A DNA stretch of 64,000 bases from Actinomyces capricornis (GTDB taxonomy: Bacteria; Actinomycetota; Actinomycetes; Actinomycetales; Actinomycetaceae): assembly GCF_019974135.1 (NCBI RefSeq), contig NZ_AP025017.1:1178001-1242000 (forward strand), given 5' to 3'. Position 1 is the first letter of the stretch; every line of letters starts with the position of its first letter. Below the pieces are notes generated by a model. That model searched no databases. It was not told the origin of the DNA and saw only the letters and a list, made by a program, of their open reading frames with translations. The translations under genes and the position numbers were made by a program. Of the stretch, positions 1 through 64,000 are shown in pieces.

Positions 1-2004
1 CGCGCCACCGCCCCCGAGCTGTCGCTGACAATCGAAAGCGATCAGGTGGCACTGGCGAAGGACGGCAGTTTCACCCATACCCTCACCGATATCCATCCCT
101 CGACGACGCGCATCAGCCTGAGTGCGCGGGAGAACAAGGGGTCGAGCATTCTCACGCTGCCGATCCAAGGCAGACAGAAGCCCCCGGAGGCACCGAGAAC
201 TGAGCTGTCCCTCGATCTCGCCTGCTCCACAACCATCGCTGAGATCTGCACCATTACCAGGAGCAGCCCGAACCTGAGCGAGGACGGATCCACCGTCACA
301 CTGCAGGGCCGCCTCACACCCGGGGATGGGGCGAGCATCGAGCTCGTCCGCAGCTCACGAGCCCAGGACGGAACTATCACGGCCAACGAGCCGATCGCCG
401 CTCCGGTCGGCCAGGACGGGGCGTTCAGCACACCCCTGCCGGTATCCCCAGGCAGAAACGACTACACGCTCATCGCGCGCGATGCGCAGGGTCGGGCCGT
501 CATCGAGCAGAGACTCTACCTCTTCCTCGACACCGCTGCGCCCTCCATCGATATCGCGGAGCCCGGCCTGATTGGTGGAACCCTGTACACGAATAAGGAC
601 GAGGTCACCTTCCGCGGCTCGATCTCTGATGACGGCTGGGGGCATTACCTGGCACTCAACAATGCGGTGGCCAGCGATATCATCCGCCTGGAGAACCCAG
701 GCCCCCAGGCCAACACGAGGACGTTCGAGAAGATCCTCGCCGTACGCGACGGCGATGTCATCCGCGTGTACTCCACGGACAGGGCCGGAAACTCCCTCAT
801 CGGCCTCATCCCCGTCACCGTAGACAAGTCCGCCCCCTCGGCGGGAGTGGACACGGTCGGCAACGGCGAGATCATCCGCGACGGCCGCTCCCTGAATGCC
901 TGGGCCGAGGACGAGAACCTGGCCTCGATGAGGGTCAGCCTCAATGGCAAGGTCGTTGAGGACAAGCGCACCGCCCTGACCTCGGAGCAGATGGAGGTGG
1001 AGGACGCCCTCCAGCCCCCCGGGGACCTGGATCGGGGGCCGGCCCCGGGCTCCCAGGCCGAGGGCGTCCAGAGCGGCGAGCAGTCCGCCGCCGGAGAGGC
1101 GGCCCAGGACGGTCAGGAGGCGCCCGCAGCCCAGGACGCGCCGGCCGACCCCGCCACCACGGAGACCACGGAGGCGGAGGGCTCGCAGCCCTCAGAGCCC
1201 AGCATCGACGCCTACGGCAGCCGGACCACCACCACGCAGACCCGCCTGGAGGCCGCCGTCGAGACCGCCGACCTCACCGCGGGCCATTACACCCTGACGG
1301 TGGAGAGCACCGACCTGGCCGGGAACACCACCACCGAGATCCGCTGCTTCGTCGTCGACGATGCCGCTGTCATCACGGGCCCCGACACCGTCCAGCTCAC
1401 GGTGGCGCCCGGAGACCTGGGCGATCAGGAGGCGGTCGCCGCCAAGGTGCTGGCGCTGTACTCGGTCACCGACGACGGCGCCGCCGGCACCCCGGGGGAC
1501 ACCTCCCTGTCCCTCCTGCCCGGCACGGTGCTGGTCGACGGCACCAACACGGTCCGCATCGTGGCCACGGACGCCGCGGGCTACCAGGTCAGCCGCTCGG
1601 TGGAGGTCACCATCACCATCAGCGCCCCCGGCGGCGGCTCCGGCGGATCCGATGGCACCGGGACCCCCAGCGCCCCTGGCACCCCGGCACCCGGCACCGA
1701 CAGCACCGGCAGCACCGCGGGCGCAGGCAGTGCGGCAGGCCAGGACGGCGCCGGGGACGCCCAGGCGCCCCGGGCGCCCGCCCAGCCGGGCGAGCGCCCG
1801 GTCGATCCCCTGCCCGCGGGCACGGTCGACGACGTGCGCAGCCGGTGGGAGGCGGCCTCGCAGGGCACCAGCCACGTGAAGTCCGCGCGGGCCGAGGGCG
1901 CACTGCCCGCCACCGGCAGCGGGGCGCTGGGGCTCATGCTCCTGAGCCTCATGGCCCTGACGGCCGGAGGCGTGGTGATCCGGCTGCGCCGTCGTCGGGG
2001 CTGA
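1..2004 (+). CDS. LPXTG-anchored surface protein with Ig-like repeats (5' end outside window)
   Basis: The frame is open from the first base, so the start and any signal peptide lie outside; the GTG at 46 is only the first in-frame start codon. The visible 667 residues end with a sorting signal: LPATG near residue 634, a hydrophobic helix and a basic RLRRRRG tail, so a sortase should attach the protein to peptidoglycan. Before this lie several Ig-like units, recognisable by repeated end motifs TDRAGN, STDLAGN and ATDAAG. A stretch of about 80 residues rich in Ala, Glu, Gln and Pro (about 325-405) interrupts one unit, and a Gly/Pro/Ser-rich stalk (about 540-620) precedes the anchor. Such repeats are typical of the C-terminal half of large adhesins or surface proteases; which of these it is cannot be decided from this part. 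Confidence 0.85.
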   Translation, partial: RATAPELSLTIESDQVALAKDGSFTHTLTDIHPSTTRISLSARENKGSSILTLPIQGRQKPPEAPRTELSLDLACSTTIAEICTITRSSPNLSEDGSTVTLQGRLTPGDGASIELVRSSRAQDGTITANEPIAAPVGQDGAFSTPLPVSPGRNDYTLIARDAQGRAVIEQRLYLFLDTAAPSIDIAEPGLIGGTLYTNKDEVTFRGSISDDGWGHYLALNNAVASDIIRLENPGPQANTRTFEKILAVRDGDVIRVYSTDRAGNSLIGLIPVTVDKSAPSAGVDTVGNGEIIRDGRSLNAWAEDENLASMRVSLNGKVVEDKRTALTSEQMEVEDALQPPGDLDRGPAPGSQAEGVQSGEQSAAGEAAQDGQEAPAAQDAPADPATTETTEAEGSQPSEPSIDAYGSRTTTTQTRLEAAVETADLTAGHYTLTVESTDLAGNTTTEIRCFVVDDAAVITGPDTVQLTVAPGDLGDQEAVAAKVLALYSVTDDGAAGTPGDTSLSLLPGTVLVDGTNTVRIVATDAAGYQVSRSVEVTITISAPGGGSGGSDGTGTPSAPGTPAPGTDSTGSTAGAGSAAGQDGAGDAQAPRAPAQPGERPVDPLPAGTVDDVRSRWEAASQGTSHVKSARAEGALPATGSGALGLMLLSLMALTAGGVVIRLRRRRG

Positions 2005-2041
2005 TCCGACGGCGTCACGGAACCACGGCGTCAGCAGACGC

Positions 2042-2073
2042 GGGCCCGCGCTCCCATCAGGGGGCGCGGGCCC
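2042..2073 (+). terminator. Strong hairpin after the surface-protein gene
   Basis: Ten-base arms GGGCCCGCGC and GCGCGGGCCC enclose a 12-base loop 38 bases after the stop codon. There is no U-run, as is common in GC-rich actinobacteria, so termination is inferred from position and stem strength. Confidence 0.6.
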
Positions 2074-2151
2074 GCGCCGTCCCCGCACCACCGCGCCCGC
2101 CTCCCCGGCACGCAGGGCGGGCACCAGTAGCCGCGGGCGCCGGGCAGGGGC

Positions 2152-2157
2152 TACAGT
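2152..2157 (+). promoter_or_regulatory. -10 box TACAGT of the leader transcript
   Basis: TACAGT lies seven bases before the ATG at 2165. The same TANNNT box at 6-7 bases precedes many starts in this window, which implies that the transcript begins at or next to the start codon. Confidence 0.5.
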
Positions 2158-2164
2158 GCGGACC

Positions 2165-2233
2165 ATGACGACCTTGACACCAGCCGCCCGTACCACGGTG
2201 CGCATGGGCATGGGTCGAATGCGCATGCGCTGA
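2165..2233 (+). CDS. Met-rich leader peptide, 22 residues, candidate attenuator
   Basis: This short frame starts at an ATG placed like a leaderless start and ends with TGA at 2231-2233. The last nine codons hold four Met codons (RMGMGRMRMR), and the peptide lies about 150 bases before two genes of sulfur amino-acid metabolism. The region between holds small stems: ACAGCG/CGCTGT at 2233-2252, GGGCG/CGCCC at 2278-2290 and GCGCGC/GCGCGC at 2348-2367. The last of these is just upstream of the ribosome-binding site of the next gene. Known amino-acid leader peptides are rich in the codon they sense, so ribosome stalling at Met could change this folding. That role is inferred; the frame is short and could be chance. 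Confidence 0.45.
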   Translation: MTTLTPAARTTVRMGMGRMRMR

Positions 2234-2385
2234 CAGCGCCAGCCGTCGCTGTGTCCTCCACGTAACGGTCAGAGTCCGGGCGCCACGCCCGTCGTACTCC
2301 GCGAGCCGCCCGCCGCGCGCCCGTGTTCATCCCTCCCCCGCTCGTCAGCGCGCGGGCCTCTGCGCGCACCCACCAGGACACGCTC

Positions 2386-3684
2386 ATGCACCCCTACGAC
2401 GACGCCGCCCAGGCGACCCCGCCAGCACCGCACCACCCGAGCACGCCGCCGCGCCCAGCACCAGCGGTCTCCGACTTCGACCTCGTCCGCGAGCGCCGAG
2501 GCACCTCCAGCCTCAAGTGGGACTTCGCGGCCCAGCGGGGCCGCCCCCGCGACGCCCTGCCCCTATGGGTGGCGGATATGGACCACGCCACCCCACCGGC
2601 GGTCACCAGCGCCCTGCTGTGGCGCACCCGCCACGGCATCTTCGGCTACTCCGAGCCCGACGACGACTACCACGAGGCCCTCACCGGCTGGCTGGCCCGC
2701 CGCTACCACTGGCGGGTGGAGGCCTCCTGGAACACGGTCACCCCCGGGGTGGTGCCCGCCCTGGCCCTGGCGGTGCGGGCCTGCACCGGCCCCGGCCAGG
2801 CCGTCATCATCGAGGAGCCCGTCTACTACCCCTTCCGGGAGGTGGTGGAGGACAACGGCCGCCAGGTGGTGGCCGTGCCCCTCGTGCGGGGCCCCGAGGG
2901 GCGCTACCACCGCGACCTGGCGGCCCTGGAGGATGCGATCGTCTCCAGTGGGGCGCGCCTGCTGCTCCTGTGCAACCCGCACAATCCGGTGGGCCGGGTG
3001 TGGGAGCGCCAGGAGCTGGAGGCGCTGGCGCGGGTGACCGCCCGCCACGGCGTCGTGGTCGTCTCCGATGAGATCCACGCCGACCTGGCCCTGCCCGGCC
3101 ACGCCACCACGCCCCTGGCCAGCCTGGATGAGGCGACGGCGGCGCGCACGATCACCTGCACCTCGCCGTCGAAGGCCTTCAACCTGGCGGGGCTGCAGGT
3201 GGCCAACATCCTCATCCCCGATGCGCGCCTGCGGGCCGCCTTCCGGCGGGAGCTGGGCGCGGTGGGCTACTCCCAGCCCAATGCCCTGGGGCTGGTGGCC
3301 TGCCGGGCGGCCTACACCGGGGGCCAGGAGTGGCTCGATGACCTGCGCGAGCACATCGCGGCGGCCCACCGGCACGTGGTGGCGCGCTTGGAGCGGATCC
3401 CGGGGGTGGAGGCCACTCCCTGTGAGGGGACCTACCTGGCCTGGCTGGACTGCTCGGGGCTGCTTCAGGCCACCGCTCTGGCCGCGGAGGAGCTCGACGG
3501 GTTCCTGCTGCATGAGGCGGGCCTGTGGCTCGACGACGGCCGCATCTTCGGCGCCGGCGGGCAGGGCTTCACCCGTCTCAATGTCGCCTGCCCGCGCGCC
3601 ACCCTCGATGAGGCCCTCGACCGACTGGAGGCCGCAGTCGCCGCCCTGCGCGCCCGCACCGCCCACCTGGCCCTGTCCGCCTGA
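2386..3684 (+). CDS. patB: MalY/PatB-type aminotransferase, probable cystathionine beta-lyase
   Basis: A 432-residue fold-type I PLP enzyme. The features of the MalY/PatB family are visible: a near-N-terminal FDLVRERRGTSSLKWD block, LPLWVADMDH, NPHNPVGRVW near residue 197, SDEIHADL near 227 and the PLP lysine in SPSKAFNLAG at Lys263. Family members cleave cystathionine or other cysteine S-conjugates to ammonia, pyruvate and a thiol in the cytoplasm. The ATG at 2386 is chosen because AGGA lies seven bases upstream; an in-frame start at 2323 would add residues with no family match. The next gene, another transsulfuration enzyme, starts 16 bases after the stop, so the two form an operon. Exact substrate is not proved by sequence. 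Confidence 0.85.
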   Translation: MHPYDDAAQATPPAPHHPSTPPRPAPAVSDFDLVRERRGTSSLKWDFAAQRGRPRDALPLWVADMDHATPPAVTSALLWRTRHGIFGYSEPDDDYHEALTGWLARRYHWRVEASWNTVTPGVVPALALAVRACTGPGQAVIIEEPVYYPFREVVEDNGRQVVAVPLVRGPEGRYHRDLAALEDAIVSSGARLLLLCNPHNPVGRVWERQELEALARVTARHGVVVVSDEIHADLALPGHATTPLASLDEATAARTITCTSPSKAFNLAGLQVANILIPDARLRAAFRRELGAVGYSQPNALGLVACRAAYTGGQEWLDDLREHIAAAHRHVVARLERIPGVEATPCEGTYLAWLDCSGLLQATALAAEELDGFLLHEAGLWLDDGRIFGAGGQGFTRLNVACPRATLDEALDRLEAAVAALRARTAHLALSA

Positions 3685-3700
3685 ACGTAAGGAACCGCCC

Positions 3701-4963
3701 ATGACCAAGCGCACTGAGCCCATCGAGTCCACCGAGCCCCCTGGGCGACGGACGAGCGCCTGCTCCTCGGGGGCCGCCGACCCCGCGGGGCCCGCAGCCC
3801 CGTCGGGCCCCGACCGCTCCTTCCCCGTCCACCACCACCCCACGTACCGGGGCGCCGAGGGGCTCCACCTCGAGACGCTCCTGGTGCGCGCGGGCACCGG
3901 CACGGACCCGACGACGGGGGCGATCACCACCCCCATCCACCTGTCCACCGCCTACGGGCACCCGGGCCTGGGGCGGTCCACGGGGTACGACTACACGCGC
4001 ACCGCCAATCCCACACGCGACATCCTCCAGGACGCCCTGGCCCAGCTGGAGGGCGGGACGGCGGGCTTCGCCCTGGCCTCGGGGATGGCGGCCCTGGAGC
4101 TGACGGTACTGACCCTGGCGCCCCACGGCAGCCGGATCGTGGCCCTCCAGGACCTCTACGGGGGCTCCTTCCGCTACCTGGAGGTGCTCCATGAGGAGGG
4201 CGCCTACCAGGTCGACTTCGTCACCGGGATCGAGGGGCTGCGCGCAGCCCTGGCCTCGCCGGCCGCCCTGGTGGTCATCGAGACCCCCACCAACCCGATG
4301 ATGGTGGAGATCCCCGTGCCCGAGGCCGCCCGCCTGGCCCATGCGGCCGGGGCGCGGCTGGTGGTGGACTCCACCTTCTGCACGCCGGTGATCCAGCGGC
4401 CCCTGGAGCTGGGGGCCGACGCCGTGCTGCACTCGGGCACCAAGTACCTGGGCGGGCACAACGACGTCATGGCCGGGGTGGTGGTGGTCGCCGATGAGGG
4501 CCTGGCGGCCCGTCTCAACTACCGGCTCAACACCACGGGGGCGACCCTGGGCCCCTTCGACTGCTTCCTGCTGCTGCGGGGCCTGAAGACCCTGGCCCTG
4601 CGCATGGAGCGCCACCAGGCCAATGCCCGGGCCGTGGTGGACTTCCTGCGGAGCAGTGGGCATGTGACGCGGGTGCTCTACCCCGGCTACTCGGGCATGG
4701 TGAGCTTCGACCTGGCGCCCGGGGTGGATATCGGGCGCTTCCTCGAGCAGGTGCGGGTCTTCACCTTCGCCGAGTCCCTGGGGGGCGTGGAGTCCCTGGT
4801 GACGTGTCCCGCCGTCCAGACCCATGCCGATGTGCCGCCCGAGCTGAGGGCCTCCTATGGGCTGACCGACCGCCTGCTGCGCCTGAGCGTGGGCATCGAG
4901 CATGCCCAGGACCTGGTGGAGGACCTGGCCCGGGCCCTGGAGGCGGCGTCGACCGGCACCTGA
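3701..4963 (+). CDS. Cys/Met metabolism PLP enzyme (cystathionine gamma-synthase/lyase family)
   Basis: A 420-residue member of the Cys/Met-metabolism PLP family. It shows YDYTRTANPTR, ALASGMAALE, the PLP site HSGTKYLGGH with Lys248, and the C-terminal ESLGGVESL and RLSVGIE blocks. After an unusual 55-residue Pro/Ser-rich N-terminus the family domain begins at about residue 58. The segment after VLYPG is short (YPGYSGMVSF), as in the short-form members of the family, so cystathionine gamma-synthase, gamma-lyase and acylhomoserine sulfhydrylase all remain possible. The ATG at 3701 has an AAGGA site upstream; much longer in-frame extensions run through the preceding gene and are rejected. With the upstream beta-lyase it would interconvert cysteine, cystathionine and homocysteine. 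Confidence 0.82.
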   Translation: MTKRTEPIESTEPPGRRTSACSSGAADPAGPAAPSGPDRSFPVHHHPTYRGAEGLHLETLLVRAGTGTDPTTGAITTPIHLSTAYGHPGLGRSTGYDYTRTANPTRDILQDALAQLEGGTAGFALASGMAALELTVLTLAPHGSRIVALQDLYGGSFRYLEVLHEEGAYQVDFVTGIEGLRAALASPAALVVIETPTNPMMVEIPVPEAARLAHAAGARLVVDSTFCTPVIQRPLELGADAVLHSGTKYLGGHNDVMAGVVVVADEGLAARLNYRLNTTGATLGPFDCFLLLRGLKTLALRMERHQANARAVVDFLRSSGHVTRVLYPGYSGMVSFDLAPGVDIGRFLEQVRVFTFAESLGGVESLVTCPAVQTHADVPPELRASYGLTDRLLRLSVGIEHAQDLVEDLARALEAASTGT

Positions 4964-4970
4964 GGCGGCC

Positions 4971-5034
4971 ATCTCGTACCCGGGCTCCCCGTCTCGCCGG
5001 CAGCAGGGACGAGAGGGGCGGGTGGGTACGAGAT
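4971..5034. terminator. Bidirectional terminator between convergent genes
   Basis: Perfect 11-base arms ATCTCGTACCC and GGGTACGAGAT flank inner pairing CTCCCCGTCTCG with CGAGAGGGG. It fills the 87-base gap between the plus-strand PLP enzyme and the minus-strand dehydrogenase, so it can serve both. Confidence 0.75.
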
Positions 5035-5050
5035 CGCGGTCGGACTCCGG

Positions 5051-5872
5051 TCAGGCCCGTGAGAGGCGGGAGGCCTCGGCGACCTGCTCGGGGGTGGGCC
5101 GCACACCCGTGTACAGGGCGAACTGCTCGGCGGCCTGGAGGGCGATGACCTCCGCCCCGCTGATGGTCGGCTTGCCCGCCGCGCGGGCGGCCCGCAGCAG
5201 CGGCGTCTCGGAGGGGAAGGCGACGACGTCGACGACGGTGCCCACGGCCTCCAGGAGGTCCCGGCCCACGGGCAGGTCATGCTCGGCGGGACCCCCGGCC
5301 ATCCCCACGGGGGTGGCGTTGAGCAGGAGCGCGGGGGCGTCCTCGGCCAGCTCCTCGGGGGTGGCGACCCAGGACCATCCGTAGTGCTGGGCCAGGGCGG
5401 GGCCGGTGGTGGCGTTGCGCGCCACCACGGTGCCGGGGCCGAAGCCGGCGTCCTTGAGGGCGGCCACGCTGGCCTTGGCCATGCCGCCCGAGCCGAGCAC
5501 GGCGCAGGAGGTGCGCGGGACCGCGTGGGTGTCCAGCAGGCTGCGGATGGCGATGACGTCGGTGTTGTAGGCCACTAGGCGGCCCTCGTCGTTGACGATG
5601 GTGTTGACCGACTCGATGGCGCTGGCCGAGGGGGTCATCTCATCGACCAGGGCGATGACCTCCTCCTTCCAGGGCATGGAGACGCCGCATCCCCGGATGC
5701 CCAGGCCCCGCACGCCCGCGATGGCCGCGGTGATGTCGGTGGTGGTGAAGGCCTTGTAGACGAAGTCGAGGCCGAGGACCTCATAGAGGTGGTTGTGGAA
5801 TCGAGTGCCGATGTTCGTGGGGCGGGCCGACAGGGAGATGCACAGCTGCGTGTCCTTGGTGATGTCTCGCAC
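5051..5872 (-). CDS. Shikimate/quinate dehydrogenase family protein (AroE-like paralogue)
   Basis: A 273-residue protein of the shikimate dehydrogenase family. It has the substrate-domain SLSARPTN and FVYKAF blocks, the catalytic lysine in MPWKEEV, the catalytic aspartate in YNTDV, and the NADP-binding loop VLGSGGMAKA, where GSGGMA replaces the usual GAGGAS of housekeeping AroE. This variant is typical of a second AroE-like group in actinobacteria, so an accessory role is as likely as the main shikimate pathway step. The GTG at 5872 is chosen because GGGAGGA lies eight bases upstream; the longer frame up to 6001 would run through the tRNA-Arg gene. It is followed by the shared terminator at 4971-5034. 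Confidence 0.8.
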   Translation of the reverse strand: MRDITKDTQLCISLSARPTNIGTRFHNHLYEVLGLDFVYKAFTTTDITAAIAGVRGLGIRGCGVSMPWKEEVIALVDEMTPSASAIESVNTIVNDEGRLVAYNTDVIAIRSLLDTHAVPRTSCAVLGSGGMAKASVAALKDAGFGPGTVVARNATTGPALAQHYGWSWVATPEELAEDAPALLLNATPVGMAGGPAEHDLPVGRDLLEAVGTVVDVVAFPSETPLLRAARAAGKPTISGAEVIALQAAEQFALYTGVRPTPEQVAEASRLSRA

Positions 5873-5930
5873 GAGACGATCCTCCCATGCGGGCCCCAAG
5901 GGCGCCCGGGAAACACGGCCCCAGACATGG

Positions 5931-5970
5931 AAAACACCCCGACTCCGACTTGACAGCCGATGACGGGGTG
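5931..5970 (-). terminator. Terminator of tRNA-Arg
   Basis: On the minus strand CACCCCG and CGGGGTG form a stem with a 22-base loop, followed by TTTT, directly after the tRNA 3' end. Confidence 0.65.
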
Positions 5971-5971
5971 C

Positions 5972-6047
5972 TGGTGCGCCCGAAGGGATTCGAACCCCCA
6001 ACCTTCTGATCCGTAGTCAGATGCTCTATCCGTTGAGCTACAGGCGC
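5972..6047 (-). tRNA. tRNA-Arg (anticodon ACG)
   Basis: Read on the minus strand, the gene folds as a full cloverleaf. Acceptor arms GCGCCTG and CGGGCGC pair with one G-U; the D-arm has GCTC/GAGC; the anticodon stem TCTGA/TCAGA encloses the loop CTACGGA, giving anticodon ACG; the T-loop is TTCGAAT. The terminal CCA is encoded (5972-5974). Confidence 0.97.
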
Positions 6048-6070
6048 CGTGTCGCTTCCGACAAGCCAGA

Positions 6071-6099
6071 AGGTTACTCGCCGCTCCCCCCTCCGCCAA
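6071..6099 (-). promoter_or_regulatory. Promoter of tRNA-Arg
   Basis: On the minus strand TTGGCG (6094-6099), a 17-base spacer and TAACCT (6071-6076) precede the tRNA 5' end by 23 bases, in the right order and spacing for a sigma-70-type promoter. Confidence 0.6.
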
Positions 6100-6258
6100 A
6101 TCGGGGGGTCGTGAGGCTGGGCACAAGCAGCGCCGGGGCCTCCCCGGGCGCGGGCAGAGGACTCCCGCCGCCGCCATCCGTGATCGGACGACGACGGCGG
6201 GAGCGGGTCGCTGCGGCAGGGACGATCCTGCGGCGCGCCTCCTGGCTGTGCGGCGGGG

Positions 6259-7842
6259 CTATGCGCCTTGGCTGTTCGGGACGGCCAGCAGGCTGCCACC
6301 AAGAACGATGGTCGCCACGATGCCCAGGATGGTGCCGACCACCGCCCAAAGGAGCATCGCGCGCGCCCAGGTCCTGCGGGCCGGGGACCCGCTCGAGGTG
6401 AAGCCCACCACCAGCAGGTAGATGATGCCCACCACCGGCAGGGCCGACAGGAAGGTCGCGAGGAGCCAGCTCCCCAGGGACTCGTCACTGCCCGCTGCCT
6501 CGCCGCGCACCGGGAAGGCCTCCGCGGAGGAGCCCGGCTGCGCCGGGTGGGCGGCCGGCGCCACGGGCGTCGCCTGCGGCACGGAGGGCCCGGAGGCGAC
6601 GGCGTCCCGCTGGCTCACCCCCAAGTCCTGCGCACCCTGCTGGGCCGCTGCCTGCGGATGAGCCGCCGCCTGCGGAGCGCCCCCCTGCTGGGCCCGCTCC
6701 GCCTCTGCGCGCGCAGTGGCGGTGGGGAAGACGGAGGACATGCCCACCTCGCCCTCAGTGCGGCTCCCCCACGGGTGGGAGGCGCTCTGGGAGTACTGGG
6801 AGGCGGGCGCCTGCGAGCCGGCCGCGTGGGCGCCGGGGCCCTGGGCGGCATGCGCCTCATAGGTCTCGTATCCGGTGGCCTGCCCGGGGGTCCCGGGTAC
6901 GGAGGGCGCACCGGGGGCCGAGTACGCGGCTGGGGCCGAGGTGGCCCCGGGGGCCGACTGGGCCGAGAAGGGCCCCTCGGGGACCGCCATCGTGGCACCC
7001 TGCTGGCCCCACGGCGACTGGGCCGGCACTTGCCCACCAGCAGCGGACGTCGCCGGGGCCGCGCCGCTCGAGCCGGGAGCGGAGTGGGCGGAGAAGGGAT
7101 TGGCGGAGAAGGGCCCCTCGGGGACCGCCATCGTGGCGCCCTGCTGGCCCCACGGCGACTGGGCCGGCACCTGAGCACCAGAGGCCGGGGCACCGGCGTC
7201 GGGCGCCGCCGGGGCGGAGCTGCTGGCGGGGCCGCCCTGTACGCCCGGGGCGCCAGGGGCGGCGACAGCGCCGGAACCGCCGCCCTGCCATGCCGATTCC
7301 GGACTCGGGTGCTGATACGGGGTCACGTGGGGCGCGGCCGAACCGGCGCCGACGCCTCCCGGGACTCCAGGGCCACCGGCGCTTCTGGGACCGCGGGAGG
7401 TCAGGGCGGCGGCGGGCTGGCCGGGCTGGCTGGTCTGGAAGGGCGAGGGATCCACGGCCGGCGCAGCTGTGCCGCTCTGCGCCGGGCCGACGGAGGAGAA
7501 GGGCGAGGGGGACGGGGTGGACGGCAGGTTCGCGGAGGCCCCGGCGTCGGTGGAGTAGGCGCGGGTCTGCTCCTCGGGCGGTGGCCCCGCGGGCATGGCA
7601 GGAGGCTCGGGCCTCCATGCGGGGGCAGCGTGCTGGCCGCCGGGTGCGCCTGCACCGCCGGCGCCGGGCTGCTGGGGCGCCTGGGGCTGCGGAGCCCCTA
7701 TCTGCTGGGCCTCAGCCCGGGCAGCGCCAAGGACGTCACTGTTGATCAGTACGGTGCGCGCATTGAAATCGTCCTGCTGCTCCGCATCTGCGGAGGCGGC
7801 ATCCCCCGCAGGAACGGCGTTCGAGCTGTCGCGGTCTGACAT
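6259..7842 (-). CDS. Pro/Ala/Gln-rich protein with C-terminal membrane anchor, unknown function
   Basis: A 527-residue protein. It begins with an acidic segment (MSDRDSSNAV) followed by FNARTVLINSDVL. The middle 380 or so residues are low-complexity Pro, Ala, Gln, Ser and Gly. The C-terminus has two predicted membrane helices, near SWLLATFLSALPVVGIIYLL and MLLWAVVGTILGIVATIVL. The central part contains a duplicated unit with QSPWGQQGATMAV, coded by a 65-bp DNA repeat. The long disordered part should lie in the cytoplasm with a hairpin anchor in the membrane. The ATG at 7842 is preceded by AAAGG; the frame could extend to 8160 but without a site or similarity. I do not recognise a catalytic domain. 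Confidence 0.75.
   Translation of the reverse strand: MSDRDSSNAVPAGDAASADAEQQDDFNARTVLINSDVLGAARAEAQQIGAPQPQAPQQPGAGGAGAPGGQHAAPAWRPEPPAMPAGPPPEEQTRAYSTDAGASANLPSTPSPSPFSSVGPAQSGTAAPAVDPSPFQTSQPGQPAAALTSRGPRSAGGPGVPGGVGAGSAAPHVTPYQHPSPESAWQGGGSGAVAAPGAPGVQGGPASSSAPAAPDAGAPASGAQVPAQSPWGQQGATMAVPEGPFSANPFSAHSAPGSSGAAPATSAAGGQVPAQSPWGQQGATMAVPEGPFSAQSAPGATSAPAAYSAPGAPSVPGTPGQATGYETYEAHAAQGPGAHAAGSQAPASQYSQSASHPWGSRTEGEVGMSSVFPTATARAEAERAQQGGAPQAAAHPQAAAQQGAQDLGVSQRDAVASGPSVPQATPVAPAAHPAQPGSSAEAFPVRGEAAGSDESLGSWLLATFLSALPVVGIIYLLVVGFTSSGSPARRTWARAMLLWAVVGTILGIVATIVLGGSLLAVPNSQGA
6965..7029. repeat. 65-bp direct repeat, copy 1, inside the Pro/Ala-rich gene
   Basis: Matches 7106-7170 at 64 of 65 bases. 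The period is 141 bases (47 codons), so the unit stays in frame and can expand or contract without breaking the gene. Confidence 0.9.
7106..7170. repeat. 65-bp direct repeat, copy 2
   Basis: Second copy of the in-frame duplication at 6965-7029; the one difference is a silent third-position A/G change. Confidence 0.9.
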
Positions 7843-8176
7843 GATGGAGCCTTTCACGCGTGGTTTGCGGACACGCTGCTTACGGATTGTGCCCGCTCTC
7901 ATGACCGTCTTCAACCACCAGGGCGGATGCGCGCCCTCCGGGCCGCCGCGCCCCGCAGCCCCACTGCCGCCGCCCCGCCTCGGGAACAGCGTCGCGCACG
8001 GCGGACACGGCGAGTCACCGCCCTCATCTCGGGCCAGTCCCCTCCCATCGCTCCGTCGGAGCACCGTGAGGGCGCCACCGCACCCGATCGTTCCGCCACG
8101 GGCAGAACGCCCGCGCGGGCCAGAGGAGCCGCCAGCCCGCTCACGGACAGCAGGGCCCAACAGCCCCGGCAGCAGT
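7843..8176. other. Gap without a gene (334 bp)
   Basis: Upstream region of the Pro/Ala-rich gene. The frames crossing it on both strands are GC-driven and show no family motif or ribosome-binding site; nothing else was seen. Confidence 0.5.
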
Positions 8177-8210
8177 GAGCCCCCGATGGTCCGGGAATCA
8201 TCGGGGGCTC
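8177..8210 (-). terminator. Terminator of tRNA-Ser(GCU)
   Basis: Arms GAGCCCCCGAT and ATCGGGGGCTC of 11 bases with a 12-base loop follow the tRNA 3' end by 14 bases on the minus strand. Confidence 0.7.
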
Positions 8211-8224
8211 ACGACTGCGCATGA

Positions 8225-8314
8225 TGGCGGAGATGGGGAGATTCGAACTCCCGAGGGGCTTCCACCCCAACCTCCTTAGCAGGGAGGCGCACTAGGCCAC
8301 TATGCGACATCTCC
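8225..8314 (-). tRNA. tRNA-Ser (anticodon GCU)
   Basis: On the minus strand GGAGATG and CATCTCC form the acceptor stem with discriminator G and encoded CCA. The anticodon stem CCTCC/GGAGG encloses CTGCTAA, giving GCT. A long variable arm and the T-loop TTCGAAT fit a class II serine tRNA of 90 bases. Confidence 0.96.
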
Positions 8315-8335
8315 ATCGCTTGACAAGCGTGAGGA

Positions 8336-8364
8336 AGCCTACCGGGCTCGGACCGCGGAGGCAA
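8336..8364 (-). promoter_or_regulatory. Promoter of tRNA-Ser(GCU)
   Basis: Minus-strand TTGCCT (8359-8364), a 17-base spacer and TAGGCT (8336-8341) lie 21 bases before the tRNA 5' end. Confidence 0.6.
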
Positions 8365-8494
8365 ATAGGTAACGCGGCATCGCGGGCGCCTCTACCGTCC
8401 GCAGCGCCGCCTCCCGCGGGCCCCGGTGAGCAGGAGCGTCGCGGTACCCTGCGTGAGGGCGCTCAGGACCGGTGGCGGCCGGGAAGCGGGGTGA

Positions 8495-9328
8495 GTGATG
8501 ACATGGTGGATGGTGGCGGCCGCCATCGCCTGCCCGGCGTTGGCCGGCAGCCTGGTCGCCCTGAGCCGCACCCGACGCGCCCTCCAGCGCACCCGCGGGG
8601 AGCTGCACCGACTGCGGGCCTTCCATGAGGAGCGGACACGGCGCCCCAGCGTCCTGTCCCACGAGCTGCGCACACCGCTGACCGTCGTGCGCGGCTCGGC
8701 CGAGCTGCTCCTCGATGAGACCGCCGGCCCCCTCAACCCCGACCAGCGCCGCTTCGTCCAGACGATCGCGGAGAACTCCAACCAGGTCATCGACATGGCC
8801 TCGGACCTGCTGGCCGAGGCCAGCCTGGAGTCCGACCTGTTCAACCTCCACCTGGAGTGGACCGAGATGCGCCGGCTCGTGCGCGAGTGCGTCGCCCAGC
8901 TGCGCCGGGTCCACACCGCGCCCATCCGCCTGGACAACCACGGGGCGCCGCTGCGCATCCAGGTCGATCCCCGCCTCATGGGCCAGGCCGTGACCAACCT
9001 GGTCAACAATGCCGCCCGGCACGCCGGCCAGGGCGTGTCCATCCTCGTGCGCGTCACCGAGTCGGAGGAGACCGTCTCGGTATCGGTCTCCGACGACGGG
9101 ACGGGGATGAGCGAGGAGGACCGGGCCCTGCTGTTCACGCCCTTCGCCACCGGGGGCTCCCGACGCCCGGGCACGGGCCTGGGCATGATGATCACCCAGC
9201 GCATCGTCGAGCTGCATGGCGGCACAGTGCTGGTCGATACCATCTCCCGCAGGGGGACCACCATCTACCTCACCCTCCCGCGCACCTGGCGGGAGCCTGA
9301 TCGCGAGGGGGCGAGCACCAGTGAATGA
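8495..9328 (+). CDS. Sensor histidine kinase with a minimal sensor region
   Basis: A 277-residue kinase. One membrane helix (about 3-22) is followed by a short linker and the dimerisation/phosphoacceptor domain with LSHELRTPL, His56. The ATPase domain follows with the N-box NLVNNAARHA, G1 DDGTGM, the F-box TPFATGG and G2 GTGLGM. There is no extracellular or PAS domain, so it must sense through the membrane helix or a partner protein. The start is either the GTG at 8495 or the ATG at 8498, which are adjacent. The response-regulator gene overlaps its 3' end by eight bases, so the two are translationally coupled and are presumably cognate. The ferric-type ABC importer downstream is a plausible target. 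Confidence 0.92.
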   Translation: MMTWWMVAAAIACPALAGSLVALSRTRRALQRTRGELHRLRAFHEERTRRPSVLSHELRTPLTVVRGSAELLLDETAGPLNPDQRRFVQTIAENSNQVIDMASDLLAEASLESDLFNLHLEWTEMRRLVRECVAQLRRVHTAPIRLDNHGAPLRIQVDPRLMGQAVTNLVNNAARHAGQGVSILVRVTESEETVSVSVSDDGTGMSEEDRALLFTPFATGGSRRPGTGLGMMITQRIVELHGGTVLVDTISRRGTTIYLTLPRTWREPDREGASTSE

Positions 9329-10031
9329 CACCGGCCAGCCGGCAGGGGCGCCGCGAGTGCTCGTGGTCGACGACGAGCCTCAGATCCTCATGATCATGCG
9401 CTTCGCCCTGGAGACGGCGGGATTCGACGTCGTCACGGCCGCCGACGGCGCCCAGGCGTGGTCGGCCTTCAAGCAGAGCAGCTTCGACCTGGTGGTCCTG
9501 GACCTCATGATCCCCGCCGTCTCCGGGGTGGCCGTGGCCGAGCGGATCCGCGCGGTCTCGGAGGTCCCCATCATGATGATCACGGCCCTGTCCGAGGAGC
9601 CCGACCGCATCCGCGGCCTGGAGGCGGGGGCCGACGACTACCTCACCAAGCCCTTCAGCCCGCGCGAGCTGACGCTGCGGGCCCAGGCCCTGGTGCGCCG
9701 GTGGCGGGGCGGCAGGCCCGCCGTCCTGGTCAACGGGGAGCTGAGCATCGACACGGCCACCCACCGGGTGCACCTGCGCGGCAGGGCCCTGGACATGCCG
9801 GATACCGAGGCGCGCTTCCTGGAGGTCCTGGCCCGCAGTGCCGGGCAGGTGGTCACCTACCGCGACCTGCTCAACCAGGTGTGGGGCACCCAGGACCGCG
9901 CCGGCGGGAAGGACATGATCAAGACCACGGCCTACCGGGCGCGGCGCACCCTGGGCCCGGACGGTCAGGACTACATCCACTCGGTGCGGGGCTCGGGCTA
10001 CCTCATGCCCCGCCTGGATGCGCCGCAGTGA
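9321..10031 (+). CDS. OmpR/PhoB-family response regulator
   Basis: A 236-residue regulator. The receiver domain has the acidic pair in VVDDEP, the phosphoacceptor Asp61 in VVLDLMIP, the conserved Thr/Ala in MMITAL and the lysine in LTKPFSP. The C-terminal winged helix (about 135-232) ends with TTAYRARRTLG and the wing HSVRGSGYLM. The GTG at 9321 lies inside the end of the kinase gene and fits the receiver domain start. It should bind DNA when phosphorylated by the upstream kinase. A GTTAC direct repeat at 10039-10053, directly after the stop codon, is a possible binding site before the transporter genes. Confidence 0.92.
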   Translation: MNDTGQPAGAPRVLVVDDEPQILMIMRFALETAGFDVVTAADGAQAWSAFKQSSFDLVVLDLMIPAVSGVAVAERIRAVSEVPIMMITALSEEPDRIRGLEAGADDYLTKPFSPRELTLRAQALVRRWRGGRPAVLVNGELSIDTATHRVHLRGRALDMPDTEARFLEVLARSAGQVVTYRDLLNQVWGTQDRAGGKDMIKTTAYRARRTLGPDGQDYIHSVRGSGYLMPRLDAPQ

Positions 10032-10038
10032 CAGAGGT

Positions 10039-10053
10039 GTTACCAACCGTTAC
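10039..10053 (+). promoter_or_regulatory. GTTAC direct repeat, possible response-regulator site
   Basis: Two GTTAC units 10 bases apart lie between the regulator gene and the ABC operon. OmpR-type regulators usually bind tandem half-sites one helical turn apart; the assignment here rests only on spacing and place. Confidence 0.35.
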
Positions 10054-10160
10054 TCTCCGACACCCCTGCCGCCTCACCGCCCGGGGATGATGGGGCGCAC
10101 CCGGTGGGATGTCGGCGACCTCCTACCGCCCCGACCCCAGCTGATTCAAAGGAGAATCCC

Positions 10161-11195
10161 ATGAGGAAGCGGCTGCTGCCCACCTTGCTCGCCGTGACCA
10201 CCGCGAGCGCCCTGTCCCTGGCCGGCTGCGCCGTCGACCAGGCGCAGAGCGACTCGATCACCATCGCCTGCGGCGCCATGGAGGACCTGTGCCAGAAGTG
10301 GACCGAGTCCTTCACCGAGGCCACGGGGATCCAGGCCACCTATGTGCGCCTGTCCTCGGGGGAGACCGTGGCCCGGCTCGACTCGGCCAAGGACAGCCCT
10401 GAGTTCGACGTCTGGCACGGGGGTCCGGTCGACGGCTATGGCGCCGCCGCCTCCAAGGGGCTCATCGAGGCCTACGACTCCCCCAGTGCGGCGTCGATCC
10501 CCGACCAGTACAAGGACCCCGAGCACCACTGGACCGGGGTGTACGTGGGGGTCCTGGGCTTCTGCTCCAACACCTCGGTGCTGGGCGAGCTGGGGGTGCA
10601 GACCCCCGACTCCTGGGAGGACCTGCTCGACCCCGCCCTCAAGGGGCAGGTCTCCACCGCCCACCCCTCGACCTCCGGCACCGCCTTCACCACCCTGTGG
10701 ACCCAGGATGTGCGCCTGGGCGGTGAGGACCCGGCCTTCGACTACATGAAGAAGCTGCACAACAACGTCCTGCAGTACACCAAGTCAGGGACCGCCCCGG
10801 GGCAGATCGCCGGTCGCGGCGAGGTGGGCGTGGGGCTGGTCTTCTCCCACGACTGCGTGAAGTACAAGGAGGAGGGCATGTCCGACCTGGAGGTCTCCTT
10901 CCCCCAGGAGGGCACCGGCTATGAGGTCGGCGGCGTGGCCCTGGTGGCCAACTCCGCCCACGCCGAGGCGGCCAAGAAGTACATCGACTGGGCGATCTCC
11001 GCCGAGGCCCAGAACATCGGACAGACGGTGGGCTCCTACCAGGTGCCCACCAACCCAGAGGCGCAGACCAGCGACAAGATGGTCAAGCTCGACGAGGTGA
11101 CGCTGGTGGACTACGACTTCGCCGCCGCTGCTGCGGCCAAGCCGGAGCTGACCGCCCGCTTCGATGAGGAGATCGCCGCCCAGCCCAAGGAGTGA
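10161..11195 (+). CDS. Ferric-iron-type ABC transporter substrate-binding lipoprotein
   Basis: A 344-residue exported lipoprotein with a basic N-terminus, hydrophobic core and lipobox LAGC (Cys23). The mature part resembles the FbpA/AfuA family of class II binding proteins: ITIACGAMEDLCQKW near the N-terminus, FDVWHGG, the WTGVYVGVLGFC strand, TPDSWEDLLDP and HPSTSGTAFT. These proteins usually carry Fe(III), but related ones bind other small anions or phosphonates, so the substrate stays open. The start at 10161 follows AAAGGAG at optimal spacing. The permease and ATPase genes follow in the same direction and complete the importer. The two-component pair upstream may control it. Confidence 0.87.
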   Translation: MRKRLLPTLLAVTTASALSLAGCAVDQAQSDSITIACGAMEDLCQKWTESFTEATGIQATYVRLSSGETVARLDSAKDSPEFDVWHGGPVDGYGAAASKGLIEAYDSPSAASIPDQYKDPEHHWTGVYVGVLGFCSNTSVLGELGVQTPDSWEDLLDPALKGQVSTAHPSTSGTAFTTLWTQDVRLGGEDPAFDYMKKLHNNVLQYTKSGTAPGQIAGRGEVGVGLVFSHDCVKYKEEGMSDLEVSFPQEGTGYEVGGVALVANSAHAEAAKKYIDWAISAEAQNIGQTVGSYQVPTNPEAQTSDKMVKLDEVTLVDYDFAAAAAAKPELTARFDEEIAAQPKE

Positions 11196-11397
11196 GCGCC
11201 CGGCCGGGGCTGAGAAGGGGCCGCTGCCACCCCCGCGAGCGCCGGTGCCGTCAGCCCCGGCCGGCCCGGCGCCGTCGGCCCGCTGCGCGCCACCGGGCCC
11301 GACGACGTCCCCTGCGCCCCGGCCCGTCAGCGCTTCTGGCGCCGGCCATTCATCCGCCCCCGCTGGCGGTCCCACCACTTGTGAACGGAGTCCACAC

Positions 11398-13212
11398 ATG
11401 TCCTCCGCAGCCTCCATGCTGCCCGCGGCGGGCGCTTCCTCGCCCCCGCCCTCCTCACCGACGCCGTCCGCGTCGTCCCCCGGGCCGGGACGGGCTGATG
11501 CCGGTCCCGCCCGCAGCCGGGCCTCCCGCTCCACACGGGTGCGCCAGGACAAGGTGACCATCGGCATCGTCACCCTCGTGTCGGCGATCCTCGTCCTCCT
11601 GGTGCTCCTGCCCCTGGTGACGATCCTGTCCAAGGCCTTCTCCACCGGCGGCCTGGCGGTGCTCGGCGGCCTGCTGCGCTCGTCGAGCAACCGCGCCATC
11701 GTCGTCAACACGGTGGTCCTGGGCGTGGTTGTCGGGGCGGTGGGCACGCTCGTCGGCTTCTTCCTGGCCTACGTCCAGGCGCGCGTGGCGATCCCGGGCA
11801 AGCGCCTGCTCCACCTCATCTGCCTCATCCCGATCGTCTCCCCTCCCTTCGCGGTGGCCACGGCCTCGATCACCCTGTTCGGCCGCAATGGCATCGTCTC
11901 CACCCAGATGCTGGGGCAGCAGTGGAACATCTACGGCCTGCCGGGCCTGACCCTCGTGCTGTCCCTGTCCTTCTTCCCGGTGGCCTACATGAACATGCTC
12001 GGCATGCTGCGCAACCTGGACCCGGCCATGGAGGAGGCGGCCGCCTCCCTGGGGGCCTCGCCGTGGACGATCTTCCGCACGGTGACCCTGCCGATGCTCA
12101 TCCCGGGCTTCGCCTCCTCCTTCCTGCTGCTCTTCGTCGAGGCGATCGCCGACCTGGCCAACCCCCTGGTCATCGGCGGGGACTTCACGGTGCTGGCCTC
12201 GCGCGCCTATATCGCCATCAATGGCGAGTACAACACGGCAGCGGGAAGCGCCTACTCCCTGGTGCTGCTGGTGCCGGCGCTGCTGGTCTTCCTGCTCCAG
12301 CGCTACTGGGCCTCGCGCAGCTCGGCGGTCAGCGTCACGGGCAAGCCGACCGGCCGCATGCGCCTGGTGCGCTCCCCCCTGCCCCGCGGGCTCCTGGGCG
12401 CATCGGCGGGGCTGCTGGCCCTGTTCATCGTCTCGATCTACGCCACCGTCATCGTGGGGGCCTTCGTCAACATCCTGGGGGTGGACAACACCCCGACGCT
12501 GAAGAACTTCCAGTACGTGCTCTCCGGGATCGGCAACGACGCCATGATCGACACCACCGTCCTGGCCCTCCTGGCCACGCCGATCGCCGGGGTGCTGGGG
12601 ATGCTGGTGGCCTGGCTGGTGGTGGTGCGGCTGCGGGCGAGCGCCGGCCTCATGGACTTCCTGGGGATGCTGGGGCTGGCGGTGCCCGGGACGGTCCTGG
12701 GCATCGGCTACCTCATCACCTTCAATCGCCCGGTGATCGCGGGCAACCTCATGTTCATGCCGGCCCTGGCCGGGGGGAGCGCGGTCTTCGGGGGCGCGAT
12801 CGCCATCATCATGGTCTATGTGGCCCGCTCCATGCCCTCGGGCCAGCGCTCGGGGATCGCCAGCCTCCAGCAGGTGGACAAGTCGATCGATGAGGCCTCG
12901 ACGTCACTGGGGGCCTCGGGGCTGCAGACCTTCATGCGGGTGACGATGCCGCTCATCCGCCCGGCCTTCATCGCGGGGCTGACCTACGCCTTCGCCCGGT
13001 CGATGACGACCCTGTCCCCGATCGTCTTCATCACCACCCCCAAGACGAAGATCATGACCTCCCAGATCCTCGCGGAGGTCGACGCCGGCCGCTTCGGCAA
13101 TGCCTTCGCCTTCTGCACCATTCTCATCGTCATCGTCATGACCGTCATCGGCCTGACCAATCTTCTCGTCCGCGACACCTCGGTGACCTCGCAGGCGCGG
13201 ACGGGCCTGTGA
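11398..13212 (+). CDS. ABC transporter permease, two fused membrane domains (ferric type)
   Basis: A 604-residue inner-membrane protein with about 12 helices arranged as two homologous permease halves. Each half carries an EAA-type loop for ATPase contact: EEAAASLGASPW in the first and DEASTSLGASG in the second. The fused two-domain layout is typical of FbpB/AfuB iron permeases. The first 50 residues are a Pro/Ser/Ala-rich cytoplasmic tail. The ATG at 11398 has GGAG seven bases upstream; the open frame continues further 5' without a better start. There is a 202-base gap after the binding-protein gene, which is rather long for an operon and may hold a partial terminator, so that the binding protein is made in excess. 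Confidence 0.88.
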   Translation: MSSAASMLPAAGASSPPPSSPTPSASSPGPGRADAGPARSRASRSTRVRQDKVTIGIVTLVSAILVLLVLLPLVTILSKAFSTGGLAVLGGLLRSSSNRAIVVNTVVLGVVVGAVGTLVGFFLAYVQARVAIPGKRLLHLICLIPIVSPPFAVATASITLFGRNGIVSTQMLGQQWNIYGLPGLTLVLSLSFFPVAYMNMLGMLRNLDPAMEEAAASLGASPWTIFRTVTLPMLIPGFASSFLLLFVEAIADLANPLVIGGDFTVLASRAYIAINGEYNTAAGSAYSLVLLVPALLVFLLQRYWASRSSAVSVTGKPTGRMRLVRSPLPRGLLGASAGLLALFIVSIYATVIVGAFVNILGVDNTPTLKNFQYVLSGIGNDAMIDTTVLALLATPIAGVLGMLVAWLVVVRLRASAGLMDFLGMLGLAVPGTVLGIGYLITFNRPVIAGNLMFMPALAGGSAVFGGAIAIIMVYVARSMPSGQRSGIASLQQVDKSIDEASTSLGASGLQTFMRVTMPLIRPAFIAGLTYAFARSMTTLSPIVFITTPKTKIMTSQILAEVDAGRFGNAFAFCTILIVIVMTVIGLTNLLVRDTSVTSQARTGL

Positions 13213-13235
13213 GCCCGGCCAGAAAGGAACCCATC

Positions 13236-14423
13236 ATGACCCGTGCGACCAGCACGAGCGCCCAGCCCGGCCCCGGGGCGGGGCCCGCCCCACAGGAGAG
13301 CGGCCGCCTGTCCCTCGTGGGGCTGACCAAGACCTTCGGCCAGGGGCAGGGGCGGGTGACCGCCGTCGACCATGTCGATCTGGATATCAGTCCCGGGGAG
13401 TTCATCACCCTGCTGGGGCCCTCGGGGTGCGGCAAGACGACGACCCTGCGCATGATCGCGGGCTTCGAGGAGGCCACCTCCGGGCAGGTGATGCTCGACG
13501 GCGACAATGTGGCGGTCGTGTCGCCCAACCGCCGGCCGATGTCCATGGTCTTCCAGTCCTATGCGCTCTTCCCCCACCTGTCTGTGCGCGACAACGTGGC
13601 CTACGGCCTCAAGCTGCAGGGGATGCCTGCGGCACAGATGAAGGAGGCCATCGAGGTGGCGCTGACCTCGATGAACCTCACGGCGATGGCCGACCGCGCC
13701 CCCTCCCAGCTCTCCGGCGGCCAGCAGCAGAGGGTGGCCCTGGCCCGGGCCATGGTGGTGCGCCCCAAGGTGCTGCTCTTCGATGAGCCGCTGTCGAACC
13801 TGGATGCGAAGCTGCGCGTGAAGATGCGCCTGGAGATCCGGCGCATGCAGAAGCGCCTGGGGATCACCTCGGTGTATGTCACGCACGACCAGTCCGAGGC
13901 GATGGCGATGTCGGACCGGATCGTGGTGATGAACTCCGGGCGGATCGAGCAGGTGGACACTCCTGCGGAGATCTACCTGCACCCCGCCTCGGTGTTCGTG
14001 GCGGACTTCGTGGGGCGCGCGAACTTCCTGTCGGCGGATGCGGTGGGCCGGGAGGCGCCGGGCGCGGATGGCCGGGAGCGGGCCCGGGTGCGGGTGCTCG
14101 GCGGGGAGACGACGGTGCCCGCCCACCCGGCGGCGCTGCGCGACCAGGAGGAGGTGGTGCTCATGGTGCGACCGGAGTCGGTGCGCCTGGAGGCCGTGGA
14201 GGATGCGCCCCAGACGGTCAGGGGATCACTGGGGCAGGTGATCACCTGCGTGTTCTACGGGGAGACCGTGGAGTACGAGGTGGAGACCGAGTACGGCTCG
14301 ATCGTGTGCGTCGTATCCGACCCGCGCCAGGAGGAGATGCTCTCCGAGGGGCAGGCGGTGCGGGTGTCCATCGAGGCCGACAAGGCCTGGCTGCTTCCTG
14401 CCGGGCAGAGCGCCGCCGCCTGA
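13236..14423 (+). CDS. ABC transporter ATP-binding protein (ferric/spermidine type)
   Basis: A 395-residue ATPase that powers the permease encoded just before it. Walker A is GPSGCGKTT at about 61-69, the Q-loop is in MVFQSYALFPH, the signature LSGGQQQR, Walker B VLLFDEPLSNLD and the switch histidine in VTHDQSEA. The C-terminal 130 residues form a TOBE-type regulatory domain. The ATG at 13236 has AAAGGA seven bases upstream and lies 23 bases after the permease stop codon. Together, binding protein, permease and ATPase form one complete importer of the FbpABC kind. Confidence 0.92.
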   Translation: MTRATSTSAQPGPGAGPAPQESGRLSLVGLTKTFGQGQGRVTAVDHVDLDISPGEFITLLGPSGCGKTTTLRMIAGFEEATSGQVMLDGDNVAVVSPNRRPMSMVFQSYALFPHLSVRDNVAYGLKLQGMPAAQMKEAIEVALTSMNLTAMADRAPSQLSGGQQQRVALARAMVVRPKVLLFDEPLSNLDAKLRVKMRLEIRRMQKRLGITSVYVTHDQSEAMAMSDRIVVMNSGRIEQVDTPAEIYLHPASVFVADFVGRANFLSADAVGREAPGADGRERARVRVLGGETTVPAHPAALRDQEEVVLMVRPESVRLEAVEDAPQTVRGSLGQVITCVFYGETVEYEVETEYGSIVCVVSDPRQEEMLSEGQAVRVSIEADKAWLLPAGQSAAA

Positions 14424-14596
14424 TCGGGGCCGCCGGACGGGGCGGGCACCCAGGACCGGGGATATGGCGTGCATCGCACTCGCCTTTGTCGGAGCACCGC
14501 ATAAACTGCACGCTCGACATTCTCTGTTTCTCATGGGGCTCACAACCGGTACGCCGATGCGCCCCGGATTGGTTGCGTATCGTGTATCACGCTCAT

Positions 14597-15445
14597 GTGT
14601 CCCGTATCGAGGGCGCCTCGATCTGGCGCCTCCTCGGCCTGCCCCTCCTGGTGTCCCTGGTGGTGCTGGTGGTGCTGCCGGCCACCGGACTCCTGCTGAC
14701 CCCGATCCTGGGCGGAGGCGTGGAGGAGCCGATCAGCCTGTCCAACGGTGTCGGCATGTGGGTGGCGCTCATCGGCGGCGGCCTCCTCATGATCCGTGCC
14801 TCCAGGCTCAGCTGGTCGGGCTTGGGCTTCATCCGCCAGGGGTGGCCGCGGGCCCTGGCCACTGGGGCACTGCTCGGGGCGGGCCTTCTCACGCTCGTGG
14901 CCCTGGTGATCTGGATGCTCGGCGGGACCCGGATCGAGTATGCCTTCACAGCCTCGGCCCTGGGGCCCATCGCGGTCGCAGTATTCTTCTTCGCCGCCCA
15001 GGGGACCTGGGAGGAGCTGGTCTACCGCGGCTACCTCATGCCGCATCTCTCCAGGCTGTGGGGGGACAAGGCCTCGATCATCGTCACCTCCCTGTTCTTC
15101 ACGGCCTTCCACGCGGCCAACCCGGGCCTGACCTTCATGCCGATCCTCAACCTGACCGTGTTCGGCTTCGTCTTCGCGCTGCTCTACTACCGCACGGGGA
15201 ATATGTGGCTGACCGGGGCGTCCCATGCGGTGTGGAACTTCAGCCAGGGCTTCATCTTCGGCTCCGAGGTGTCGGGCAATGCGGCCTCCGCCTCCGTGCT
15301 GCGCAGCACCGGCGTCCCGGGAAGGGACCTGCTCTCGGGCGGTCCTTTCGGCTTCGAGGGCTCTATCGTCACCACCATCGCGGGGATTCTCATCATCGCG
15401 GGCCTGGTCTTCCTCTGGCCCAAGCGCACCGCCGCCGCGGCCTGA
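14597..15445 (+). CDS. CPBP-family intramembrane metalloprotease
   Basis: A 282-residue membrane protein with about eight helices. The CPBP (Abi/Rce1-type) motifs are present: EE in TWEELVYRGYL, the histidine in FFTAFHAAN and the second histidine in GASHAVWNFSQG. The glutamates and histidines form the active site in the membrane. Family members process prenylated or bacteriocin-related peptides, or act in immunity, and the target here is unknown. The start is not certain: GTG at 14597, 14582 or an earlier codon is possible. I prefer 14597 because TATCAC lies six bases upstream, close to the leaderless pattern of this genome. The gene stands alone. Confidence 0.8.
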   Translation: MSRIEGASIWRLLGLPLLVSLVVLVVLPATGLLLTPILGGGVEEPISLSNGVGMWVALIGGGLLMIRASRLSWSGLGFIRQGWPRALATGALLGAGLLTLVALVIWMLGGTRIEYAFTASALGPIAVAVFFFAAQGTWEELVYRGYLMPHLSRLWGDKASIIVTSLFFTAFHAANPGLTFMPILNLTVFGFVFALLYYRTGNMWLTGASHAVWNFSQGFIFGSEVSGNAASASVLRSTGVPGRDLLSGGPFGFEGSIVTTIAGILIIAGLVFLWPKRTAAAA

Positions 15446-15481
15446 GCCGCTTCCTGACTCCTGGCGCCGCGGCGGCACCGG

Positions 15482-15589
15482 GCCGGCTCAGGCGTCTTCT
15501 GCGGGGTCACTCGCATCCCGCCCGCTGACATGCGGCCATCTGGCCCAGCGGAGTACGAGTGAGCCCGCGAGAATCCGGCTCACCCGGCG
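15482..15589. repeat. 108-bp structured repeat, copy A
   Basis: Matches 17121-17228 at 106 of 108 bases in the same orientation. Inside, GCGGGGTCACTCG and CGAGTGAGCCCGC can pair with one mismatch, and the ends are also partly complementary, so the unit is a nested stem-loop. Confidence 0.9.
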
Positions 15590-16216
15590 GAATGCGGGCG
15601 CCCCTGCAGGATGCGGGCGCGTACTTCACAGCCGGGGCGGTTCCTGGGCGGGGCCGTGGTGCAGATTGCCGGCTTGTCGGTGAATCGGAGGAGATCTCGG
15701 CAGATCGGAGAGGTCCCAGTGGTGCGAAGTACCGGCGATCTGCAGACAACCCCGGCAAACTGGGGCCGGCCCCACCGACAGCCGTGCCCGCACAGTGGCG
15801 TTCGCTCATACTCTTCGGCGATGGCGGTCAGGGAGGACGGTACCGGGGAGGTCGTGGATGAGCATCCGGCCAGATGACCTCGCCTACCGCCAGGCCCGTC
15901 AGGCGTGGAGCACCCAGCACCCCAGTTGCCCAGTGCTCGGCCGTACCGAGGTCAACCTCGCTGTCCTCCACCTCCATGGGTGGACTGCCTGGTTGTCGAT
16001 GGCCAAGTCATGGGCCCACTGGTGCCGCACCCGTTGAAGAAGACCTCACTAGAAGCGAGCCGTTCCCCTGAGCATCGACCACCAGAGCCCGTAGCCGTGG
16101 ATGGCTTTCGCTCCCGGATCCTTCGGTGAGGCAGGGGCACGACATCATACACACAATCCCTGCTGAGTCCCGGAGCATCCGGAACCACCAACGAGGAAGT
16201 GTCGAACTTCCGCCTA
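15590..16216. other. Degenerate stretch without a supportable gene
   Basis: Several short frames overlap here on both strands, none with a ribosome-binding site or family motif. The base composition falls from GC-rich to AT-rich towards 16.2 kb, as at the edge of inserted DNA. Confidence 0.5.
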
Positions 16217-16244
16217 TTTGCCTTTGACGTTCTCATGATATAAT
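16217..16244 (+). promoter_or_regulatory. Promoter of the DUF1801 gene
   Basis: TATAAT (16239-16244) is a perfect -10 box; TTTGCC lies 16 bases before it as a weak -35 box. The start codon is 44 bases downstream. Confidence 0.6.
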
Positions 16245-16287
16245 AAGAGCAGTTAAGTTATGCAGGACTCAAACACAGGAGGAGATC

Positions 16288-16638
16288 ATGGATCAAAAAG
16301 TAGAAAATCTGCTGGATGACTGGCACTTCGCTAATCCCACCTTGCACGAAATCGCCAATAGTGTGCGCATGAGAATACTGCAACTGGCGAACACAGTAGA
16401 CGAAGAAGTGAAATATGGCGGCATCCTGTTTGCAGCACCCGAACCGTTTTGCGGCATTTTCGTTTATAAGCAGCATGTATCTGTGGAATTTAGTCATGGC
16501 GCCGAAATAGTGGATCCACACGGTTTATTAGAAGGAAAGGGTAAAGGCCGTCGCCACTTGAAACTACGCACGCTTGAAGACGTAGAAAATAAGTATTTGA
16601 CAGATTACTTACGATTGGCGCAAGAAGCAGCAGCATGA
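16288..16638 (+). CDS. DUF1801 domain protein, AT-rich, probably acquired
   Basis: A 116-residue soluble protein that fits the DUF1801 (YdhG-like) fold: an N-terminal helix pair, EEVKYGGILFAA, FCGIFVYKQHVSVEF, the GLLEGKGKGRRHLKL loop and a C-terminal helix. Proteins of this group are small and mostly of unknown function. The ATG at 16288 has an excellent AGGAGGAG site five bases upstream and a clear -10 box. The gene is much more AT-rich than its neighbours, is flanked by two copies of a 108-bp repeat and is followed by a dead transposase, so it was most likely brought in by transfer. It has no operon partner. Confidence 0.85.
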   Translation: MDQKVENLLDDWHFANPTLHEIANSVRMRILQLANTVDEEVKYGGILFAAPEPFCGIFVYKQHVSVEFSHGAEIVDPHGLLEGKGKGRRHLKLRTLEDVENKYLTDYLRLAQEAAA

Positions 16639-16748
16639 AATAACAGTCTAGTGGCTCGTTTTTAAAATCCAACATCGCAGCCAAAGCTGCAGCACTATCA
16701 GATAGGAGCGGCCAATATATCTGCAAAACCTCTCAGGAACGAGCCGTC

Positions 16749-16960
16749 ATGGGTAGGGGTATCGCAGGCCTGAACAGAGCGCAGTTGAGCCGCCTGGTGG
16801 AATTGGTGGTGGGCGATAAGGGTATCGCCCTGGCACCAAGATTCCTCACTTTCCCTGACGGCCGTGCGGGCGACTTTGATGTATCTGCGCACCAATGCCT
16901 CTCAGGAGACGATCGCCGAGATCATGGGGGTCTCCCAGCCCACGATCTCGCGGACGATCG
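16749..16960 (+). pseudogene. Transposase remnant (IS5-like N-terminal HTH), frameshifted and truncated
   Basis: Two frames carry pieces of one protein. The first gives LNRAQLSRLVELVVGDKG and TFPDGRA; after a shift near 16865 the second gives ATLMYLRTNASQETIAEIM and VSQPTISRTI, the helix-turn-helix that opens many IS5-type DDE transposases. The rest of the transposase is missing: the coding match stops exactly where the 79-bp palindrome begins at 16961. No catalytic residues remain, so the gene is dead. Family assignment rests on the HTH only. Confidence 0.7.
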
Positions 16961-17039
16961 CGGTGTGGGGTGGGTGGTGTTTCTCGGACAGGGGAGATTT
17001 TCGTCCCCCTGTCCGAGAAACACCACCCACCCCACACCG
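16961..17039. repeat. 79-bp perfect palindrome (34-base arms, 11-base loop)
   Basis: The arms 16961-16994 and 17006-17039 are exact reverse complements with the loop 16995-17005. The arm begins CGGTGTGGGGTGGGTGG. It interrupts the transposase remnant, so it may be two fused ends of an insertion element or a small non-autonomous element. Confidence 0.95.
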
Positions 17040-17120
17040 ACTTTGCCGCTCCCCTGGGACACCCCCCAGCGATACGGGACCGGCCTCCACGGGGACCGCA
17101 CCAAGCGACGGGGCACTACT

Positions 17121-17228
17121 GCCGGGTCAGGCGTCTTCTGCGGGGTCACTCGCATCCCGCCCGCTGACATGCGGCCATCTGGCCCAGCGGAGTACGAGTG
17201 ACCCCGCGAGAATCCGGCTCACCCGGCG
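17121..17228. repeat. 108-bp structured repeat, copy B
   Basis: Same orientation as copy A at 15482-15589, two mismatches. Here the inner arms GCGGGGTCACTCG (17140-17152) and CGAGTGACCCCGC (17195-17207) pair perfectly over 13 bases, and the ends GCCGGGT/ACCCGGC pair as well. Confidence 0.9.
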
Positions 17229-17274
17229 AAGCCCGGCCCGCCAGGGCACCCACCCCACCCCAGGCACGCCAGAA

Positions 17275-17302
17275 CCCCCGGCAGTCCGGGGACCGCCGGG
17301 GG
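17275..17302 (-). terminator. Terminator of tRNA-Ser(UGA)
   Basis: On the minus strand CCCCCGGC and GCCGGGGG form a stem with a 12-base loop, followed by TTCT, 17 bases after the tRNA 3' end. Confidence 0.65.
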
Positions 17303-17319
17303 TTCGAGTAAGCATGGGA

Positions 17320-17408
17320 TGGCGGAGAGGGAGGGATTCGAACCCCCGGTGCGCCAGGCGCACAGCGGTTTTCAAGACCGCCACATTCGGCCGCTCTGTC
17401 ACCTCTCC
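17320..17408 (-). tRNA. tRNA-Ser (anticodon UGA)
   Basis: The minus strand has acceptor arms GGAGAGG and CCTCTCC, discriminator G and encoded CCA. The anticodon loop CTTGAAA between GCGGT and ACCGC gives TGA. A long variable arm and the T-loop TTCGAAT fit a class II serine tRNA of 89 bases. Confidence 0.96.
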
Positions 17409-17493
17409 ATGCCCCGCGATCACGGGGCGCGCCTGAGACTACCACCGTTGTGGTCCCGCCGCCCACCGGTGGGGCCGCAGCGGCTCGCCCCGG

Positions 17494-18843
17494 CTACTTC
17501 CGCCCGAAGAACCCCCGGCGGCGCGGCTGCTGGGCGTGCACCGGCAGGGCCGAGGCGGGGTCGTCGAGCCGCCCCTCGGCCAGCGCCTGGCCCATCGCCG
17601 GCCACACCGGCAGGCGGGGCATGAGGGTCATCTGGAGGGCGTGGTAGATGTCCGGGTGCCCCTCCCAGGTGCGGGTGGAGGGCGCGTTGCCGGCGTCGAG
17701 CTCGTGGGTCCACACGCCGGGGGCCTCGATGAGGTACTCCTCGGCGAAGTCCAGCCAGGAGCGGTAGCAGTGCTCGTACAGCTCGACGTCGATCTCGCCC
17801 CGGCCGTCGTCCAGCAGCGCCCGGCGCAGGGCCGCCGCCGCGCTGACCCCCTCGCACACCACCCAGTGCATGCGCTCGTGCACCACCGGCTTGCCCGAGA
17901 AGTCGGTGGTGTAGACGAAGCCGGGCTTGCCGTCGACCCTCCAGCCATCGCTGCGGGCGCGGTCGAACAGGGACTCGGCGGCGTCGAGCATCCACTCGGG
18001 CACGGGCAGGGCCCGGGCCACCAGGGCACCGCGGGCCTGGACGGTCAAGCGCGCCCATTCCAGGCCGTGGCCGGGGGTGACCCCGTAGGGGCGGAAGGGG
18101 TGGGCCGGCTGGTCCCGGTTGTACTCCAACTGGGGGCGCCAGGAGGTGTCGTAGTGCTCGGGCAGGCGCCAGTCGTTGCCGCGGGCCTGGACATTGACCG
18201 CGAAGTCGATGATCTGCACCGCCCGCTCCAGCCAGCGCACATCGCCCGTGACATCGGCGGTGACCAGGTAGGCCTCCACCGTGTGCATGGCCGCATTGAT
18301 GCCGCGGTAGTCCTCGGGATCGGTGAAGTCGACCGCGTAGGACTCGATCGGCAGGCCGTAGCGCTCATCCCACCAGTAGCGCTCCTGGAGCGCCATGGCC
18401 TCGCGCAGCAGCTCGTGCGCCCCGGGGCGGTCCGCAGCCGTGGCGGTGGCCGCGGCCAACAGGACGAAGGCGTGCTGGTAGCACTCCTTGCGGCCCCGGG
18501 GGTCCACGGGCACACCGTGGCCCTCGGAGTCCAGCTCGTGCTCGACCGCCGAGTACCAGCCCCCGTGCTCGTGGTCGCGCAGCACCTTGCTCAGGGTCCG
18601 CACGCCGTGGTCGGCATAGCGGCGGCAGCCGGGGATGCCCATGAGGGCGCCCAGGGAGAAGCAGAAGGTCATGCGGCCGGTGATCCACAGCTCCACGGGG
18701 TGCGAGGTGTCCACGGCGCCATCGGGGCCGATCCAGCCGAATCCGGCCGGGACGGCGGCGGCACGCGCATAGCCCAGCAGGGCGTGAGTCTCCTGGGCGA
18801 GCCAACGATGATGCTCAGGAGCGCCGAACCATCCCAGTCCCAT
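17494..18843 (-). CDS. AGE-family sugar epimerase/isomerase (YihS/mannose isomerase-like)
   Basis: A 449-residue alpha/alpha-barrel enzyme of the N-acylglucosamine 2-epimerase superfamily. The match is best to the aldose-ketose isomerase branch: TPGHGLEWARL carries the His and Glu of the active site, and GVWTHELDAGN with WEGHPDIYHALQ gives the C-terminal active-site strand. Enzymes of this branch convert mannose to fructose, or sulfoquinovose to sulfofructose, in the cytoplasm. No other sulfoglycolysis gene is nearby, so mannose or a related aldose is more likely. The ATG at 18843 follows GAGGAGG at a good distance. The next minus-strand gene upstream ends 154 bases away, so it may be a separate transcript. 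Confidence 0.83.
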   Translation of the reverse strand: MGLGWFGAPEHHRWLAQETHALLGYARAAAVPAGFGWIGPDGAVDTSHPVELWITGRMTFCFSLGALMGIPGCRRYADHGVRTLSKVLRDHEHGGWYSAVEHELDSEGHGVPVDPRGRKECYQHAFVLLAAATATAADRPGAHELLREAMALQERYWWDERYGLPIESYAVDFTDPEDYRGINAAMHTVEAYLVTADVTGDVRWLERAVQIIDFAVNVQARGNDWRLPEHYDTSWRPQLEYNRDQPAHPFRPYGVTPGHGLEWARLTVQARGALVARALPVPEWMLDAAESLFDRARSDGWRVDGKPGFVYTTDFSGKPVVHERMHWVVCEGVSAAAALRRALLDDGRGEIDVELYEHCYRSWLDFAEEYLIEAPGVWTHELDAGNAPSTRTWEGHPDIYHALQMTLMPRLPVWPAMGQALAEGRLDDPASALPVHAQQPRRRGFFGRK

Positions 18844-18997
18844 TGGTCCTCCTCGACCTCACAGATGAAGGGACGGCGGTGGCGCAAGGTGGTGGTGGAG
18901 GTCGCGCCACCGCCGTCCGTGCGCAGGCTACCAGGAAGCCCTCCCCCGGTGTCCAGCGCCACTTCTCAGGTGCTGGCAGGCATCCGACGGCGCCGCC

Positions 18998-20563
18998 TCA
19001 CCGCCCGGGCCAGGCCTCCTCGGCCCGGCCCAGGGCCTGCTCGGAGGTCAGGGAGCCCGTCGTCCAGGCATCCAGGGAGGCCCACAGGGCATCAGTGCCC
19101 ACAGCCACGGGCATGCGGTCCGAGGCGTCCATGCGCACAGCCGTCTCCCGGGACTGGAGCAGGGCGGTGGAGCGGCGGGCCACATCACTGGGGATCTGGG
19201 AGGAGTCGACCCCCCGGTGGGCGGTGGCGATCCCTCCCAGGGCAGCCCGCCCCTGGGCCCACTGGGAGGAGGTCAGGTAGGTCATCACCGCGGTCTGGGC
19301 CTCCCCCCGGGAGAAGGCCACCAGGTAATCGGCCCCCACCAGGACGGGATCGCCCCCCTGCTCATCGGTGGGCAGGATGAAGGCGGAGACGGAGCCCTTG
19401 GTGCTGATGCCGCCCATGCCATCGCCGCCGGGGGTCGCGCTGGCGGTGGCCGGGGCGCCGTCGGGCCCGGCTCCCTGCGTGCCCTCAGGCGATGCGCCCT
19501 GGGTGCTCCCGGCCGAGGGGCTGTGCGAGGCGACCGGCGCGGGGACCGCCTCGCCACCCCGGGGGTCGGTGACCATTGTGCCCGGGGGCAGTGCGGACTC
19601 GAAGGACGAGGAGGCCAGGAGCATGAGGCAGCGCCCCTCCACCAGCTGGGCGCCCGCCTCACCGGCACTGCGGGTGGCGGCCGCCTGGCCGCCACCGGGG
19701 ACGTGCCCCGGGGTCATGAGCATCCGGTGGACCTCCCCCAGGGCGTTGAGTGCCGAGGGGTCGTCGAGGGGCACGCTGTGGTCGGCCCAGGCCTCATAGG
19801 CCCCCTGCCCCTGGGTGGACAGGAGGGCGGCCTCCAGCCAGTCGGTCATCACCCATCCGGAGGCCTTGCCGTCGGCCACACCCAGGCACCAGGGGGTCAC
19901 CTGCCCATCGGGATGGTCGGCGGCGATCTGCGCGGTCAGGGACTCCAGCTCGGCCCAGGAGGTCGGCAGCGTGTAGCCCTCCGCTGCGAAGGCGGAGGGG
20001 GAGTACCACACCAGGGACTTGACCGAGGCCATCAGGGGGGCCGCGTAGGGGACCGAGGCGTGGATGCCGGCCTGCCCCCACTGGCGGTCCCAGCCGAGCT
20101 CGACATTGGCGTTGACCGCGTCGGGCAGGGGCTGGACGACGCCGGTGTCGACCAGCTCGGCCGCCAGTCCCGGCTGCGGGATGATCGCCAGGTCCGGCAT
20201 GCCCTCATGGCTGGGGAGCGAGGCCGGGGAGGCCCCAGACTCGGTAGCGGTGTCCGCCCCCGAGGCCGCCAAGAGGTCGCCCTCCAGGGAGTCCGAGCCG
20301 GTGTGGACGATGTCGATGCCCGTGCACTGCTCGAAGGCCGCCACCGAGGCCTCGAAGCGCTCAGCCTCGGTGCCGCCCAGGGCGGAGGCCACCGTGACCT
20401 GTGCCGGGGTGACGTCGTAGTCCTCGAAGGCGGCGCAGGCATGCGCCCTCTCCCCATCGGAGCCCGCCGAGGGCGAGCAGGCGGCCAGGCCCGCGCTGGA
20501 CAGTGCCAGTGCGCAGCCCACGGCCAGGAGCTGGGAGGAGGGGCGAGCCGGGAGGTGGAGCAT
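18998..20563 (-). CDS. Extracellular solute-binding lipoprotein, ABC type
   Basis: A 521-residue lipoprotein with a signal peptide ending in the lipobox LAAC (Cys29). The fold matches the sugar-type (family 1) binding proteins: QVTVASALGGTEAERF, FEQCTGIDIVHTGSD, DLAIIPQPGLAAELV, SLVWYSPSAFAAEGY and PTSWAELESL. A Ser/Gly/Ala/Pro-rich insert (about 355-395) extends one loop. No permease or ATPase is next to it, so any transporter partners are elsewhere, or it has another surface role. The start codon shares one base with the stop codon of the upstream phosphatase gene (TGATG), which shows tight translational coupling to the serS cluster. Confidence 0.82.
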   Translation of the reverse strand: MLHLPARPSSQLLAVGCALALSSAGLAACSPSAGSDGERAHACAAFEDYDVTPAQVTVASALGGTEAERFEASVAAFEQCTGIDIVHTGSDSLEGDLLAASGADTATESGASPASLPSHEGMPDLAIIPQPGLAAELVDTGVVQPLPDAVNANVELGWDRQWGQAGIHASVPYAAPLMASVKSLVWYSPSAFAAEGYTLPTSWAELESLTAQIAADHPDGQVTPWCLGVADGKASGWVMTDWLEAALLSTQGQGAYEAWADHSVPLDDPSALNALGEVHRMLMTPGHVPGGGQAAATRSAGEAGAQLVEGRCLMLLASSSFESALPPGTMVTDPRGGEAVPAPVASHSPSAGSTQGASPEGTQGAGPDGAPATASATPGGDGMGGISTKGSVSAFILPTDEQGGDPVLVGADYLVAFSRGEAQTAVMTYLTSSQWAQGRAALGGIATAHRGVDSSQIPSDVARRSTALLQSRETAVRMDASDRMPVAVGTDALWASLDAWTTGSLTSEQALGRAEEAWPGR

Positions 20564-21696
20564 CAGTCGTTCTGCCTTACTCGTTCCACAAGGGCGTCCA
20601 GGACGGCGGCGCATCCCTCGCGCCACACCGGTTCGGTGAGGATGTCGCCGCGCTCGCGCACCCACTGCGGTGCGCTGCCCATGACGACGCCGACCCCGGC
20701 CCACTCGATCATCTCAACATCATTGGAGCCGTCCCCCACCGCCAGGGTGCGGGCAGGATCCAGGCCCAGGCGCGCCACCAGCGCGTCCAGGGCGGAGGCC
20801 TTGGTCACGCCCTCGGGCGCGACGTCGAGCCATGCGGTCCAGCCGATGGCGTACTCCACCGAGTGCAGGCCCGCGCCGGCCACCAGCGCGGAGAACTCGT
20901 CCACGGACATGCCCGGGGCGCGCAGGACCACGCGGGTCACCGGGGTGGAGCACAGCTCGTCGAGGCCCACGACGATCTGGTCCTCGATGAGCTCGCCATT
21001 GGGGAAGGGCCGGGAGACCTTGAACCCGACCCCTGGGATCTCCACGGCCACGATCCCCTCGGGAACGGCCGCCAGGAGGGTGGAGACCGCGGTGGTGGGG
21101 TCGAAGGAGCGCTCATCGACGATCTCGAAGCCGCCGGGGGCGCCCGGGTCCAGGCGCAGGGTCAGGGCACCGTTGGCGCACACGAGCCAGCCCTCGGAGA
21201 TCCCCAGGTGGCGAACCACCGGCAGGGCGGCGTCGATACCGCGCCCGGTGGAGATGACCACGGCCACCCCTCGCGCCCGCAGGCGCGCGATGGCCGCCAT
21301 GGCTCGCTCCGAGACGCTGCCGTCCAGGTCCAGGATGGTGCCGTCCACGTCCAGGGCCACCAGGAGGCCCGGGCCCGGGGACAGGTGCGCGCCGCCCTGG
21401 GCCTCCAGGCGCTCCAGGTCGGCCATCCGCTCCTGGATGCGGGCGTGGTAGGCCTCGTGGCCCAGCGGGTCGCGGTGCAGGCTCGCGGTCCACTCGGAGG
21501 GCAGTCCCAGGGGCACGGTGGCGGGGCCCGAGGTGGGCCCTCCCTCACTGGCGCCGCTACCGCCCGGACCGGTGCGATCGTCGCGATCATCCTGGGCGCC
21601 CGGGCCGACGACGGCGCGGCGGCCCTCCGCGCAGGCGCCGCCTCCGGCCGGTGCGGGGGCCGCGTCGTCGAGGGGAGGGCGGACGGGTCGGTCCAT
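20563..21696 (-). CDS. HAD-superfamily phosphatase, Cof/IIB type
   Basis: A 377-residue protein. After about 105 residues of a disordered and helical N-terminal extension the HAD domain begins: motif I LVALDVDGT with Asp116 and Asp118, motif II VVISTGRG, and motif III/IV GDGSNDVEMIEWAG. The cap between them is of the IIB type, as in Cof-like phosphatases that act on phosphosugars or nucleotides. The substrate is not known. The ATG lies one base after the serS stop codon, and the next gene overlaps by one base, so serS, this gene and the lipoprotein are read as one message. Confidence 0.85.
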   Translation of the reverse strand: MDRPVRPPLDDAAPAPAGGGACAEGRRAVVGPGAQDDRDDRTGPGGSGASEGGPTSGPATVPLGLPSEWTASLHRDPLGHEAYHARIQERMADLERLEAQGGAHLSPGPGLLVALDVDGTILDLDGSVSERAMAAIARLRARGVAVVISTGRGIDAALPVVRHLGISEGWLVCANGALTLRLDPGAPGGFEIVDERSFDPTTAVSTLLAAVPEGIVAVEIPGVGFKVSRPFPNGELIEDQIVVGLDELCSTPVTRVVLRAPGMSVDEFSALVAGAGLHSVEYAIGWTAWLDVAPEGVTKASALDALVARLGLDPARTLAVGDGSNDVEMIEWAGVGVVMGSAPQWVRERGDILTEPVWREGCAAVLDALVERVRQND

Positions 21697-21697
21697 C

Positions 21698-22972
21698 TCA
21701 GCGCCCCACGGGCTCAATGACCTCCAGGCCGCCCAGGTAGGGGCGCAGACCCTGGGGCACCCGCACGGAGCCGTCGGCCATCTGGTGGTTCTCCAGGAGG
21801 GCCACCAGCCAGCGGGTGGTGGCCAGGGTGCCATTGAGCGTGGCCACGGGGGCGGTTCCGCCCTCGCGGCGCTCGCGCACGGCCAGGCGCCGGGCCTGGT
21901 AGGTGGTGCAGTTGGAGGTGGAGGTGACCTCCATCCAACGCTCCTGGGTGGGCAGCCAGGCCTCGCAGTCGAACTTGCGGGCAGCCGAGGATCCCAGGTC
22001 CCCGGCGGCGGTGTCGATGACCCGGTAGGGCAGCTCGACCAGGGCCAGCATCTCCTCCTCCAGGGCAAGGAGCCGCTGGTGCTCGGCCTCGGCGTCCTCG
22101 GGGCGGCAGTAGGAGAACATCTCGGCCTTGTTGAACTGGTGGACGCGGATGATGCCGCGGGTGTCCTTGCCGGCGGCCCCCGCCTCGCGCCGGTAGCAGG
22201 TCGACCACCCCAGGTAGCGCCGGGGGCCGTCCGATAGGTCGAGGATCTCGTCGGTGTGGTAGCCGGCCAGCGCCACCTCGGATGTGCCGGTGAGGTAGAG
22301 GTCGTCAGCCGGCAGGTAGTAGATCTCGTCGCTGTGGGCGCCCAGGAAGCCGGTGCCGCCCATGATCTGGGGGGTCACCAGGGTGGGGGTGGTCATGGGG
22401 GTGAAGCCGTGGGCCGCGCCCTTGTCCAGGGCGGCGGTCATGAGGGCCAGCTCCAGGCGCATGCCCCAGCCCTTGAGGAAGTAGAAGCGCGCCCCGGAGA
22501 CCTTGGCGCCCCGCCTGGTGTCGATGATGTCCAGGCCCTCGCCCAGGGCCAGGTGGTCGGCGGGGGTGAAGCCCTCCGCGGCGAAGTCGCGGGGACGGCC
22601 GCCCTCATGGCGCAGCACCACGTAGTCCTCCTCGCCGCCACTGGGGGCGCCGGCGATGAGGTTGGCGAACTGGCGGGTCAGCCCGTTGAGCTCCTCGGCG
22701 GCCTCGTTGGAGGCGGCCTCGGCGGCCTTGACCTGCTCGGCCAGCTCCTTGGCCCGGGCCAGGATCGCGGGGCGCTCCTCGGCGGAGGCCCGCCCCACGG
22801 ACTTCGAGACGCTCTTCTGCTGGGCGCGCAGGCTCTCGAAGGCGCTCAGGGAGCTGCGGCGGGCCTCGTCGGCCGCCAGGATGCGGTCGACGAGCTCGAC
22901 GTCGGCGCCACGGGCACGCTGGCTGGCGCGGAAGGGCTCGGGGTTCTCACGAAGCGCACGCAGGTCGATCAT
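21698..22972 (-). CDS. serS: Serine-tRNA ligase
   Basis: A 424-residue class II aminoacyl-tRNA synthetase. The N-terminal coiled-coil arm (about 30-105) contacts the long variable arm of tRNA-Ser. The catalytic core shows motif 2 ([16 protein letters not shown], then HQFNKAEMF), the serine-site block [10 protein letters not shown] and motif 3 ([18 protein letters not shown]). Length and motifs are normal, so this is the housekeeping enzyme that charges serine tRNAs, two of which lie in this window. The ATG at 22972 has TACACT six bases upstream, which fits a leaderless message. It leads the cluster with the phosphatase and the lipoprotein. Confidence 0.97.
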
Positions 22973-22978
22973 GGGGCG

Positions 22979-22984
22979 AGTGTA
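22979..22984 (-). promoter_or_regulatory. -10 box TACACT of serS
   Basis: TACACT ends six bases before the serS ATG on the minus strand; leaderless arrangement. Confidence 0.5.
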
Positions 22985-23109
22985 GCCAGGAAGCCGTCCC
23001 CACCCCGCCCCGAGGGCCCGGGGCAGGGGCTGGGCAGGCCGGGATGCGGCGTCGGATCGGGCATCGGATCAGGCGACTGATGAGGCGCGCTCACCGGGAG
23101 GGCGACCCC

Positions 23110-23808
23110 TCAGGCGGCGCCCGCGGACTCGTGGTGCTGGTCGCGGTACCTGGCCCAGGCCACCCGGATCTGCTCGGCGGTGACGGTGTTGTCCCACACA
23201 TCGCCGCGCTCCAGCCATTGGATGAGATCGGCCGCCTCCTCGGCGGTGACCTCCTCCTGGGTGCTGCGCAGGATCCGGGCCACCACCTCGGCATCGATGT
23301 AGTCGGTGACCAGGCCGCAGGCCCCGTCCAGGATGCTCAGCAGGGCCCCGGCGGACAGCCGGGCGCGCTGCCTGTAGGAGTCCCACGCCTGGGCCAGCGC
23401 GGTGGTCAGCATCCAGGAGTCGTGGCGGGAGTCGTTGAGCTCCAGGCGGCGCCCCCCGGCGAGGTGGGCGGCGATAGCCCGGCGGTCGGCGTCATCGGCG
23501 CCGGCATTGTCCAGGAGGTCGTCGATGAGGTGGGCCAGGTGGGCCATGTCCACCGCGTGGCGCTCGCGCTGCGCGGCACGGGCCGCCTCCTCAGCCGCCT
23601 CATCCACCACTCCGTACAGAGCAGCCTCGTCCTCGGGCCGGCCCTGCCCATCGACCATCTCGTAGACCGACGGCGCCGCGGGGGCGCCCTGGGCGCCCGC
23701 GCCACAGCCCCCGGGGCCGGTCAGGCCGTCCGCGACCGGGCGGATGCGGGGGATGCCCCCGGTCTGGCCGAGCAGGCGATGGGTGGGCATGGGATGGGCG
23801 TGGATCAT
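23110..23808 (-). CDS. Hypothetical soluble protein, mostly alpha-helical
   Basis: A 232-residue protein with no signal peptide or membrane helix. It is rich in Ala, Asp, Glu and Arg and appears mainly helical from about residue 60, with blocks such as AHLAHLIDDLLDNAG, RLELNDSRHDSWMLTTALAQ and EEVTAEEAADLIQWLERGDVW. I do not recognise the family. The ATG at 23808 has AGGAG seven bases upstream, which supports expression; a longer frame to 23850 has no site. It lies 168 bases after the DUF6545-like genes in the same direction and might belong to the same functional group, but this is only position. Confidence 0.7.
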   Translation of the reverse strand: MIHAHPMPTHRLLGQTGGIPRIRPVADGLTGPGGCGAGAQGAPAAPSVYEMVDGQGRPEDEAALYGVVDEAAEEAARAAQRERHAVDMAHLAHLIDDLLDNAGADDADRRAIAAHLAGGRRLELNDSRHDSWMLTTALAQAWDSYRQRARLSAGALLSILDGACGLVTDYIDAEVVARILRSTQEEVTAEEAADLIQWLERGDVWDNTVTAEQIRVAWARYRDQHHESAGAA

Positions 23809-23976
23809 CAGTGAACTCCTTGCTGTGGCGTCCGATTCGACGTCGGCCAACGGATCGGTGCCCTCTGTCGTGGCCCGATCATGTCACTGCGATATAAAAA
23901 TTTCCACTGGCGACTAACGGGACTCCGCTGGTGGGAGGCTACTCGGCGGCGCCCCCGCCTCCCGAGGCCTGAGGCC

Positions 23977-25116
23977 TCACAACCGGTTTCCGACAGGCTC
24001 GACCAGGGACAGTCGCCTGCGCCACTTGGTGCGTGTGGCGAACGCGACCCTGAGCTCGTAGAGATCCTTGACCGAGGAGGCGATCTCGTCGTCGGCCATG
24101 AGCGCACCGGTGCGCACCAGGAGCCTGGTGCGCAGGCTCAGGGGCCTGGGCACCACGCTCTCACCCAGGAAGTGGATGAGCAGATCCACCGTCAGCCGGG
24201 GGTCGGCGGGGTCACGCCCCTGGAGGGAGTCGGGGCTGGTGGCCGAGTCCCGGCGGATGAGGTGGAGGGCGTCATTGGTCTCCACCACCAGGCGCAGGAG
24301 CCGCTCGCGCGGGGTGAGGCGGTCCACCGGCAGCATGACGCCGGGGTGGAGCTTGACCACCTCGCGCCACAGGGGTTCGACGATGTCGGTGCCCAGGCTG
24401 GTGGTCAGGGCCTCCTGGCCCTCCACCACGATCTTGCGGATGCCGCCCACGGCGATGCCCGCCAGCAGCAGGGTGATGGTGCTCAGGAACAGGTAGTGGC
24501 GCAGCGCCGCGTACCCACCGCCCTGAGCCTGCACGAGGGTGAACCAGCCCACCAGGACGTAGCCCACGGCCGCCACCGCCGCCATCGTGCCCAGCAGCAG
24601 CGACAGCCGCGCCAGGAAGGGCTGGCGGGTGCGCAGCAGAGCCGAGGTGCTCCCGATGGCGCAGGTGGTGACCGCGGCGGCGATCGTCGTCTCGTACAGC
24701 GCGTAGTACAGGAAGACCGCCGGGGACTGGGCCGCCGCCTCATAGGTGGGCAGGGCGCCCCCGGGCCCGGCGGGCATGAGCCAGAACAGCACGCACTCGC
24801 ACAGGCCGATGAGGCCGGCCGTGATCCAGATGCGCCGGGCGGCCCGCCTGGAGATCGAGGGGCGCCGGAAGGTCAGGACCAGGATGAGCACCGAGGCCAG
24901 GGTGACCAGGAAGACCAGGCGCTTGAGCAGGTCCAGCGACACCAGGCCCGCGTAGAGGTTCTGCGCCTCGCGCAGGAGCGTGGCCAGGAGCAGGGTCAGC
25001 GCCGCCTGGCGCAGCAGAATCGTGCGCGGCCCGCTCCCCTTGTGCAGCAGGGAGACGACACCGACCAGCCCGATCGCCACGCCGATCCCGACGAGGGATG
25101 TCATCGAAGTCACCAT
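23977..25116 (-). CDS. DUF6545/MAB_1171c-like membrane protein, paralogue 2
   Basis: A 379-residue protein. Seven or so membrane helices fill residues 1-225; the C-terminal 150 residues are cytoplasmic. That part carries the block DIVEPLWREVVKLHPGVM, RLTPRERLLRLVVETNDALH and a helical end, as in the actinobacterial DUF6545 (MAB_1171c) family. These are often encoded next to XRE regulators and ImmA/IrrE proteases, exactly as here, and are of unknown function; the label transporter in some annotations is not demonstrated. It is clearly a paralogue of the next gene upstream, with the same length, order of helices and motifs. The ATG at 25116 is preferred; 25104 is an alternative. Confidence 0.75.
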   Translation of the reverse strand: MVTSMTSLVGIGVAIGLVGVVSLLHKGSGPRTILLRQAALTLLLATLLREAQNLYAGLVSLDLLKRLVFLVTLASVLILVLTFRRPSISRRAARRIWITAGLIGLCECVLFWLMPAGPGGALPTYEAAAQSPAVFLYYALYETTIAAAVTTCAIGSTSALLRTRQPFLARLSLLLGTMAAVAAVGYVLVGWFTLVQAQGGGYAALRHYLFLSTITLLLAGIAVGGIRKIVVEGQEALTTSLGTDIVEPLWREVVKLHPGVMLPVDRLTPRERLLRLVVETNDALHLIRRDSATSPDSLQGRDPADPRLTVDLLIHFLGESVVPRPLSLRTRLLVRTGALMADDEIASSVKDLYELRVAFATRTKWRRRLSLVEPVGNRL

Positions 25117-25225
25117 GGTTCTCACGCTTTCTGTGCGTCTCGGGAAGGGGCGGGCGCCCCGGGGTATGGGCTGCGGGGGCCGCACCCGGGGGGAGGAGGC
25201 GGTTGGCTGCGGTCGAGCGGCGTCA

Positions 25226-26359
25226 TCAGAGGGCCGTCCTCATCCATCCGGTCGTCTCGGGTGGGAGGGCCGGGACGATCGGGGCTGAACGGCCGCGCCA
25301 CTGATCGCGAACTGCGAAGGCAGCCCTCATATCGTACAAGTCCCTGATGGAGGACACGAGGGCGTCGTCGGCCCGCAGCGCCCCCAGCCTCACCAGCAGG
25401 CGCGTGCGCCGGCGCAGGGGGCCGGGCACCGCGTCCTCGCCCAGCACGTCGATGACCAGCTGGGCCATGGCCTGGGGGTCGAGCGGGTCGGGTCGGCTCT
25501 GGGAGCCGCGTCGCATGCGGTGCAGGGCGTCATTGGTCTCCACCACCAGGCGCAGGAGCCGCTCGCGGCGGGTGGGCTGGTCGACCGCCAGCCTGACGCC
25601 GGGGTAGAGCGCCACCATCTCGCGCCACAGGGGCTCGACGACGTCGGTGGCCACGCTCATGGTCACCGCCCGGCGGACCGCCACCATGAGCCGGTGGAGG
25701 CCCGAGGCGGTCATGCCCCCCAGCAGGAGTGTGATCGTGGCCAGGAACAGGCGATGGCGCAGGATGAGGAGCTCCGGGCTGGAGCCGTGGCCCACGGAGA
25801 GCCAGCCCACCCCCACGTAGCACAGCGTCGTCACGGCGGCCAGGGTCAGCAGCACCAGGGACAGGCGGGCGATGAGCGGCTGGCGGGTGCGCGCCAGGAC
25901 CGCGGCGCTGCCCAGGGCGCAGAAGATGGCGGTCGCGGCGATGGTGGCCTCGTAGATGGCGTAGTAGAGGAAGGCCGCCATGGAGGTGTCGGCATGGGCG
26001 TAGAGGACGACGTCACTGGGGGCGGCCGGCATGAGCGCGAGCAGGACGCACTCGATGAGGCCGATGGTCGCCGCCCCGGCCCAGACGCGCAGGATGGTGC
26101 GCGTGGAGGCGGCGGGCCGGCGGAAGGTCAGGACCAGGGCGACCACGGCGGCCAGCGCGATGAGGAAGATGAGGCGCTTGAGCAGGTCCGCCAGGGGCTG
26201 GCCGCCGTCGGCCCCCTCCAGCTCCCGCAGGAGGGCGGAGGCCAGGAGGGTCACGGCGATGCAGCGCAGCAGGAAGGTGCGCATGCCCGTGCCCCGGTGG
26301 AGCAGGGTGACGACCACGAGGGCGGTGCACACGCCGACGATGAGGATCGATGTCATCAT
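25226..26359 (-). CDS. DUF6545/MAB_1171c-like membrane protein, paralogue 1
   Basis: A 377-residue paralogue of the protein coded at 23977-25116. Both open with a helix followed by TLLHRGTGMRT or SLLHKGSGPRT, share LLKRL(I/V)FL, VALVLTFRRP, LMPAAP, FLYYA(I/L)YE and the block DVVEPLWREMVALYPGV, then RRERLLRLVVETNDALH. About seven membrane helices are predicted, then a cytoplasmic domain. The start codon (26359 or the adjacent ATG at 26356) lies seven bases after the stop of the ImmA-like gene, so both are on one message. The duplication suggests that the two membrane proteins work as a pair or recognise different signals. Confidence 0.77.
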   Translation of the reverse strand: MMTSILIVGVCTALVVVTLLHRGTGMRTFLLRCIAVTLLASALLRELEGADGGQPLADLLKRLIFLIALAAVVALVLTFRRPAASTRTILRVWAGAATIGLIECVLLALMPAAPSDVVLYAHADTSMAAFLYYAIYEATIAATAIFCALGSAAVLARTRQPLIARLSLVLLTLAAVTTLCYVGVGWLSVGHGSSPELLILRHRLFLATITLLLGGMTASGLHRLMVAVRRAVTMSVATDVVEPLWREMVALYPGVRLAVDQPTRRERLLRLVVETNDALHRMRRGSQSRPDPLDPQAMAQLVIDVLGEDAVPGPLRRRTRLLVRLGALRADDALVSSIRDLYDMRAAFAVRDQWRGRSAPIVPALPPETTGWMRTAL

Positions 26360-26366
26360 CGGGGCA

Positions 26367-26744
26367 TCAGTACCGCGGAGAGTCGTCCGCGCGTCCGGAC
26401 AGGAAATCGAGCAGGTCGGAGCTGTGGCAGCGGCGGTGGAGCTCGAACATGAGCCGCATGGCGGTCAGCTCGGCCCTGCGCTCCTGCGGGGTCTCGAAGG
26501 TGGTGCGGTAGCTCGTCGCGCTCTTCTCCGAGCACAGGTCGCCGTGGAGGATGTGCGCGAACTCGTGCAGGATGGTCTGGGTGCGGTTGAGCGGGGACAG
26601 CCGGGGGTCGTAGTAGACCTTGGCCGTGCTGCCCACCGAGACGGTCAGGCCGTTGACCTCGGCGCTCTGGAGCTCCTCGGGGATGGGGGTCAGGACCACG
26701 CGCATGCCGCGCACGCGCCCGATGGCCTCACCCAGGCTCTGCAC
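26367..26744 (-). CDS. ImmA/IrrE-family metallopeptidase (start uncertain)
   Basis: The frame encodes a zinc peptidase domain with the signature LHEFAHILHGD, in which the two histidines and the glutamate form the active site, and the downstream ERRAELTAMRLM helix. ImmA/IrrE proteases cleave partner XRE repressors, and an XRE gene lies directly upstream. The start is a problem: between the end of the XRE gene (26891) and the GTG at 26744 the frame holds no ATG, GTG or TTG. Starting at 26744 gives 125 residues, short for the family, with only a weak GAGG site. A -1 shift at the end of the XRE frame would instead give a fused protein. Confidence 0.75.
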   Translation of the reverse strand: MQSLGEAIGRVRGMRVVLTPIPEELQSAEVNGLTVSVGSTAKVYYDPRLSPLNRTQTILHEFAHILHGDLCSEKSATSYRTTFETPQERRAELTAMRLMFELHRRCHSSDLLDFLSGRADDSPRY

Positions 26745-26890
26745 GGAGGGCGCCTCGGGCCAGGAGATGCTCTCGACGTCGTCGCCGGCGGGGTCCTGGG
26801 GCCCCTGGCCGCAGCCGGGCTCGCTGCCGGCGGGCAGGAGGGCGCCGGGCTCCTCGGCGGTTCGCGGCCGGGGCTGCGAGCCGCTCCCCC

Positions 26891-27313
26891 CTACGAGGGG
26901 TCGCCCTGCGAGGGGTCGTCCAGCTGCTCGCTGCGGCGCGCGAGCTCCACGATCGCCCGGATGCTCTTGAGCGCCTCGTCGCTCAGCCCATGGACCCGCA
27001 TGGCGACCACCCGCTCCTGGGGCGTCAGGCTCTCCTCCACCGAGCCACCCTCCTCGGAGGTGTCGATGAAGAAGGACAGCGGCACCTCGAAGGCGTCGGC
27101 CAATGCCCGCAGGTGCTGGAGCCTGGGGTTCTGGGCCTGCCCGGTGCGCAGCTGGTGCAGGTAGCTGACGGACATCGTCGAGATCCCCCGCTCCTCCATC
27201 CGACGGGTGATCTCCTGCAGTGTCACGGGTCGCCCCAACGGGCCTGTCGTCTGTGCGAACAGCTCCTCGAGCCGTTGGGCGATACTCACGATGGACTCTC
27301 TCGTTTCGGGCAT
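26891..27313 (-). CDS. XRE-family transcriptional regulator
   Basis: A 140-residue regulator with an N-terminal helix-turn-helix: LQEITRRMEERGISTMSVSYLHQLRTG forms the recognition region, followed by NPRLQHLRALADAFEVP as in XRE/Cro domains linked to ImmA/IrrE partners. The C-terminal part (about 85-140) is acidic and helical. It is the first gene of the cluster with the ImmA-like protease and the two DUF6545-like membrane proteins, and should be their regulator. The ATG at 27313 has no clear ribosome-binding site, and an upstream ATG at 27355 is possible. The end of the gene is about 150 bases from the earliest normal start codon of the protease. Confidence 0.85.
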   Translation of the reverse strand: MPETRESIVSIAQRLEELFAQTTGPLGRPVTLQEITRRMEERGISTMSVSYLHQLRTGQAQNPRLQHLRALADAFEVPLSFFIDTSEEGGSVEESLTPQERVVAMRVHGLSDEALKSIRAIVELARRSEQLDDPSQGDPS

Positions 27314-27920
27314 AGTCAGGCGCAGGGGCGGTCTCGGCATCGGGCGCAGAAGCATCCCATACCGCCGGCGGACGGGCCAACCGGGGGGCTCGCACGCACT
27401 CCCCCGGCTCGCCGGCCTCCGCCGTCGGCTCAGCCTGCTCGACTAGCGCACCCCGCCCCCGGGGGCCACCCGGGGACAGGGCAGCGCGCAGACTCCCCAA
27501 GGCACTCATCACGGGATTCATTATCACTCCTCCGAGCAGGGAGCGCGGAAGCACTCACCGCCGGCCATACCAGGACCAAAGGCCCTGCCACTCTCCTGCA
27601 CCCCGGACCATACCCAAGTAGGGGAGCAGTGAGAAAGAGGTCGTCGTCGCAGGCAGCCGGGGCGCCCGGCCTCTCCGGACAGCCGCCGGGCCCCCATCCG
27701 GGCCCTCCGGCAGCCCTTCCCGGCCAGCCGGCCGGCCGACGCCGCCCCCAGAACTGCCCCCAGATCGTTACCTGCGCTACACGGGCGTGATATCGCCTCT
27801 AAGGATGATCTGATTGATTGGAGATGACCTATAGTTCTCTTCCGTAAGAAGGACCTCCAGAGCCCTTCACTATCACTTGTCATCACGTCCCTGAATCCCA
27901 CCGACCACAGGAACACACTC
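27314..27920. other. Gap without a gene, divergent promoters
   Basis: About 600 bases between the XRE gene (minus) and the oxyR-like gene (plus). Long frames on the minus strand continue only as GC shadows. The part from 27780 is AT-richer and contains CCTATAGTT at about 27828, a plausible -10 region for the oxyR-like gene; OxyR proteins often bind their own promoter. Confidence 0.45.
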
Positions 27921-28855
27921 ATGCCCACCTCCAGCCTGCCCTCCTTCTCCCAGCTCAGAGCCTTCGTGGCGCTGTGCGACCACCAGCACTTCGGCGAGGC
28001 CGCAGCGGCCCTCGGCGTCAGCCAGCCCAGCCTCTCCCAGGCCATCACCGCCCTGGAGAAGCGCGTGGGCGGCGAGCTGGTGGAGCGCACCACCCGCCGC
28101 GTCCTGGTCACCCCCTGGGGGAGACCCTGCTGCCCTACGCCCGTGAGGCGGTGCTGTCTGCCGAGGCCTTCCGCGAGGCGGTCACCAACCAGGGCGCCGC
28201 CCTGACGGGCTCCATGCGCCTGGGCATCATCCCCACCCTGGCCCCCTACCTGGCCCCCATCCTCCTGGACGGGCTCATGGACACCCTGCCCCAGATGAAG
28301 CCCGAGCTGCGCGAGCTCGTCACCGGCGACATCCTCGACCTGCTCAGCCAGGGGCGCCTGGATGCCGCCATCATCTCCCTGGAAGAGGAGGAGGTGCACC
28401 GCTCCACCGCCGTGCCGATGTTCGATGAGCCCCTGGTGGCGCTGGTGGCGGCGGACCACCCCTGGGCGGGGCGCGAGGACCTCCAGCCCGAGGAGCTCGA
28501 CTCCCAGCCCCTCCTGCTCCTGGATGAGGGCAACTGCCTGCGCGAGCAGACCCTGGCCCTGTGCCAGCGCTACGGCTCCCAGCCGCCCCTGGCCGTGGCC
28601 ACCACCCTGTCCACAGTCATCCGCATGGTGGCGCACGGCTCGGGCATCACCATCATCCCCGAGGGCGCGCTGCGGATGCTGCCGCCCCAGGAGGACTACG
28701 CGGTAGCGCGCTTCGCGGGCCGCGGCCCAGTGCGGCACATGAACCTGGTGCACCGCACCTCCTCCTCGCGCGGGGCCGAGTTCAAGCAGCTGGCCGAGGT
28801 CATCACCGATCTGGTGGGCAAGGCAGGCCTGCCCATGCTCCCCATCGAGGCCTGA
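27921..28855 (+). pseudogene. oxyR: OxyR-type LysR regulator with a one-base frameshift
   Basis: Two frames join to one LysR protein of about 311 residues. The first (27921 on) gives the HTH FGEAAAALGVSQPSLSQAI and ALEKRVGGELVERTTRRV; the second gives LLPYAREAV and the whole sensor domain to 28855. The break is in the run of five C at 28111-28115: six C would restore LVTPLGETLLPYA. The sensor domain holds CLREQTLALC, the two cysteines nine positions apart that form the redox switch of OxyR (Cys199 and Cys208 in E. coli). So this is a peroxide sensor and regulator of antioxidant genes, now out of frame, or read with a sequencing error in a homopolymer. The start at 27921 has AGGA upstream. Confidence 0.85.
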
Positions 28856-28955
28856 GCGCCCCTGCGCTCGGCGCCCGCTCCCTGAGCGCCCCGCCCCGGA
28901 GCGCACGAGGGCGGGCCCGTGCGAGGACGGGCGGGAGGCCCGGCACCCAGGCGGC

Positions 28956-28961
28956 TAGCCT
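28956..28961 (+). promoter_or_regulatory. -10 box TAGCCT of the lipid kinase gene
   Basis: TAGCCT ends six bases before the ATG at 28968; no ribosome-binding site is present, which fits a leaderless message. Confidence 0.5.
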
Positions 28962-28967
28962 GGGCCC

Positions 28968-30227
28968 ATGACTGCAACGCGGCGGACAGGCCGGGCCGGG
29001 CACGCCGGCTCCGAGACGAACCGGCCTCTGGCCTGCGTGGTGGTCAACCCCTCCAAGCGCAAGGCCACTCGGGCTGTCAGTGACCTGCTGGCCAGGCGCC
29101 TGCGCGAGGCCGGCTTCCGGGGCCCGATCTGGCTGGAGACCTCCGGCTCGGAGCCCGGCGCCACCCAGGCGCGCCTGGCGGTGGCCAGCGGCGCCCGCCT
29201 GGTGGTGGCCGCGGGCGGCGATGGGACCGTGCGCTCGGTGGCGGCGGGACTGGCCTCCACCTCTCTTGAGATGGGGATCATGCCCCTGGGCACGGCGAAC
29301 CTGGCGGCCCGCAACCTGGGCCTGCCCACCACCGACCTGGCCCAGGCCGCCGAGGTCCTCGCCTCCGGCTCGGCCGGCCCCTACGACCTGGCCTGGGTCT
29401 CCACCGACGCCCACACCCGGACCAGCAGTGAAACCAGCCCTGGGACGGGCGGCGACGACCCCCTCCCGGGCGGCTCCGGGGCCGCCCGGGGGCAGGGCGC
29501 CGCGAGCGCCGGGCCGGGCGCCTCCCCCGCCCTGGCCAACGGCGCCTCCTGGGCGCGCCCCACACTGGGGCACGAGCACGCCTGCATGGTGGTGGCCGGG
29601 ATCGGCTTCGACGCCGGACTGGTGGCGGCGACCCACCCGGCGCTCAAGGCCCGCATCGGCTGGGGGGCCTACGCACTGGCGGCGATGAGCAATCTGCGCT
29701 CCCCGCGCATGGACCTGGTCCTCAGCCTGGCCGGGGAGCCGGGGAGCGCCTCCTATGCGGCCGCCCCCTCCGCCCCGGACCGGCCCGCACCCGGTGGGGA
29801 GGCCGGGCCGTCGGGCGCCGGGCGAGGGGACGCGGCGTCGGGGACTGCTCCCAGTCATGGGGGGCGGCGCGTCGAGCGGATGACTGCCCGCAGCCTGCTG
29901 GTGGCCAATGGGGGCCGGCTGCCGGCGGGGATCACGCTCCTGCCCCGGGCCCGGCTCGACGACGGCCTGCTGGACATCGCCGCCATCGACACCGTGGCCG
30001 GACTGGTGGGGTGGGGCTCCCTGGCCAGGCAGGTGCTGCCTCCCTATGCGGCCGCCTACGCCGACCCTGAGCGCGCCACCGGCCGGGTGCTGCTGCGCCA
30101 GGGCAATGACGTCACCGTGCGCCTGGCCGCGCCCGCGCTGGTGGAGGTCGACGGCGATCTGCTGCCTCCCACCCAGGGGGTGCATGTGCGCCTGGAGGCC
30201 GGGGCCCTGCGCATCCGCCGCCCCTGA
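28968..30227 (+). CDS. Diacylglycerol/lipid kinase family protein
   Basis: A 419-residue protein of the DAGK catalytic family (YegS/BmrU type). The N-terminal domain has VVVNPSKRKA, the nucleotide site VVAAGGDGTVRSVAAGL and the block MPLGTANLAARNLGLP. The C-terminal beta-sandwich domain ends with RLDDGLLDIAAID and VEVDGDLLPPTQGVHVR. Such enzymes phosphorylate diacylglycerol, sphingosine or other membrane lipids at the inner face of the membrane. Two linkers rich in Gly, Pro and Ala (about 150-195 and 265-305) lengthen it beyond the usual 300 residues. The ATG at 28968 is supported by the -10 box. The gene is monocistronic. Confidence 0.88.
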   Translation: MTATRRTGRAGHAGSETNRPLACVVVNPSKRKATRAVSDLLARRLREAGFRGPIWLETSGSEPGATQARLAVASGARLVVAAGGDGTVRSVAAGLASTSLEMGIMPLGTANLAARNLGLPTTDLAQAAEVLASGSAGPYDLAWVSTDAHTRTSSETSPGTGGDDPLPGGSGAARGQGAASAGPGASPALANGASWARPTLGHEHACMVVAGIGFDAGLVAATHPALKARIGWGAYALAAMSNLRSPRMDLVLSLAGEPGSASYAAAPSAPDRPAPGGEAGPSGAGRGDAASGTAPSHGGRRVERMTARSLLVANGGRLPAGITLLPRARLDDGLLDIAAIDTVAGLVGWGSLARQVLPPYAAAYADPERATGRVLLRQGNDVTVRLAAPALVEVDGDLLPPTQGVHVRLEAGALRIRRP

Positions 30228-30562
30228 GCGCCGTCGCCCCGCATCGCCGGCCCCGGCCCCTCGGCACCGCGCCCGAGGCGCTCGCGGCGGCACCGCGCGT
30301 ATCCCAACCGTGACCCGCATGGGGCTCGCGGGAGGCGCCACCCGCTCTGCTCGCAGGATTTCCCGCCCCCAGCACCGCATGCCTGTGACCTCTCCGCTAC
30401 CTGCCTGCCCAGGGGCGGGTATCGTGGGGCTCCGTCAGGTCCTCCGAGCGCATCGGCGTCGTGCGCGCCCCCGCCTGCGGCGATGGGGCGCAGCGGTGTC
30501 CCGGCAGGGGCTCGACGGGGCTGATCAGCGCACGCACCACCGAGAGGGAGGAGAGGGACTCG
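30228..30562. other. Gap without a gene (335 bp)
   Basis: GC-rich spacer before the MinD-like gene. TATCGT at about 30418 may be a -10 box, and GAGGGAGGAGAGGG just before 30563 is the ribosome-binding site of the next gene. No frame with coding character was seen. Confidence 0.4.
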
Positions 30563-33037
30563 ATGAGCAGCACTGCCAATGGGTGGCCGCGGGCCGTCGT
30601 CACGATGGATGCCGCGGGCCGGGCGCATGTCAACCTCTCGGGGGTGGTCACCTCCTTCGAGGAGGGTGATGCCGAGGCGGTCCGCACCAGCGTCATCCGG
30701 TTCATCACCCAGCGGGCACTGGTGCTGGGCCGTGAGATCCCGGCCTCGATCACCGAGCCGGATGATCACTGGGAGATCATCATCCACCCCGATGGCATGG
30801 TCACCGAGAACCCCCTGGCCCCGCAGAACCCGGCTCAGTCCGATGAGGTCCCACCGCCCCAGGCCATCCAGCCGGCGTATGCCGCGCCGCCTGAGCAGGC
30901 GGTACAGGCCGTTCAGGCGCCGGTGGGGCCGCCGGCCCAGCCGGCTGCTCCTGTCACCACGGGCTACGGGTACGTTCCCGAGGCGGGGCACGGTGACCCC
31001 CCAGTCCCAGCGCCGACCGCCGACCCGTGGGGGCAGGCGCTCCCGGCGGCCCCGGGCCTGGCCCCGCCATCGATGCCGTCGTTGCCGCCCTCGATCCCTC
31101 CCTCGATTCCGCCGGCCCACCCTCAGGCCGAGTGGCCCGCCGCCCCGGACTCGCCCCAGACCCACCAGGCTCCGCCCGACGGTCCTCCCGGGGGGCAGCC
31201 CCCTCACGGTACCGCCGGAGCGGTCGAGGCGCCCCCGGCGATGACGGAGCCCGGGCTGCCCCAGGAGCCGGCCGCCCCCCAGGGCCCAGGGCTGCCCGCA
31301 GCGCCCGGCCTCCACCGGGCCGAGGCCTTCCCGTCCCCGGCGACGCACGGTCCTGGAGCCGCGGAGTACCAGGGCGGTCCGGCCCATCCGAGCAGTCCGG
31401 ACCAGGTGGATAGTCCGGGCAGCCGGAGGGTCAGTGCCGACAGCGCCCATGCAGCCGACGACGCCGATGCGGTGCCGGAGCTGCCGACCTTCGACTTCCC
31501 AGGACCGGCCCCCCTCTCCCCTCCCCCGGTCCCCGCCCCGGCCTCCATGGAGTCCCCGGCTCCCGCGGGCTCCCCTGCGCTCCCGAGCCCCGCCGAGGCC
31601 GCGGGCCCCCTCTGGTCCGAGGAGCCCGCTGCGCCGGCTCAGCCCTGGGCGCCCACCGTCTCCGCAGAGCCCACAGAGTTCTCAGTGCCCTCAGTGCTCT
31701 CGGAACCCACCTGGCCCGCAGGGCCAGCCGAGGCCTCAGCACCCGTCGAGTCCAGTGAATCCACTGAGTCCGCAGGGCCCACTGAGGCCGCCGGGCCTGC
31801 TGCGAGGCCTGAGCCGTCGGCCTCCCTGCCTGCGGCGCCCTTCGAGGCCTCCGCGATCAACGAGCCCGCCCCAGCCCAGTCCGCGACCGCCCCGATGGGC
31901 GCCGTCGAGGCCACCGCTGCCCCGACCGCTGAGGGCGGGACCGCCCAGACGGCAGCGCCCACCACGTCCACCATGCCCACCACGCCCACCGCCTCCCTGC
32001 CGCCGGTCGGTGAGGCCGACCAGGGCCCCGGGCCGTCCCACCACGGCTCCGACCCGGTCTCCTGGCAGGAGGGGGTGCCGGGCACCCCCCAGACCGAGCC
32101 CGTGCCGGGCGCCGCCCGCCCTCGACCCACCGGCCCGGAGCCGGGCCCCCTGGCTGAGGACCGGGCCCCCGCCCGCACCGGCCTGCGCGGCGCGGTCAAC
32201 CGGGTGGGCCTGAGGCTGCGGCCCTCCCGCAGTGAGCAGGAGGAGCGCCGCGACATCGCGGCGGTCTCGACCCACTGGAGCGGCTCGCGCACCGTCGCCG
32301 TGGTCAACGGCAAGGGCGGGTCCATGAAGACCCCCACGGCCGTCCTGCTCTCGGCGGTCTTCGCCCGCCACGGCGGGACGGGCGTGGTGGCCTTCGACAA
32401 CAATCCCGCCCGAGGGACCCTGGGCTGGCGCACCGAGCCGGGTCCCCATGAGCGCACGGTCGCGGACCTGCTGGCCAGCTCCGACCGGCTCCTGTCCCCG
32501 GAGGCCGGCCCGGTGGAGATCTCCGCCTTCACCCACCACCAGGACGACGGCTTCGACGTCCTGCGCTCTCACCCCGAGACCCTGGCCGAGGACCGGCCCA
32601 CCACTGCTGAGGCCCTCACCCGGGCCCATGAGGTCCTGTCCTGGTACTACCGCCTGGTCATCATCGACAGCGGTAATGATGAGGGATCCCCGGCCTGGCG
32701 GGCCATGATCGCGCGGGCCGATGCCATCGTGGTGCCCACGATCACCCGCCCCGAGCATGCCGAGTCGGCCCGCCTACTGCTGACCGAGCTCTCGCGCTGC
32801 GATGCCCACGGCGCCGACCTGGCCTCCAGGGCCCTGGTCGTGGTCTCGCAGAGCTCCGCCGCCGAGCCGAGGCCCGATGAGCTGGTCTCGCGCTTCCAGC
32901 AGGTCGCCCGCGACGCCGTCGCCATCCCCTACGACCCGATGATGGCCGGGCGCCCCCTCCGCCTAGCGTCCCTGGCACCGGCCACGCGGCGCGCGTGGCT
33001 GCAGGCCGCCGCCCGCCTGGCCGCAGGCCTGCACTGA
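30563..33037 (+). CDS. MinD/ParA-like ATPase with long Pro/Ala-rich N-terminal region
   Basis: An 824-residue protein in three parts. Residues 1-85 form a compact domain (VVTMDAAGRAHVNLSGVV, TSVIRFITQRALVLG, EIIIHPDGMV). About 90-540 is low-complexity Pro, Ala, Glu and Ser. The last 270 residues are a P-loop ATPase of the SIMIBI class with VVNGKGGSMKTPTAV, VVAFDNNPARGTLGW, LVIIDSGND and a final helix. The Walker A reads KGGSMKT instead of KGGVGKT: the conserved Gly before Lys is Met, as in one actinobacterial branch of ParA-like proteins, and the first Lys remains. A role in positioning or secretion is possible but not known. The start at 30563 has a strong GGAGGAGAGGG site. Confidence 0.82.
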   Translation: MSSTANGWPRAVVTMDAAGRAHVNLSGVVTSFEEGDAEAVRTSVIRFITQRALVLGREIPASITEPDDHWEIIIHPDGMVTENPLAPQNPAQSDEVPPPQAIQPAYAAPPEQAVQAVQAPVGPPAQPAAPVTTGYGYVPEAGHGDPPVPAPTADPWGQALPAAPGLAPPSMPSLPPSIPPSIPPAHPQAEWPAAPDSPQTHQAPPDGPPGGQPPHGTAGAVEAPPAMTEPGLPQEPAAPQGPGLPAAPGLHRAEAFPSPATHGPGAAEYQGGPAHPSSPDQVDSPGSRRVSADSAHAADDADAVPELPTFDFPGPAPLSPPPVPAPASMESPAPAGSPALPSPAEAAGPLWSEEPAAPAQPWAPTVSAEPTEFSVPSVLSEPTWPAGPAEASAPVESSESTESAGPTEAAGPAARPEPSASLPAAPFEASAINEPAPAQSATAPMGAVEATAAPTAEGGTAQTAAPTTSTMPTTPTASLPPVGEADQGPGPSHHGSDPVSWQEGVPGTPQTEPVPGAARPRPTGPEPGPLAEDRAPARTGLRGAVNRVGLRLRPSRSEQEERRDIAAVSTHWSGSRTVAVVNGKGGSMKTPTAVLLSAVFARHGGTGVVAFDNNPARGTLGWRTEPGPHERTVADLLASSDRLLSPEAGPVEISAFTHHQDDGFDVLRSHPETLAEDRPTTAEALTRAHEVLSWYYRLVIIDSGNDEGSPAWRAMIARADAIVVPTITRPEHAESARLLLTELSRCDAHGADLASRALVVVSQSSAAEPRPDELVSRFQQVARDAVAIPYDPMMAGRPLRLASLAPATRRAWLQAAARLAAGLH

Positions 33038-33053
33038 GCCCCGGCGCCGCGTG

Positions 33054-33989
33054 CTACAGGGCCCTGCCCTCCAGCACGTCGGCCACCCAGGACCGGGCCA
33101 CGACGAAGTCCTTGTCGCTGGTGCCGGCCAGCACCATGACGGGGCGGGCGTCCAGGCGGGGGTAGGAGCCCAGGAAGCGCACCACCGGGCAGGTGCGGTG
33201 CAGCCCGATGAGGGCGGCCTGGACGCGCTCCTCGCGCACATGGCCCTCGACGTCGATGGAGAAGCGGTAGCGCCCCAGGGAGTCGCCCACCGGGCGGGAC
33301 TCGATACGCGAGAGGTTGACGCCGCGGGCGCTGAACTGCTCCAGCATGTCCAGCAGGGCCCCGGAGCGGTCGTGCGGGAGCTGGACCATGAGGGTGGTCT
33401 TGTCCGCACCGGTGGGCTCGGGGACGCGCCCGGGACGGGTGACCTTGACGAAGCGCGTGACGGCCCCGGGGTTGTCGGCCACCCCGGCAGCCAGGACCTC
33501 CAGGCCGTAGGACTGGGCGGCCAGGGGGTTGCACAGGGCGGCCTGGAAGTCGTGCTCCCCGCCGTCGGCCAGGGCCTGGGCGGGGGCCGAGGTGGAGGTC
33601 GCGGCGACATAGAGGGCCTGGGGCAGGTTGTGGTGGACCCACCCGCGGCACTGGGCCCAGGCGTGGGGGTGGGTGGAGATGGCGGTGACATCCTCCAGGC
33701 GGGTGCCGGGCCTGCCCGCCAGGACGAAGGTGATGGGCACGGCCATCTCCGCGGCGATGACCAGGGGGGTGGAGGCCACGAGGTTGTCGAGGGTGGCGTT
33801 GACCCCGCCCTCCACCGAGTTCTCGATGGGGACCACGGCGGCCTGGGAGGCGCGCGAGCGCACCCGGTCCAGGGCGGTGGGGACGTCTAGGCAGGGGTCG
33901 AGCTCGACGTCGAGGGGGGCGACCTGCCGCAGCGCCATCTCGGTGAAGGTGCCAGCGGGCCCCAGGAAGGACCAGAGGTTTTCCGTCAT
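33054..33989 (-). CDS. pheA: Prephenate dehydratase
   Basis: A 311-residue enzyme that converts prephenate to phenylpyruvate in phenylalanine synthesis. The catalytic domain shows FLGPAGTFTEMAL, VPIENSVEGGVNATLD and the active-site TRF in AVTRFVKV. The ACT domain at the C-terminus has GALLDMLEQFSARGVNLSRIESRP, which binds phenylalanine for feedback inhibition. The ATG at 33989 has TACCCT six bases upstream, a leaderless arrangement. The gene converges with the MinD-like gene, with only 16 bases between the stop codons. About 30 residues after the ACT domain extend the usual end. Confidence 0.95.
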   Translation of the reverse strand: MTENLWSFLGPAGTFTEMALRQVAPLDVELDPCLDVPTALDRVRSRASQAAVVPIENSVEGGVNATLDNLVASTPLVIAAEMAVPITFVLAGRPGTRLEDVTAISTHPHAWAQCRGWVHHNLPQALYVAATSTSAPAQALADGGEHDFQAALCNPLAAQSYGLEVLAAGVADNPGAVTRFVKVTRPGRVPEPTGADKTTLMVQLPHDRSGALLDMLEQFSARGVNLSRIESRPVGDSLGRYRFSIDVEGHVREERVQAALIGLHRTCPVVRFLGSYPRLDARPVMVLAGTSDKDFVVARSWVADVLEGRAL

Positions 33990-33995
33990 GGGCAC

Positions 33996-34001
33996 AGGGT
34001 A
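33996..34001 (-). promoter_or_regulatory. -10 box TACCCT of pheA
   Basis: TACCCT ends six bases before the pheA ATG on the minus strand. Confidence 0.5.
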
Positions 34002-34181
34002 GCGATCCGGTGGGCGGGTGCGCCGCGGCAGTCCGCGCAATGGCAACGCGGGGCGCAGCCCTGGCCGCCGGGCCTGGGGCGGGCGCACCCGATCCGGGCC
34101 CCGGCGGGGTCGACCCGGGCAGCCCTGGGCGGGCGGCATCGGCCCTGGCTGCACCGGGGGCGGTGCTGGCAGGCTGGTGCC

Positions 34182-35159
34182 ATGTCGAGTTCCCGTCAGC
34201 GGTTCCGCAAGCACGACGACGGCCCGGTCTCCACCCGCCTGGAGGCCCAGGGCCTGGAGTGGCTGGCCCGGGCCATGCCCGAGGGCGGGGCCCACGTGGT
34301 GCCGGTGACCACCGGCCCGGGCTGGCTGGAGGAGCCGCGGCTGACGACCACGCGGGTGACGCCGGGGGCGGCCCAGGCCTTCGGGCGCGCTCTGGCGGTC
34401 ACGCATGCCGCGGGCGCCCCGGCCTATGGGGCCGCGCCCCCGGGATGGGACGGCAGGGCGCGGATGGGGCGCTCGAATCTGCGCCTGCGGCCTCACGACG
34501 CCGAGCCCCCTGAGGCCGGCACCGCACCGCGGCGGTGGGGCGAGTTCTACGCCGAGGACAGGATCCTGCCCTACCTGGGGCCGTCCCGGGACAACGGCTC
34601 GATCAGCGCGACCGGGGCGGCGGTTATCGAGCGCCTGTGCTCGCGCCTGGCCGACGGCGTGCTGGACGCCGACCAGCCCGAGCTGGTGCGCCGCGCCGTC
34701 GGGGCCGGCGGGCCGGGGGCCGGTTCCACGACTGGCGCCGGAGCCCCAGCCGGGCGGGTGGAGCCGGTGGCGCGCACCCATGGGGACCTGTGGTGCGGCA
34801 ACATCCTGTGGGTGCCGGCCGATGAGGTGCGCGTCTGGGCCCCGCCCCGGGCCGGTCTTGGCCCACATCCCGCGGGGCAGGCCGCCGCGGGCGAGGCGCG
34901 GGGCGGCGATCCGGTCGGGGTGCTCATCGACCCCATGGCCCACGGCGCGCACGCCGAGACCGACCTGGCGGCCCTGGGCGTCTTCGGCCAGCGCCACCTG
35001 GACCTCATCTACCGCTCCTATGACGAGGTCTCCCCCCTGGCCGAGGGCTGGCGCGAGCGCATCGGCCTGCACAGCCTGCACATCCTGATGATCCACGCCT
35101 ACCTCTTCGGCGGCGGGTACGGTGCCGAGGCGGTGGGAGCGGCCCGGGCCTACGCCTAG
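34182..35159 (+). CDS. Fructosamine kinase family protein
   Basis: A 325-residue protein of the fructosamine/ketosamine 3-kinase family. The catalytic loop is THGDLWCGNILW and the metal site VLIDPMAHGAHAETDLAAL, followed by GWRERIGLHSLHILMIHAYLFGGGY. Such enzymes phosphorylate sugars attached to amino groups and so help to remove glycation damage. An insert of about 45 residues lies between the catalytic histidine and the metal-binding Asp (VWAPPRAGLGPHP and on). The N-terminal nucleotide-binding lobe begins at GLEWLARAMPEGGAHVVPV. The ATG at 34182 is likely; the box CAGGCT six bases upstream resembles the leaderless pattern. It is read divergently from pheA. Confidence 0.85.
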   Translation: MSSSRQRFRKHDDGPVSTRLEAQGLEWLARAMPEGGAHVVPVTTGPGWLEEPRLTTTRVTPGAAQAFGRALAVTHAAGAPAYGAAPPGWDGRARMGRSNLRLRPHDAEPPEAGTAPRRWGEFYAEDRILPYLGPSRDNGSISATGAAVIERLCSRLADGVLDADQPELVRRAVGAGGPGAGSTTGAGAPAGRVEPVARTHGDLWCGNILWVPADEVRVWAPPRAGLGPHPAGQAAAGEARGGDPVGVLIDPMAHGAHAETDLAALGVFGQRHLDLIYRSYDEVSPLAEGWRERIGLHSLHILMIHAYLFGGGYGAEAVGAARAYA

Positions 35160-35261
35160 ACCGCCGGGCCGGCTGGCCGGGGTCGGGCCGGCGGTGGGCC
35201 AGGAGGAGCGCGGTACTCCGTGGTATCAGCGGGCCGGAGCAGCGGCCGGCCGGGTTCGATG

Positions 35262-35404
35262 GGGCGTCACTTCGCGGCAAAGGCGTCACTTGACGGAATG
35301 GACGACACCTGCGCGGTACGTCCATTCCGCCAAGTGACGCACCTGTCGCGAAACGACGCCCAACGTGAGTCCCGCGACCCTTCTGGAGCACCTGGCCCTC
35401 CCGG
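35262..35404. repeat. Long palindromic repeat, copy 1
   Basis: Aligns with 44704-44844 in the same orientation over about 143 bases. The core hairpin has 22-base arms at 35283-35304 and 35319-35340 with one G-U-type mismatch and a 14-base loop; outer arms pair partly. No protein is encoded. Confidence 0.85.
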
Positions 35405-35488
35405 GGCGCCACCGCCGGCCCCGCCCACCGCGCACCAGGAAGGGCGCCATTCACCCGCCCTGCTGACGACGGCACGGGGAAAGGCACC

Positions 35489-35494
35489 TAGGCT
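35489..35494 (+). promoter_or_regulatory. -10 box TAGGCT of the 35501 gene
   Basis: TAGGCT ends six bases before the GTG at 35501; leaderless arrangement. Confidence 0.5.
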
Positions 35495-35500
35495 GGTGGC

Positions 35501-37915
35501 GTGAGTCCCCCCAAGCCCCGACGCCGGCGCACGCTGGTCCGCGCGACGGCCTATGCCCTCATCCTGCTGGTGGTGGTCGGCATGGTCCTGGGCGTGGCCG
35601 GCTCGGCGCTGGCCGGCCCGGCCGCACCCGCGAGCGCCGGCGGCCCGGCGGGTTCGGATCCCGCTGCGGGTGCGGACCCCGCTGCGGGCTCGGGTGCTCA
35701 CGGCGCTGCGGGTGCCCGCGCACCCGGCATGGGCCCGGCGCCCCAGGGGCCGCCCGCCTCCCCCAGTGGGAAGCCCACCCCGACGATCGTGCTGGCCACC
35801 TACAACCTCACCTGGTCCGACCTGGTGGCCCTGTCCCGCGAGCCCGATTCGGCCGAGGACGCGGCCACGGTCCTGGACTTCGCCCGGGCCAATGAGCCGG
35901 TCAACCTCGTCACCCGCAGCCTGGCGGGCAGGACGAGCCTGCAGGACGGGTGGACGACCCTGGGCGCGGGCACGCGCATGGGCTGGTACAGCCAGGGCGT
36001 GGAGCAGCGGCTCGCCCCCGCCGGGAGCACGGCGCCCGGCGCGCTGGCCCGGGCCCTGGAGGCCCGGGGGCTGAGCGCCAGCGCCATGCGCCAGAAGGCG
36101 TATCTGGCACTGGAGTCCCATCCCGAGCAGAACCAGCGATCGACCCTCACCCCGGATGCGGGTCCCAGTGCGCAGGAGGCCGTGCTCGCGGCCGACTCCG
36201 ACCTCACCCTCATCGACACCACCCTCCAGGAGGGCCGGATCGGCGATGCGGGCCAGCTGGCCTCCCTGGCGCAGGCGCTGCGGGCGGCCCTGGCGCGCGC
36301 CGACAGCCGCATCCTCCTGGTCTCCGTGGCCGACGACGAGGATCCCGGCCCGCAGATCGGGGTTCTTCCCGCCGGCACCGCCGGCGCGCGGGGGAGCCAG
36401 GGGGGCCTCCTCGTCGGGGGCTCCACCCACCGGCCGGGCCTGGTCCAGCTGACCGACCTGGCCCCGACCCTGGTGGAGTCCCTCACCGGCCGGGCGGCCT
36501 CCGGCTTCGAGGGGCATGCGCTCAGCCTGCCCCCGGAGCCGACGACGCTGCCCGACGCCTCCGGCCCGGGGGGCGCACCCGATGAGGCCGGGGTGGATCC
36601 GATGGCCGACCCGCGGCTGGGCCGGCTGCTCGATGACGCCATGCACGCCCGTGCCTCTCACACGACCGTCATCCCCTCCAGCGCGCTCCTGGTGACCGCC
36701 GCCCTGGCTCTGCTGGGCGGCGCGGCCCTGGCGCTGGGCAGGGCCGGGGAGACGAGCCGCCATCGGGCTCTGGTGTGGGTGCGGGCGGGGACGCTGGTGT
36801 CCGCCGCCCTGCCGGTGGGCGCACTGCTGTCCAACCTCCTGCCGTGGTGGCGCGCCGGCTCGCAGGACGGCGATGCCTCTGCCCTGACATTGCTGTCGAG
36901 CATCGGGGCCATTCTGGTCATGGGCATGGGGGTTCTCGGGCTCCTGGCGGTGGGTCTGCTGGGCCTGCGATCGCTGCTGCGGCGCCGCGGTCTGCGCAGT
37001 GGGGCCGCCGCGAGCGCCGCCCGTGGGATCAGCCGGCCCCTGGGCCTGGCCCTGGCGGCGGTGACCTGCCTGGGCTGGCTCATCGATGGCGCCACCGGCG
37101 CCCACCTGTCCTTCAATGGCGTCGTGGGGATGAACGCGGTGGTGGCCGGGCGCTTCTACGGGATCTCCAACACCGCCTTCGCCCTCGCCGGCGGGGCGCT
37201 GATGGTGCTCATCGCCGTCGTGGCCGATGAGGCCGGGCGCAGGCGCAGGATCCTGGCCCCGGTGGTGGTGGCGGTCCTGGGCGGGGTGGCGCTGGTGCTC
37301 GACGGCGCCCCCCAGTTGGGCGCGGATGTGGGCGGCGCCCTGACCCTGGTGCCGGCGCTCGTGGCGCTGACGGCGGTCCTCATGGGCCAGCGCCTGGACT
37401 GGCGGCGGTGGCTGGTGGTCGGTGCAGTGACCTGCGGGGCAGTCGCCGGCTTCGCGGCCCTGGACCTGGCGCGCCCCGACGGGCAGCGCACGCATCTGGG
37501 GCGCTTCGCCCAGCAGGTCCTCGACGGCTCGGCGCTGGCCACGCTCCTGCGCAAGGCCAGGGCGCTCGTGGGGCCCTTCCTGACCTATCCGCCGGCGCTA
37601 CTGGTTCTTCTCATCGCCCTGGCGGCCCTGGCGGCGGTGGCGCTGTGGATCGGCGTGCAGCGGCGGCAGTGGCGGGCCGGGACGAGCCGCTACGGGTGGC
37701 TGGTGCGGCATGTCGAGCTTCCGCCGCCGTGGTGGCCGGCGGCGCTGCGGGCCCTGGTGGTGCTCACGGCGGTGGCGGTCCTGGTCAACGACTCGGGGGT
37801 GATCATGGCCGGCTTCATCCTGGCGGCGGCCGCCCCCGCGGCGCTGGCCATCGCCCTGGCCCCACGCCGCAGCACGTCGTCTGCCGGGCCGAATGCCCCC
37901 GATCCGCACGCTTGA
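35501..37915 (+). CDS. Large multi-pass membrane protein with extracellular phosphatase-like domain
   Basis: An 804-residue protein. A helix at 12-38 is followed by a Gly/Ala/Pro-rich linker and an exported domain (about 88-385). That domain has VNLVTRSLAGRTSL, DSDLTLIDTTLQEG, LLVSVADDEDPG and the end HRPGLVQLTDLAPTLVESL. The last block resembles the alkaline-phosphatase/sulfatase superfamily, but the metal-binding residues were not found, so it may be inactive. About ten membrane helices fill residues 400-790, with FNGVVGMNAVVAGRFYGISNTAF as the most conserved-looking segment. Similar proteins occur in actinobacteria as conserved membrane proteins of unknown role, perhaps in envelope polymers. 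The GTG at 35501 fits the -10 box at 35489. Confidence 0.78.
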   Translation: MSPPKPRRRRTLVRATAYALILLVVVGMVLGVAGSALAGPAAPASAGGPAGSDPAAGADPAAGSGAHGAAGARAPGMGPAPQGPPASPSGKPTPTIVLATYNLTWSDLVALSREPDSAEDAATVLDFARANEPVNLVTRSLAGRTSLQDGWTTLGAGTRMGWYSQGVEQRLAPAGSTAPGALARALEARGLSASAMRQKAYLALESHPEQNQRSTLTPDAGPSAQEAVLAADSDLTLIDTTLQEGRIGDAGQLASLAQALRAALARADSRILLVSVADDEDPGPQIGVLPAGTAGARGSQGGLLVGGSTHRPGLVQLTDLAPTLVESLTGRAASGFEGHALSLPPEPTTLPDASGPGGAPDEAGVDPMADPRLGRLLDDAMHARASHTTVIPSSALLVTAALALLGGAALALGRAGETSRHRALVWVRAGTLVSAALPVGALLSNLLPWWRAGSQDGDASALTLLSSIGAILVMGMGVLGLLAVGLLGLRSLLRRRGLRSGAAASAARGISRPLGLALAAVTCLGWLIDGATGAHLSFNGVVGMNAVVAGRFYGISNTAFALAGGALMVLIAVVADEAGRRRRILAPVVVAVLGGVALVLDGAPQLGADVGGALTLVPALVALTAVLMGQRLDWRRWLVVGAVTCGAVAGFAALDLARPDGQRTHLGRFAQQVLDGSALATLLRKARALVGPFLTYPPALLVLLIALAALAAVALWIGVQRRQWRAGTSRYGWLVRHVELPPPWWPAALRALVVLTAVAVLVNDSGVIMAGFILAAAAPAALAIALAPRRSTSSAGPNAPDPHA

Positions 37916-38021
37916 GGATCACCATGATGCGGTGCGGGAGCGCCGAGCTGCTCCTGGGCGGCTGACGGCGGGGAGCGGGGCCCGCTGGCGGCCGGCGTCG
38001 ATCCGTCCCGATCGCGCCGGG

Positions 38022-38894
38022 CTAGTCGCCGGTGGAGGCGGTGGCCTCCTGGCGCTCCTGGGCGGGGGGCTGCGGGGCCTCAGCGGATCCTGTCGTCCCC
38101 GTGGCGGCCCAGGCCCGGTAGGCGTGGAAGGGGCTCTGCTCCTCGGCTGCCTTCTGGTAGCGGGAGGAGGCCACGTGCTGGCGGCGGAAGCGGCGGGCGG
38201 CGATGGCCCGCACGACGTCGCGGTACTGGGAGGCGCGGTGCATGATCCCGGCGCGGTCGTTGCCGGTGACCCGGTGGGTGATGTCGCAGGGGACCTCGAT
38301 GACGGCCAGTCCGCGGACCAGCACGTCCAGGGTCAGGCCCACCTCGACCCCCCAACCCTCGGCCAGGGGCATCGCGGCCTCGTAGGCCTCGCGTGTGAGG
38401 CATCGCTGCCCGGACAGGGGGGCCACGGGCTCCCAGCCGGTGGCCCTGGCGATGGCCCGCCGGGCGGCCCGCACCACGCGGCCGCGCCCACCGGCGCCGG
38501 CCTGCTTGGGCGGGACGGCGATGGCCATGTCGGCCACGCCGTCGACCACGGGCGGGACGAGCTCGGCGCAGGCGGCGGCGGAGTCGCCCAGGTCGGCGTC
38601 GATGAACAGCAGGAGGCGCGCGGGGCCGTCGACGTAGTCGCGCATGCCCACCACGCTGGCCCCGGTCTCCATGGCGGAGGCCTTGCCCCGGGTCACGGAG
38701 TGGCGCACGGTGACCGCCCCGGCGGCGCGGGCGTGGTCCTGGGTGCCGTCAGTGGATCCGTCGTCGACGACGACGACGAGATCGACCCGCGGTATGGAGC
38801 GGCAGGCGCGGACGGTGGCCGCTATGCGCTTGGCCTCATCCTTGGCCGGGATGACGACGGCGACGCGCTGGTCGGGGCGCTTAGCTGAGCTCAC
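38022..38894 (-). CDS. Family 2 glycosyltransferase
   Basis: A 290-residue GT-A enzyme. It has the nucleotide-sugar motifs VVIPAKDEAKRI, VVVDDGSTDGT, the K/N block VTRGKASAMETGA and the metal-binding DAD in LLFIDADLGDS; the acceptor region contains GQRCLTREAYEAA and GWGVEVGLTLDVL. No membrane helix is present, so it acts at the inner face of the membrane or in the cytoplasm. The match is to the polyprenyl-phosphate mannosyl/glucosyl and glucosyl-3-phosphoglycerate synthase group, without a safe choice between them. The GTG at 38894 has TACCCT six bases upstream. It converges with the large membrane protein gene, which might act on the same envelope pathway. Confidence 0.82.
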   Translation of the reverse strand: MSSAKRPDQRVAVVIPAKDEAKRIAATVRACRSIPRVDLVVVVDDGSTDGTQDHARAAGAVTVRHSVTRGKASAMETGASVVGMRDYVDGPARLLLFIDADLGDSAAACAELVPPVVDGVADMAIAVPPKQAGAGGRGRVVRAARRAIARATGWEPVAPLSGQRCLTREAYEAAMPLAEGWGVEVGLTLDVLVRGLAVIEVPCDITHRVTGNDRAGIMHRASQYRDVVRAIAARRFRRQHVASSRYQKAAEEQSPFHAYRAWAATGTTGSAEAPQPPAQERQEATASTGD

Positions 38895-38900
38895 GCCACC

Positions 38901-38906
38901 AGGGTA
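38901..38906 (-). promoter_or_regulatory. -10 box TACCCT of the glycosyltransferase gene
   Basis: TACCCT ends six bases before the GTG at 38894 on the minus strand. Confidence 0.5.
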
Positions 38907-39446
38907 GCCAGAGCAGGCGGGCTGAGCGCTACAAAATCATCACGCTGGCAGCAGTCACCGATCTGCAACCTTGCACCTATCAGCCATTTCCCAGGCTAAG
39001 TCCGAACTTCTACCAGCCCGTCGTCACGCCAGAAGAAATCTTCTGACCAGACGAAACGGCGTCATCACAACCATATGACAGATCGGGACCTAAGTCCCCG
39101 GGGAAACGTACATCGGTTGCAGAATCGGATTCTGTCGGCGTGTCGTCTCATAGCAGTGAGTTGCTTCACACACAGGTGTTCTTTCTCGTGGCACCCTGGG
39201 ATCAGGGACCCGTCAACGGCGCCGGGTTCCGCCGACCCGCTCAGGCACTGCGCGCCGGGCTCCCCGCCTCTCGACCGCCCCCGCCGCTGCTCCTGCCACG
39301 CGGCACCCGGGTGGGTCAGGGCCGATCAGGGCGCCCGCCCCGCGCAGCCCCGAGCGGGTCGGCGTCATTGCACGACCGCTGGTCGTCGCGCAGCGGCCCG
39401 CTCGGGAACGCCCCGGCCAGTGGCGGCCCGGCCGCCACCGCCGCGC
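38907..39446. other. Gap without a gene (540 bp), AT-richer in its first third
   Basis: The segment 38930-39180 is lower in GC and has no coding character; the rest is GC-rich. A plus-strand frame that starts at 39075 runs on as a shadow of the peptidase gene. No riboswitch or tRNA pattern was recognised. Confidence 0.45.
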
Positions 39447-41333
39447 TCACAGGCTGCGCTCGAGCAGATCCAGGCCCAGGGAGCCCAGGGCGATGCTGCG
39501 GTTGTGGAAGTCGCGCAGTTCCGCACGCCCCCAGGGGCGCCCCTCGGACAGGGCCCGCGCCTCGGCGGCGCGCCTGCCTGCCAGCCAGACCCGCTCCCCC
39601 AGGACGTAGGACAGGGCCTGAGCGGGCCAGCCCAGCTGCCGGGCGACCTCGAAGCGCAGGAAGCCCTCGGAGATCACGGTGTGGTGGCGCAGCAGGGCGG
39701 TCACGGTAGCGCGGTCCCAGGCCCCCGAGGCCCCGGGCAGCGCGGCGACGTGGGCGGGCACGGACAGGTGGGAGTGCACCCCCAGGTCGACCAGTGTGCG
39801 GGCCAGGCGCCAGCGGCGGGCCGCCAGCCACCCGAAGTGGTCGGCGGGGGCGCTCAGCAGCCCCATCTCACGCCCGAGGGACTCCCCGTACAGGGCCCAG
39901 CCCTCGTTGCAGCCCGGGACCCGCCCCAGGTGGCGCTGCCAGGGGCTCAGGCGGGAGTCGGCGGCGTGCCAGCCGGAGTGGGCGTGGTGGCCGGGGACGG
40001 TCTCGTGCAGGACGGTGGTGCGCTCGGCCCACGGCCACATCACCTCATCGCCCTGGGCCGGGGAGCGCAGCATCGTGCCGGGCCGGTGCCTGCCGCTGAC
40101 CTCCCCGGGCTCCTCGTAGTGGACGCCGCCCCCGGGCTCGCCCAGGCGCACCACGGGGCGCCCCAGCACATCGGGCGGGTCCAGGATGGTGCCGACCACG
40201 GCGTCCCAGGCCTGATCGGCGGTCTGCTGGGCCCAGGCGATGTAGTCCTGGGGGCTCAGCCCCTGGGAGGGGTCGGAGCGCAGGTGGGCGTCCAGGTCGG
40301 CGGCCACCGCCCCGGGGCTCAGGAGGTCGGCCGCCACGGCGTCCTGCTCGGCGATGACCTCCTCCAGCTCCTGTTCGGCCCAGGCGTAGGTCTCCTCGGG
40401 GTCGACCTGGGTGCCCAGCAGTCGCCGCATCCACAGGGCGTGGCGCTGGGGGCCCACGCCCTCGGCCCTCGGGGCGCGGGGGCCGAGGTTGGCGCGCAGG
40501 TGGTCGGCGAAGTCGGTGATGGCCCTCCGGGCGAGGGCCTCGGCGTCCTGGATCCCCACGCGCAGCGTGGCCGGCAGGTCCTCGGGCGGGTGCCACCAGG
40601 TGCCCTCAGCGAGGTCGCGGGCCTGCCCGACCACGACGTCGACCTGGCTGAGCGGGGCGATGGCGCCCTGGGCGGCGGAGGCATCGAGGGAGGCACTCAG
40701 GCCCTCCAGGGTGGAGGGCAGGGCCTCGAGGCGGATGCGGTGCAGGTTCCAGGCGTCCTCCCACTTGGCCTCGGCCTCGGCCAGGTCGGCCTCCTCGGCG
40801 CCGCCGGGCTCGGGGGCGAGCCTGGGGGAGGTCAGCTCCTCGCGGATCCGCTGGAATGGCGAGGCCAGGGAGCCCAGGCTGCCGCCCTCCTCGCCGGAGT
40901 CGATGAGGTCGATGGAGGAGGCGAGCCGGTCCAGCAGCTGGTCGCGCAGGAGCCGATCGGAGGGGTCGAGGCCCTCGGTGACCGCCTCGACCCGCCCGCG
41001 CAGGCTGCGCTCGGAGGCCAAACGGGAGGCCAGGGCCTCGGGGGAGAAGTCGGGGAGGATGGCGTGGCCGGGCATGCCGGTGGCGGCGGCGGCCCGGGGG
41101 TCGTGCGCGGACAGGAGCCGGGCGTACTCATCAGCCAGATCGCGCAGGGTCTTGGCGGGCGGCCCTGATGCGGGGGGCGCCCCGGGTGGGGGGACGCCGG
41201 AGGCAGCAGGAGAGGGGGTGAGCAGTGGGCCGCCCCGGGCGGGCCGGGCCGGCGTGGGTGGGGCCGCCTCCCGGCCGGGGCGGGCGCCGTGGGTGCTGCG
41301 CGACGACGGCTCGGGCGACTCGTGACTGGGCAT
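39447..41333 (-). CDS. DUF885-family metallopeptidase-like protein
   Basis: A 628-residue protein of the DUF885 family. It has the zinc-peptidase-like block TVLHETVPGHHAHSGW (HExPGHH) and downstream NEGWALYGESLGREMG, where the Glu would be the third ligand. The N-terminal 70 residues are Pro/Ala/Ser-rich; no signal peptide is seen. Long helices follow (for example EEADLAEAEAKWEDAWNLHR). Some family members are secreted peptidases, but here a cytoplasmic enzyme is likely. The ATG at 41333 has GAGGAGAG upstream and lies 10 bases after the amidohydrolase stop codon, so both form one operon, probably for breakdown of a peptide-like or amide substrate. Confidence 0.83.
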   Translation of the reverse strand: MPSHESPEPSSRSTHGARPGREAAPPTPARPARGGPLLTPSPAASGVPPPGAPPASGPPAKTLRDLADEYARLLSAHDPRAAAATGMPGHAILPDFSPEALASRLASERSLRGRVEAVTEGLDPSDRLLRDQLLDRLASSIDLIDSGEEGGSLGSLASPFQRIREELTSPRLAPEPGGAEEADLAEAEAKWEDAWNLHRIRLEALPSTLEGLSASLDASAAQGAIAPLSQVDVVVGQARDLAEGTWWHPPEDLPATLRVGIQDAEALARRAITDFADHLRANLGPRAPRAEGVGPQRHALWMRRLLGTQVDPEETYAWAEQELEEVIAEQDAVAADLLSPGAVAADLDAHLRSDPSQGLSPQDYIAWAQQTADQAWDAVVGTILDPPDVLGRPVVRLGEPGGGVHYEEPGEVSGRHRPGTMLRSPAQGDEVMWPWAERTTVLHETVPGHHAHSGWHAADSRLSPWQRHLGRVPGCNEGWALYGESLGREMGLLSAPADHFGWLAARRWRLARTLVDLGVHSHLSVPAHVAALPGASGAWDRATVTALLRHHTVISEGFLRFEVARQLGWPAQALSYVLGERVWLAGRRAAEARALSEGRPWGRAELRDFHNRSIALGSLGLDLLERSL

Positions 41334-41343
41334 CGTGCTCTCC

Positions 41344-42768
41344 TCACACATCCGGGTGGGTGGCGGCGCGCTCGACGCCGGCTCGGTGGGCGGCCAGGAT
41401 CCCGGCGGGTCCGGGGTCCAGGGCGTGGTCGGGGTCCTGGCCCGGGGCGGGCCATCGGCGCCGCTGCAGGCCGGGGACGGCGTCGGGGATGAACTCCCGG
41501 CCGCGCGTGGCCACCAGGCGCAGGTCGCGCAGGGCGGCCAGGTCCGTGCGCGGGTCGCCGGCCACGGCGATGAGGTCGGCGTCGTAGCCCGGGGCCAGGA
41601 CCCCCGTGACCCCGGCCAGGCCGATGGCGGCGGCGGCCCGGGAGGTCGCGGCCAGGATCACCTCGTGGCGGGGCAGGCCCATGGCCTCCAGGGCCTCCAG
41701 GCCGCCGACGTAGGCGCGGTTGGCGACCTGGGGGATGCCGGCGTCGTGCCCGGCGACGATGCGCACGCCGCGCTCCCACAGGGCGCGCACGGGTGGGGCG
41801 AAGGAGTCGTCGCGGGCCACCATGGCGGGGATGTCGGCGGTGATCGTGCAGTCCACGTAGATGCCGGCCTGGGCGATGCGGTCGGCCAGGGCGGCGTCGA
41901 GCTCGGTGCGGCCCCGGGCGGAGACGAAGGAGGCGTGGGCGAGGTAGTCCACGCCCGCGGCCACCGCCCGCTCGATGCCCTGGGTGCCGTGGGCGTGGGC
42001 GGCGCACAGGTGGCCCAGGCGGTGGGCCTCGGTGGCGATGAGGGCGATCTCCTCGGTGGTGAACTGGGCGTTCCAGGGCACGGAGGCGTCGGTGGTGAAG
42101 CCGCCTGTGGCCATGACCTTGATGGTGTCGACCCCGCGCTTGTGGTGCTCGCGCACGCTGCGCCGGATGCTGTCGGGGCCGTCGACCTCGCTTCCGGCGT
42201 GCCAGGAGTGCCCGCCGGTGGTGGTGATCTGGGGGCCGCTGGCGCGCACGCGGGGGCCGCGCAGCTCCCCTTGGGCGATGGCGTCGCGCAGGGCGACGTC
42301 CACGTAGTGGCGGGCGCCCAGGCTCTGGACGGAGGTGACGCCGACGCTGAGCAGCTCACGGGCGCTGCGGGCAGCGTTGAGGCTGAGGCGGGCGATCTCC
42401 TGGGGCCCGTAGTCGGGGTACTCCACATCCGTGCCGGAGGTGGCCAGGTGGGCGTGGGTCTCGATGAGGCCGGGCATGAGGGTGCTGCCGGGCAGATCGA
42501 CCCTGGTGGGGGGCGCGCCGGCGGGCGCGGCGGCCTCGAGCTCGGGCACGGGGCCGACGGCGGCGATGGTGGCGTCCAGGAGCAGGATGCCGACGCCGTG
42601 GAGGGGGTCGGTGAGGGCCTCGAGTCCCGCCTCGCCGCCCCTGGGGTCCCGGCGGCCGGTGAGCACGCGGTCGGCCGTGACAATGGCGGTCCCGGTTCCG
42701 GACAGGCGCTCCCTGCCCGGGGTGGGCGGGGTGATCCAGGAGGTGCTCGGGTCCGGGGACGGGTTCAT
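41344..42768 (-). CDS. Amidohydrolase-family metal-dependent hydrolase
   Basis: A 474-residue TIM-barrel hydrolase. The metal ligands are visible: HAH in PGLIETHAHL, the carboxylated lysine in TIKVMATGG, histidines in AAHAHG and YLAHASF, and the aspartate in RIVAGHDAG. This set of motifs is that of the imidazolonepropionase-like/Xaa-Pro dipeptidase branch. These act on cyclic amides, dipeptides or similar compounds, so the substrate is open. The C-terminal 45 residues form the second half of the small beta domain and a tail. The ATG at 42768 has GGAAGG upstream. The gene is followed after 10 bases by the DUF885 gene. Confidence 0.86.
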   Translation of the reverse strand: MNPSPDPSTSWITPPTPGRERLSGTGTAIVTADRVLTGRRDPRGGEAGLEALTDPLHGVGILLLDATIAAVGPVPELEAAAPAGAPPTRVDLPGSTLMPGLIETHAHLATSGTDVEYPDYGPQEIARLSLNAARSARELLSVGVTSVQSLGARHYVDVALRDAIAQGELRGPRVRASGPQITTTGGHSWHAGSEVDGPDSIRRSVREHHKRGVDTIKVMATGGFTTDASVPWNAQFTTEEIALIATEAHRLGHLCAAHAHGTQGIERAVAAGVDYLAHASFVSARGRTELDAALADRIAQAGIYVDCTITADIPAMVARDDSFAPPVRALWERGVRIVAGHDAGIPQVANRAYVGGLEALEAMGLPRHEVILAATSRAAAAIGLAGVTGVLAPGYDADLIAVAGDPRTDLAALRDLRLVATRGREFIPDAVPGLQRRRWPAPGQDPDHALDPGPAGILAAHRAGVERAATHPDV

Positions 42769-43017
42769 GGTGGCCTTCCGAGCCTCACCAGCGGCGCTGC
42801 TCTGGGGGTCGAGGGGGCTGGTGGACTGGGGCTGAGGCCCTGATCACCCCAGCCTGCCAGGCTCGCGACGCAGGGTCCAGGCCTTTCCCGAAAGTCCCCG
42901 AAGTTCTCAGCCTGCGAGCAGGCGGTCGGGGCGCCTCGTCTCAGCCAGGGGTGGGCGGGGTCGGGCAGGGCCTGGTGCCCCGCTCCCACCCGCGAAGGGT
43001 TGATGGCGGTCCACCGG

Positions 43018-44439
43018 TCAGGATCCTGTGGCCCGATAGGCGGTGATCGTGCCGTTATCGGAGTGGACGAGGAGGCGGTCGTCTCCCCAGTGGAGGTAGC
43101 TCCCGTAATCGCCCAGGGGGATGGGCTCGGAGGCACGGCCCGTCGTCATCTCCACCAGGTGCAGGTCCTTCTTCCCGATCTCACCGGAGTGGAAGGTGGC
43201 GATATCACCACCGTCGCCCGAGTGGTAGACGGCCTGGATGGGGGAGGTCGCGCCGCAGGATCCGCGCTCGTCATCAGTGATGGAGTTGTCGGGACCGAGC
43301 GTGACCTCCTTGTCCTGGACCAGGATGGTCTGGCAATCGGGGTCCTGCGTATCCACGGAGTAGGTGGCGGGAGCCCATGAGGTGTCACCGTCCTGGAACC
43401 ATTTCTTGCTCTCTGCGACGGTGAAGGGCTCGGGCGACCAGGGGAAGGTGGTGACATCTGGGAGCGAGGAGGAGAAGGTCTCCTGAGGAGCGCCGTTGGG
43501 CTCATAGATGCCGACGGTGGACGCGGCGCCGCGGGAGCCCGTCCCATAGATGAGCCACCCGTCGGCGAGCGGGTAGGGCGACATGCTCGTCCCCTCAGTA
43601 TCGAGCGGGTGGGAGTCCCCGCTGCCCAGATCAATAGTGAAGTGCTCGGTGTCCTTTACCCGGCTATCGGTGGTTGAGGCCAGGATGTAGTTGCCCACCT
43701 TCGTGCCGATATGGGCCCTCACGGGCGCGTTGGCTTGGATGGTGGTCTCCCACTTCTTGTCCGTGGGGGAGGCCCACAGGGTGCAGGTGGTCTCCTGACA
43801 GGCGATCGCACCGTCCTGGCTGGCAGTGACCTCCGCTGTAGCGTCCCAGGGCGCGTCGGTGCGCTCGGCGGTCTCGACGTCGATGAGGGAGTCCCCGACG
43901 ATGAGCCAGTTGCCCCACTCGGGCAACCAGGGCAATGAGACGTCGAACTCCTCCTCCCAGATGAGCTCGGGCGTATCGCGCTCCAGGCTGTAGACCGAGA
44001 TGGTGGAGGCGTCCGGACCGCTGTTGGTGCGCACGAGCCGACCGCCGACCATGTCGACGGAGATGTCGCCGCCGAGGCCGGAGGGGGGATCCAGGGTCCA
44101 GGTCTGCTCGAATCCGTCCAGCCATGCGGCTGACCAGTCGGCGCCGGAGTCTCCCGCGCCCCCTGCGTGACGGGCGCGCAGGACGAAGAAGGTGGTTGCA
44201 CCGCCGACCGCTAGAACGAGGGCGAGGACGAGAGTGACGATCAGGGCGGTCCGCTTCCTCCTGGGCTGCTGAGGCGCGACGGGCCATCCCGCGGGTTGGG
44301 GGTACTGCGCGCCGTGCGGGTACTGGGCATTCGAGGGATGCTGGTGCTGGGCCTGGTACTGGGCGGGGTAGCCCTGATGCGGGGCCTGTTGCTGCCAGTT
44401 GCCGGATGGAGCCTGGTGGGGGTGGTTGGGAACGCTCAT
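43018..44439 (-). CDS. Membrane-anchored extracellular protein with beta-propeller-like repeats
   Basis: A 473-residue protein. The first 60 residues are Gln/Pro/His/Tyr-rich (many QYPH- and QAPHQ-type units) and cytoplasmic; a single membrane helix (about 63-86, ALIVTLVLALVLAVGG) follows. The outer domain of about 380 residues is rich in Trp, Asp and Gly strands such as WLIVGDSLIDVETAERT, GWLIYGTGSRG and RLLVHSDNGTITAY, like PQQ/WD-type propeller blades. The layout is common for actinobacterial surface sensors or scaffolds. I do not recognise a catalytic site. Start at 44439 or the in-frame ATG at 44457; neither has a strong site. It stands alone. Confidence 0.7.
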   Translation of the reverse strand: MSVPNHPHQAPSGNWQQQAPHQGYPAQYQAQHQHPSNAQYPHGAQYPQPAGWPVAPQQPRRKRTALIVTLVLALVLAVGGATTFFVLRARHAGGAGDSGADWSAAWLDGFEQTWTLDPPSGLGGDISVDMVGGRLVRTNSGPDASTISVYSLERDTPELIWEEEFDVSLPWLPEWGNWLIVGDSLIDVETAERTDAPWDATAEVTASQDGAIACQETTCTLWASPTDKKWETTIQANAPVRAHIGTKVGNYILASTTDSRVKDTEHFTIDLGSGDSHPLDTEGTSMSPYPLADGWLIYGTGSRGAASTVGIYEPNGAPQETFSSSLPDVTTFPWSPEPFTVAESKKWFQDGDTSWAPATYSVDTQDPDCQTILVQDKEVTLGPDNSITDDERGSCGATSPIQAVYHSGDGGDIATFHSGEIGKKDLHLVEMTTGRASEPIPLGDYGSYLHWGDDRLLVHSDNGTITAYRATGS

Positions 44440-45175
44440 ACGCCGAGCATGGCACATGGGGGTGACGCATAGGCTGGGAGCAGGCCCGGGTGGGCAGGTG
44501 CGGTAGCGGCCAGAGGCCCTCCTGCCGGACGCCGAGCGGCGGCATGCGCACCCGTCTCGGATTTACAGGGGTCGCCCGCAGCTCGCCGGGCCCGTCGGCG
44601 CCCTGAACGCCCACCCCTTCTCGAGTACGGACAATCGCCGCGCCACCCCACCGCCCTCACGCGCTCATACATGGCGATCCCCGAAGTAGGGTGCCATGCG
44701 ATTGGACGTCACTTCGCGACAACGGCGTCACTTGGCGACTTGGACGACACCTACAAGGGCCGTCCAAGTCGCCAAGTGACGCCCTTTCCGCTAAACGATG
44801 CCCAACGTGACTCCCGGGACCATCTCGAGCCTCTGGCCCTCCCGAAGGGCACGCACCCCCTGGCTCCCCGCCCCGGCACAGCCAACCGCTCGGCACGTCG
44901 GGCAGACGACCTGATAACCCAGCGTGCCGAGCAGGCATCCAGGGGTGGAGCATACGAGCCTGCGGATACGAGAGAGCTTCAGCCACATGGCAGAGCGATG
45001 CACTCTTCGTTCCATAACGACCCCCCCAGCCCCGACTGACAAGATCGAACATCAGGCGAACCAGTGATATCGTGACCCAATGCGGAGACGTGAGGCACAC
45101 CAAGGCTTACAGGTAAGATGATCCCACAACCCCATAACGACCTTCAAATACCCTCGGCGAACATGCAGAACATAT
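44440..45175. other. Gap without a gene, holds palindromic repeat copy 2
   Basis: GC-rich until about 44.9 kb, then AT-richer towards the HNH gene, as expected at the border of inserted DNA. Short frames here follow the palindrome and are not coding. Confidence 0.5.
44704..44844. repeat. Long palindromic repeat, copy 2
   Basis: The core hairpin has perfect 23-base arms at 44724-44746 and 44761-44783 around a 14-base loop. Flanks match copy 1 at 35262-35404, including ACGCCCAACGTGA-like sequence after the right arm. Confidence 0.9.
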
Positions 45176-45192
45176 AGAGGAGTACAGCCCCC

Positions 45193-46149
45193 ATGTCACC
45201 TCAACTATTGTACACAGCAGAAGAAGAACTCGACGCGCACTTGGCTGCCATGCAGTGGTTCGAGTCGCGGCGCATCGCCGGGCATGAACTCTTCACACAC
45301 CAAGATCTTATGGAAGGAATGATGTGGCACGGACACCACCTTCCGCTCACCCACCAAACCCAAGGAATCTGGAAGCCTAAAGGATTCGAATCGGCACTCA
45401 CCTTTAAGACGGTAGCACGATTACCCAACAAGGAGGCGCCATACGAAGATCGCATCGATGCTGATGGATTGCTCCGCTATAAGTTCGCCGATTCACCCAG
45501 TAAGAACTGGACGAATGAGGCCATGATCAATGCGGCCCAGCAGAATTACCCACTCGCATGGCTGATAGGAGTAAGGCCTGGCAACATTCTATACTACTAC
45601 GCCCGCTTTCCCGTCTACATCGAGCGGGTCGATCATCGACGTCGAGAGTTCATCATCAGTATTCACGAGACGGTTCTGGAGCACACAGGAATCAGTAACC
45701 AAGAGCCACCCATGATCGAACGCAAGTACGTATCCCGTTGGACAAGAGCCCGCGTTCACCAACACGATTTTCGCGAGCACGTCATTAGCGCTTACGAGAT
45801 CTCTTGCGCCATCTGCGACCTTCCGCATGCACAGTTGCTAGAAGCAGCGCATATCATTCCAGACTCAAAGGATTCCGGCATCCCCGAGGTCAGCAACGGC
45901 CTCGCACTATGCCGAACTCACCACACAGCTTACGATCGCAATCTCATCGGGATAGACCCGGACCACCGCATTCACGTAGCAGAGCGGGCTCAAAAACTAG
46001 AGAAGGATACTCGCCGCATCAGCCTCACTCCATTCAACAGGAGAGCATTAAGTCATGTTCCAAAAAACAAAAAACTGCATCCAGACCAGGGGCGGCTTCA
46101 TTCCAGGTTCATCAACTTCCTAGAGATAGAGCGAACAGTAAGTAACTGA
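45193..46149 (+). CDS. HNH endonuclease, restriction type
   Basis: A 318-residue protein. The C-terminal third is an HNH_2 domain: ISCAICDLPHAQLLEAAHIIPD, then NGLALCRTHHTAYDRNLIGID. Cysteines CAIC and C-x2-H can bind zinc, and the histidines and Asn form the nuclease site. The N-terminal 190 residues (FTHQDLMEGMMWHGHHLPL, LAWLIGVRPGNILYYY, PVYIERVDH) look like a DNA-recognition domain, as in HNH nucleases that cut modified or foreign DNA. The ATG at 45193 has GAGGAG upstream. The gene is clearly more AT-rich than the core genome, which suggests transfer. No methylase is adjacent, so a type IV-like or orphan nuclease is more likely than a complete R-M system. Confidence 0.85.
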   Translation: MSPQLLYTAEEELDAHLAAMQWFESRRIAGHELFTHQDLMEGMMWHGHHLPLTHQTQGIWKPKGFESALTFKTVARLPNKEAPYEDRIDADGLLRYKFADSPSKNWTNEAMINAAQQNYPLAWLIGVRPGNILYYYARFPVYIERVDHRRREFIISIHETVLEHTGISNQEPPMIERKYVSRWTRARVHQHDFREHVISAYEISCAICDLPHAQLLEAAHIIPDSKDSGIPEVSNGLALCRTHHTAYDRNLIGIDPDHRIHVAERAQKLEKDTRRISLTPFNRRALSHVPKNKKLHPDQGRLHSRFINFLEIERTVSN

Positions 46150-46907
46150 AAACCGGGGCCACGACCCCATCTGAACACCAGAGAATACCCCGAGCTTAAC
46201 TCACAGAAAATTTCCTCCGATACCGAGATCAGAACGCCCTCGACAAACATCGCAGCACCATCGACAGTTCCATAGTTCAGCCAACATCGGCTGCCAGATC
46301 CGGTTCGGCACCCCTCGTTCCGTCGTGCAGGGCCCCCTCCGTGCAAGCAAGCCTTAAAACTGATCGTGCTTGCATCACAGGAATCGAAGGAACCTTACCT
46401 TAATATTATCGGCCGATTCTATGATCGCGGCCACCAGAACGTCGATACGCCCCTTCAGATTGCTCTTTACCCTTCCACTATCTCGGATTCCCGGCCGCGC
46501 CCTCACTCACGCCCAAGTGCGACACTCTTGACCCACGCCACAGGACCGCCCCGACAGCGCCCGACAGCCAAGGGGTACGCCCGAAAGTAGGACTCAAGTC
46601 CCCCTTGTGTGGTATCATCTCGCACCCACTCCGGCTGCCGACCAAGCAGGAACAGCCCCTCACCGCTGGCCGGGCGCCGGAGCCTCAGGAGTCACTCACG
46701 AGCAACCCAGCATGCTATAGTTCCGGTAACGGCCTGCCCCTTGACCGAATCGGCTCAGGAGACCCGATTCCCTCATGAGCAGGCCACCACATTGCATGAC
46801 ACACAGTTCTCACTAAACACCCTGAGCGCCGTCACGTATCAACCCGGCAGCCCTCATATAGATCACATATCGAGCAGTGTTTGTGTGAACAACGCAGAGG
46901 AGCAAGT
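46150..46907. other. Gap without a gene (758 bp)
   Basis: Intermediate GC, several short frames without ribosome-binding sites or motifs. TATAGT at 46716-46721 may be part of a promoter for the prenyltransferase gene. The size suggests decayed or regulatory DNA; nothing more was recognised. Confidence 0.45.
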
Positions 46908-47651
46908 ATGAGCGATGTGACGAGCGCCGCGGACTATGATCTGATCACACAGAGCGTCGCTAATGGACGATTAAAGCACTTCGCCCTCACAGCCGATGGG
47001 AACGGGCGGTGGGCGACAACACAGGGCCTCAAGCGGTCCGTGGGCCACGAGGAAGGCATCCGCTCGTTCGTCGCCTGCCTCAATGTCCTGCGGGAACTGG
47101 GAGTCAAGTACTTCTCCATCCACGCCTTCTCCCCCGAGAACTGGGGACGCAACAACGCGGAGATCCAGTACATCATCGACCTCGTCCAGCGGGCACTGAC
47201 CCACCTGGAGCCCTCCTTCATGCGCGATCACGTGCGGTTCACCTGGGCGGGAACCACGAACAACCTCCCCGAATCAGTCGTCGACTTCTTCCACGGGCTG
47301 GAGGAGAGGACCGCCGGCAACACCGGCCTGACCCTCCAGTTCTGCTTCAACTACGGCGGTCGGCAGGAGGTCTACGAGTGCCGCTCCCAGTTCGAGGACG
47401 ACAGCATCGACTGGAACAGCCCCACCAGTAGATTCGGCTACCACCCCGACATCCCCCCTGTGGACTTCTACGTGCGCACCGGCGGAGAGCTCCGCATCTC
47501 CAACTTCCTCATCTGGCAGCTCGCGCACGCCGAGCTGTACTTCACCGAGGTCCCCTGGCCCGCGTTCCGCGAAGCCGAGCTCCTGGAATCACTGACCGAA
47601 TTCTGCACCCGGGACAGGAGCTTCGGCCGAGTGCCCGCCTCTAGGCAGTAG
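46908..47651 (+). CDS. Isoprenyl transferase (cis-prenyltransferase, UppS family)
   Basis: A 247-residue enzyme that adds isopentenyl units in cis to make polyprenyl diphosphates. Seen are TADGNGRWA with the catalytic Asp (usually MDGNGRWA), the block SIHAFSPENWGR (usually FSTENW), RTGGELRISNFLIWQLAHAELYF and the final WPAFREAELLESL. Small departures from the consensus and a position away from other cell-wall genes suggest a second, accessory copy rather than the housekeeping UppS. The ATG at 46908 follows AGAGGAG. It lies between an HNH nuclease and an AlbA_2 protein in a region of lower GC, so it may be acquired. Confidence 0.86.
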   Translation: MSDVTSAADYDLITQSVANGRLKHFALTADGNGRWATTQGLKRSVGHEEGIRSFVACLNVLRELGVKYFSIHAFSPENWGRNNAEIQYIIDLVQRALTHLEPSFMRDHVRFTWAGTTNNLPESVVDFFHGLEERTAGNTGLTLQFCFNYGGRQEVYECRSQFEDDSIDWNSPTSRFGYHPDIPPVDFYVRTGGELRISNFLIWQLAHAELYFTEVPWPAFREAELLESLTEFCTRDRSFGRVPASRQ

Positions 47652-47668
47652 AGGCCAGCCGCGCGGCG

Positions 47669-49378
47669 CTACCCCGCCACGAGGTACGCGCGGTTCCGGC
47701 TCGTCGGCGGCGCCGTGGCAACCACCAGACCATCAGCGATCAGGCCGCGGAGCAACGGTCTCAACGTGCCCGGCGTCTTGCCGGTAGCCGCGGCGATGTC
47801 ACGGATCGTCCTCGGGGTCTCAGCATCAAGCAATGACAGGATCTCCCATCGAGCTCCCGTCTCCTCCGCTGTCTCATGTCCTGTCATCAAAACATATGGA
47901 CCATCGCCAGCGCCGATGAGCAGGCCCTCTGCCACCAAGGCGCCCAAAACCTCCCGAGCGTCATCAGAGTCAATCCCAAGATTATCGCGAAGACCCGCAA
48001 CAGACACCCGGCCATCACGACGCGCCAAGGCCAATGCAGCGCGCTCACTATCAGTTCCGCCGCCTCCGGGAAGGGAATCCAGCCAACTCAGGGCCTGCTC
48101 GTCAAGCAAGCCAGATCGTCTCAGCCGCACCACCACGTGGCCGAGATCAGATTCAGAATAATCCGGGCTCGGAAGCCCCCGCTCGCGCATGGATGAAATC
48201 ATTCGAGGAACTCCTGAGCCCTGATTCTCGCACAGCACCCCATCCCCATCAGTTCGTGGCACCAGGGTCAGCAGCCGCGCCAATCCCGGATTGCGTGAAT
48301 CCGAGCGCCCTTCCGCAACATTCTCCGCGCTCCGAGTTCCATAGAAGCCACCGGGACTACTCACCTCCACGCGATCGGGGAAAACATCCACCGCCACCTG
48401 GCCGCCCCGCGCCAGTTCTCCGTAATCACGATGCGTCACCGCGTTCGTGATCGCCTCCCTCAGGACCTCCTCAGGTACCTCCAGCTCATCAACACCAGCG
48501 ACCCCCTCAACCCTCCTCTGCCGCCTGAGATTGCGGGACACCGCCTTCACAGCATCCTCGATCGCTATCGGCAGCGGACCATCGCATGTCTGCCGATCAA
48601 TAAAACGAAGCTCTCCATGCGCCGATTTCTCTGTAGACGGGTGAACCGCAACATCAATTGTCAACTGCGGCAGGCGCTGCTGAGGATAGGTGGCGAGCGC
48701 CAGGTACCCTGCCAGCGTTGGAGTACTCTCGGAACCCAGCACGCCGATACGAGTCAAGGCGCCACTGAGATCATCCGCAGCCAGACCGTCGAGGGCATGG
48801 GAACCCCTGGCCCGGATGCTGCCCAGCATCCGCTGGACGGCGTCCGAGGACAACTCCTCCAGAGCGGCCCCCGGAACCTCCATCCGATCGGTGCCCAGGA
48901 CCTGATAGGAGGTCTGGAGCATGTAGATCTCGTAGGCAGTCAGATGTCGATCCTGGTCATCAACCCGCTTATAACTGCCGCCCATCACCCCCTTAGCCTT
49001 CACATAGCACGGAAGGGGGGTATCAGCCCTACCTCGGAGGGAATCGACTTCCACCACAACCACCGGTGCATCATCGACCATCGTCCGCCACACTCGGTAC
49101 GCCCCATCCGGCACGGGAACAATCTTCGGATCCTGCTGAAGCCCAGCCACCAGGGCGTTGACGATCCTACCTGCATCGAACCCCTCCACTGGGGCGAACG
49201 CCCGCTTCTCATCGAGACCGAGAATGACGATACCGCCATCAGTGTTCGCGAAGGCCGAGACGCTCTCCCACACGCTCTTCGGAAGCCCCCCTGCAGCAGC
49301 CTTCACCTCCGTCCCAGCGTCATCGCTCCCCAACTGCCGCAAGCGTGCGACGCGCTCAGCCAACTCCTCGTCAGTCAC
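47669..49378 (-). CDS. AlbA_2/Schlafen-type ATP-binding regulator (RecG-like C-terminal part)
   Basis: A 569-residue protein. The N-terminal AlbA_2 domain is seen in GTEVKAAAGGLPKSVWESVSAFANTDGG; the middle part has the HATPase_c_4-like block EVLREAITNAVTHRDYGE, VAVDVFPDRVEVSSPGGF and NQGSGVPRMISSM. Two winged helices follow (about 445-570), one in RVSVAGLRDNLGIDSDDAREV and one in IRDIAAATGKTPGTLRPLL. Such proteins are often mobile-element-linked regulators, and some act in phage defence. The GTG at 49378 is preferred because TACACT ends six bases upstream; the frame from 49447 would read the tandem repeats as protein. The gene converges with the prenyltransferase gene, 17 bases away. Confidence 0.85.
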   Translation of the reverse strand: MTDEELAERVARLRQLGSDDAGTEVKAAAGGLPKSVWESVSAFANTDGGIVILGLDEKRAFAPVEGFDAGRIVNALVAGLQQDPKIVPVPDGAYRVWRTMVDDAPVVVVEVDSLRGRADTPLPCYVKAKGVMGGSYKRVDDQDRHLTAYEIYMLQTSYQVLGTDRMEVPGAALEELSSDAVQRMLGSIRARGSHALDGLAADDLSGALTRIGVLGSESTPTLAGYLALATYPQQRLPQLTIDVAVHPSTEKSAHGELRFIDRQTCDGPLPIAIEDAVKAVSRNLRRQRRVEGVAGVDELEVPEEVLREAITNAVTHRDYGELARGGQVAVDVFPDRVEVSSPGGFYGTRSAENVAEGRSDSRNPGLARLLTLVPRTDGDGVLCENQGSGVPRMISSMRERGLPSPDYSESDLGHVVVRLRRSGLLDEQALSWLDSLPGGGGTDSERAALALARRDGRVSVAGLRDNLGIDSDDAREVLGALVAEGLLIGAGDGPYVLMTGHETAEETGARWEILSLLDAETPRTIRDIAAATGKTPGTLRPLLRGLIADGLVVATAPPTSRNRAYLVAG

Positions 49379-49384
49379 CCGCTC

Positions 49385-49390
49385 AGTGTA
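49385..49390 (-). promoter_or_regulatory. -10 box TACACT of the AlbA_2 gene
   Basis: TACACT ends six bases before the GTG at 49378 on the minus strand. Confidence 0.5.
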
Positions 49391-49393
49391 GTT

Positions 49394-49441
49394 CACTGAG
49401 GCCGTCACTGTATACACTGAGGCCGTCACTGTATACACTGA
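49394..49441. repeat. 21-bp tandem repeats with GTATAC core, candidate operator
   Basis: Two full units of 21 bases (49394-49414 and 49415-49435) and the start of a third. Each holds the near-palindrome CACTGTATACACTG. They lie immediately upstream of the -10 box of the AlbA_2 gene, one every two helical turns. Confidence 0.75.
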
Positions 49442-49529
49442 GACCATCAGTGGACTACAGTGAGCATCCGGCGCCGACGCTCAGCAAAGCGGGCCCCCGC
49501 CATGGCACAAGCCCGCAGGATCCCGTGCC

Positions 49530-50960
49530 TCAGTGGCCCAGGATCCGCGCTACCTGCGGGTGCTCCTGCATGTACCCCTCCAGAATGCGACGCGCCACCG
49601 GCACCGAGTCCACCAGCGGATGGGAGGCCAAGGCCCGCCACGCCAGGGCAGCATCCCCGTGGAGCGCCGCGTCGATGATGAGCTCCTCGCAGCCCTTGAC
49701 CGTGGCCACCAGCCCCAGCTCGGCGCCGCCCAGTGGGGCCACGCGCTGGGGATGCACCCCCTCGCCGTCGACCACGCAGGGCACCTCCACCACCGCGTCC
49801 TCACGCAGCTGGGGCACCAGCAGCCCACCGCCGTCGGCGCCATGGGCGTCATCATTGGCCACATCCAGGATCATGCGGGCCGGGGCGCCCGTGGCCACCG
49901 CCGTCATGAGGTCCAGGGCCACCTGCTGATAGCCGCCACCCGCCAGATCCTCCTCGCGCCGGCCCGCGCGCTGGGAGTGCTCGCGGGTCTCCGCCATGTA
50001 CGTGGCCTCCCGCTCACCGAGCACGCGCGACCACAGCTCACCGGCGCGCCCCGGCTCACGAGCGGCCGCCTCATAGAAATCGCCCTGCTGGCGGGCCAGG
50101 AACTCCCCCCGCGTGCACTCCTCCTGCAGGATGCGCTGCACCGCCTCGCGATTGAGGTAGTAGTAGAAGAGGTACTCGTTGGGCAGCATGCCCAGCGTTC
50201 GCACCCAGTCCACCCCCAGGGTGCGGGCCTCCTCCAGATGATCCAGCAGGGCGTCATCGCCCAGCAGCTCGGGCAGGCGATCGCTCCCCGCCACCTCCAG
50301 GGAGCGCAGCCACCCCAGGTGGTTGAGGCCCACATAGTCGAAGCCCACCGGCCCACCGGCCCCGCCGGCCACCCCGTCCCCGACCCGGGCCGCATCACGG
50401 GGATCGAGCCCCAGTGCCGCCGCCGCGCGCCGCACCAGCCCGATGGGGGTGTCGCAGATCCCCACCACCCTGGGTCCCAGCACCGTGCGCATCGCCTGAG
50501 TGATGACACCCGCCGGGTTGGTGAAGTTGATGACCCAGGCCTGCGGGGCCAGATCACGCACCGCACGGGCCAGCTCCATGGCCACCGGGATCGTGCGCAG
50601 CGCATAGGCGTAGCCACCCGCCCCCACCGTCTCCTGGCCCAGCACGCCCTGGGCCAGGGCCACGCGCTCATCAACCACCCTCCCGGATGCTCCCCCCACC
50701 CTCATGGCGGAGAAGACGAAGTCCGCGCCACGCACCGCCTCGCGCAGATCCGTCGTCGCGCTCACCCGCGGCGCACCCGGGTAGTCCAGGTCGGTGATGA
50801 CCGAGCCCATGACATCCAGGCGCCGCCGCGAGCAGTCGTAGAGCCGGACCTCATCGACCACGAGCCCCGGGTAGGGGCCGGTGCCCGAGCGGGCCGCCGC
50901 GAGCACATCAATGATCTGGGGGACGCGGAAGCCGCCTCCCCCTGCGATAACCAGCCTCAC
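49530..50960 (-). CDS. Family 4 glycosidase (GH4), phospho-beta-glucosidase-like
   Basis: A 476-residue NAD- and metal-dependent hydrolase of family GH4. It begins with the dinucleotide-binding strand LVIAGGGGFRVPQIIDVL and continues with QETVGAGGYAYALRTIPVA, the metal site VINFTNPAGVITQA, the ICDTPIGL cysteine and YVGLNHLGWL with the catalytic histidine region. Members cleave 6-phospho-alpha- or beta-glucosides, or free galactosides and glucuronides. The GTG at 50960 overlaps the DeoR stop codon by four bases (GTGA), so both are on one message. It faces the kinase and sugar ABC genes and should process the sugar they import. Confidence 0.9.
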   Translation of the reverse strand: MRLVIAGGGGFRVPQIIDVLAAARSGTGPYPGLVVDEVRLYDCSRRRLDVMGSVITDLDYPGAPRVSATTDLREAVRGADFVFSAMRVGGASGRVVDERVALAQGVLGQETVGAGGYAYALRTIPVAMELARAVRDLAPQAWVINFTNPAGVITQAMRTVLGPRVVGICDTPIGLVRRAAAALGLDPRDAARVGDGVAGGAGGPVGFDYVGLNHLGWLRSLEVAGSDRLPELLGDDALLDHLEEARTLGVDWVRTLGMLPNEYLFYYYLNREAVQRILQEECTRGEFLARQQGDFYEAAAREPGRAGELWSRVLGEREATYMAETREHSQRAGRREEDLAGGGYQQVALDLMTAVATGAPARMILDVANDDAHGADGGGLLVPQLREDAVVEVPCVVDGEGVHPQRVAPLGGAELGLVATVKGCEELIIDAALHGDAALAWRALASHPLVDSVPVARRILEGYMQEHPQVARILGH

Positions 50961-51706
50961 GCGAAGAGGACCTCCGTAGCAGTGCCCTCCAGGGCGGGCA
51001 GGGGATCAGCCGTGGGGTCGGCCGTGGTGATGAGCATGTGCACGTCACTGAGCGCGCACACGGGCAGGAGCCCGGAGCCCGGGAACTTATCCGCCGTCGC
51101 CACCAGGCAGGTGCGCTGGGAGGAGGCGGCGATGGCATGCTTGACCGGGACCTCGGCCCCGGTGGAGTCCAGCACCGTGCCGTCGGGGCGCACCCCGGAG
51201 GTGCCGATGAAGGCGATATCCGCGCTCAGCTGGGCGATCGCCTGCTGCGTCAGCGCCCCCACCAGCGACAGGTAGGAGGGGCGCAGCAGCCCGCCCAGGA
51301 CGATGAGCTCGACCGCGGTATCCGCGCGCAGCTCGTCAACCACCGCCAGGGAGGCGGTCACCACCGTCACCTCCCGGCCGCGCAGGTGCCGGGCCACAGC
51401 GGCGCAGGTGGTGCCGATATCCAGCAGGACGACGTCGCGCTCCCGCACCACGGCGGCCGCCCGGGCGCCCACACGGTCCTTCTCCTCGGCCCGGTGGGCG
51501 GCCACGCGCTCGAAGGGCGTCTCATCGGCCTCGACCGCGCCCCCACCGCGCACCCGCTGCAACCGGCCCTGACGGTCCAGATGGTTGAGATCACGGCGGA
51601 TCGTCGAGGGGGAGACCTCCAGGCGCGCAGCCAGATCACTCACCGAGGCGCCCCCGTGCTCACGCACCAGGTCGAGGATCGCGGAGTGCCGCTGGGGAAC
51701 CAACAT
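50957..51706 (-). CDS. DeoR/GlpR-family transcriptional regulator
   Basis: A 249-residue repressor. The N-terminal winged helix has RHSAILDLVREHGGASVSD, LEVSPSTIRRDLNHLDRQGRLQRVRGGG, the classic DeoR signature. The C-terminal sensor domain has VVLLDIGTTCAAVARHL, VVTASLAVVDEL, ELIVLGGLL and VATADKFPGSG, the phosphosugar site. It should repress the divergent sugar locus until a phosphorylated sugar is bound. The ATG at 51706 has TACTCT six bases upstream; the upstream in-frame start at 51733 lies inside the operator. A perfect inverted repeat at 51727-51752 sits between the two divergent promoters. Confidence 0.92.
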   Translation of the reverse strand: MLVPQRHSAILDLVREHGGASVSDLAARLEVSPSTIRRDLNHLDRQGRLQRVRGGGAVEADETPFERVAAHRAEEKDRVGARAAAVVRERDVVLLDIGTTCAAVARHLRGREVTVVTASLAVVDELRADTAVELIVLGGLLRPSYLSLVGALTQQAIAQLSADIAFIGTSGVRPDGTVLDSTGAEVPVKHAIAASSQRTCLVATADKFPGSGLLPVCALSDVHMLITTADPTADPLPALEGTATEVLFA

Positions 51707-51712
51707 GCTCGA

Positions 51713-51718
51713 AGAGTA
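51713..51718 (-). promoter_or_regulatory. -10 box TACTCT of the DeoR gene
   Basis: TACTCT ends six bases before the ATG at 51706 on the minus strand, next to the operator. Confidence 0.5.
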
Positions 51719-51726
51719 CCGCAATC

Positions 51727-51752
51727 TGCGCACAAGTGATCAGATGTGCGCA
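51727..51752. promoter_or_regulatory. Candidate DeoR operator
   Basis: TGCGCACA (51727-51734) and TGTGCGCA (51745-51752) are exact inverted repeats separated by 10 bases, in the intergenic region between the regulator and the kinase operon. Confidence 0.65.
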
Positions 51753-51850
51753 TTTACCCTGAGATCGCCGCTACAGTGGCGTACACTTTTTCCCGTTGCA
51801 CACAGGCTTCCCCCTCCGGGACCAGCACCTCGCCGACCAAGGAGACCACC

Positions 51851-53002
51851 GTGGCGAACACCAGTCATTCCAACGATGGAGAGCCTCCAGCCCCCATATC
51901 CCCCACTACCATCACCACCATCACCACCCCGCACCCCACCCGTGAGTTTCCCGTCTGCGTCCTGGGCCCCGTGTTCCTCGACGTCATCATGACCGGCCTG
52001 ACCCAGCCCCCCGCACCCGGGGAGGAGCACTGGGTCCCCGGCTGCGAGATCATGCCCGGCGGCAACGCCAACCAGGCCGTCGCCCTGGCCCGCCTCGGCC
52101 TGCCCGTGGCCCTGTGCTGCTACCTGGGCCGGGACCGCGCAGGCTCCTTCGTGCGCACCATGCTCACCGAGGAGGGCATCGACCTGGCCTGGGCCCAGGA
52201 CGCCGAGCGCCAGTCGGTCACCGTCTCCCTGGCCTACGACGGGGACCGGGCCATGATCACCCGCGGCTCCGAGGACGCCCCGCCCCTGAGCAGCGCCCCA
52301 CTGGCCCCCGCGGTCCTCATCGCCAACCTCAGGACCATGGAGCGCAACCGCACCACCATCACCGCCTGGCGCCGCTCGCACACGCCCGCCACCGTCATCG
52401 GCCAGGTCGGCTGGGACCCCACCGGGCGCTGGGACCCCGACGACCTCTCCCCCCTGTCCCTGGCCGACGTCTTCGTGCCCAACGACGCCGAGGCCACCCA
52501 CTACACCCGCACCACCACCGCATCCCAGGCCGCCAGGGCACTGGCCGAGCGCGTGCCACTGGCCGTGGTCACCTGCGGGGAGCGGGGCCTGGTCGCCTGC
52601 GACGGCGAGCACGAGATCATCCTGCCCGCCGCGCCGGTGCAGGCCGTGGACACCACCGGCGCCGGGGACTCCCTGACCGCCGGGCTCACCTGGGCCCTGG
52701 CCCACGGGCTGCCGCTGCGCGCCGCGCTGTCGGCCGCGTGCCTGACGGCCTCCTTCACCGTGGGCCGCCCCGGGGGCTCGACCAACGCCCCCACCGCGGC
52801 CCAGGTCGCCGCGCACGCCCGCAGCCTCGACCTGGACCCCGCTTACGACCTCAGCTTCCTGGACCTTCTCGACGACCTCGCCCAGGGCAGCACGGGACGG
52901 CCCGAGGGCGCCCCGACCTGCCACACCTCCGCCACCCCCCTGCCGCAGAGCACCACGTTGTGCCCGGACCAGTCACCAACCCATGAAGGAGCCCCACAAT
53001 GA
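51851..53002 (+). CDS. PfkB-family sugar kinase
   Basis: A 383-residue ribokinase-like enzyme. It shows the first signature GCEIMPGGNANQAVALARLG with substrate-binding Asn, and the second signature VDTTGAGDSLTAGLTW with the catalytic aspartate and anion hole. About 30 variable residues at the N-terminus and 45 at the C-terminus frame the kinase domain. It should phosphorylate the sugar taken up by the ABC importer encoded next. The GTG at 51851 has AAGGAG upstream and agrees with the domain start; an in-frame ATG at 51746 lies in the operator region. The last four bases overlap the binding-protein gene (ATGA). Confidence 0.87.
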   Translation: MANTSHSNDGEPPAPISPTTITTITTPHPTREFPVCVLGPVFLDVIMTGLTQPPAPGEEHWVPGCEIMPGGNANQAVALARLGLPVALCCYLGRDRAGSFVRTMLTEEGIDLAWAQDAERQSVTVSLAYDGDRAMITRGSEDAPPLSSAPLAPAVLIANLRTMERNRTTITAWRRSHTPATVIGQVGWDPTGRWDPDDLSPLSLADVFVPNDAEATHYTRTTTASQAARALAERVPLAVVTCGERGLVACDGEHEIILPAAPVQAVDTTGAGDSLTAGLTWALAHGLPLRAALSAACLTASFTVGRPGGSTNAPTAAQVAAHARSLDLDPAYDLSFLDLLDDLAQGSTGRPEGAPTCHTSATPLPQSTTLCPDQSPTHEGAPQ

Positions 53003-54396
53003 CCTCTCCCGCCCCGCTACCCCTGACCTCCCTGCCCCGGACGAGCCGGCGCGGCCTGCTCCTGGGGACCGGCGCCCTGGCCGCCGCCGGCGCGCTGGCG
53101 GCCTGCGCCCCCAAGGGCTCCAGCACCTCCACCACCAGCAGCACGCCGGTCGCGGTCTCCACCGACATCGCCTCACTGCCCAAGCAGACCCTCACCGTGT
53201 GGGACCAGGAGACCCGCGGCGGGCAGAACGCCCAGATGGAGCAGCTCAACGCCGCTTTCATGGAGAAATACCCCAACATCACCATCTCCCGGAACTCCCA
53301 GTCCTTCGAGGACCTGCAGAGCACCCTGCGACTGGCCCTCAGCGGCCAGGACGCCCCCGACGTCGTCCAGGCCAACAACGGCCGCGCCACCCTGGGGCAG
53401 TTCGTCTCCGCCGGGCAGGTCATCTCCCTGGACCCGTGGATCCCCACCTACGGCTGGGACTCCGCCTACTCGCCGTCGATCCTGTCCTACTCCTCCTACT
53501 CCGCCGACGCCACGACCTTCGGCGAGGGCAGCCTGTGGGGCCTGCCGCAGGTCGGCGAGAGCGTGGGCATCTACTACTCCCCCTCGCGCCTGAGCGAGCT
53601 GGGCCTGAGCGCGCCCGCGACCTGGGAGGACCTCACCGCCCAGCTGCCCACCATCAAGGAGGCCGGCAAGGTCCCGCTCATGCTCGGCAACGTCGAGAAG
53701 TGGCCGGCCCTGCACGTCTTCGGCCCCGTCCAGGGCGCGCACGTGGACCCCGAGACCATCCGGGCCCTGGGCTTCGGCAACGCCGGCGCCTCCTGGGACA
53801 CCCCCGAGAACCTCGCGGCCGCCACCGAGATCCAGGAGTGGGCCACCAAGGGCTACTTCAACGAGGGCTTCAACGGCGCCGACTACGACGCCACCTGGCA
53901 GAGCTTCTCCCAGGGCGAGGGCATCTACCTCATCGCCGGCTCCTGGCTCGCCGCCGACCTCCACAGCGCCATGGGCCAGGACGTCGCCTTCATCCTGCCG
54001 CCCAAGGCCAAGGGCATGAGCAAGACGGCCTCCACCGGGGGCACCGGCCTGCCCTTCGCCATCACCTCCGCGGCCAAGGACCCCAATGTGGCCGCCGCCT
54101 ACATCGCCTTCATCACCAGCACTGAGGCCATGAAGGTCCTGGCCGACAACGGCAACGTCCCGGTCAACGACACCGCGACCTACGCCACCGGGGAGGCCGG
54201 CGTCACCAACGACGTCATGAAGGCCTTCGCCGCCCTGAGCACGGAGGGGGAGGTCCTGCCCTACCTCGACTACGCCACCCCCACCTTCGACCAGGTCATC
54301 GGCGACGCCCTCCAGGGCCTCCTGGACAACCGGACCACACCGCAGGAGTTCCTCAACACCCTCCAGGCCGCCTACACCGAGTTCACCGGCAAGTGA
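52999..54396 (+). CDS. Sugar ABC transporter substrate-binding lipoprotein (CUT1 type)
   Basis: A 465-residue lipoprotein. The signal has twin arginines (TSRRGLLLG) before the hydrophobic core and a lipobox LAAC at Cys36, so Tat or Sec export is possible. The mature part is a family 1 binding protein: TLTVWDQETRGG, LNAAFMEKYPNITI, LRLALSGQDAPDVVQ, LWGLPQVGESVGIYYS and PATWEDLTAQL. The ATG overlaps the kinase stop codon, and GAAGGAG lies upstream. Two permease genes follow. It should bind an oligosaccharide or glycoside at the cell surface for the kinase and GH4 enzyme. Confidence 0.92.
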   Translation: MTSPAPLPLTSLPRTSRRGLLLGTGALAAAGALAACAPKGSSTSTTSSTPVAVSTDIASLPKQTLTVWDQETRGGQNAQMEQLNAAFMEKYPNITISRNSQSFEDLQSTLRLALSGQDAPDVVQANNGRATLGQFVSAGQVISLDPWIPTYGWDSAYSPSILSYSSYSADATTFGEGSLWGLPQVGESVGIYYSPSRLSELGLSAPATWEDLTAQLPTIKEAGKVPLMLGNVEKWPALHVFGPVQGAHVDPETIRALGFGNAGASWDTPENLAAATEIQEWATKGYFNEGFNGADYDATWQSFSQGEGIYLIAGSWLAADLHSAMGQDVAFILPPKAKGMSKTASTGGTGLPFAITSAAKDPNVAAAYIAFITSTEAMKVLADNGNVPVNDTATYATGEAGVTNDVMKAFAALSTEGEVLPYLDYATPTFDQVIGDALQGLLDNRTTPQEFLNTLQAAYTEFTGK

Positions 54397-54517
54397 CGGC
54401 CGCGGGGCCCGGGCGCGCGCCGCCGTCGGGCCCCGCGCAGCAGCAGCGCCCGCGGTGGTGACCGGCAGACCCCACCGGCCACCACCGCGGGCGACGCCGC
54501 CCCGACCCAGGAGCACC

Positions 54518-55462
54518 ATGACCACCCCCGTCCACTTCCCCACCGCCGGCCCCCGCAGCCGGCCCACCGGCCGGCCCGCCGGCCGGCAGCTGTCCACACG
54601 CACCGGGCGCCGGATCGCCTCCCTGTGCCTGCTGGCACCGCCCCTGCTCGTCTACGGGCTGTTCATGCTCTACCCCCTGGGCCGCGTCCTGGTGCTGTCC
54701 CTCTACCAGTGGGACGGGCTGGGCACGGGGACCTGGGCGGGGCTGGGCAACTACGTGGAGACCTTCACCGACCCCCGGCTCCTGGAGGCCTTCGGCCACG
54801 CCCTCATCCTCATCATCTTCTACGCCGTCCTGCCCCTCGGCATCGGACTGGTGCTCGCCAGCCTCCTGACCCGGGCGCGCCTGCGCGGCATCGGCTTCTT
54901 CCGCACCGCCGTCTTCCTGCCCCAGGTCATCGCCATGGTCGTCCTGGCCGTGGCCTGGCGCCGGATCTACGCCCCCGACGGCCTGATCAACACCGCCCTG
55001 CGCGCGGTGGGCCTGGAGGCCCTGACCCGCACCTGGCTGGGCGACTTCTCCACCGCGCTCATCGCCGTCGGCCTCATCGGCACCTGGGTGAGCACCGGGC
55101 TGGTCACCGTGCTGCTCATGTCCGGGATCGCCCGCATCCCCAAGGACTACTACGAGGCCGCCATCCTGGATGGGGCCGGATGGTGGCAGCGCCTTCGGGC
55201 CGTGACCATCCCCGGGGTGCGCGCGGAGATCCTCGTATGCCTGACCCTGACCATCATCGCCGCCCTGAAGACCTTCGACCTGGTCTACGTCACCACCTCC
55301 GGGGGGCCGGGCTCGGCCACCACCGTGCCCTCCTACGAGGTCTACAACCACGCCTTCCGACTGGGGCAGGTGGGCACCGCCTCCTCCCTGGCCGTCGTGC
55401 TCACCGCCGTCATCTTCCTCATCAACCTGGCCATCAACCTCCTGGGGGAGCGCGACCGATGA
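54518..55462 (+). CDS. Sugar ABC transporter permease 1
   Basis: A 314-residue membrane protein with six helices after a 35-residue cytoplasmic tail. It carries the EAA loop IPKDYYEAAILDGAGWWQRLRAV, typical of MalF/UgpA-type CUT1 permeases, and the start of the first helix LCLLAPPLLVYGLFMLYPL. The ATG at 54518 has AGGAG five bases upstream; the frame from 54455 has no site. There is a 121-base gap after the binding-protein gene, which may reduce downstream expression. The second permease gene overlaps its stop codon by four bases. Confidence 0.93.
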   Translation: MTTPVHFPTAGPRSRPTGRPAGRQLSTRTGRRIASLCLLAPPLLVYGLFMLYPLGRVLVLSLYQWDGLGTGTWAGLGNYVETFTDPRLLEAFGHALILIIFYAVLPLGIGLVLASLLTRARLRGIGFFRTAVFLPQVIAMVVLAVAWRRIYAPDGLINTALRAVGLEALTRTWLGDFSTALIAVGLIGTWVSTGLVTVLLMSGIARIPKDYYEAAILDGAGWWQRLRAVTIPGVRAEILVCLTLTIIAALKTFDLVYVTTSGGPGSATTVPSYEVYNHAFRLGQVGTASSLAVVLTAVIFLINLAINLLGERDR

Positions 55463-56268
55463 GGATCTCCCGCACCGAGAGGACCATCAGCTACCTCGTC
55501 CTGGCCCTCTTCGCCCTCCAGGCGCTCCTCCCGGTGGCCTACATCATCATCCTGGCCCTGGGCTCGGAGCGGGTCGGCGACGACTCGTGGGGGCACGTGG
55601 AGAACCTCGCCACCGCCTGGGAGCGGGGGCGGTTCTCCCAGTACATGGCGAACTCCGTGACCGTGGCCCTCATCGTGGTCAGCGCCGCCCTGGTCCTGTC
55701 CCTCATGAGCGGCTACGTCCTGGGCATCCTCCGGCCCCGCGGCTCCGATGCCCTGTTCTACGTCTTCCTGGTGGGCATCATGGTGCCCTCCGAGGCGATC
55801 GTCCTGCCGCTGTTCTTCGACCTGCGCGCCGTGGGCCTCATCGACACCATCTGGGCGGTGGCGCTGCCGCAGATCGCCCAGTCCCTGGCCTTCGGCACCT
55901 TCTGGATGCGGGCCTTCTTCCGCGGCGTGGACCCCTCCATCCTGGAGGCCGCCCGTCTCGACGGCGCCGGTGACCTGCGCATCCTGTGGTCGGTGCTGCT
56001 GCCCCTGGGGCGACCCGCCGTCATGACCCAGATCGTCCTGACCTTCATGTGGACCTGGAACGACTTCCTCATCCCCCTGGTCATGTCCCCCTCGGGCACG
56101 GTGCGCACCGCGCCCCTGGGGCTGGCCTTCTTCCAGGGCCAGTACACGCAGGGCTCCACCCTCCTGGCCGCCGGAGCGGTCCTCGTGGCACTGCCCGTGG
56201 TCGTGCTCTACCTGCTCCTCCAGCGCCAGTTCATCTCCGGCATCACCGAGGGCGCCGTCAAGGGGTGA
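55459..56268 (+). CDS. Sugar ABC transporter permease 2
   Basis: A 269-residue membrane protein with six helices, of the MalG/UgpE type. The EAA loop reads VDPSILEAARLDGAGDLRILW, preceded by FGTFWMRAFF, and the last helices include FMWTWNDFLIPLV. The start codon overlaps the stop of permease 1 (ATGA). With the binding protein and permease 1 it forms the membrane part of the importer. No ATP-binding gene follows, so a shared ATPase of the MsiK type encoded elsewhere must energise it. Confidence 0.93.
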   Translation: MRISRTERTISYLVLALFALQALLPVAYIIILALGSERVGDDSWGHVENLATAWERGRFSQYMANSVTVALIVVSAALVLSLMSGYVLGILRPRGSDALFYVFLVGIMVPSEAIVLPLFFDLRAVGLIDTIWAVALPQIAQSLAFGTFWMRAFFRGVDPSILEAARLDGAGDLRILWSVLLPLGRPAVMTQIVLTFMWTWNDFLIPLVMSPSGTVRTAPLGLAFFQGQYTQGSTLLAAGAVLVALPVVVLYLLLQRQFISGITEGAVKG

Positions 56269-56371
56269 GCGGCCCGGCGGGGGGCAGGCCGCCGGGAGGA
56301 CGGGACTGAGCAGCCGGGCGGGGGCCTGGCCGGCGGGCGGTTCGCGACGACGTCGTCGCCCCACCGCACCC

Positions 56372-56399
56372 TTGACAGATAAGTGAATGCCGTTAACCT
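56372..56399 (+). promoter_or_regulatory. Promoter of the TetR gene (TTGACA-16-TAACCT)
   Basis: A perfect -35 box (56372-56377) and TAACCT (56394-56399) with a 16-base spacer end six bases before the GTG at 56406. This is the best promoter match in the window and again implies a leaderless message. Confidence 0.7.
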
Positions 56400-56405
56400 C
56401 AATGT

Positions 56406-56975
56406 GTGACCCTCGTCCTGGACCGCCGCAGCACAGACACGCGTGAGCGGCTCATCGCAGCGGCCCTGGAGCTCATCGACTCCCAGGGCTGGCCAGCGGT
56501 CACCCTGGCCGGGGTGGCCCGCGCCTGCGGGGTGACCACGCCCGCCTGCTACAAGCACTTCGCCTCCAAGACCGGCCTCTTCCAGGCCGCCCTGAGGCAG
56601 CTGTCCACCAGCCTGGGCCGCCGCGCCGCGGGCTCCCTCCAGGAGGACCCCGCCGAGTCCCTGCTGGCGATCGGCCTGCTCCTGGTCGAGCTCGCCGAGG
56701 ACCACCCGCACCTGTTCGAGTTCAACCAGCTCAGCCCCGTGGCCATCGCCGCCATGGCCGACCCCGACGCCCACCACCCGCTGCTGGCCACCATACGCCG
56801 CGAGGTGGAGCGCCTCGCCGCGACGAGAGGAGCCGACCCCGACCCCCTCCACCTCATCATCTGGTCCTGCCTCCAGGGCTACACCCAGCTCATCGCGGCA
56901 GGGGCCACCACCGCGGACCCGGAGTTCATGCGCCGGGCGCTGCACGCCGCCATCACGATAGGAGATCATCCATGA
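56406..56975 (+). CDS. TetR-family transcriptional regulator
   Basis: A 189-residue repressor. The N-terminal HTH is ERLIAAALELIDSQGWPAVTLAGVARACGVTTPACYKHFASK, the family signature in full. The C-terminal helices (about 60-189) form the ligand-binding and dimer part, with HLFEFNQLSPVAI and HLIIWSCLQGYTQLIA. The start is the GTG at 56406, six bases after its -10 box. The next gene, an oxidoreductase, overlaps by four bases, so the regulator controls itself and that enzyme. The inducer is probably a toxic small molecule, such as a quinone. Confidence 0.9.
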   Translation: MTLVLDRRSTDTRERLIAAALELIDSQGWPAVTLAGVARACGVTTPACYKHFASKTGLFQAALRQLSTSLGRRAAGSLQEDPAESLLAIGLLLVELAEDHPHLFEFNQLSPVAIAAMADPDAHHPLLATIRREVERLAATRGADPDPLHLIIWSCLQGYTQLIAAGATTADPEFMRRALHAAITIGDHP

Positions 56976-57565
56976 GCCGCAAGAACGAGCGCACCCTCAT
57001 CATCTACGCCCACCCCTACGAGGGGTCCTTCAACCACGCCGTGCTGGAGGCGGCCACCACCGCCCTGGACAAGGCCGGGCGCCCCTACGACGTCATCGAC
57101 CTCTACGCCGATGGCTTCGACCCCCGCTACACCACCGAGGAGCTGGCGCTGTTCGGGGAGGGCGGCACCACGGACCCGCTGGTCACCCGCTACCAGGACC
57201 TCATCGACAGCGCCACGCGCCTCATCATCATCGCCCCCATCTGGTGGAGCGAGCTGCCCGGGGTGCTCAAGGGCTTCGTGGACAAGGTGATGAAGCACAA
57301 CTGGGCCTACACGGCCACCCGCACGGGCATCAAGGGGCGCCTGACGCATATCAGGGAGGTCCTGGTGCTGACCACCTCGACCGCCCCCACCTGGTTCCTC
57401 AAGCGCCTGGCGGGCAATGCCATCAACGGGGTCTTCCTGGGGTCGGTGATGAAGCAGCTGGGCATGGGCAGGCGCCGGTGGGTCAACTACGGCAAGGTCG
57501 ACAAGGGCGGGGCCTCCCGCCGCAAGAAGCACCTGCGGAGGGTGGCCCGCCTGGCGCGCGGCTGA
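56972..57565 (+). CDS. Flavodoxin-fold NAD(P)H quinone reductase
   Basis: A 197-residue enzyme of the flavodoxin-like NQO1/MdaB family. It shows TLIIYAHPYEGSFNHAVLEA for phosphate binding of FMN or FAD, LIIIAPIWWSELPGVLKGFVDKV for the flavin ring, and LVLTTSTAPTWFLKRL. Members reduce quinones or other electrophiles with two electrons and protect against their toxicity. The ATG overlaps the TetR stop codon by four bases, with AGGAG upstream. Its coupling to a TetR regulator fits an inducible detoxification unit. The gene ends the operon. Confidence 0.88.
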   Translation: MSRKNERTLIIYAHPYEGSFNHAVLEAATTALDKAGRPYDVIDLYADGFDPRYTTEELALFGEGGTTDPLVTRYQDLIDSATRLIIIAPIWWSELPGVLKGFVDKVMKHNWAYTATRTGIKGRLTHIREVLVLTTSTAPTWFLKRLAGNAINGVFLGSVMKQLGMGRRRWVNYGKVDKGGASRRKKHLRRVARLARG

Positions 57566-57681
57566 CGCCGCCCCGGCCGGGCGCCGGCCAGTACCGGCCC
57601 GTTAGGCGGGCCACGCCCGCGGGCGGAGCCGTGCTACCGGGCTGAGCCGTACTGCCAGGGCGGGCCGGCTCGGCCTGACGA

Positions 57682-57687
57682 TACGAT
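57682..57687 (+). promoter_or_regulatory. -10 box TACGAT of the repair gene
   Basis: TACGAT ends six bases before the ATG at 57694; leaderless arrangement. Confidence 0.5.
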
Positions 57688-57693
57688 GAGCCC

Positions 57694-58449
57694 ATGAGCC
57701 GTGCCTCGTTGAGCCCCGACAGACTCGCGGAGCTCAACGGCGGCGGCGAGTCGCGAACCCTTGCCGAGATCCTGGCGATCAGCCACTCCCGCCTGCTGGC
57801 GGCGGTCCTGCCCGAGGCCCCGGAAGGGCTCAGGGATGCTGCTCGGGGCGCCGACTCCCTGGGGATCCTGGCGCGCATGCGCGCCATGGGGCGGGCCCTG
57901 CACGCCCACATGGGGCCGCAGGCCCTCGGGTCCCTGGCGGGGCACGCCTCGGATACGGTGCGCGGCTGGGCCGTCTTCGCGCAGGCAGCGGCCTGGGAGG
58001 AGCGGCAGGAGTCGATCACGGGGGTCCTGGCCTCGGTGCGCGGTGCAGCCGACGACCCGCACTTCGGCGTCAGGGAGTGGGCCTGGCTGGCGGCGCGCCC
58101 GCAGCTGGCCGGCAGCCTGGACGAGGCCGTGGCCGCCCTGGTCCCCTGGACCGCCGACCCCTCGGAGCGGATCCGCCGCTTCGCGAGCGAGTCCCTGCGA
58201 CCACGGGGCGTCTGGGCCCCACATATCCCCGAGCTCAAGGAGGACCCGGAGCGGGGGCGGGCGCTGCTGGAGCCGCTGCGGGCAGATGCGTCCCGCTACG
58301 TCCAGGACTCGGTGGCGAACTGGATCAACGACGCCGCCAAGACCCGCCCGGACTGGGCCAGCGACCTGTGCCGGCAGTGGCTGAGCCAGGAACCGGGCCC
58401 GGCGACCCGCCGGATCGTCGCACGGGGCCAGCGCTCACTGCGCCGCTGA
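57694..58449 (+). CDS. DNA alkylation repair protein (AlkC/AlkD HEAT-repeat family)
   Basis: A 251-residue all-helical protein built of HEAT-like repeats. The end is typical of the AlkC branch of alkylpurine glycosylases: PSERIRRFASESLRPRGVW, EDPERGRALLEPLRADASRYVQDSVANWINDAAKTRPDW and TRRIVARGQRSL. Such enzymes remove 3-methyladenine and similar lesions from DNA. Upstream, GPQALGSLAGHASDTVRGWAVFA and HFGVREWAWLAARPQL form the concave surface. The ATG at 57694 fits its -10 box. The gene stands alone, just before the IS remnant and the AT-rich island. Confidence 0.85.
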   Translation: MSRASLSPDRLAELNGGGESRTLAEILAISHSRLLAAVLPEAPEGLRDAARGADSLGILARMRAMGRALHAHMGPQALGSLAGHASDTVRGWAVFAQAAAWEERQESITGVLASVRGAADDPHFGVREWAWLAARPQLAGSLDEAVAALVPWTADPSERIRRFASESLRPRGVWAPHIPELKEDPERGRALLEPLRADASRYVQDSVANWINDAAKTRPDWASDLCRQWLSQEPGPATRRIVARGQRSLRR

Positions 58450-58719
58450 CCACCGCCCCGCAGACCCCGGCAAGCAGAGCCGCGCCCGCCATCGGGATGC
58501 GCGCCGACTGGCACCGCCACCGGCAGGACGGACCCTCGGGGACCGCCTCAGAGGGCGTCCCGTCAGCCAGGTACCACAGGTATTCGCTGGCGTGCCATTA
58601 TTTACATTTATCCAGGTCAGGAGCCATTTGCTCGATCGGCGAGTAATTCTCTCCGAGCGCTGCGCAGGTTAGATCGGGTGGGAACATCGGAGCTGGTGGC
58701 AAGCCTTGGCCAGAAAGAA

Positions 58720-58780
58720 GAGCGTCGCTTGGCGGACTGGGCGTCGCTTCTCGGAGAGGACGTACCTCGTAGGTGTCGCC
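58720..58780. repeat. Diverged palindromic repeat, copy 3 (partial, inverted)
   Basis: In reverse orientation this segment aligns with the right half of copies 1 and 2, including GTAGGTGTCG and GGGCGTC-type arms. Mismatches are many, so the hairpin is decayed. Confidence 0.55.
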
Positions 58781-59275
58781 TTGGGCGCCGTGCACAGGAT
58801 CGCTAAGGAGTTACGGTGCAGCCCTGAGGCTGGGAGCTCCTGGGTCGAGAAGACCCAGGTCGATAGCGGCCTGGGCCCGGGAGCCACCATCGACGAGGCA
58901 GCCCGAATCAAGGGACTGGAGAAGGAGAGCCGAGAGCTGCGTCAGGCCAATGAGATGCTGCACAAGGCAAATGCGCACTTCGCCCAGGCTGACCTTGATC
59001 ACTGGTGGAGATCATCAACTCCATCATCGACGACAACCAACAGGAGCTCGAGGCCGGGCCGACCGAGCGTGACGGGGCCGGTCAACGTCGCCCGGTGCAC
59101 TGCCGAGCGGCTCATAGGCGCTCTGGGCCCGCTGCACGGCGTCAGACGCGCCGAGCCGCCCAGCACGACCCGCTCAGCATCTCAGAACCGGCGCCCGACG
59201 GACCTGGTAAGGCGCCGCTTCAAGGCCGTTGTGCCTAATGGGCGGTAGGTCGTGCACACCACCTATGTGCGTAAG
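58780..59275 (+). pseudogene. IS3-family transposase remnant (orfA and orfB pieces)
   Basis: The frame from about 58785 gives AVHRIAKELRCSPEAGSSWV, then ATIDEAARIKGLEKESRELRQANEMLHKANAHF, the leucine-zipper part of IS3 OrfA. After frame breaks near 59000 a piece of OrfB reappears in VARCTAERLIGALG and PTDLVRRRFKAVVPNGR. There an in-frame TAG replaces the usual Trp before VVHTTYVR. The integrase core with its DDE residues is missing. This dead element marks the left edge of the AT-rich island. The end points are approximate; no terminal repeats could be defined. Confidence 0.8.
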
Positions 59276-59294
59276 AAAACTCTTAAGATAACAT

Positions 59295-59300
59295 TATAAT
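59295..59300 (+). promoter_or_regulatory. -10 box TATAAT of the radical-SAM operon
   Basis: TATAAT within an AT-rich stretch (59280-59310), about 105 bases before the first operon gene. No convincing -35 box was found at 16-18 bases. Confidence 0.5.
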
Positions 59301-59325
59301 ATATATACCTCACATCCAAAGACCT

Positions 59326-59451
59326 ATGAATGCGATGCGTATCGAAGTATACTTAACCATCATGGTCAAAGACGCCATCTACTTGAGAGAGGCAGCCAGG
59401 TGGAAAAATGAGCGATTACATGCCCTTTCATGTTGTCTGGGCATTGACTAA
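59326..59451 (+). CDS. Possible small peptide gene (41 residues) overlapping the first radical-SAM gene
   Basis: An ATG at 59326 opens a frame of 41 codons that ends inside the next gene, in another frame. The peptide ends with LHALSCCLGID, and the last 15 codons are forced by the overlap. A peptide substrate is often encoded just before a SPASM enzyme, which is why it is listed. There is no clear ribosome-binding site, so it may be chance. Confidence 0.2.
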   Translation: MNAMRIEVYLTIMVKDAIYLREAARWKNERLHALSCCLGID

Positions 59452-60421
59452 TGCCTGCAACGTTAAGTGCATCCACTGCTATGCAGCATCCAAAAATAGA
59501 TCGCCGGACGAATTAACGACCAATGAGGTTCTTAATCACCTTGAGTTGCTTGCTCGAGACGGTCTACTTGATGTAGCATTTAGCGGCGGAGAACCCCTCC
59601 TGGTCCGCAGCCTGGAATGTATTGCCGAAAAAGCGTCAGATCTTGGGCTCACCGTCGGCGTCGGAACCAACGGATGGGCGCTTACTCCCAAGAGAGCCAA
59701 GTCGTTGGCCCAAGCCGGAGTGACGCGAATTCAAATATCTCTCGATGGGCTCGCACAAACCCACGACTCAATACGCGGACGGAAAGGCCTATTCGAAAAA
59801 TCTCGCAAAGCGATCGACAATAGCAAGGATGCCGGAATAACAACGAAGGTCTGCTTCACGGTACATCGATTGAACTGGCAGGAATTAATTCCTGCATTTG
59901 AATATGCATTATCTGCAGGGGTTGACGGGTTCAATTTATCACAATTAGTTCCGACAGGCCGAGGGAACACTGAAATCGACCTGGATCCACATGAATGGCG
60001 AGAGATCTTGGAATGGTGGGATTCCGCCCGGCGTGAGCACCCGTCGATTACCATGACTACCCACCTCGCTCAGTTGGCCATGGTGGCCCCTGATCTAGCC
60101 TGCAATCCGCTCTTCCAAGGGTGTCAGGCCGCGCGAGGACAGGGCGCAATTTCTCCGACAGGTGACGTTTATCCCTGCGTCGTACTTCCGTACAGTATTG
60201 GCAACTTACGAAAGAACTCTTTCAAATACCTCTGGAACAACTCTCCCACTGCAGTTAGATTACGAGACCGGAACCAATTGCTGGGACTTTGTGGCAAGTG
60301 CGTTTTCCGCGACAAATGCGGCGGCTGCCGTGCGACAGCATATGCAGTCACCGGAAATTTGATGGCTACTGACCCTCACTGCTGGATCAATAATCAAGCA
60401 AGTTGTGAGTCTGCATCATGA
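59408..60421 (+). CDS. Radical-SAM enzyme with SPASM domain (AhbD/NirJ/PqqE-like)
   Basis: A 337-residue iron-sulfur enzyme. The radical-SAM cluster site is TNACNVKCIHCY (CxxxCxxC) at about residues 17-24; the SAM-binding strands follow in VAFSGGEPLL, VGTNGWAL and RIQISLDGLAQTHDSIRG. The C-terminal SPASM part has CGKC, then DKCGGCRATAYAVTGNLMATDPHC, which bind extra clusters. The end CGGCRAxAYAxTG is shared with the NirJ/AhbD enzymes of heme synthesis and with peptide-modifying enzymes, so both tetrapyrrole and peptide substrates are possible. The ATG at 59408 has AGGTGG upstream. It overlaps the MFS gene by four bases (ATGA) and is far more AT-rich than the core genome. Confidence 0.9.
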   Translation: MSDYMPFHVVWALTNACNVKCIHCYAASKNRSPDELTTNEVLNHLELLARDGLLDVAFSGGEPLLVRSLECIAEKASDLGLTVGVGTNGWALTPKRAKSLAQAGVTRIQISLDGLAQTHDSIRGRKGLFEKSRKAIDNSKDAGITTKVCFTVHRLNWQELIPAFEYALSAGVDGFNLSQLVPTGRGNTEIDLDPHEWREILEWWDSARREHPSITMTTHLAQLAMVAPDLACNPLFQGCQAARGQGAISPTGDVYPCVVLPYSIGNLRKNSFKYLWNNSPTAVRLRDRNQLLGLCGKCVFRDKCGGCRATAYAVTGNLMATDPHCWINNQASCESAS

Positions 60422-61449
60422 AACGCTATAAATTTAGCCTACCGCACCAAGTATACTACTTGGCCGCCGCAACATTAGCCAACTCTCTCGGTACCTTCTT
60501 GCTGCCATTTCTTCCCCTATATCTTAAGTCGCTGGGAAATACTGAAGATGTAATCGGACTAACTATAGCATGTTACGGAATCGGCTGTCTTCTCTCGTCG
60601 CTCAGTGCCGGATGGATTTCTGACAGAATAGGTCGTAAGCCAATTATCTACGTCAATCTTCTTATTAGTTCCGCGTTAACGGGATGTATCGGTTTTGTAG
60701 CGAATACAGTCACACTGATTATCATTGTATTCGCTATTGGATGCTGTGCCGGGATGTCAAGACCAGCCTCCACTGCGCTAGTTGGAGACATTGTTTCAGA
60801 AGAAATGACTGCTGCTGCATACGGACTACTCTACTGGGCTGGAAATGCAGGATTCATTATCGCGTCTTTATTGGGGGGATTTATCGCTACTAAATCTTTC
60901 CTACTCCTATTCCTACTTGACTCAGCAACATGTATGACAGCCTTAATTTTGCTATTCTATGGTTTGTCATCGTTGCATGAATTACCTTCAGTTGAAAAAA
61001 CGTCTACGAAGCATTCGGAGACGTCAAGGCGTGTAACGCCACTACTATTCGTTATTTTGATAGCATTCTTCTCGTGGATGGTCCAAACACAGGCATGGAC
61101 GGCGCTTCCACTCACGGTTAATCGTTATGGATACAGCGCCTTTGACTGGGGAATACTCTCAGCAATAAATGGCGCTGTTGTGATCATCTGTCAGCCATGG
61201 GTCAACGTTCTCGTGAAGAATTGGGGGACTACGCTTTCGTTGGGAATCGGGTGTCTAATTCTAGGCATAGGCTTCTCGCTCACCATGGCGTTGGCTACTC
61301 TTATGGCCTTTATCCTGCAGACAATTTTCTGGTCTATAGGTGAAATACTCGTCGCAACAGCAGGTCCAGCGGCAGTATCCCAGTTGACAACCTCAGCGAA
61401 TCGAGGCCGATGGATGGGATACTTAGCTGCCGCATTTTCGCTGGCTAGT

Positions 61450-62543
61450 TGTACTTCCTCGGGAGGTTGTGAACGGGGTGGGTGGTGAGTGAAGGCCTCC
61501 GGCAGGATGTGGGTTGACACACTCGCATCACTGACCGGAGGCCTTCATGACCCACGCTAACGCACCACTGACCCCTGAGGGGCGTCGTCGTCTTGCTGTC
61601 CTGGTGGTCGAGCAGGGATGGCCCGTGCGCCGGGCGGCTGAGCGCTTCCAGGTCTCGCCGGCCACCGCCAGCCGGTGGGTGGGCCGGTACCGGGCCGGCC
61701 AGCCCATGGAGGACCGCTCCGCCCGCCCCCACCACAGCCCAGGGCGGCTGGCAAGGCGCACTGAGCGGCGCATCATCGCCTTGAGGTTCAACCGCCGGTG
61801 GGGGCCCCACCGCATCGCCTACCACCTGGGCCTGGCACGCTCCACAGTAGGGCGGGTCCTGGAGCGCTACCGCATGCCCCGCCTGGCCGAGGTGGACCGG
61901 GCCACCGGGCTGGCGGTGCGCCGCCCTGCGCCGGTGCGTTACGAAAAGAGTGCCCCGGGCCAGTTGGTGCATGTCGATATCAAGAAGCTCGGCCGCATCC
62001 CCGACGGCGGGGGCTGGCGCGCTCACGGACGTGGCTCAGCGCCCGCCCTGGCCGCGGACCGCGCCAAGACCCGCACCCGCCGCCGGGGCGGCCCGGTCGG
62101 AGGCTACCGGTACATCCACCACGCGATAGACGACTACTCGCGTGTGGTCTACTCCGAGATCCTGGCCGACCAGACCCAGGAAAGTGCCGCGGGGTTCTTT
62201 CAGCGCGCCAAGGCGTTCTTCGAGGACCTGGGCATCACTGTCGGCGCTGTCATGACAGATAACGGGGCCTGCTACCGCTCACGGGCCTTTAACCAGGTCC
62301 TGTCCGCAGCCGGCATCAAGCACCGCTACACCCGTCCCTACCAGCCGCAGACCAACGGCAAGGTCGAGCGCTTCAACCGCACCCTGCAAGACGAGTGGGC
62401 CTACGCCCACACCTACACCAGCCAGACCCAGCGCGAGACCGCCTACCAGGCCTGGCTCCACCACTACAATCACCACCGACCCCACACCGCCATCAACGGC
62501 CAAACCCCCGCCAGCCGCGTTCACAACCTCACAGGGAAGTACA
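61450..62543 (+). mobile_element. IS481-family insertion sequence, 1,094 bp, complete
   Basis: The ends are 26-base inverted repeats, 61450-61475 (TGTACTTCCTCGGGAGGTTG first) and 62518-62543, identical at 23 of 26 positions. The 6-base target duplication GCTAGT is at 61444-61449 and 62544-62549. One transposase gene with an intact DDE core lies inside. The GC-rich composition matches the host chromosome and not the AT-rich island, so the element jumped in after the island arrived. Confidence 0.95.
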
Positions 62544-62548
62544 GCTAG
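61547..62548 (+). CDS. IS481-family transposase
   Basis: A 333-residue transposase. The N-terminal HTH is GWPVRRAAERFQVSPATASRWV, followed by a second HTH (RWGPHRIAYHLGLARSTVGRVL). The integrase core gives the catalytic triad in VHVDIKKLG, AVMTDNGACY and QTNGKVERFNRTL, all present. The end is ASRVHNLTGKYS. The stop codon TAG lies in the target duplication and not in the element, so the exact C-terminus depends on the insertion site. GGAGG lies seven bases before the ATG. The gene looks intact and the element may be active. Confidence 0.95.
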   Translation: MTHANAPLTPEGRRRLAVLVVEQGWPVRRAAERFQVSPATASRWVGRYRAGQPMEDRSARPHHSPGRLARRTERRIIALRFNRRWGPHRIAYHLGLARSTVGRVLERYRMPRLAEVDRATGLAVRRPAPVRYEKSAPGQLVHVDIKKLGRIPDGGGWRAHGRGSAPALAADRAKTRTRRRGGPVGGYRYIHHAIDDYSRVVYSEILADQTQESAAGFFQRAKAFFEDLGITVGAVMTDNGACYRSRAFNQVLSAAGIKHRYTRPYQPQTNGKVERFNRTLQDEWAYAHTYTSQTQRETAYQAWLHHYNHHRPHTAINGQTPASRVHNLTGKYS

Positions 62549-62694
62549 TGTCTTATCACCAGTTACCGGCGGATTCGCATTGGAGAACAACCTCGAAATT
62601 CTCCTCTGGACAATGTGTGGAGCATTAGGTTGTCTAGGTTTTATTCTATCACTATTAACGAGGCACAGTAGTATTTTGAAGGAAGTGCAGCATC

Positions 62695-63837
62695 ATGAAC
62701 ATTAGCCGATATAGTATATTTACAGCTTCACCGCCACAAGAACCGTGGCATATCTATGTGCACATACCATTCTGTCCTCGAAAATGCCGGTTCTGTATGT
62801 ATTACACCATACGCTCCTATTCGGAGAGGACCAAAGAAGCGCTGTCAGAAGCGATAGTCAGCGATGTGAGAAACTATCGTGCTCTGAGCGGAACTGTTTC
62901 ACACGCTGTGTCCAGCATATACTTTGGCGGTGGAACGCCCTCAGAACTTAACGCAAAAAGAATATCTCAGTTAGTGCAAGAACTTCGATATTCCTTCCCA
63001 ATCGCAGATGATGTCGAGATCACTCTTGAAACGTTTCCAGACCTGGATACTGCGAGCGTACTTCGAACTTATGCCGACGCGGGAATTACGCGAATCAGTA
63101 TCGGAGTACAAAGCCTCGATATTGCCGTTCTCGAGGCCAGTCGACGACCAACGACTGGTTTAAGTAGGATTTCGGAATTAGTCGATGCTTGTCACTCTAC
63201 GGGACTGTGCGTGAATATTGATTTAATGTACGGTCTACCGATACAGGATAAAGCTAGTTGCTTGACCACACTGAATACTATCATCGATGCGCGGCCTGAC
63301 CACATTACACATTATCGTTGCGTAAACGGCCCATATTCAGCGGCCTTCCGATTACGCGAAATAGAAGTGTTTGACCGTATGACATCAGAGGAACTGATGA
63401 AGGTTGATGATGAGGCGCGCGATTTACTAATCAATAGAGGATTCCATGAATACGCGGCGGATCATTACGCAATTAGCACTAAATCGATCACTATCCACGA
63501 ATGCGGTGAATGGATGGGAGAATCAGTTTTAGGATTGGGGCCTGCTGCTATGTCATTTATGGGGAACACGCTTTTTAAGAATGCGCCAAATCTTGGTAGC
63601 TATCGCAAGAGTATGGATACTGGACGGGTTATAAAGCCAATCACGCTAAATCAGTCTGATACTGCGAGGCGGACCGCCATTCTTTGTTTAACTAAGTTAC
63701 TGAAGATAGACTTGAGTATACTACAAGATAGATATGGTGAGGACGCTAAGGGAGTTTGTGAGGAGATTCTGCGATTGCATGATTTGGGACATGTTAAAAA
63801 AAACCGCCCCAAATGTATATACTCCGCATCGAAATGA
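62695..63837 (+). CDS. HemN/HemW-like radical-SAM protein, C-terminus probably frameshifted
   Basis: A 380-residue frame. The family start HIYVHIPFCPRKCRFCMYYT holds the CxxxCxxC cluster site; IYFGGGTPSEL, ITLETFPDLD, RISIGVQSLD and NIDLMYGLP follow as in coproporphyrinogen-oxidase-like enzymes. The usual fourth Cys of HemN (CxC) is absent. Members make or break tetrapyrroles, insert heme or methylate peptides. The frame ends soon after an A8 run (63796-63803). With seven A it would continue to 63916 (VYTPHRNDIALIIFEL), which resembles the family's C-terminal winged part and would overlap the next ATG by four bases. The ATG at 62695 has AAGGAAG upstream and overlaps the MFS end. Confidence 0.85.
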   Translation: MNISRYSIFTASPPQEPWHIYVHIPFCPRKCRFCMYYTIRSYSERTKEALSEAIVSDVRNYRALSGTVSHAVSSIYFGGGTPSELNAKRISQLVQELRYSFPIADDVEITLETFPDLDTASVLRTYADAGITRISIGVQSLDIAVLEASRRPTTGLSRISELVDACHSTGLCVNIDLMYGLPIQDKASCLTTLNTIIDARPDHITHYRCVNGPYSAAFRLREIEVFDRMTSEELMKVDDEARDLLINRGFHEYAADHYAISTKSITIHECGEWMGESVLGLGPAAMSFMGNTLFKNAPNLGSYRKSMDTGRVIKPITLNQSDTARRTAILCLTKLLKIDLSILQDRYGEDAKGVCEEILRLHDLGHVKKNRPKCIYSASK

Positions 63838-63912
63838 TATCGCGTTGATCATTTTCGAGTTGGCTTCGTTCGAAAATTCTGAGATGACGCGGCGAGTTCT
63901 TACGGGGGCATC

Positions 63913-64000
63913 ATGAAGAGAGAAGTATCGCGTGCAAGATTTAGTCAAGAAGATATCAGACGCTGTGAGAAAGGAGGGTCCTCCAGACTAATAATTGATC
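63913..64000 (+). CDS. Start of a further operon gene, cut by the window end
   Basis: The ATG at 63913 follows GGGGG and overlaps the stop of the corrected second radical-SAM frame (ATGA). The 29 visible residues begin MKREVSRARFSQEDIRRCEK and are too few to name a family. Its coupling suggests that the operon continues to the right. Confidence 0.55.
   Translation, partial: MKREVSRARFSQEDIRRCEKGGSSRLIID

Follow-up and report, generated by a model that had tools for sequence, protein, structure and literature searches.

Organization of the Operon

The window, that is the whole stretch of 64,000 nucleotides of Actinomyces capricornis DNA that was analysed, carries at its right-hand end an operon of radical-SAM genes on the forward strand. 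The first-pass annotation had placed two radical-SAM enzymes and a transporter at 59250..64000. The SPASM, transporter and HemN-like open reading frames (ORFs) are indeed located there, with the 4- and 11-base overlaps it had reported, but the operon extends beyond 64,000 by a further ~2 kb, up to window-equivalent position 66,054.

The first gene encodes SPASM-A, a radical-SAM/SPASM enzyme of 337 aa (59408-60421; Pfam Radical_SAM 97 bits, SPASM 43.4 bits). Its stop overlaps by four bases the start of an MFS transporter gene (60418), which is present as a 5' piece at 60418-61449 and a 3' piece. The latter, read alone, spans 62550-62705 and stops 11 bases into the gene of a HemN-like radical-SAM protein of 380 aa (62695-63837), whose CX3CX2C motif reads CPRKCRFC. 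Starting at 63913, a gene for a class I methyltransferase-like protein of 224 aa crosses the end of the window and reaches the equivalent of 64587 (L005:11913-12587; for genes to the right of 64,000, the window position is the L005 position + 52000). The sequence beyond 64,000, to which the first-pass annotation had pointed as the place to look, holds the rest of this gene, followed by SPASM-B (L005:12615-13640), a PqqD-like protein (L005:13660-13965) and, as the last gene of the operon, a 28-codon ORF (L005:13968-14054).

The operon is part of a ~9.5 kb insertion, which is without counterpart in the relative closest by flanking gene and which also contains an AbiL-like pair. Its AT-richness, seen early on, is clear: the GC content of the operon genes is 0.45-0.52 versus 0.71-0.72 in the flanks, and GC3 is 0.42-0.52 in the five operon genes measured versus >0.91 in two flank genes. 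On the left, within the insertion, a degenerate IS3-like sequence was located by blastn (58706-59245, forward strand), in agreement with the IS3 remnant described before. The match is a distant one: 59% of the stretch is covered by Actinomyces oris plasmid DNA at 74.8%, annotated IS3 transposases match about a third of it or less, and its ORF has no Pfam match. No Rfam family reached the gathering score in the insertion, and no protease was found among the ORFs examined. The view that this is acquired DNA with a biosynthetic operon, as had been proposed, is supported.

Disruption of the Transporter Gene

The MFS gene is split by an insertion sequence at 61450-62543 (forward strand). This element has inverted ends and is flanked on both sides by GCTAGT, a duplication of 6 bp of the target (61444-61449 and 62544-62549). 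Together with a transposase that scores 359 bits with NF033577 (cut-off 224), these features assign it to the IS481 family. Four copies, the one in the MFS gene included, are present in the genome at 100% (rounded) identity. Because the target duplication is intact and the other copies are identical at this rounding, the insertion looks recent. The 5' piece of the transporter matches MFS_1 with 135.7 bits, a score obtained with a query running 36 bases into the IS481 element. The exporter that the first-pass annotation had proposed is not intact. Downstream, the HemN-like ORF stops short of the next gene while another frame is open up to that gene, and the C-terminal end of the protein may be altered.

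Since the MFS exporter is broken, this copy of the operon may be dead, and it is probably impaired. That it no longer works at all in this strain is quite possible, if somewhat short of an even chance: a multi-copy IS481 element splitting the transporter and a HemN-like ORF that ends before the next gene, with another frame open up to it, are what a dead remnant would display, but the remaining operon genes are open, the candidate precursor has a strong ribosome-binding site and the transporter insertion looks recent. Such a loss would concern this copy only and is compatible with the peptide-modifying role preferred below.

SPASM Enzymes and a Matching Locus in Indioceanicola profundi

The best NCBIfam match of both SPASM proteins is AhbD (TIGR04545), with 225.7 bits for SPASM-A and 231.6 bits for SPASM-B, below the cut-off of 500. 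The scores also stay below cut-off for the GeoRSP family (191.9 and 184.1 bits; cut-off 400), NirJ (TIGR04051; 171.2 and 165.3 bits; cut-off 515.45), MftC (TIGR03962; 145.6 and 165.7 bits; cut-off 265) and PqqE (TIGR02109; 121.2 and 146.1 bits; cut-off 381.35). Among solved structures, PqqE is the best match of SPASM-B (E 1.3e-24).

For both SPASM proteins, the clear best match is encoded at a single locus on plasmid NZ_CP030128.1 of Indioceanicola profundi. SPASM-B reaches 298 bits with Indioceanicola versus 176 or less in the 14 other matches listed (of 442 records), and SPASM-A reaches 272 bits versus 174 or less in the nine other matches listed (of 436 records). Compared directly, SPASM-B is 48% identical to Indioceanicola SPASM-1, and SPASM-A 44% identical to SPASM-2. 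Indioceanicola profundi is an ocean-sediment bacterium, not related to the Actinomyces host.

A tree of 43 rows joins SPASM-A to SPASM-2 at 96/88, a join flagged as a meeting of long branches, and SPASM-B to SPASM-1 at 100/99. Both SPASM proteins fall outside the NirJ, MftC, TIGR04053 and TIGR04347 reference rows, so that a position within NirJ or MftC, for which the first-pass annotation had suggested such a tree, was not obtained. The relation to AhbD was judged by score alone because the tree has no AhbD row. The four SPASM rows of the two loci are not united in a single clade (12% of bootstrap trees), and the SPASM-A pair stands weakly beside PqqE (58/16). By these comparisons, SPASM-A/SPASM-2 and SPASM-B/SPASM-1 are probable orthologues, and the pair probably predates the split of the Actinomyces and Indioceanicola loci.

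Next to SPASM-1 and SPASM-2, the plasmid locus encodes a PqqD protein (PF05402, 24.3 bits, above the cut-off of 23.4; GeoRSP family, 27.3 bits, cut-off 100), a SnoaL-like protein (SnoaL_2, 32.5 bits, cut-off 27) and a B12 radical-SAM enzyme, whose nearest NCBIfam family is ApyD (94.9 bits, cut-off 750). Co-occurrence of the operon genes in another genome, an expectation of the first-pass annotation, is thus partly borne out: the SPASM pair recurs beside a PqqD protein and a possible precursor in a single further organism, but the annotation of the Indioceanicola cluster lists neither a HemN-like nor a methyltransferase-like nor an MFS gene. Every NCBIfam radical-SAM match shown for the enzymes at the two loci falls short of its cut-off; if the pathway proposed below is right, clusters of this kind can escape family models. 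Genes annotated TIR and SIR2 adjoin the Indioceanicola locus, and the AbiL-like pair adjoins the Actinomyces locus. Both loci are thus beside defence-type genes.

Candidate Precursor and PqqD-Like Protein

The 28-codon ORF encodes MSFELVEQIEELDIVDLGDLALVAWQII and has a strong ribosome-binding site, GGGAGGTGAT, five bases before its ATG. Conserved short peptides beside the operon had been named as something to look for, and a peptide with a matching C-terminus at the Indioceanicola locus is what this ORF provides. The best match of its last 17 residues is the C-terminus of the Indioceanicola SnoaL-like protein, with a score of 43 versus 24 for the runner-up and 8 identities versus 6 or fewer, among 23,989 distinct stop-anchored 17-mers from 132 sequences; the 17-residue span was chosen after both tails had been viewed. 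The tails end in AWQII (28-aa peptide) and AWMVA (SnoaL-like protein), and both stop exactly three residues past Trp. Both loci share IxDLGxL and, further on, Ala-Trp. Because only two loci are known, conservation of the precursor is that of one pair. These sequence features make the 28-aa ORF a good candidate precursor. A 41-codon ORF overlapping the SPASM-A start (about 59327, by eye) was considered as an alternative precursor.

The tail match might be due to chance, the enzymes modifying another protein or peptide that is encoded elsewhere. Short ORFs are common, just two loci are compared, eight identical residues of 17 make a short match over a span picked afterwards, and tblastn of the 28-aa peptide against plasmids gave no match, Indioceanicola included. 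We consider this reading improbable, as the tail match stands alone among the stop-anchored 17-mers, both candidates adjoin the same gene set and end at the same distance from Trp, and the 28-aa ORF has its strong ribosome-binding site.

For the PqqD-like protein of the Actinomyces locus, neither Pfam nor NCBIfam gave a match, nothing sensible was found among solved structures, and modelling from the single sequence gave a poor result (pLDDT 47). BLASTP gave no alignment with Indioceanicola PqqD. When aligned, the two proteins share 23% identity, with a local score of 50 that was reached by none of 2000 shuffles (shuffle maximum 49) and a semi-global score reached by five of 2000.

HemN-Like and Methyltransferase-Like Proteins

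The HemN-like protein scores below the cut-off of each family compared: HutW, its best NCBIfam match (164.1 bits, cut-off 400), HemN (153.9, 324.95), STM4012 (143.3, 380) and HemW (142.5, 205.4). In a tree of 15 rows without a HutW row, its branch is long and leaves from a fork that the tree does not resolve. An identity as an extra HemW was rejected, the genome having a separate HemW-like relative (27% identity) that groups with the HemW-like rows of relatives and with named HemW; the HemN-like protein does not. The methyltransferase label is based on weak Pfam matches below cut-off. Solved-structure matches of this protein are designed SAKe proteins, without a single passing stretch, and its single-sequence model (pLDDT 35) is too poor to use.

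A tetrapyrrole pathway, in which AhbD/NirJ-type SPASM enzymes are accompanied by a HemN-like protein acting on porphyrin or degrading heme, is highly improbable: AhbD and HutW are the best NCBIfam matches, but at scores far below their cut-offs, in the tree neither SPASM protein falls among the NirJ, TIGR04053 or TIGR04347 rows (AhbD being judged by score), the related locus has a PqqD protein and the shared peptide-like C-terminus, and, the HemN-like one aside, no operon ORF examined favours a tetrapyrrole family over a peptide-type one. Of the two substrates suggested at first, a tetrapyrrole or a modified peptide, the peptide agrees with the short precursor candidate and the nearby PqqD-like protein; scores, tree and gene content speak against the tetrapyrrole.

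Distribution of Related Loci

SPASM-B at 1e-35 is matched in 99 of the 396 phylum genomes searched, the best outside its own genome being 9.5e-58 at 36%. At 29 short SPASM-B loci and one from genome G640, the PqqD, SnoaL, methyltransferase-like, HemN-like and B12 queries were unmatched at 1e-8. The A1 profile (two rows) at 1e-70 found only its own genome in 394 class and 396 order genomes, and nothing among 392 genomes from the G640 phylum, a search without positive control. In the matches listed for the SPASM-B and A1 profile searches, up to five candidates were scored per genome. The HemN-like protein matches 98 of 99 relatives, with 3.5e-38 as the best value outside its own genome, taken as HemW level; at 1e-45, only its own genome was found among 213 family genomes. 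A search of genome contigs with this protein gave two remote matches. Phages yielded 27 records (best 137 bits). Viral contigs gave no relative or, in a search from which 80 of 91 loci were kept, E 7e-14 at best. Against plasmids, the SnoaL protein matches only itself, the methyltransferase-like protein has no match and the B12 radical-SAM enzyme finds itself and 18 records, all below 60% identity. The NTF2/SnoaL term is absent among the matches listed for the open-licence literature. In the data searched, two loci of the SPASM pair type are known.

Proposed Pathway

The locus is, in our judgement with good probability, an acquired RiPP operon of an apparently undescribed type, in which the 28-aa peptide is modified by the SPASM pair. 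We infer a pathway in which this peptide would serve as the precursor. The PqqD-like protein would hold its N-terminal part (IxDLGxL), and SPASM-A and SPASM-B would oxidise the C-terminal tail by radical chemistry in the region of Ala-Trp; the analogues are PqqE, which makes a C-C cross-link, and MftC, whose reaction combines oxidative decarboxylation with closure of a ring. The HemN-like and methyltransferase-like proteins may add a one-carbon unit to the peptide, a B12-type radical-SAM enzyme taking the place of this pair in Indioceanicola. A host protease would cut the product free, and the MFS protein, where intact, would export it.

A further-reaching reading, which is tentative and as a whole rather unlikely, would make the SPASM pair and a C-terminal IxDLGxLxxxAWxx tail the hallmarks of a new RiPP class, the tail being borne either by a bare 28-residue peptide or by a SnoaL-fold carrier protein. 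The SPASM pair would cross-link the shared Trp or decarboxylate the tail. The carbon added would end up as a methyl group or in an indole-fused cyclopropane. Its source would be radical enzymes that can replace each other, namely the HemN-like and methyltransferase-like pair in one lineage and B12 radical SAM in the other. With defence-type genes beside both loci, the product might also have a role in bacterial or phage conflict.

If the RiPP assignment is right, the two loci would represent an apparently undescribed type in which SPASM enzymes work as a pair and the precursor tail occurs alone or fused to a folded SnoaL domain. There would also be a natural swap of two kinds of radical one-carbon enzyme within one pathway type, and chemists would gain a small, well-defined substrate that can be tested.

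Comparison with Known Systems

Mycofactocin (MftA/MftB/MftC) resembles the proposed system in its very short precursor and its SPASM enzyme, and MftC is among the nearer matches of SPASM-B. MftA is presented in an excerpt of PMC7491314 as a 31-aa peptide whose core is C-terminal and whose chaperone is a protein of its own. However, mycofactocin has one SPASM enzyme instead of two, the MftC rows are apart in the tree, its precursor ends in Val-Tyr and not in AWQII or AWMVA, and MftD/E/F are found where the present loci have HemN-like and methyltransferase-like or B12 radical-SAM genes.

PQQ (PqqA/D/E) likewise combines a short peptide precursor with PqqD and a SPASM enzyme. In the excerpted text of PMC10906245, PqqA is 29 aa long, with a separate PqqD chaperone and core residues Glu16 and Tyr20. 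The present operon differs in its two SPASM enzymes and its lack of a Glu-x3-Tyr core, and PqqB/C/F were not found among the ORFs examined. GeoRSP (TIGR04302/TIGR04303) is similar in pairing a SPASM enzyme with a PqqD-family protein, all matches being below cut-off.

For the one-carbon step, ApyD of the aminopyruvatide pathway is the nearest family of the Indioceanicola B12 radical-SAM enzyme, yet far below cut-off, and no MNIO and no P450 are annotated in that cluster; ApyD methylates the C-beta of a Tyr near the precursor C-terminus, according to a partial text of PMC10635010. In CC-1065/yatakemycin, a HemN-like and methyltransferase pair makes a cyclopropane (PMC9062424, in extract). The likeness, by description, is that a HemN-like radical-SAM gene adjoins a SAM-dependent methyltransferase-like gene, whereas the pair is here part of a peptide-type operon.

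Gene content and composition of the operon

The right end of the window (bases 1,178,001-1,242,000 of a 3.17-Mb genome, one contig) holds an operon that is apparently an undescribed type of RiPP operon (RiPP: ribosomally made, post-translationally modified peptide) with a candidate precursor. The three genes of the first-pass annotation are present at 59,408-63,837 and encode a radical-SAM/SPASM protein (SPASM-A), an MFS transporter and a HemN-like radical-SAM protein. Inspection of the DNA to the right of 64,000 revealed that the operon extends into further genes. In L005, the genomic locus reaching further right (window position = L005 position + 52,000, a checked conversion), these encode a 224-aa class I methyltransferase-like protein (11,913-12,587), a label that is weak, a second SPASM enzyme (SPASM-B; 12,615-13,640) and a 101-aa PqqD-like protein (13,660-13,965). 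Two bases after the latter lies the candidate precursor, a 28-codon ORF, MSFELVEQIEELDIVDLGDLALVAWQII (13,968-14,054), preceded by GGGAGGTGAT.

The GC content is 0.45-0.52 in the operon genes, against 0.71-0.72 in the flanking DNA, and climbs to 0.65 past the 28-codon ORF. GC3 is 0.42-0.52 in the five operon genes measured, compared with more than 0.91 in two flanking genes. Island region aside, the window is mostly at 0.67-0.79, with two other AT-rich dips (0.52-0.56) at 16001-17000 and 45001-47000.

A related locus on an Indioceanicola plasmid

One distant relative was found to share the operon core: a locus on plasmid NZ_CP030128.1 of Indioceanicola profundi. SPASM-B, compared by tblastn with 72,556 plasmid records, matched 442 of them; this plasmid was the best among the matches listed (48.3% identity, 298 bits), and the other 14 listed reached at most 176 bits. 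At a stricter limit (332 records, spread listing), the other 44 matches listed stayed at or below 164 bits. For SPASM-A, which matched 436 records, the same plasmid was again the best listed (43.6%, 272 bits), the other nine listed reaching at most 174 bits. Two genes lie between the two SPASM genes on the plasmid. Direct comparison gave 48% for SPASM-B with the plasmid enzyme SPASM-1, 44% for SPASM-A with SPASM-2, and 39% for SPASM-A with SPASM-B.

The plasmid locus also encodes a PqqD protein that scores above the PF05402 cut-off, a SnoaL_2 protein immediately upstream of SPASM-1, and a radical-SAM enzyme with a B12-binding domain at 29.8 bits, slightly under the Pfam cut-off of 32.1. The annotation of this cluster lists no HemN-like, methyltransferase-like or MFS gene. 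Elsewhere, no orthologue-level match was found outside the own genome in 396 phylum, 394 class and 396 order genomes (overlapping samples), in 392 genomes of another phylum (a search with no positive control), or in phages and viral contigs, nor for the HemN-like protein in 213 family genomes.

The candidate precursor and the common tail

The SnoaL protein ends in LQIEDLGHLSAMAWMVA and the Actinomyces 28-aa peptide in LDIVDLGDLALVAWQII. The last 17 residues before each stop were compared in six frames of 132 sequences (1.09 Mb; 23,989 distinct 17-mers). The two tails scored 43 with eight identities, against 24 with six identities for the next best 17-mer, the 17-residue span having been set after both tails had been seen. 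The pattern DLG-x(2,8)-W-x(0,4)-stop, set at the same stage, occurred in 46 loci only at the Actinomyces site (in two overlapping loci) and the Indioceanicola site. The whole peptide gave no tblastn match in the plasmids at E 10, Indioceanicola included, so the precursor link rests on the anchored tail comparison and the gene neighbourhood.

Relationships of the encoded proteins

A SPASM tree of 43 rows (the four SPASM enzymes of both loci, nine references, 29 phylum loci and one sequence from G640) joined SPASM-A with SPASM-2 at 96/88, a join flagged as long branches meeting, and SPASM-B with SPASM-1 at 100/99. All four formed one clade in only 12% of bootstrap trees, and the SPASM-A pair stood weakly beside PqqE (58/16). 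Both pairs lie outside the MftC, NirJ, TIGR04053 and TIGR04347 rows of this tree, which has no AhbD row. The first-pass annotation had proposed a tetrapyrrole or a modified peptide; a tetrapyrrole pathway is probably not involved, given the family cut-offs, the position outside the NirJ rows and the gene content, whereas the peptide half agrees with a RiPP-type operon. Its finding is worth keeping, with corrected content. SPASM-B lacks one C-terminal-cluster cysteine kept in Indioceanicola (SY, not RC, before GGCR), and its auxiliary cluster may therefore differ.

The Actinomyces PqqD-like protein matched no family, and BLASTP did not align it with the Indioceanicola PqqD. Aligned, the pair has 23% identity, with a local score of 50 against a best of 49 in 2000 shuffles and a semi-global score reached by 5 of 2000; its structure model is poor. 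In a tree of 15 rows, which excluded sequences L014 and L015 and contained no HutW row, the HemN-like protein has a long branch that leaves from a fork of uncertain order. Among solved structures, it matches HemN (E 1.4e-30) and, behind it, the methyltransferase NocN (E 2.3e-19). Another HemN-like/methyltransferase pair occurs on a plasmid of Rhizobium sp. CCGE532 (L158:272-1874), where a HemN-like gene of the STM4012 family and a class I methyltransferase gene overlap.

Acquisition and state of the operon

The operon is horizontally acquired. The left flanking HEAT-repeat gene was matched in 14 of 49 genus genomes, the nearest after the own genome being G034 (91%). There, the left match stops at L005 6,512 and the HEAT gene directly adjoins the right flank (L005 15,994 onward, 93%); the corresponding flanks are ~0.4 kb apart in G007 and ~1.6 kb apart in G010. 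The Actinomyces locus thus contains ~9.5 kb of extra DNA (L005 6,513-15,993), made up of an IS3 remnant, the operon and an AbiL-like pair. IS3-like DNA is common to the insertion and an Actinomyces oris plasmid, which together with the GC content suggests an Actinomyces-like host. A similar stretch of ~30-40 bp at both ends (window 58461-58520; L005:15986-16045) is a candidate attachment site or terminator piece.

The AbiL-like pair lies directly beyond the candidate precursor on the opposite (minus) strand (L005:13886-15894, window-equivalent 65886-67894; PADLOC AbiLi 243 bits, AbiLii 15.8 bits). On the Indioceanicola plasmid, annotated TIR-domain and SIR2 genes adjoin the related cluster (L046:16185-19282). 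Both known copies are therefore located beside defence-type genes.

An IS481 element, which has inverted ends and a duplicated 6-bp sequence (GCTAGT), occupies 61,450-62,543 and splits the MFS gene. The 3' piece of this gene, read alone, has an open frame up to 62,705 and covers the first 11 bases of the HemN-like gene; this accounts for the overlap reported in the first-pass annotation. Four genome copies of the element, this one included, are at 100% (rounded) identity, which suggests recent activity and makes the insertion probably recent. A gap of 75 bases separates the end of the HemN-like ORF from the next start codon (window 63780-63916), which another frame reaches without a stop; damage to the C-terminus of the HemN-like protein is possible. 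With the split transporter and this ORF end, the Actinomyces copy is probably impaired and may be silent or dead.

Proposed function and comparison with known systems

Gene content, the paired SPASM similarity and the common tail are seen directly; the chemistry we infer. The PqqD-like protein would bind the precursor in its N-terminal part, in the way that PMC10906245 describes for PqqD, which binds PqqA on behalf of PqqE. The SPASM enzymes would act on the tail, whose common Trp is the natural candidate site of modification. PqqE is described there as forming a Glu-Tyr C-C cross-link, and MftC as performing oxidative decarboxylation and cyclisation of a C-terminal Val-Tyr (PMC7491314). Export of the product would fall to the MFS protein, and its release would be left to the host, as none of the ORFs examined was seen to encode a protease.

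The HemN-like enzyme and the adjoining methyltransferase-like protein would add one carbon, a HemN-like/methyltransferase pair being credited with the cyclopropane of CC-1065 and yatakemycin (PMC9062424). The Indioceanicola B12 enzyme is a distant relative of ApyD, its nearest family (94.9 bits, cut-off 750), which according to PMC10635010 methylates the C-beta of a Tyr near the precursor C-terminus. This enzyme and the Actinomyces pair may fill one and the same slot.
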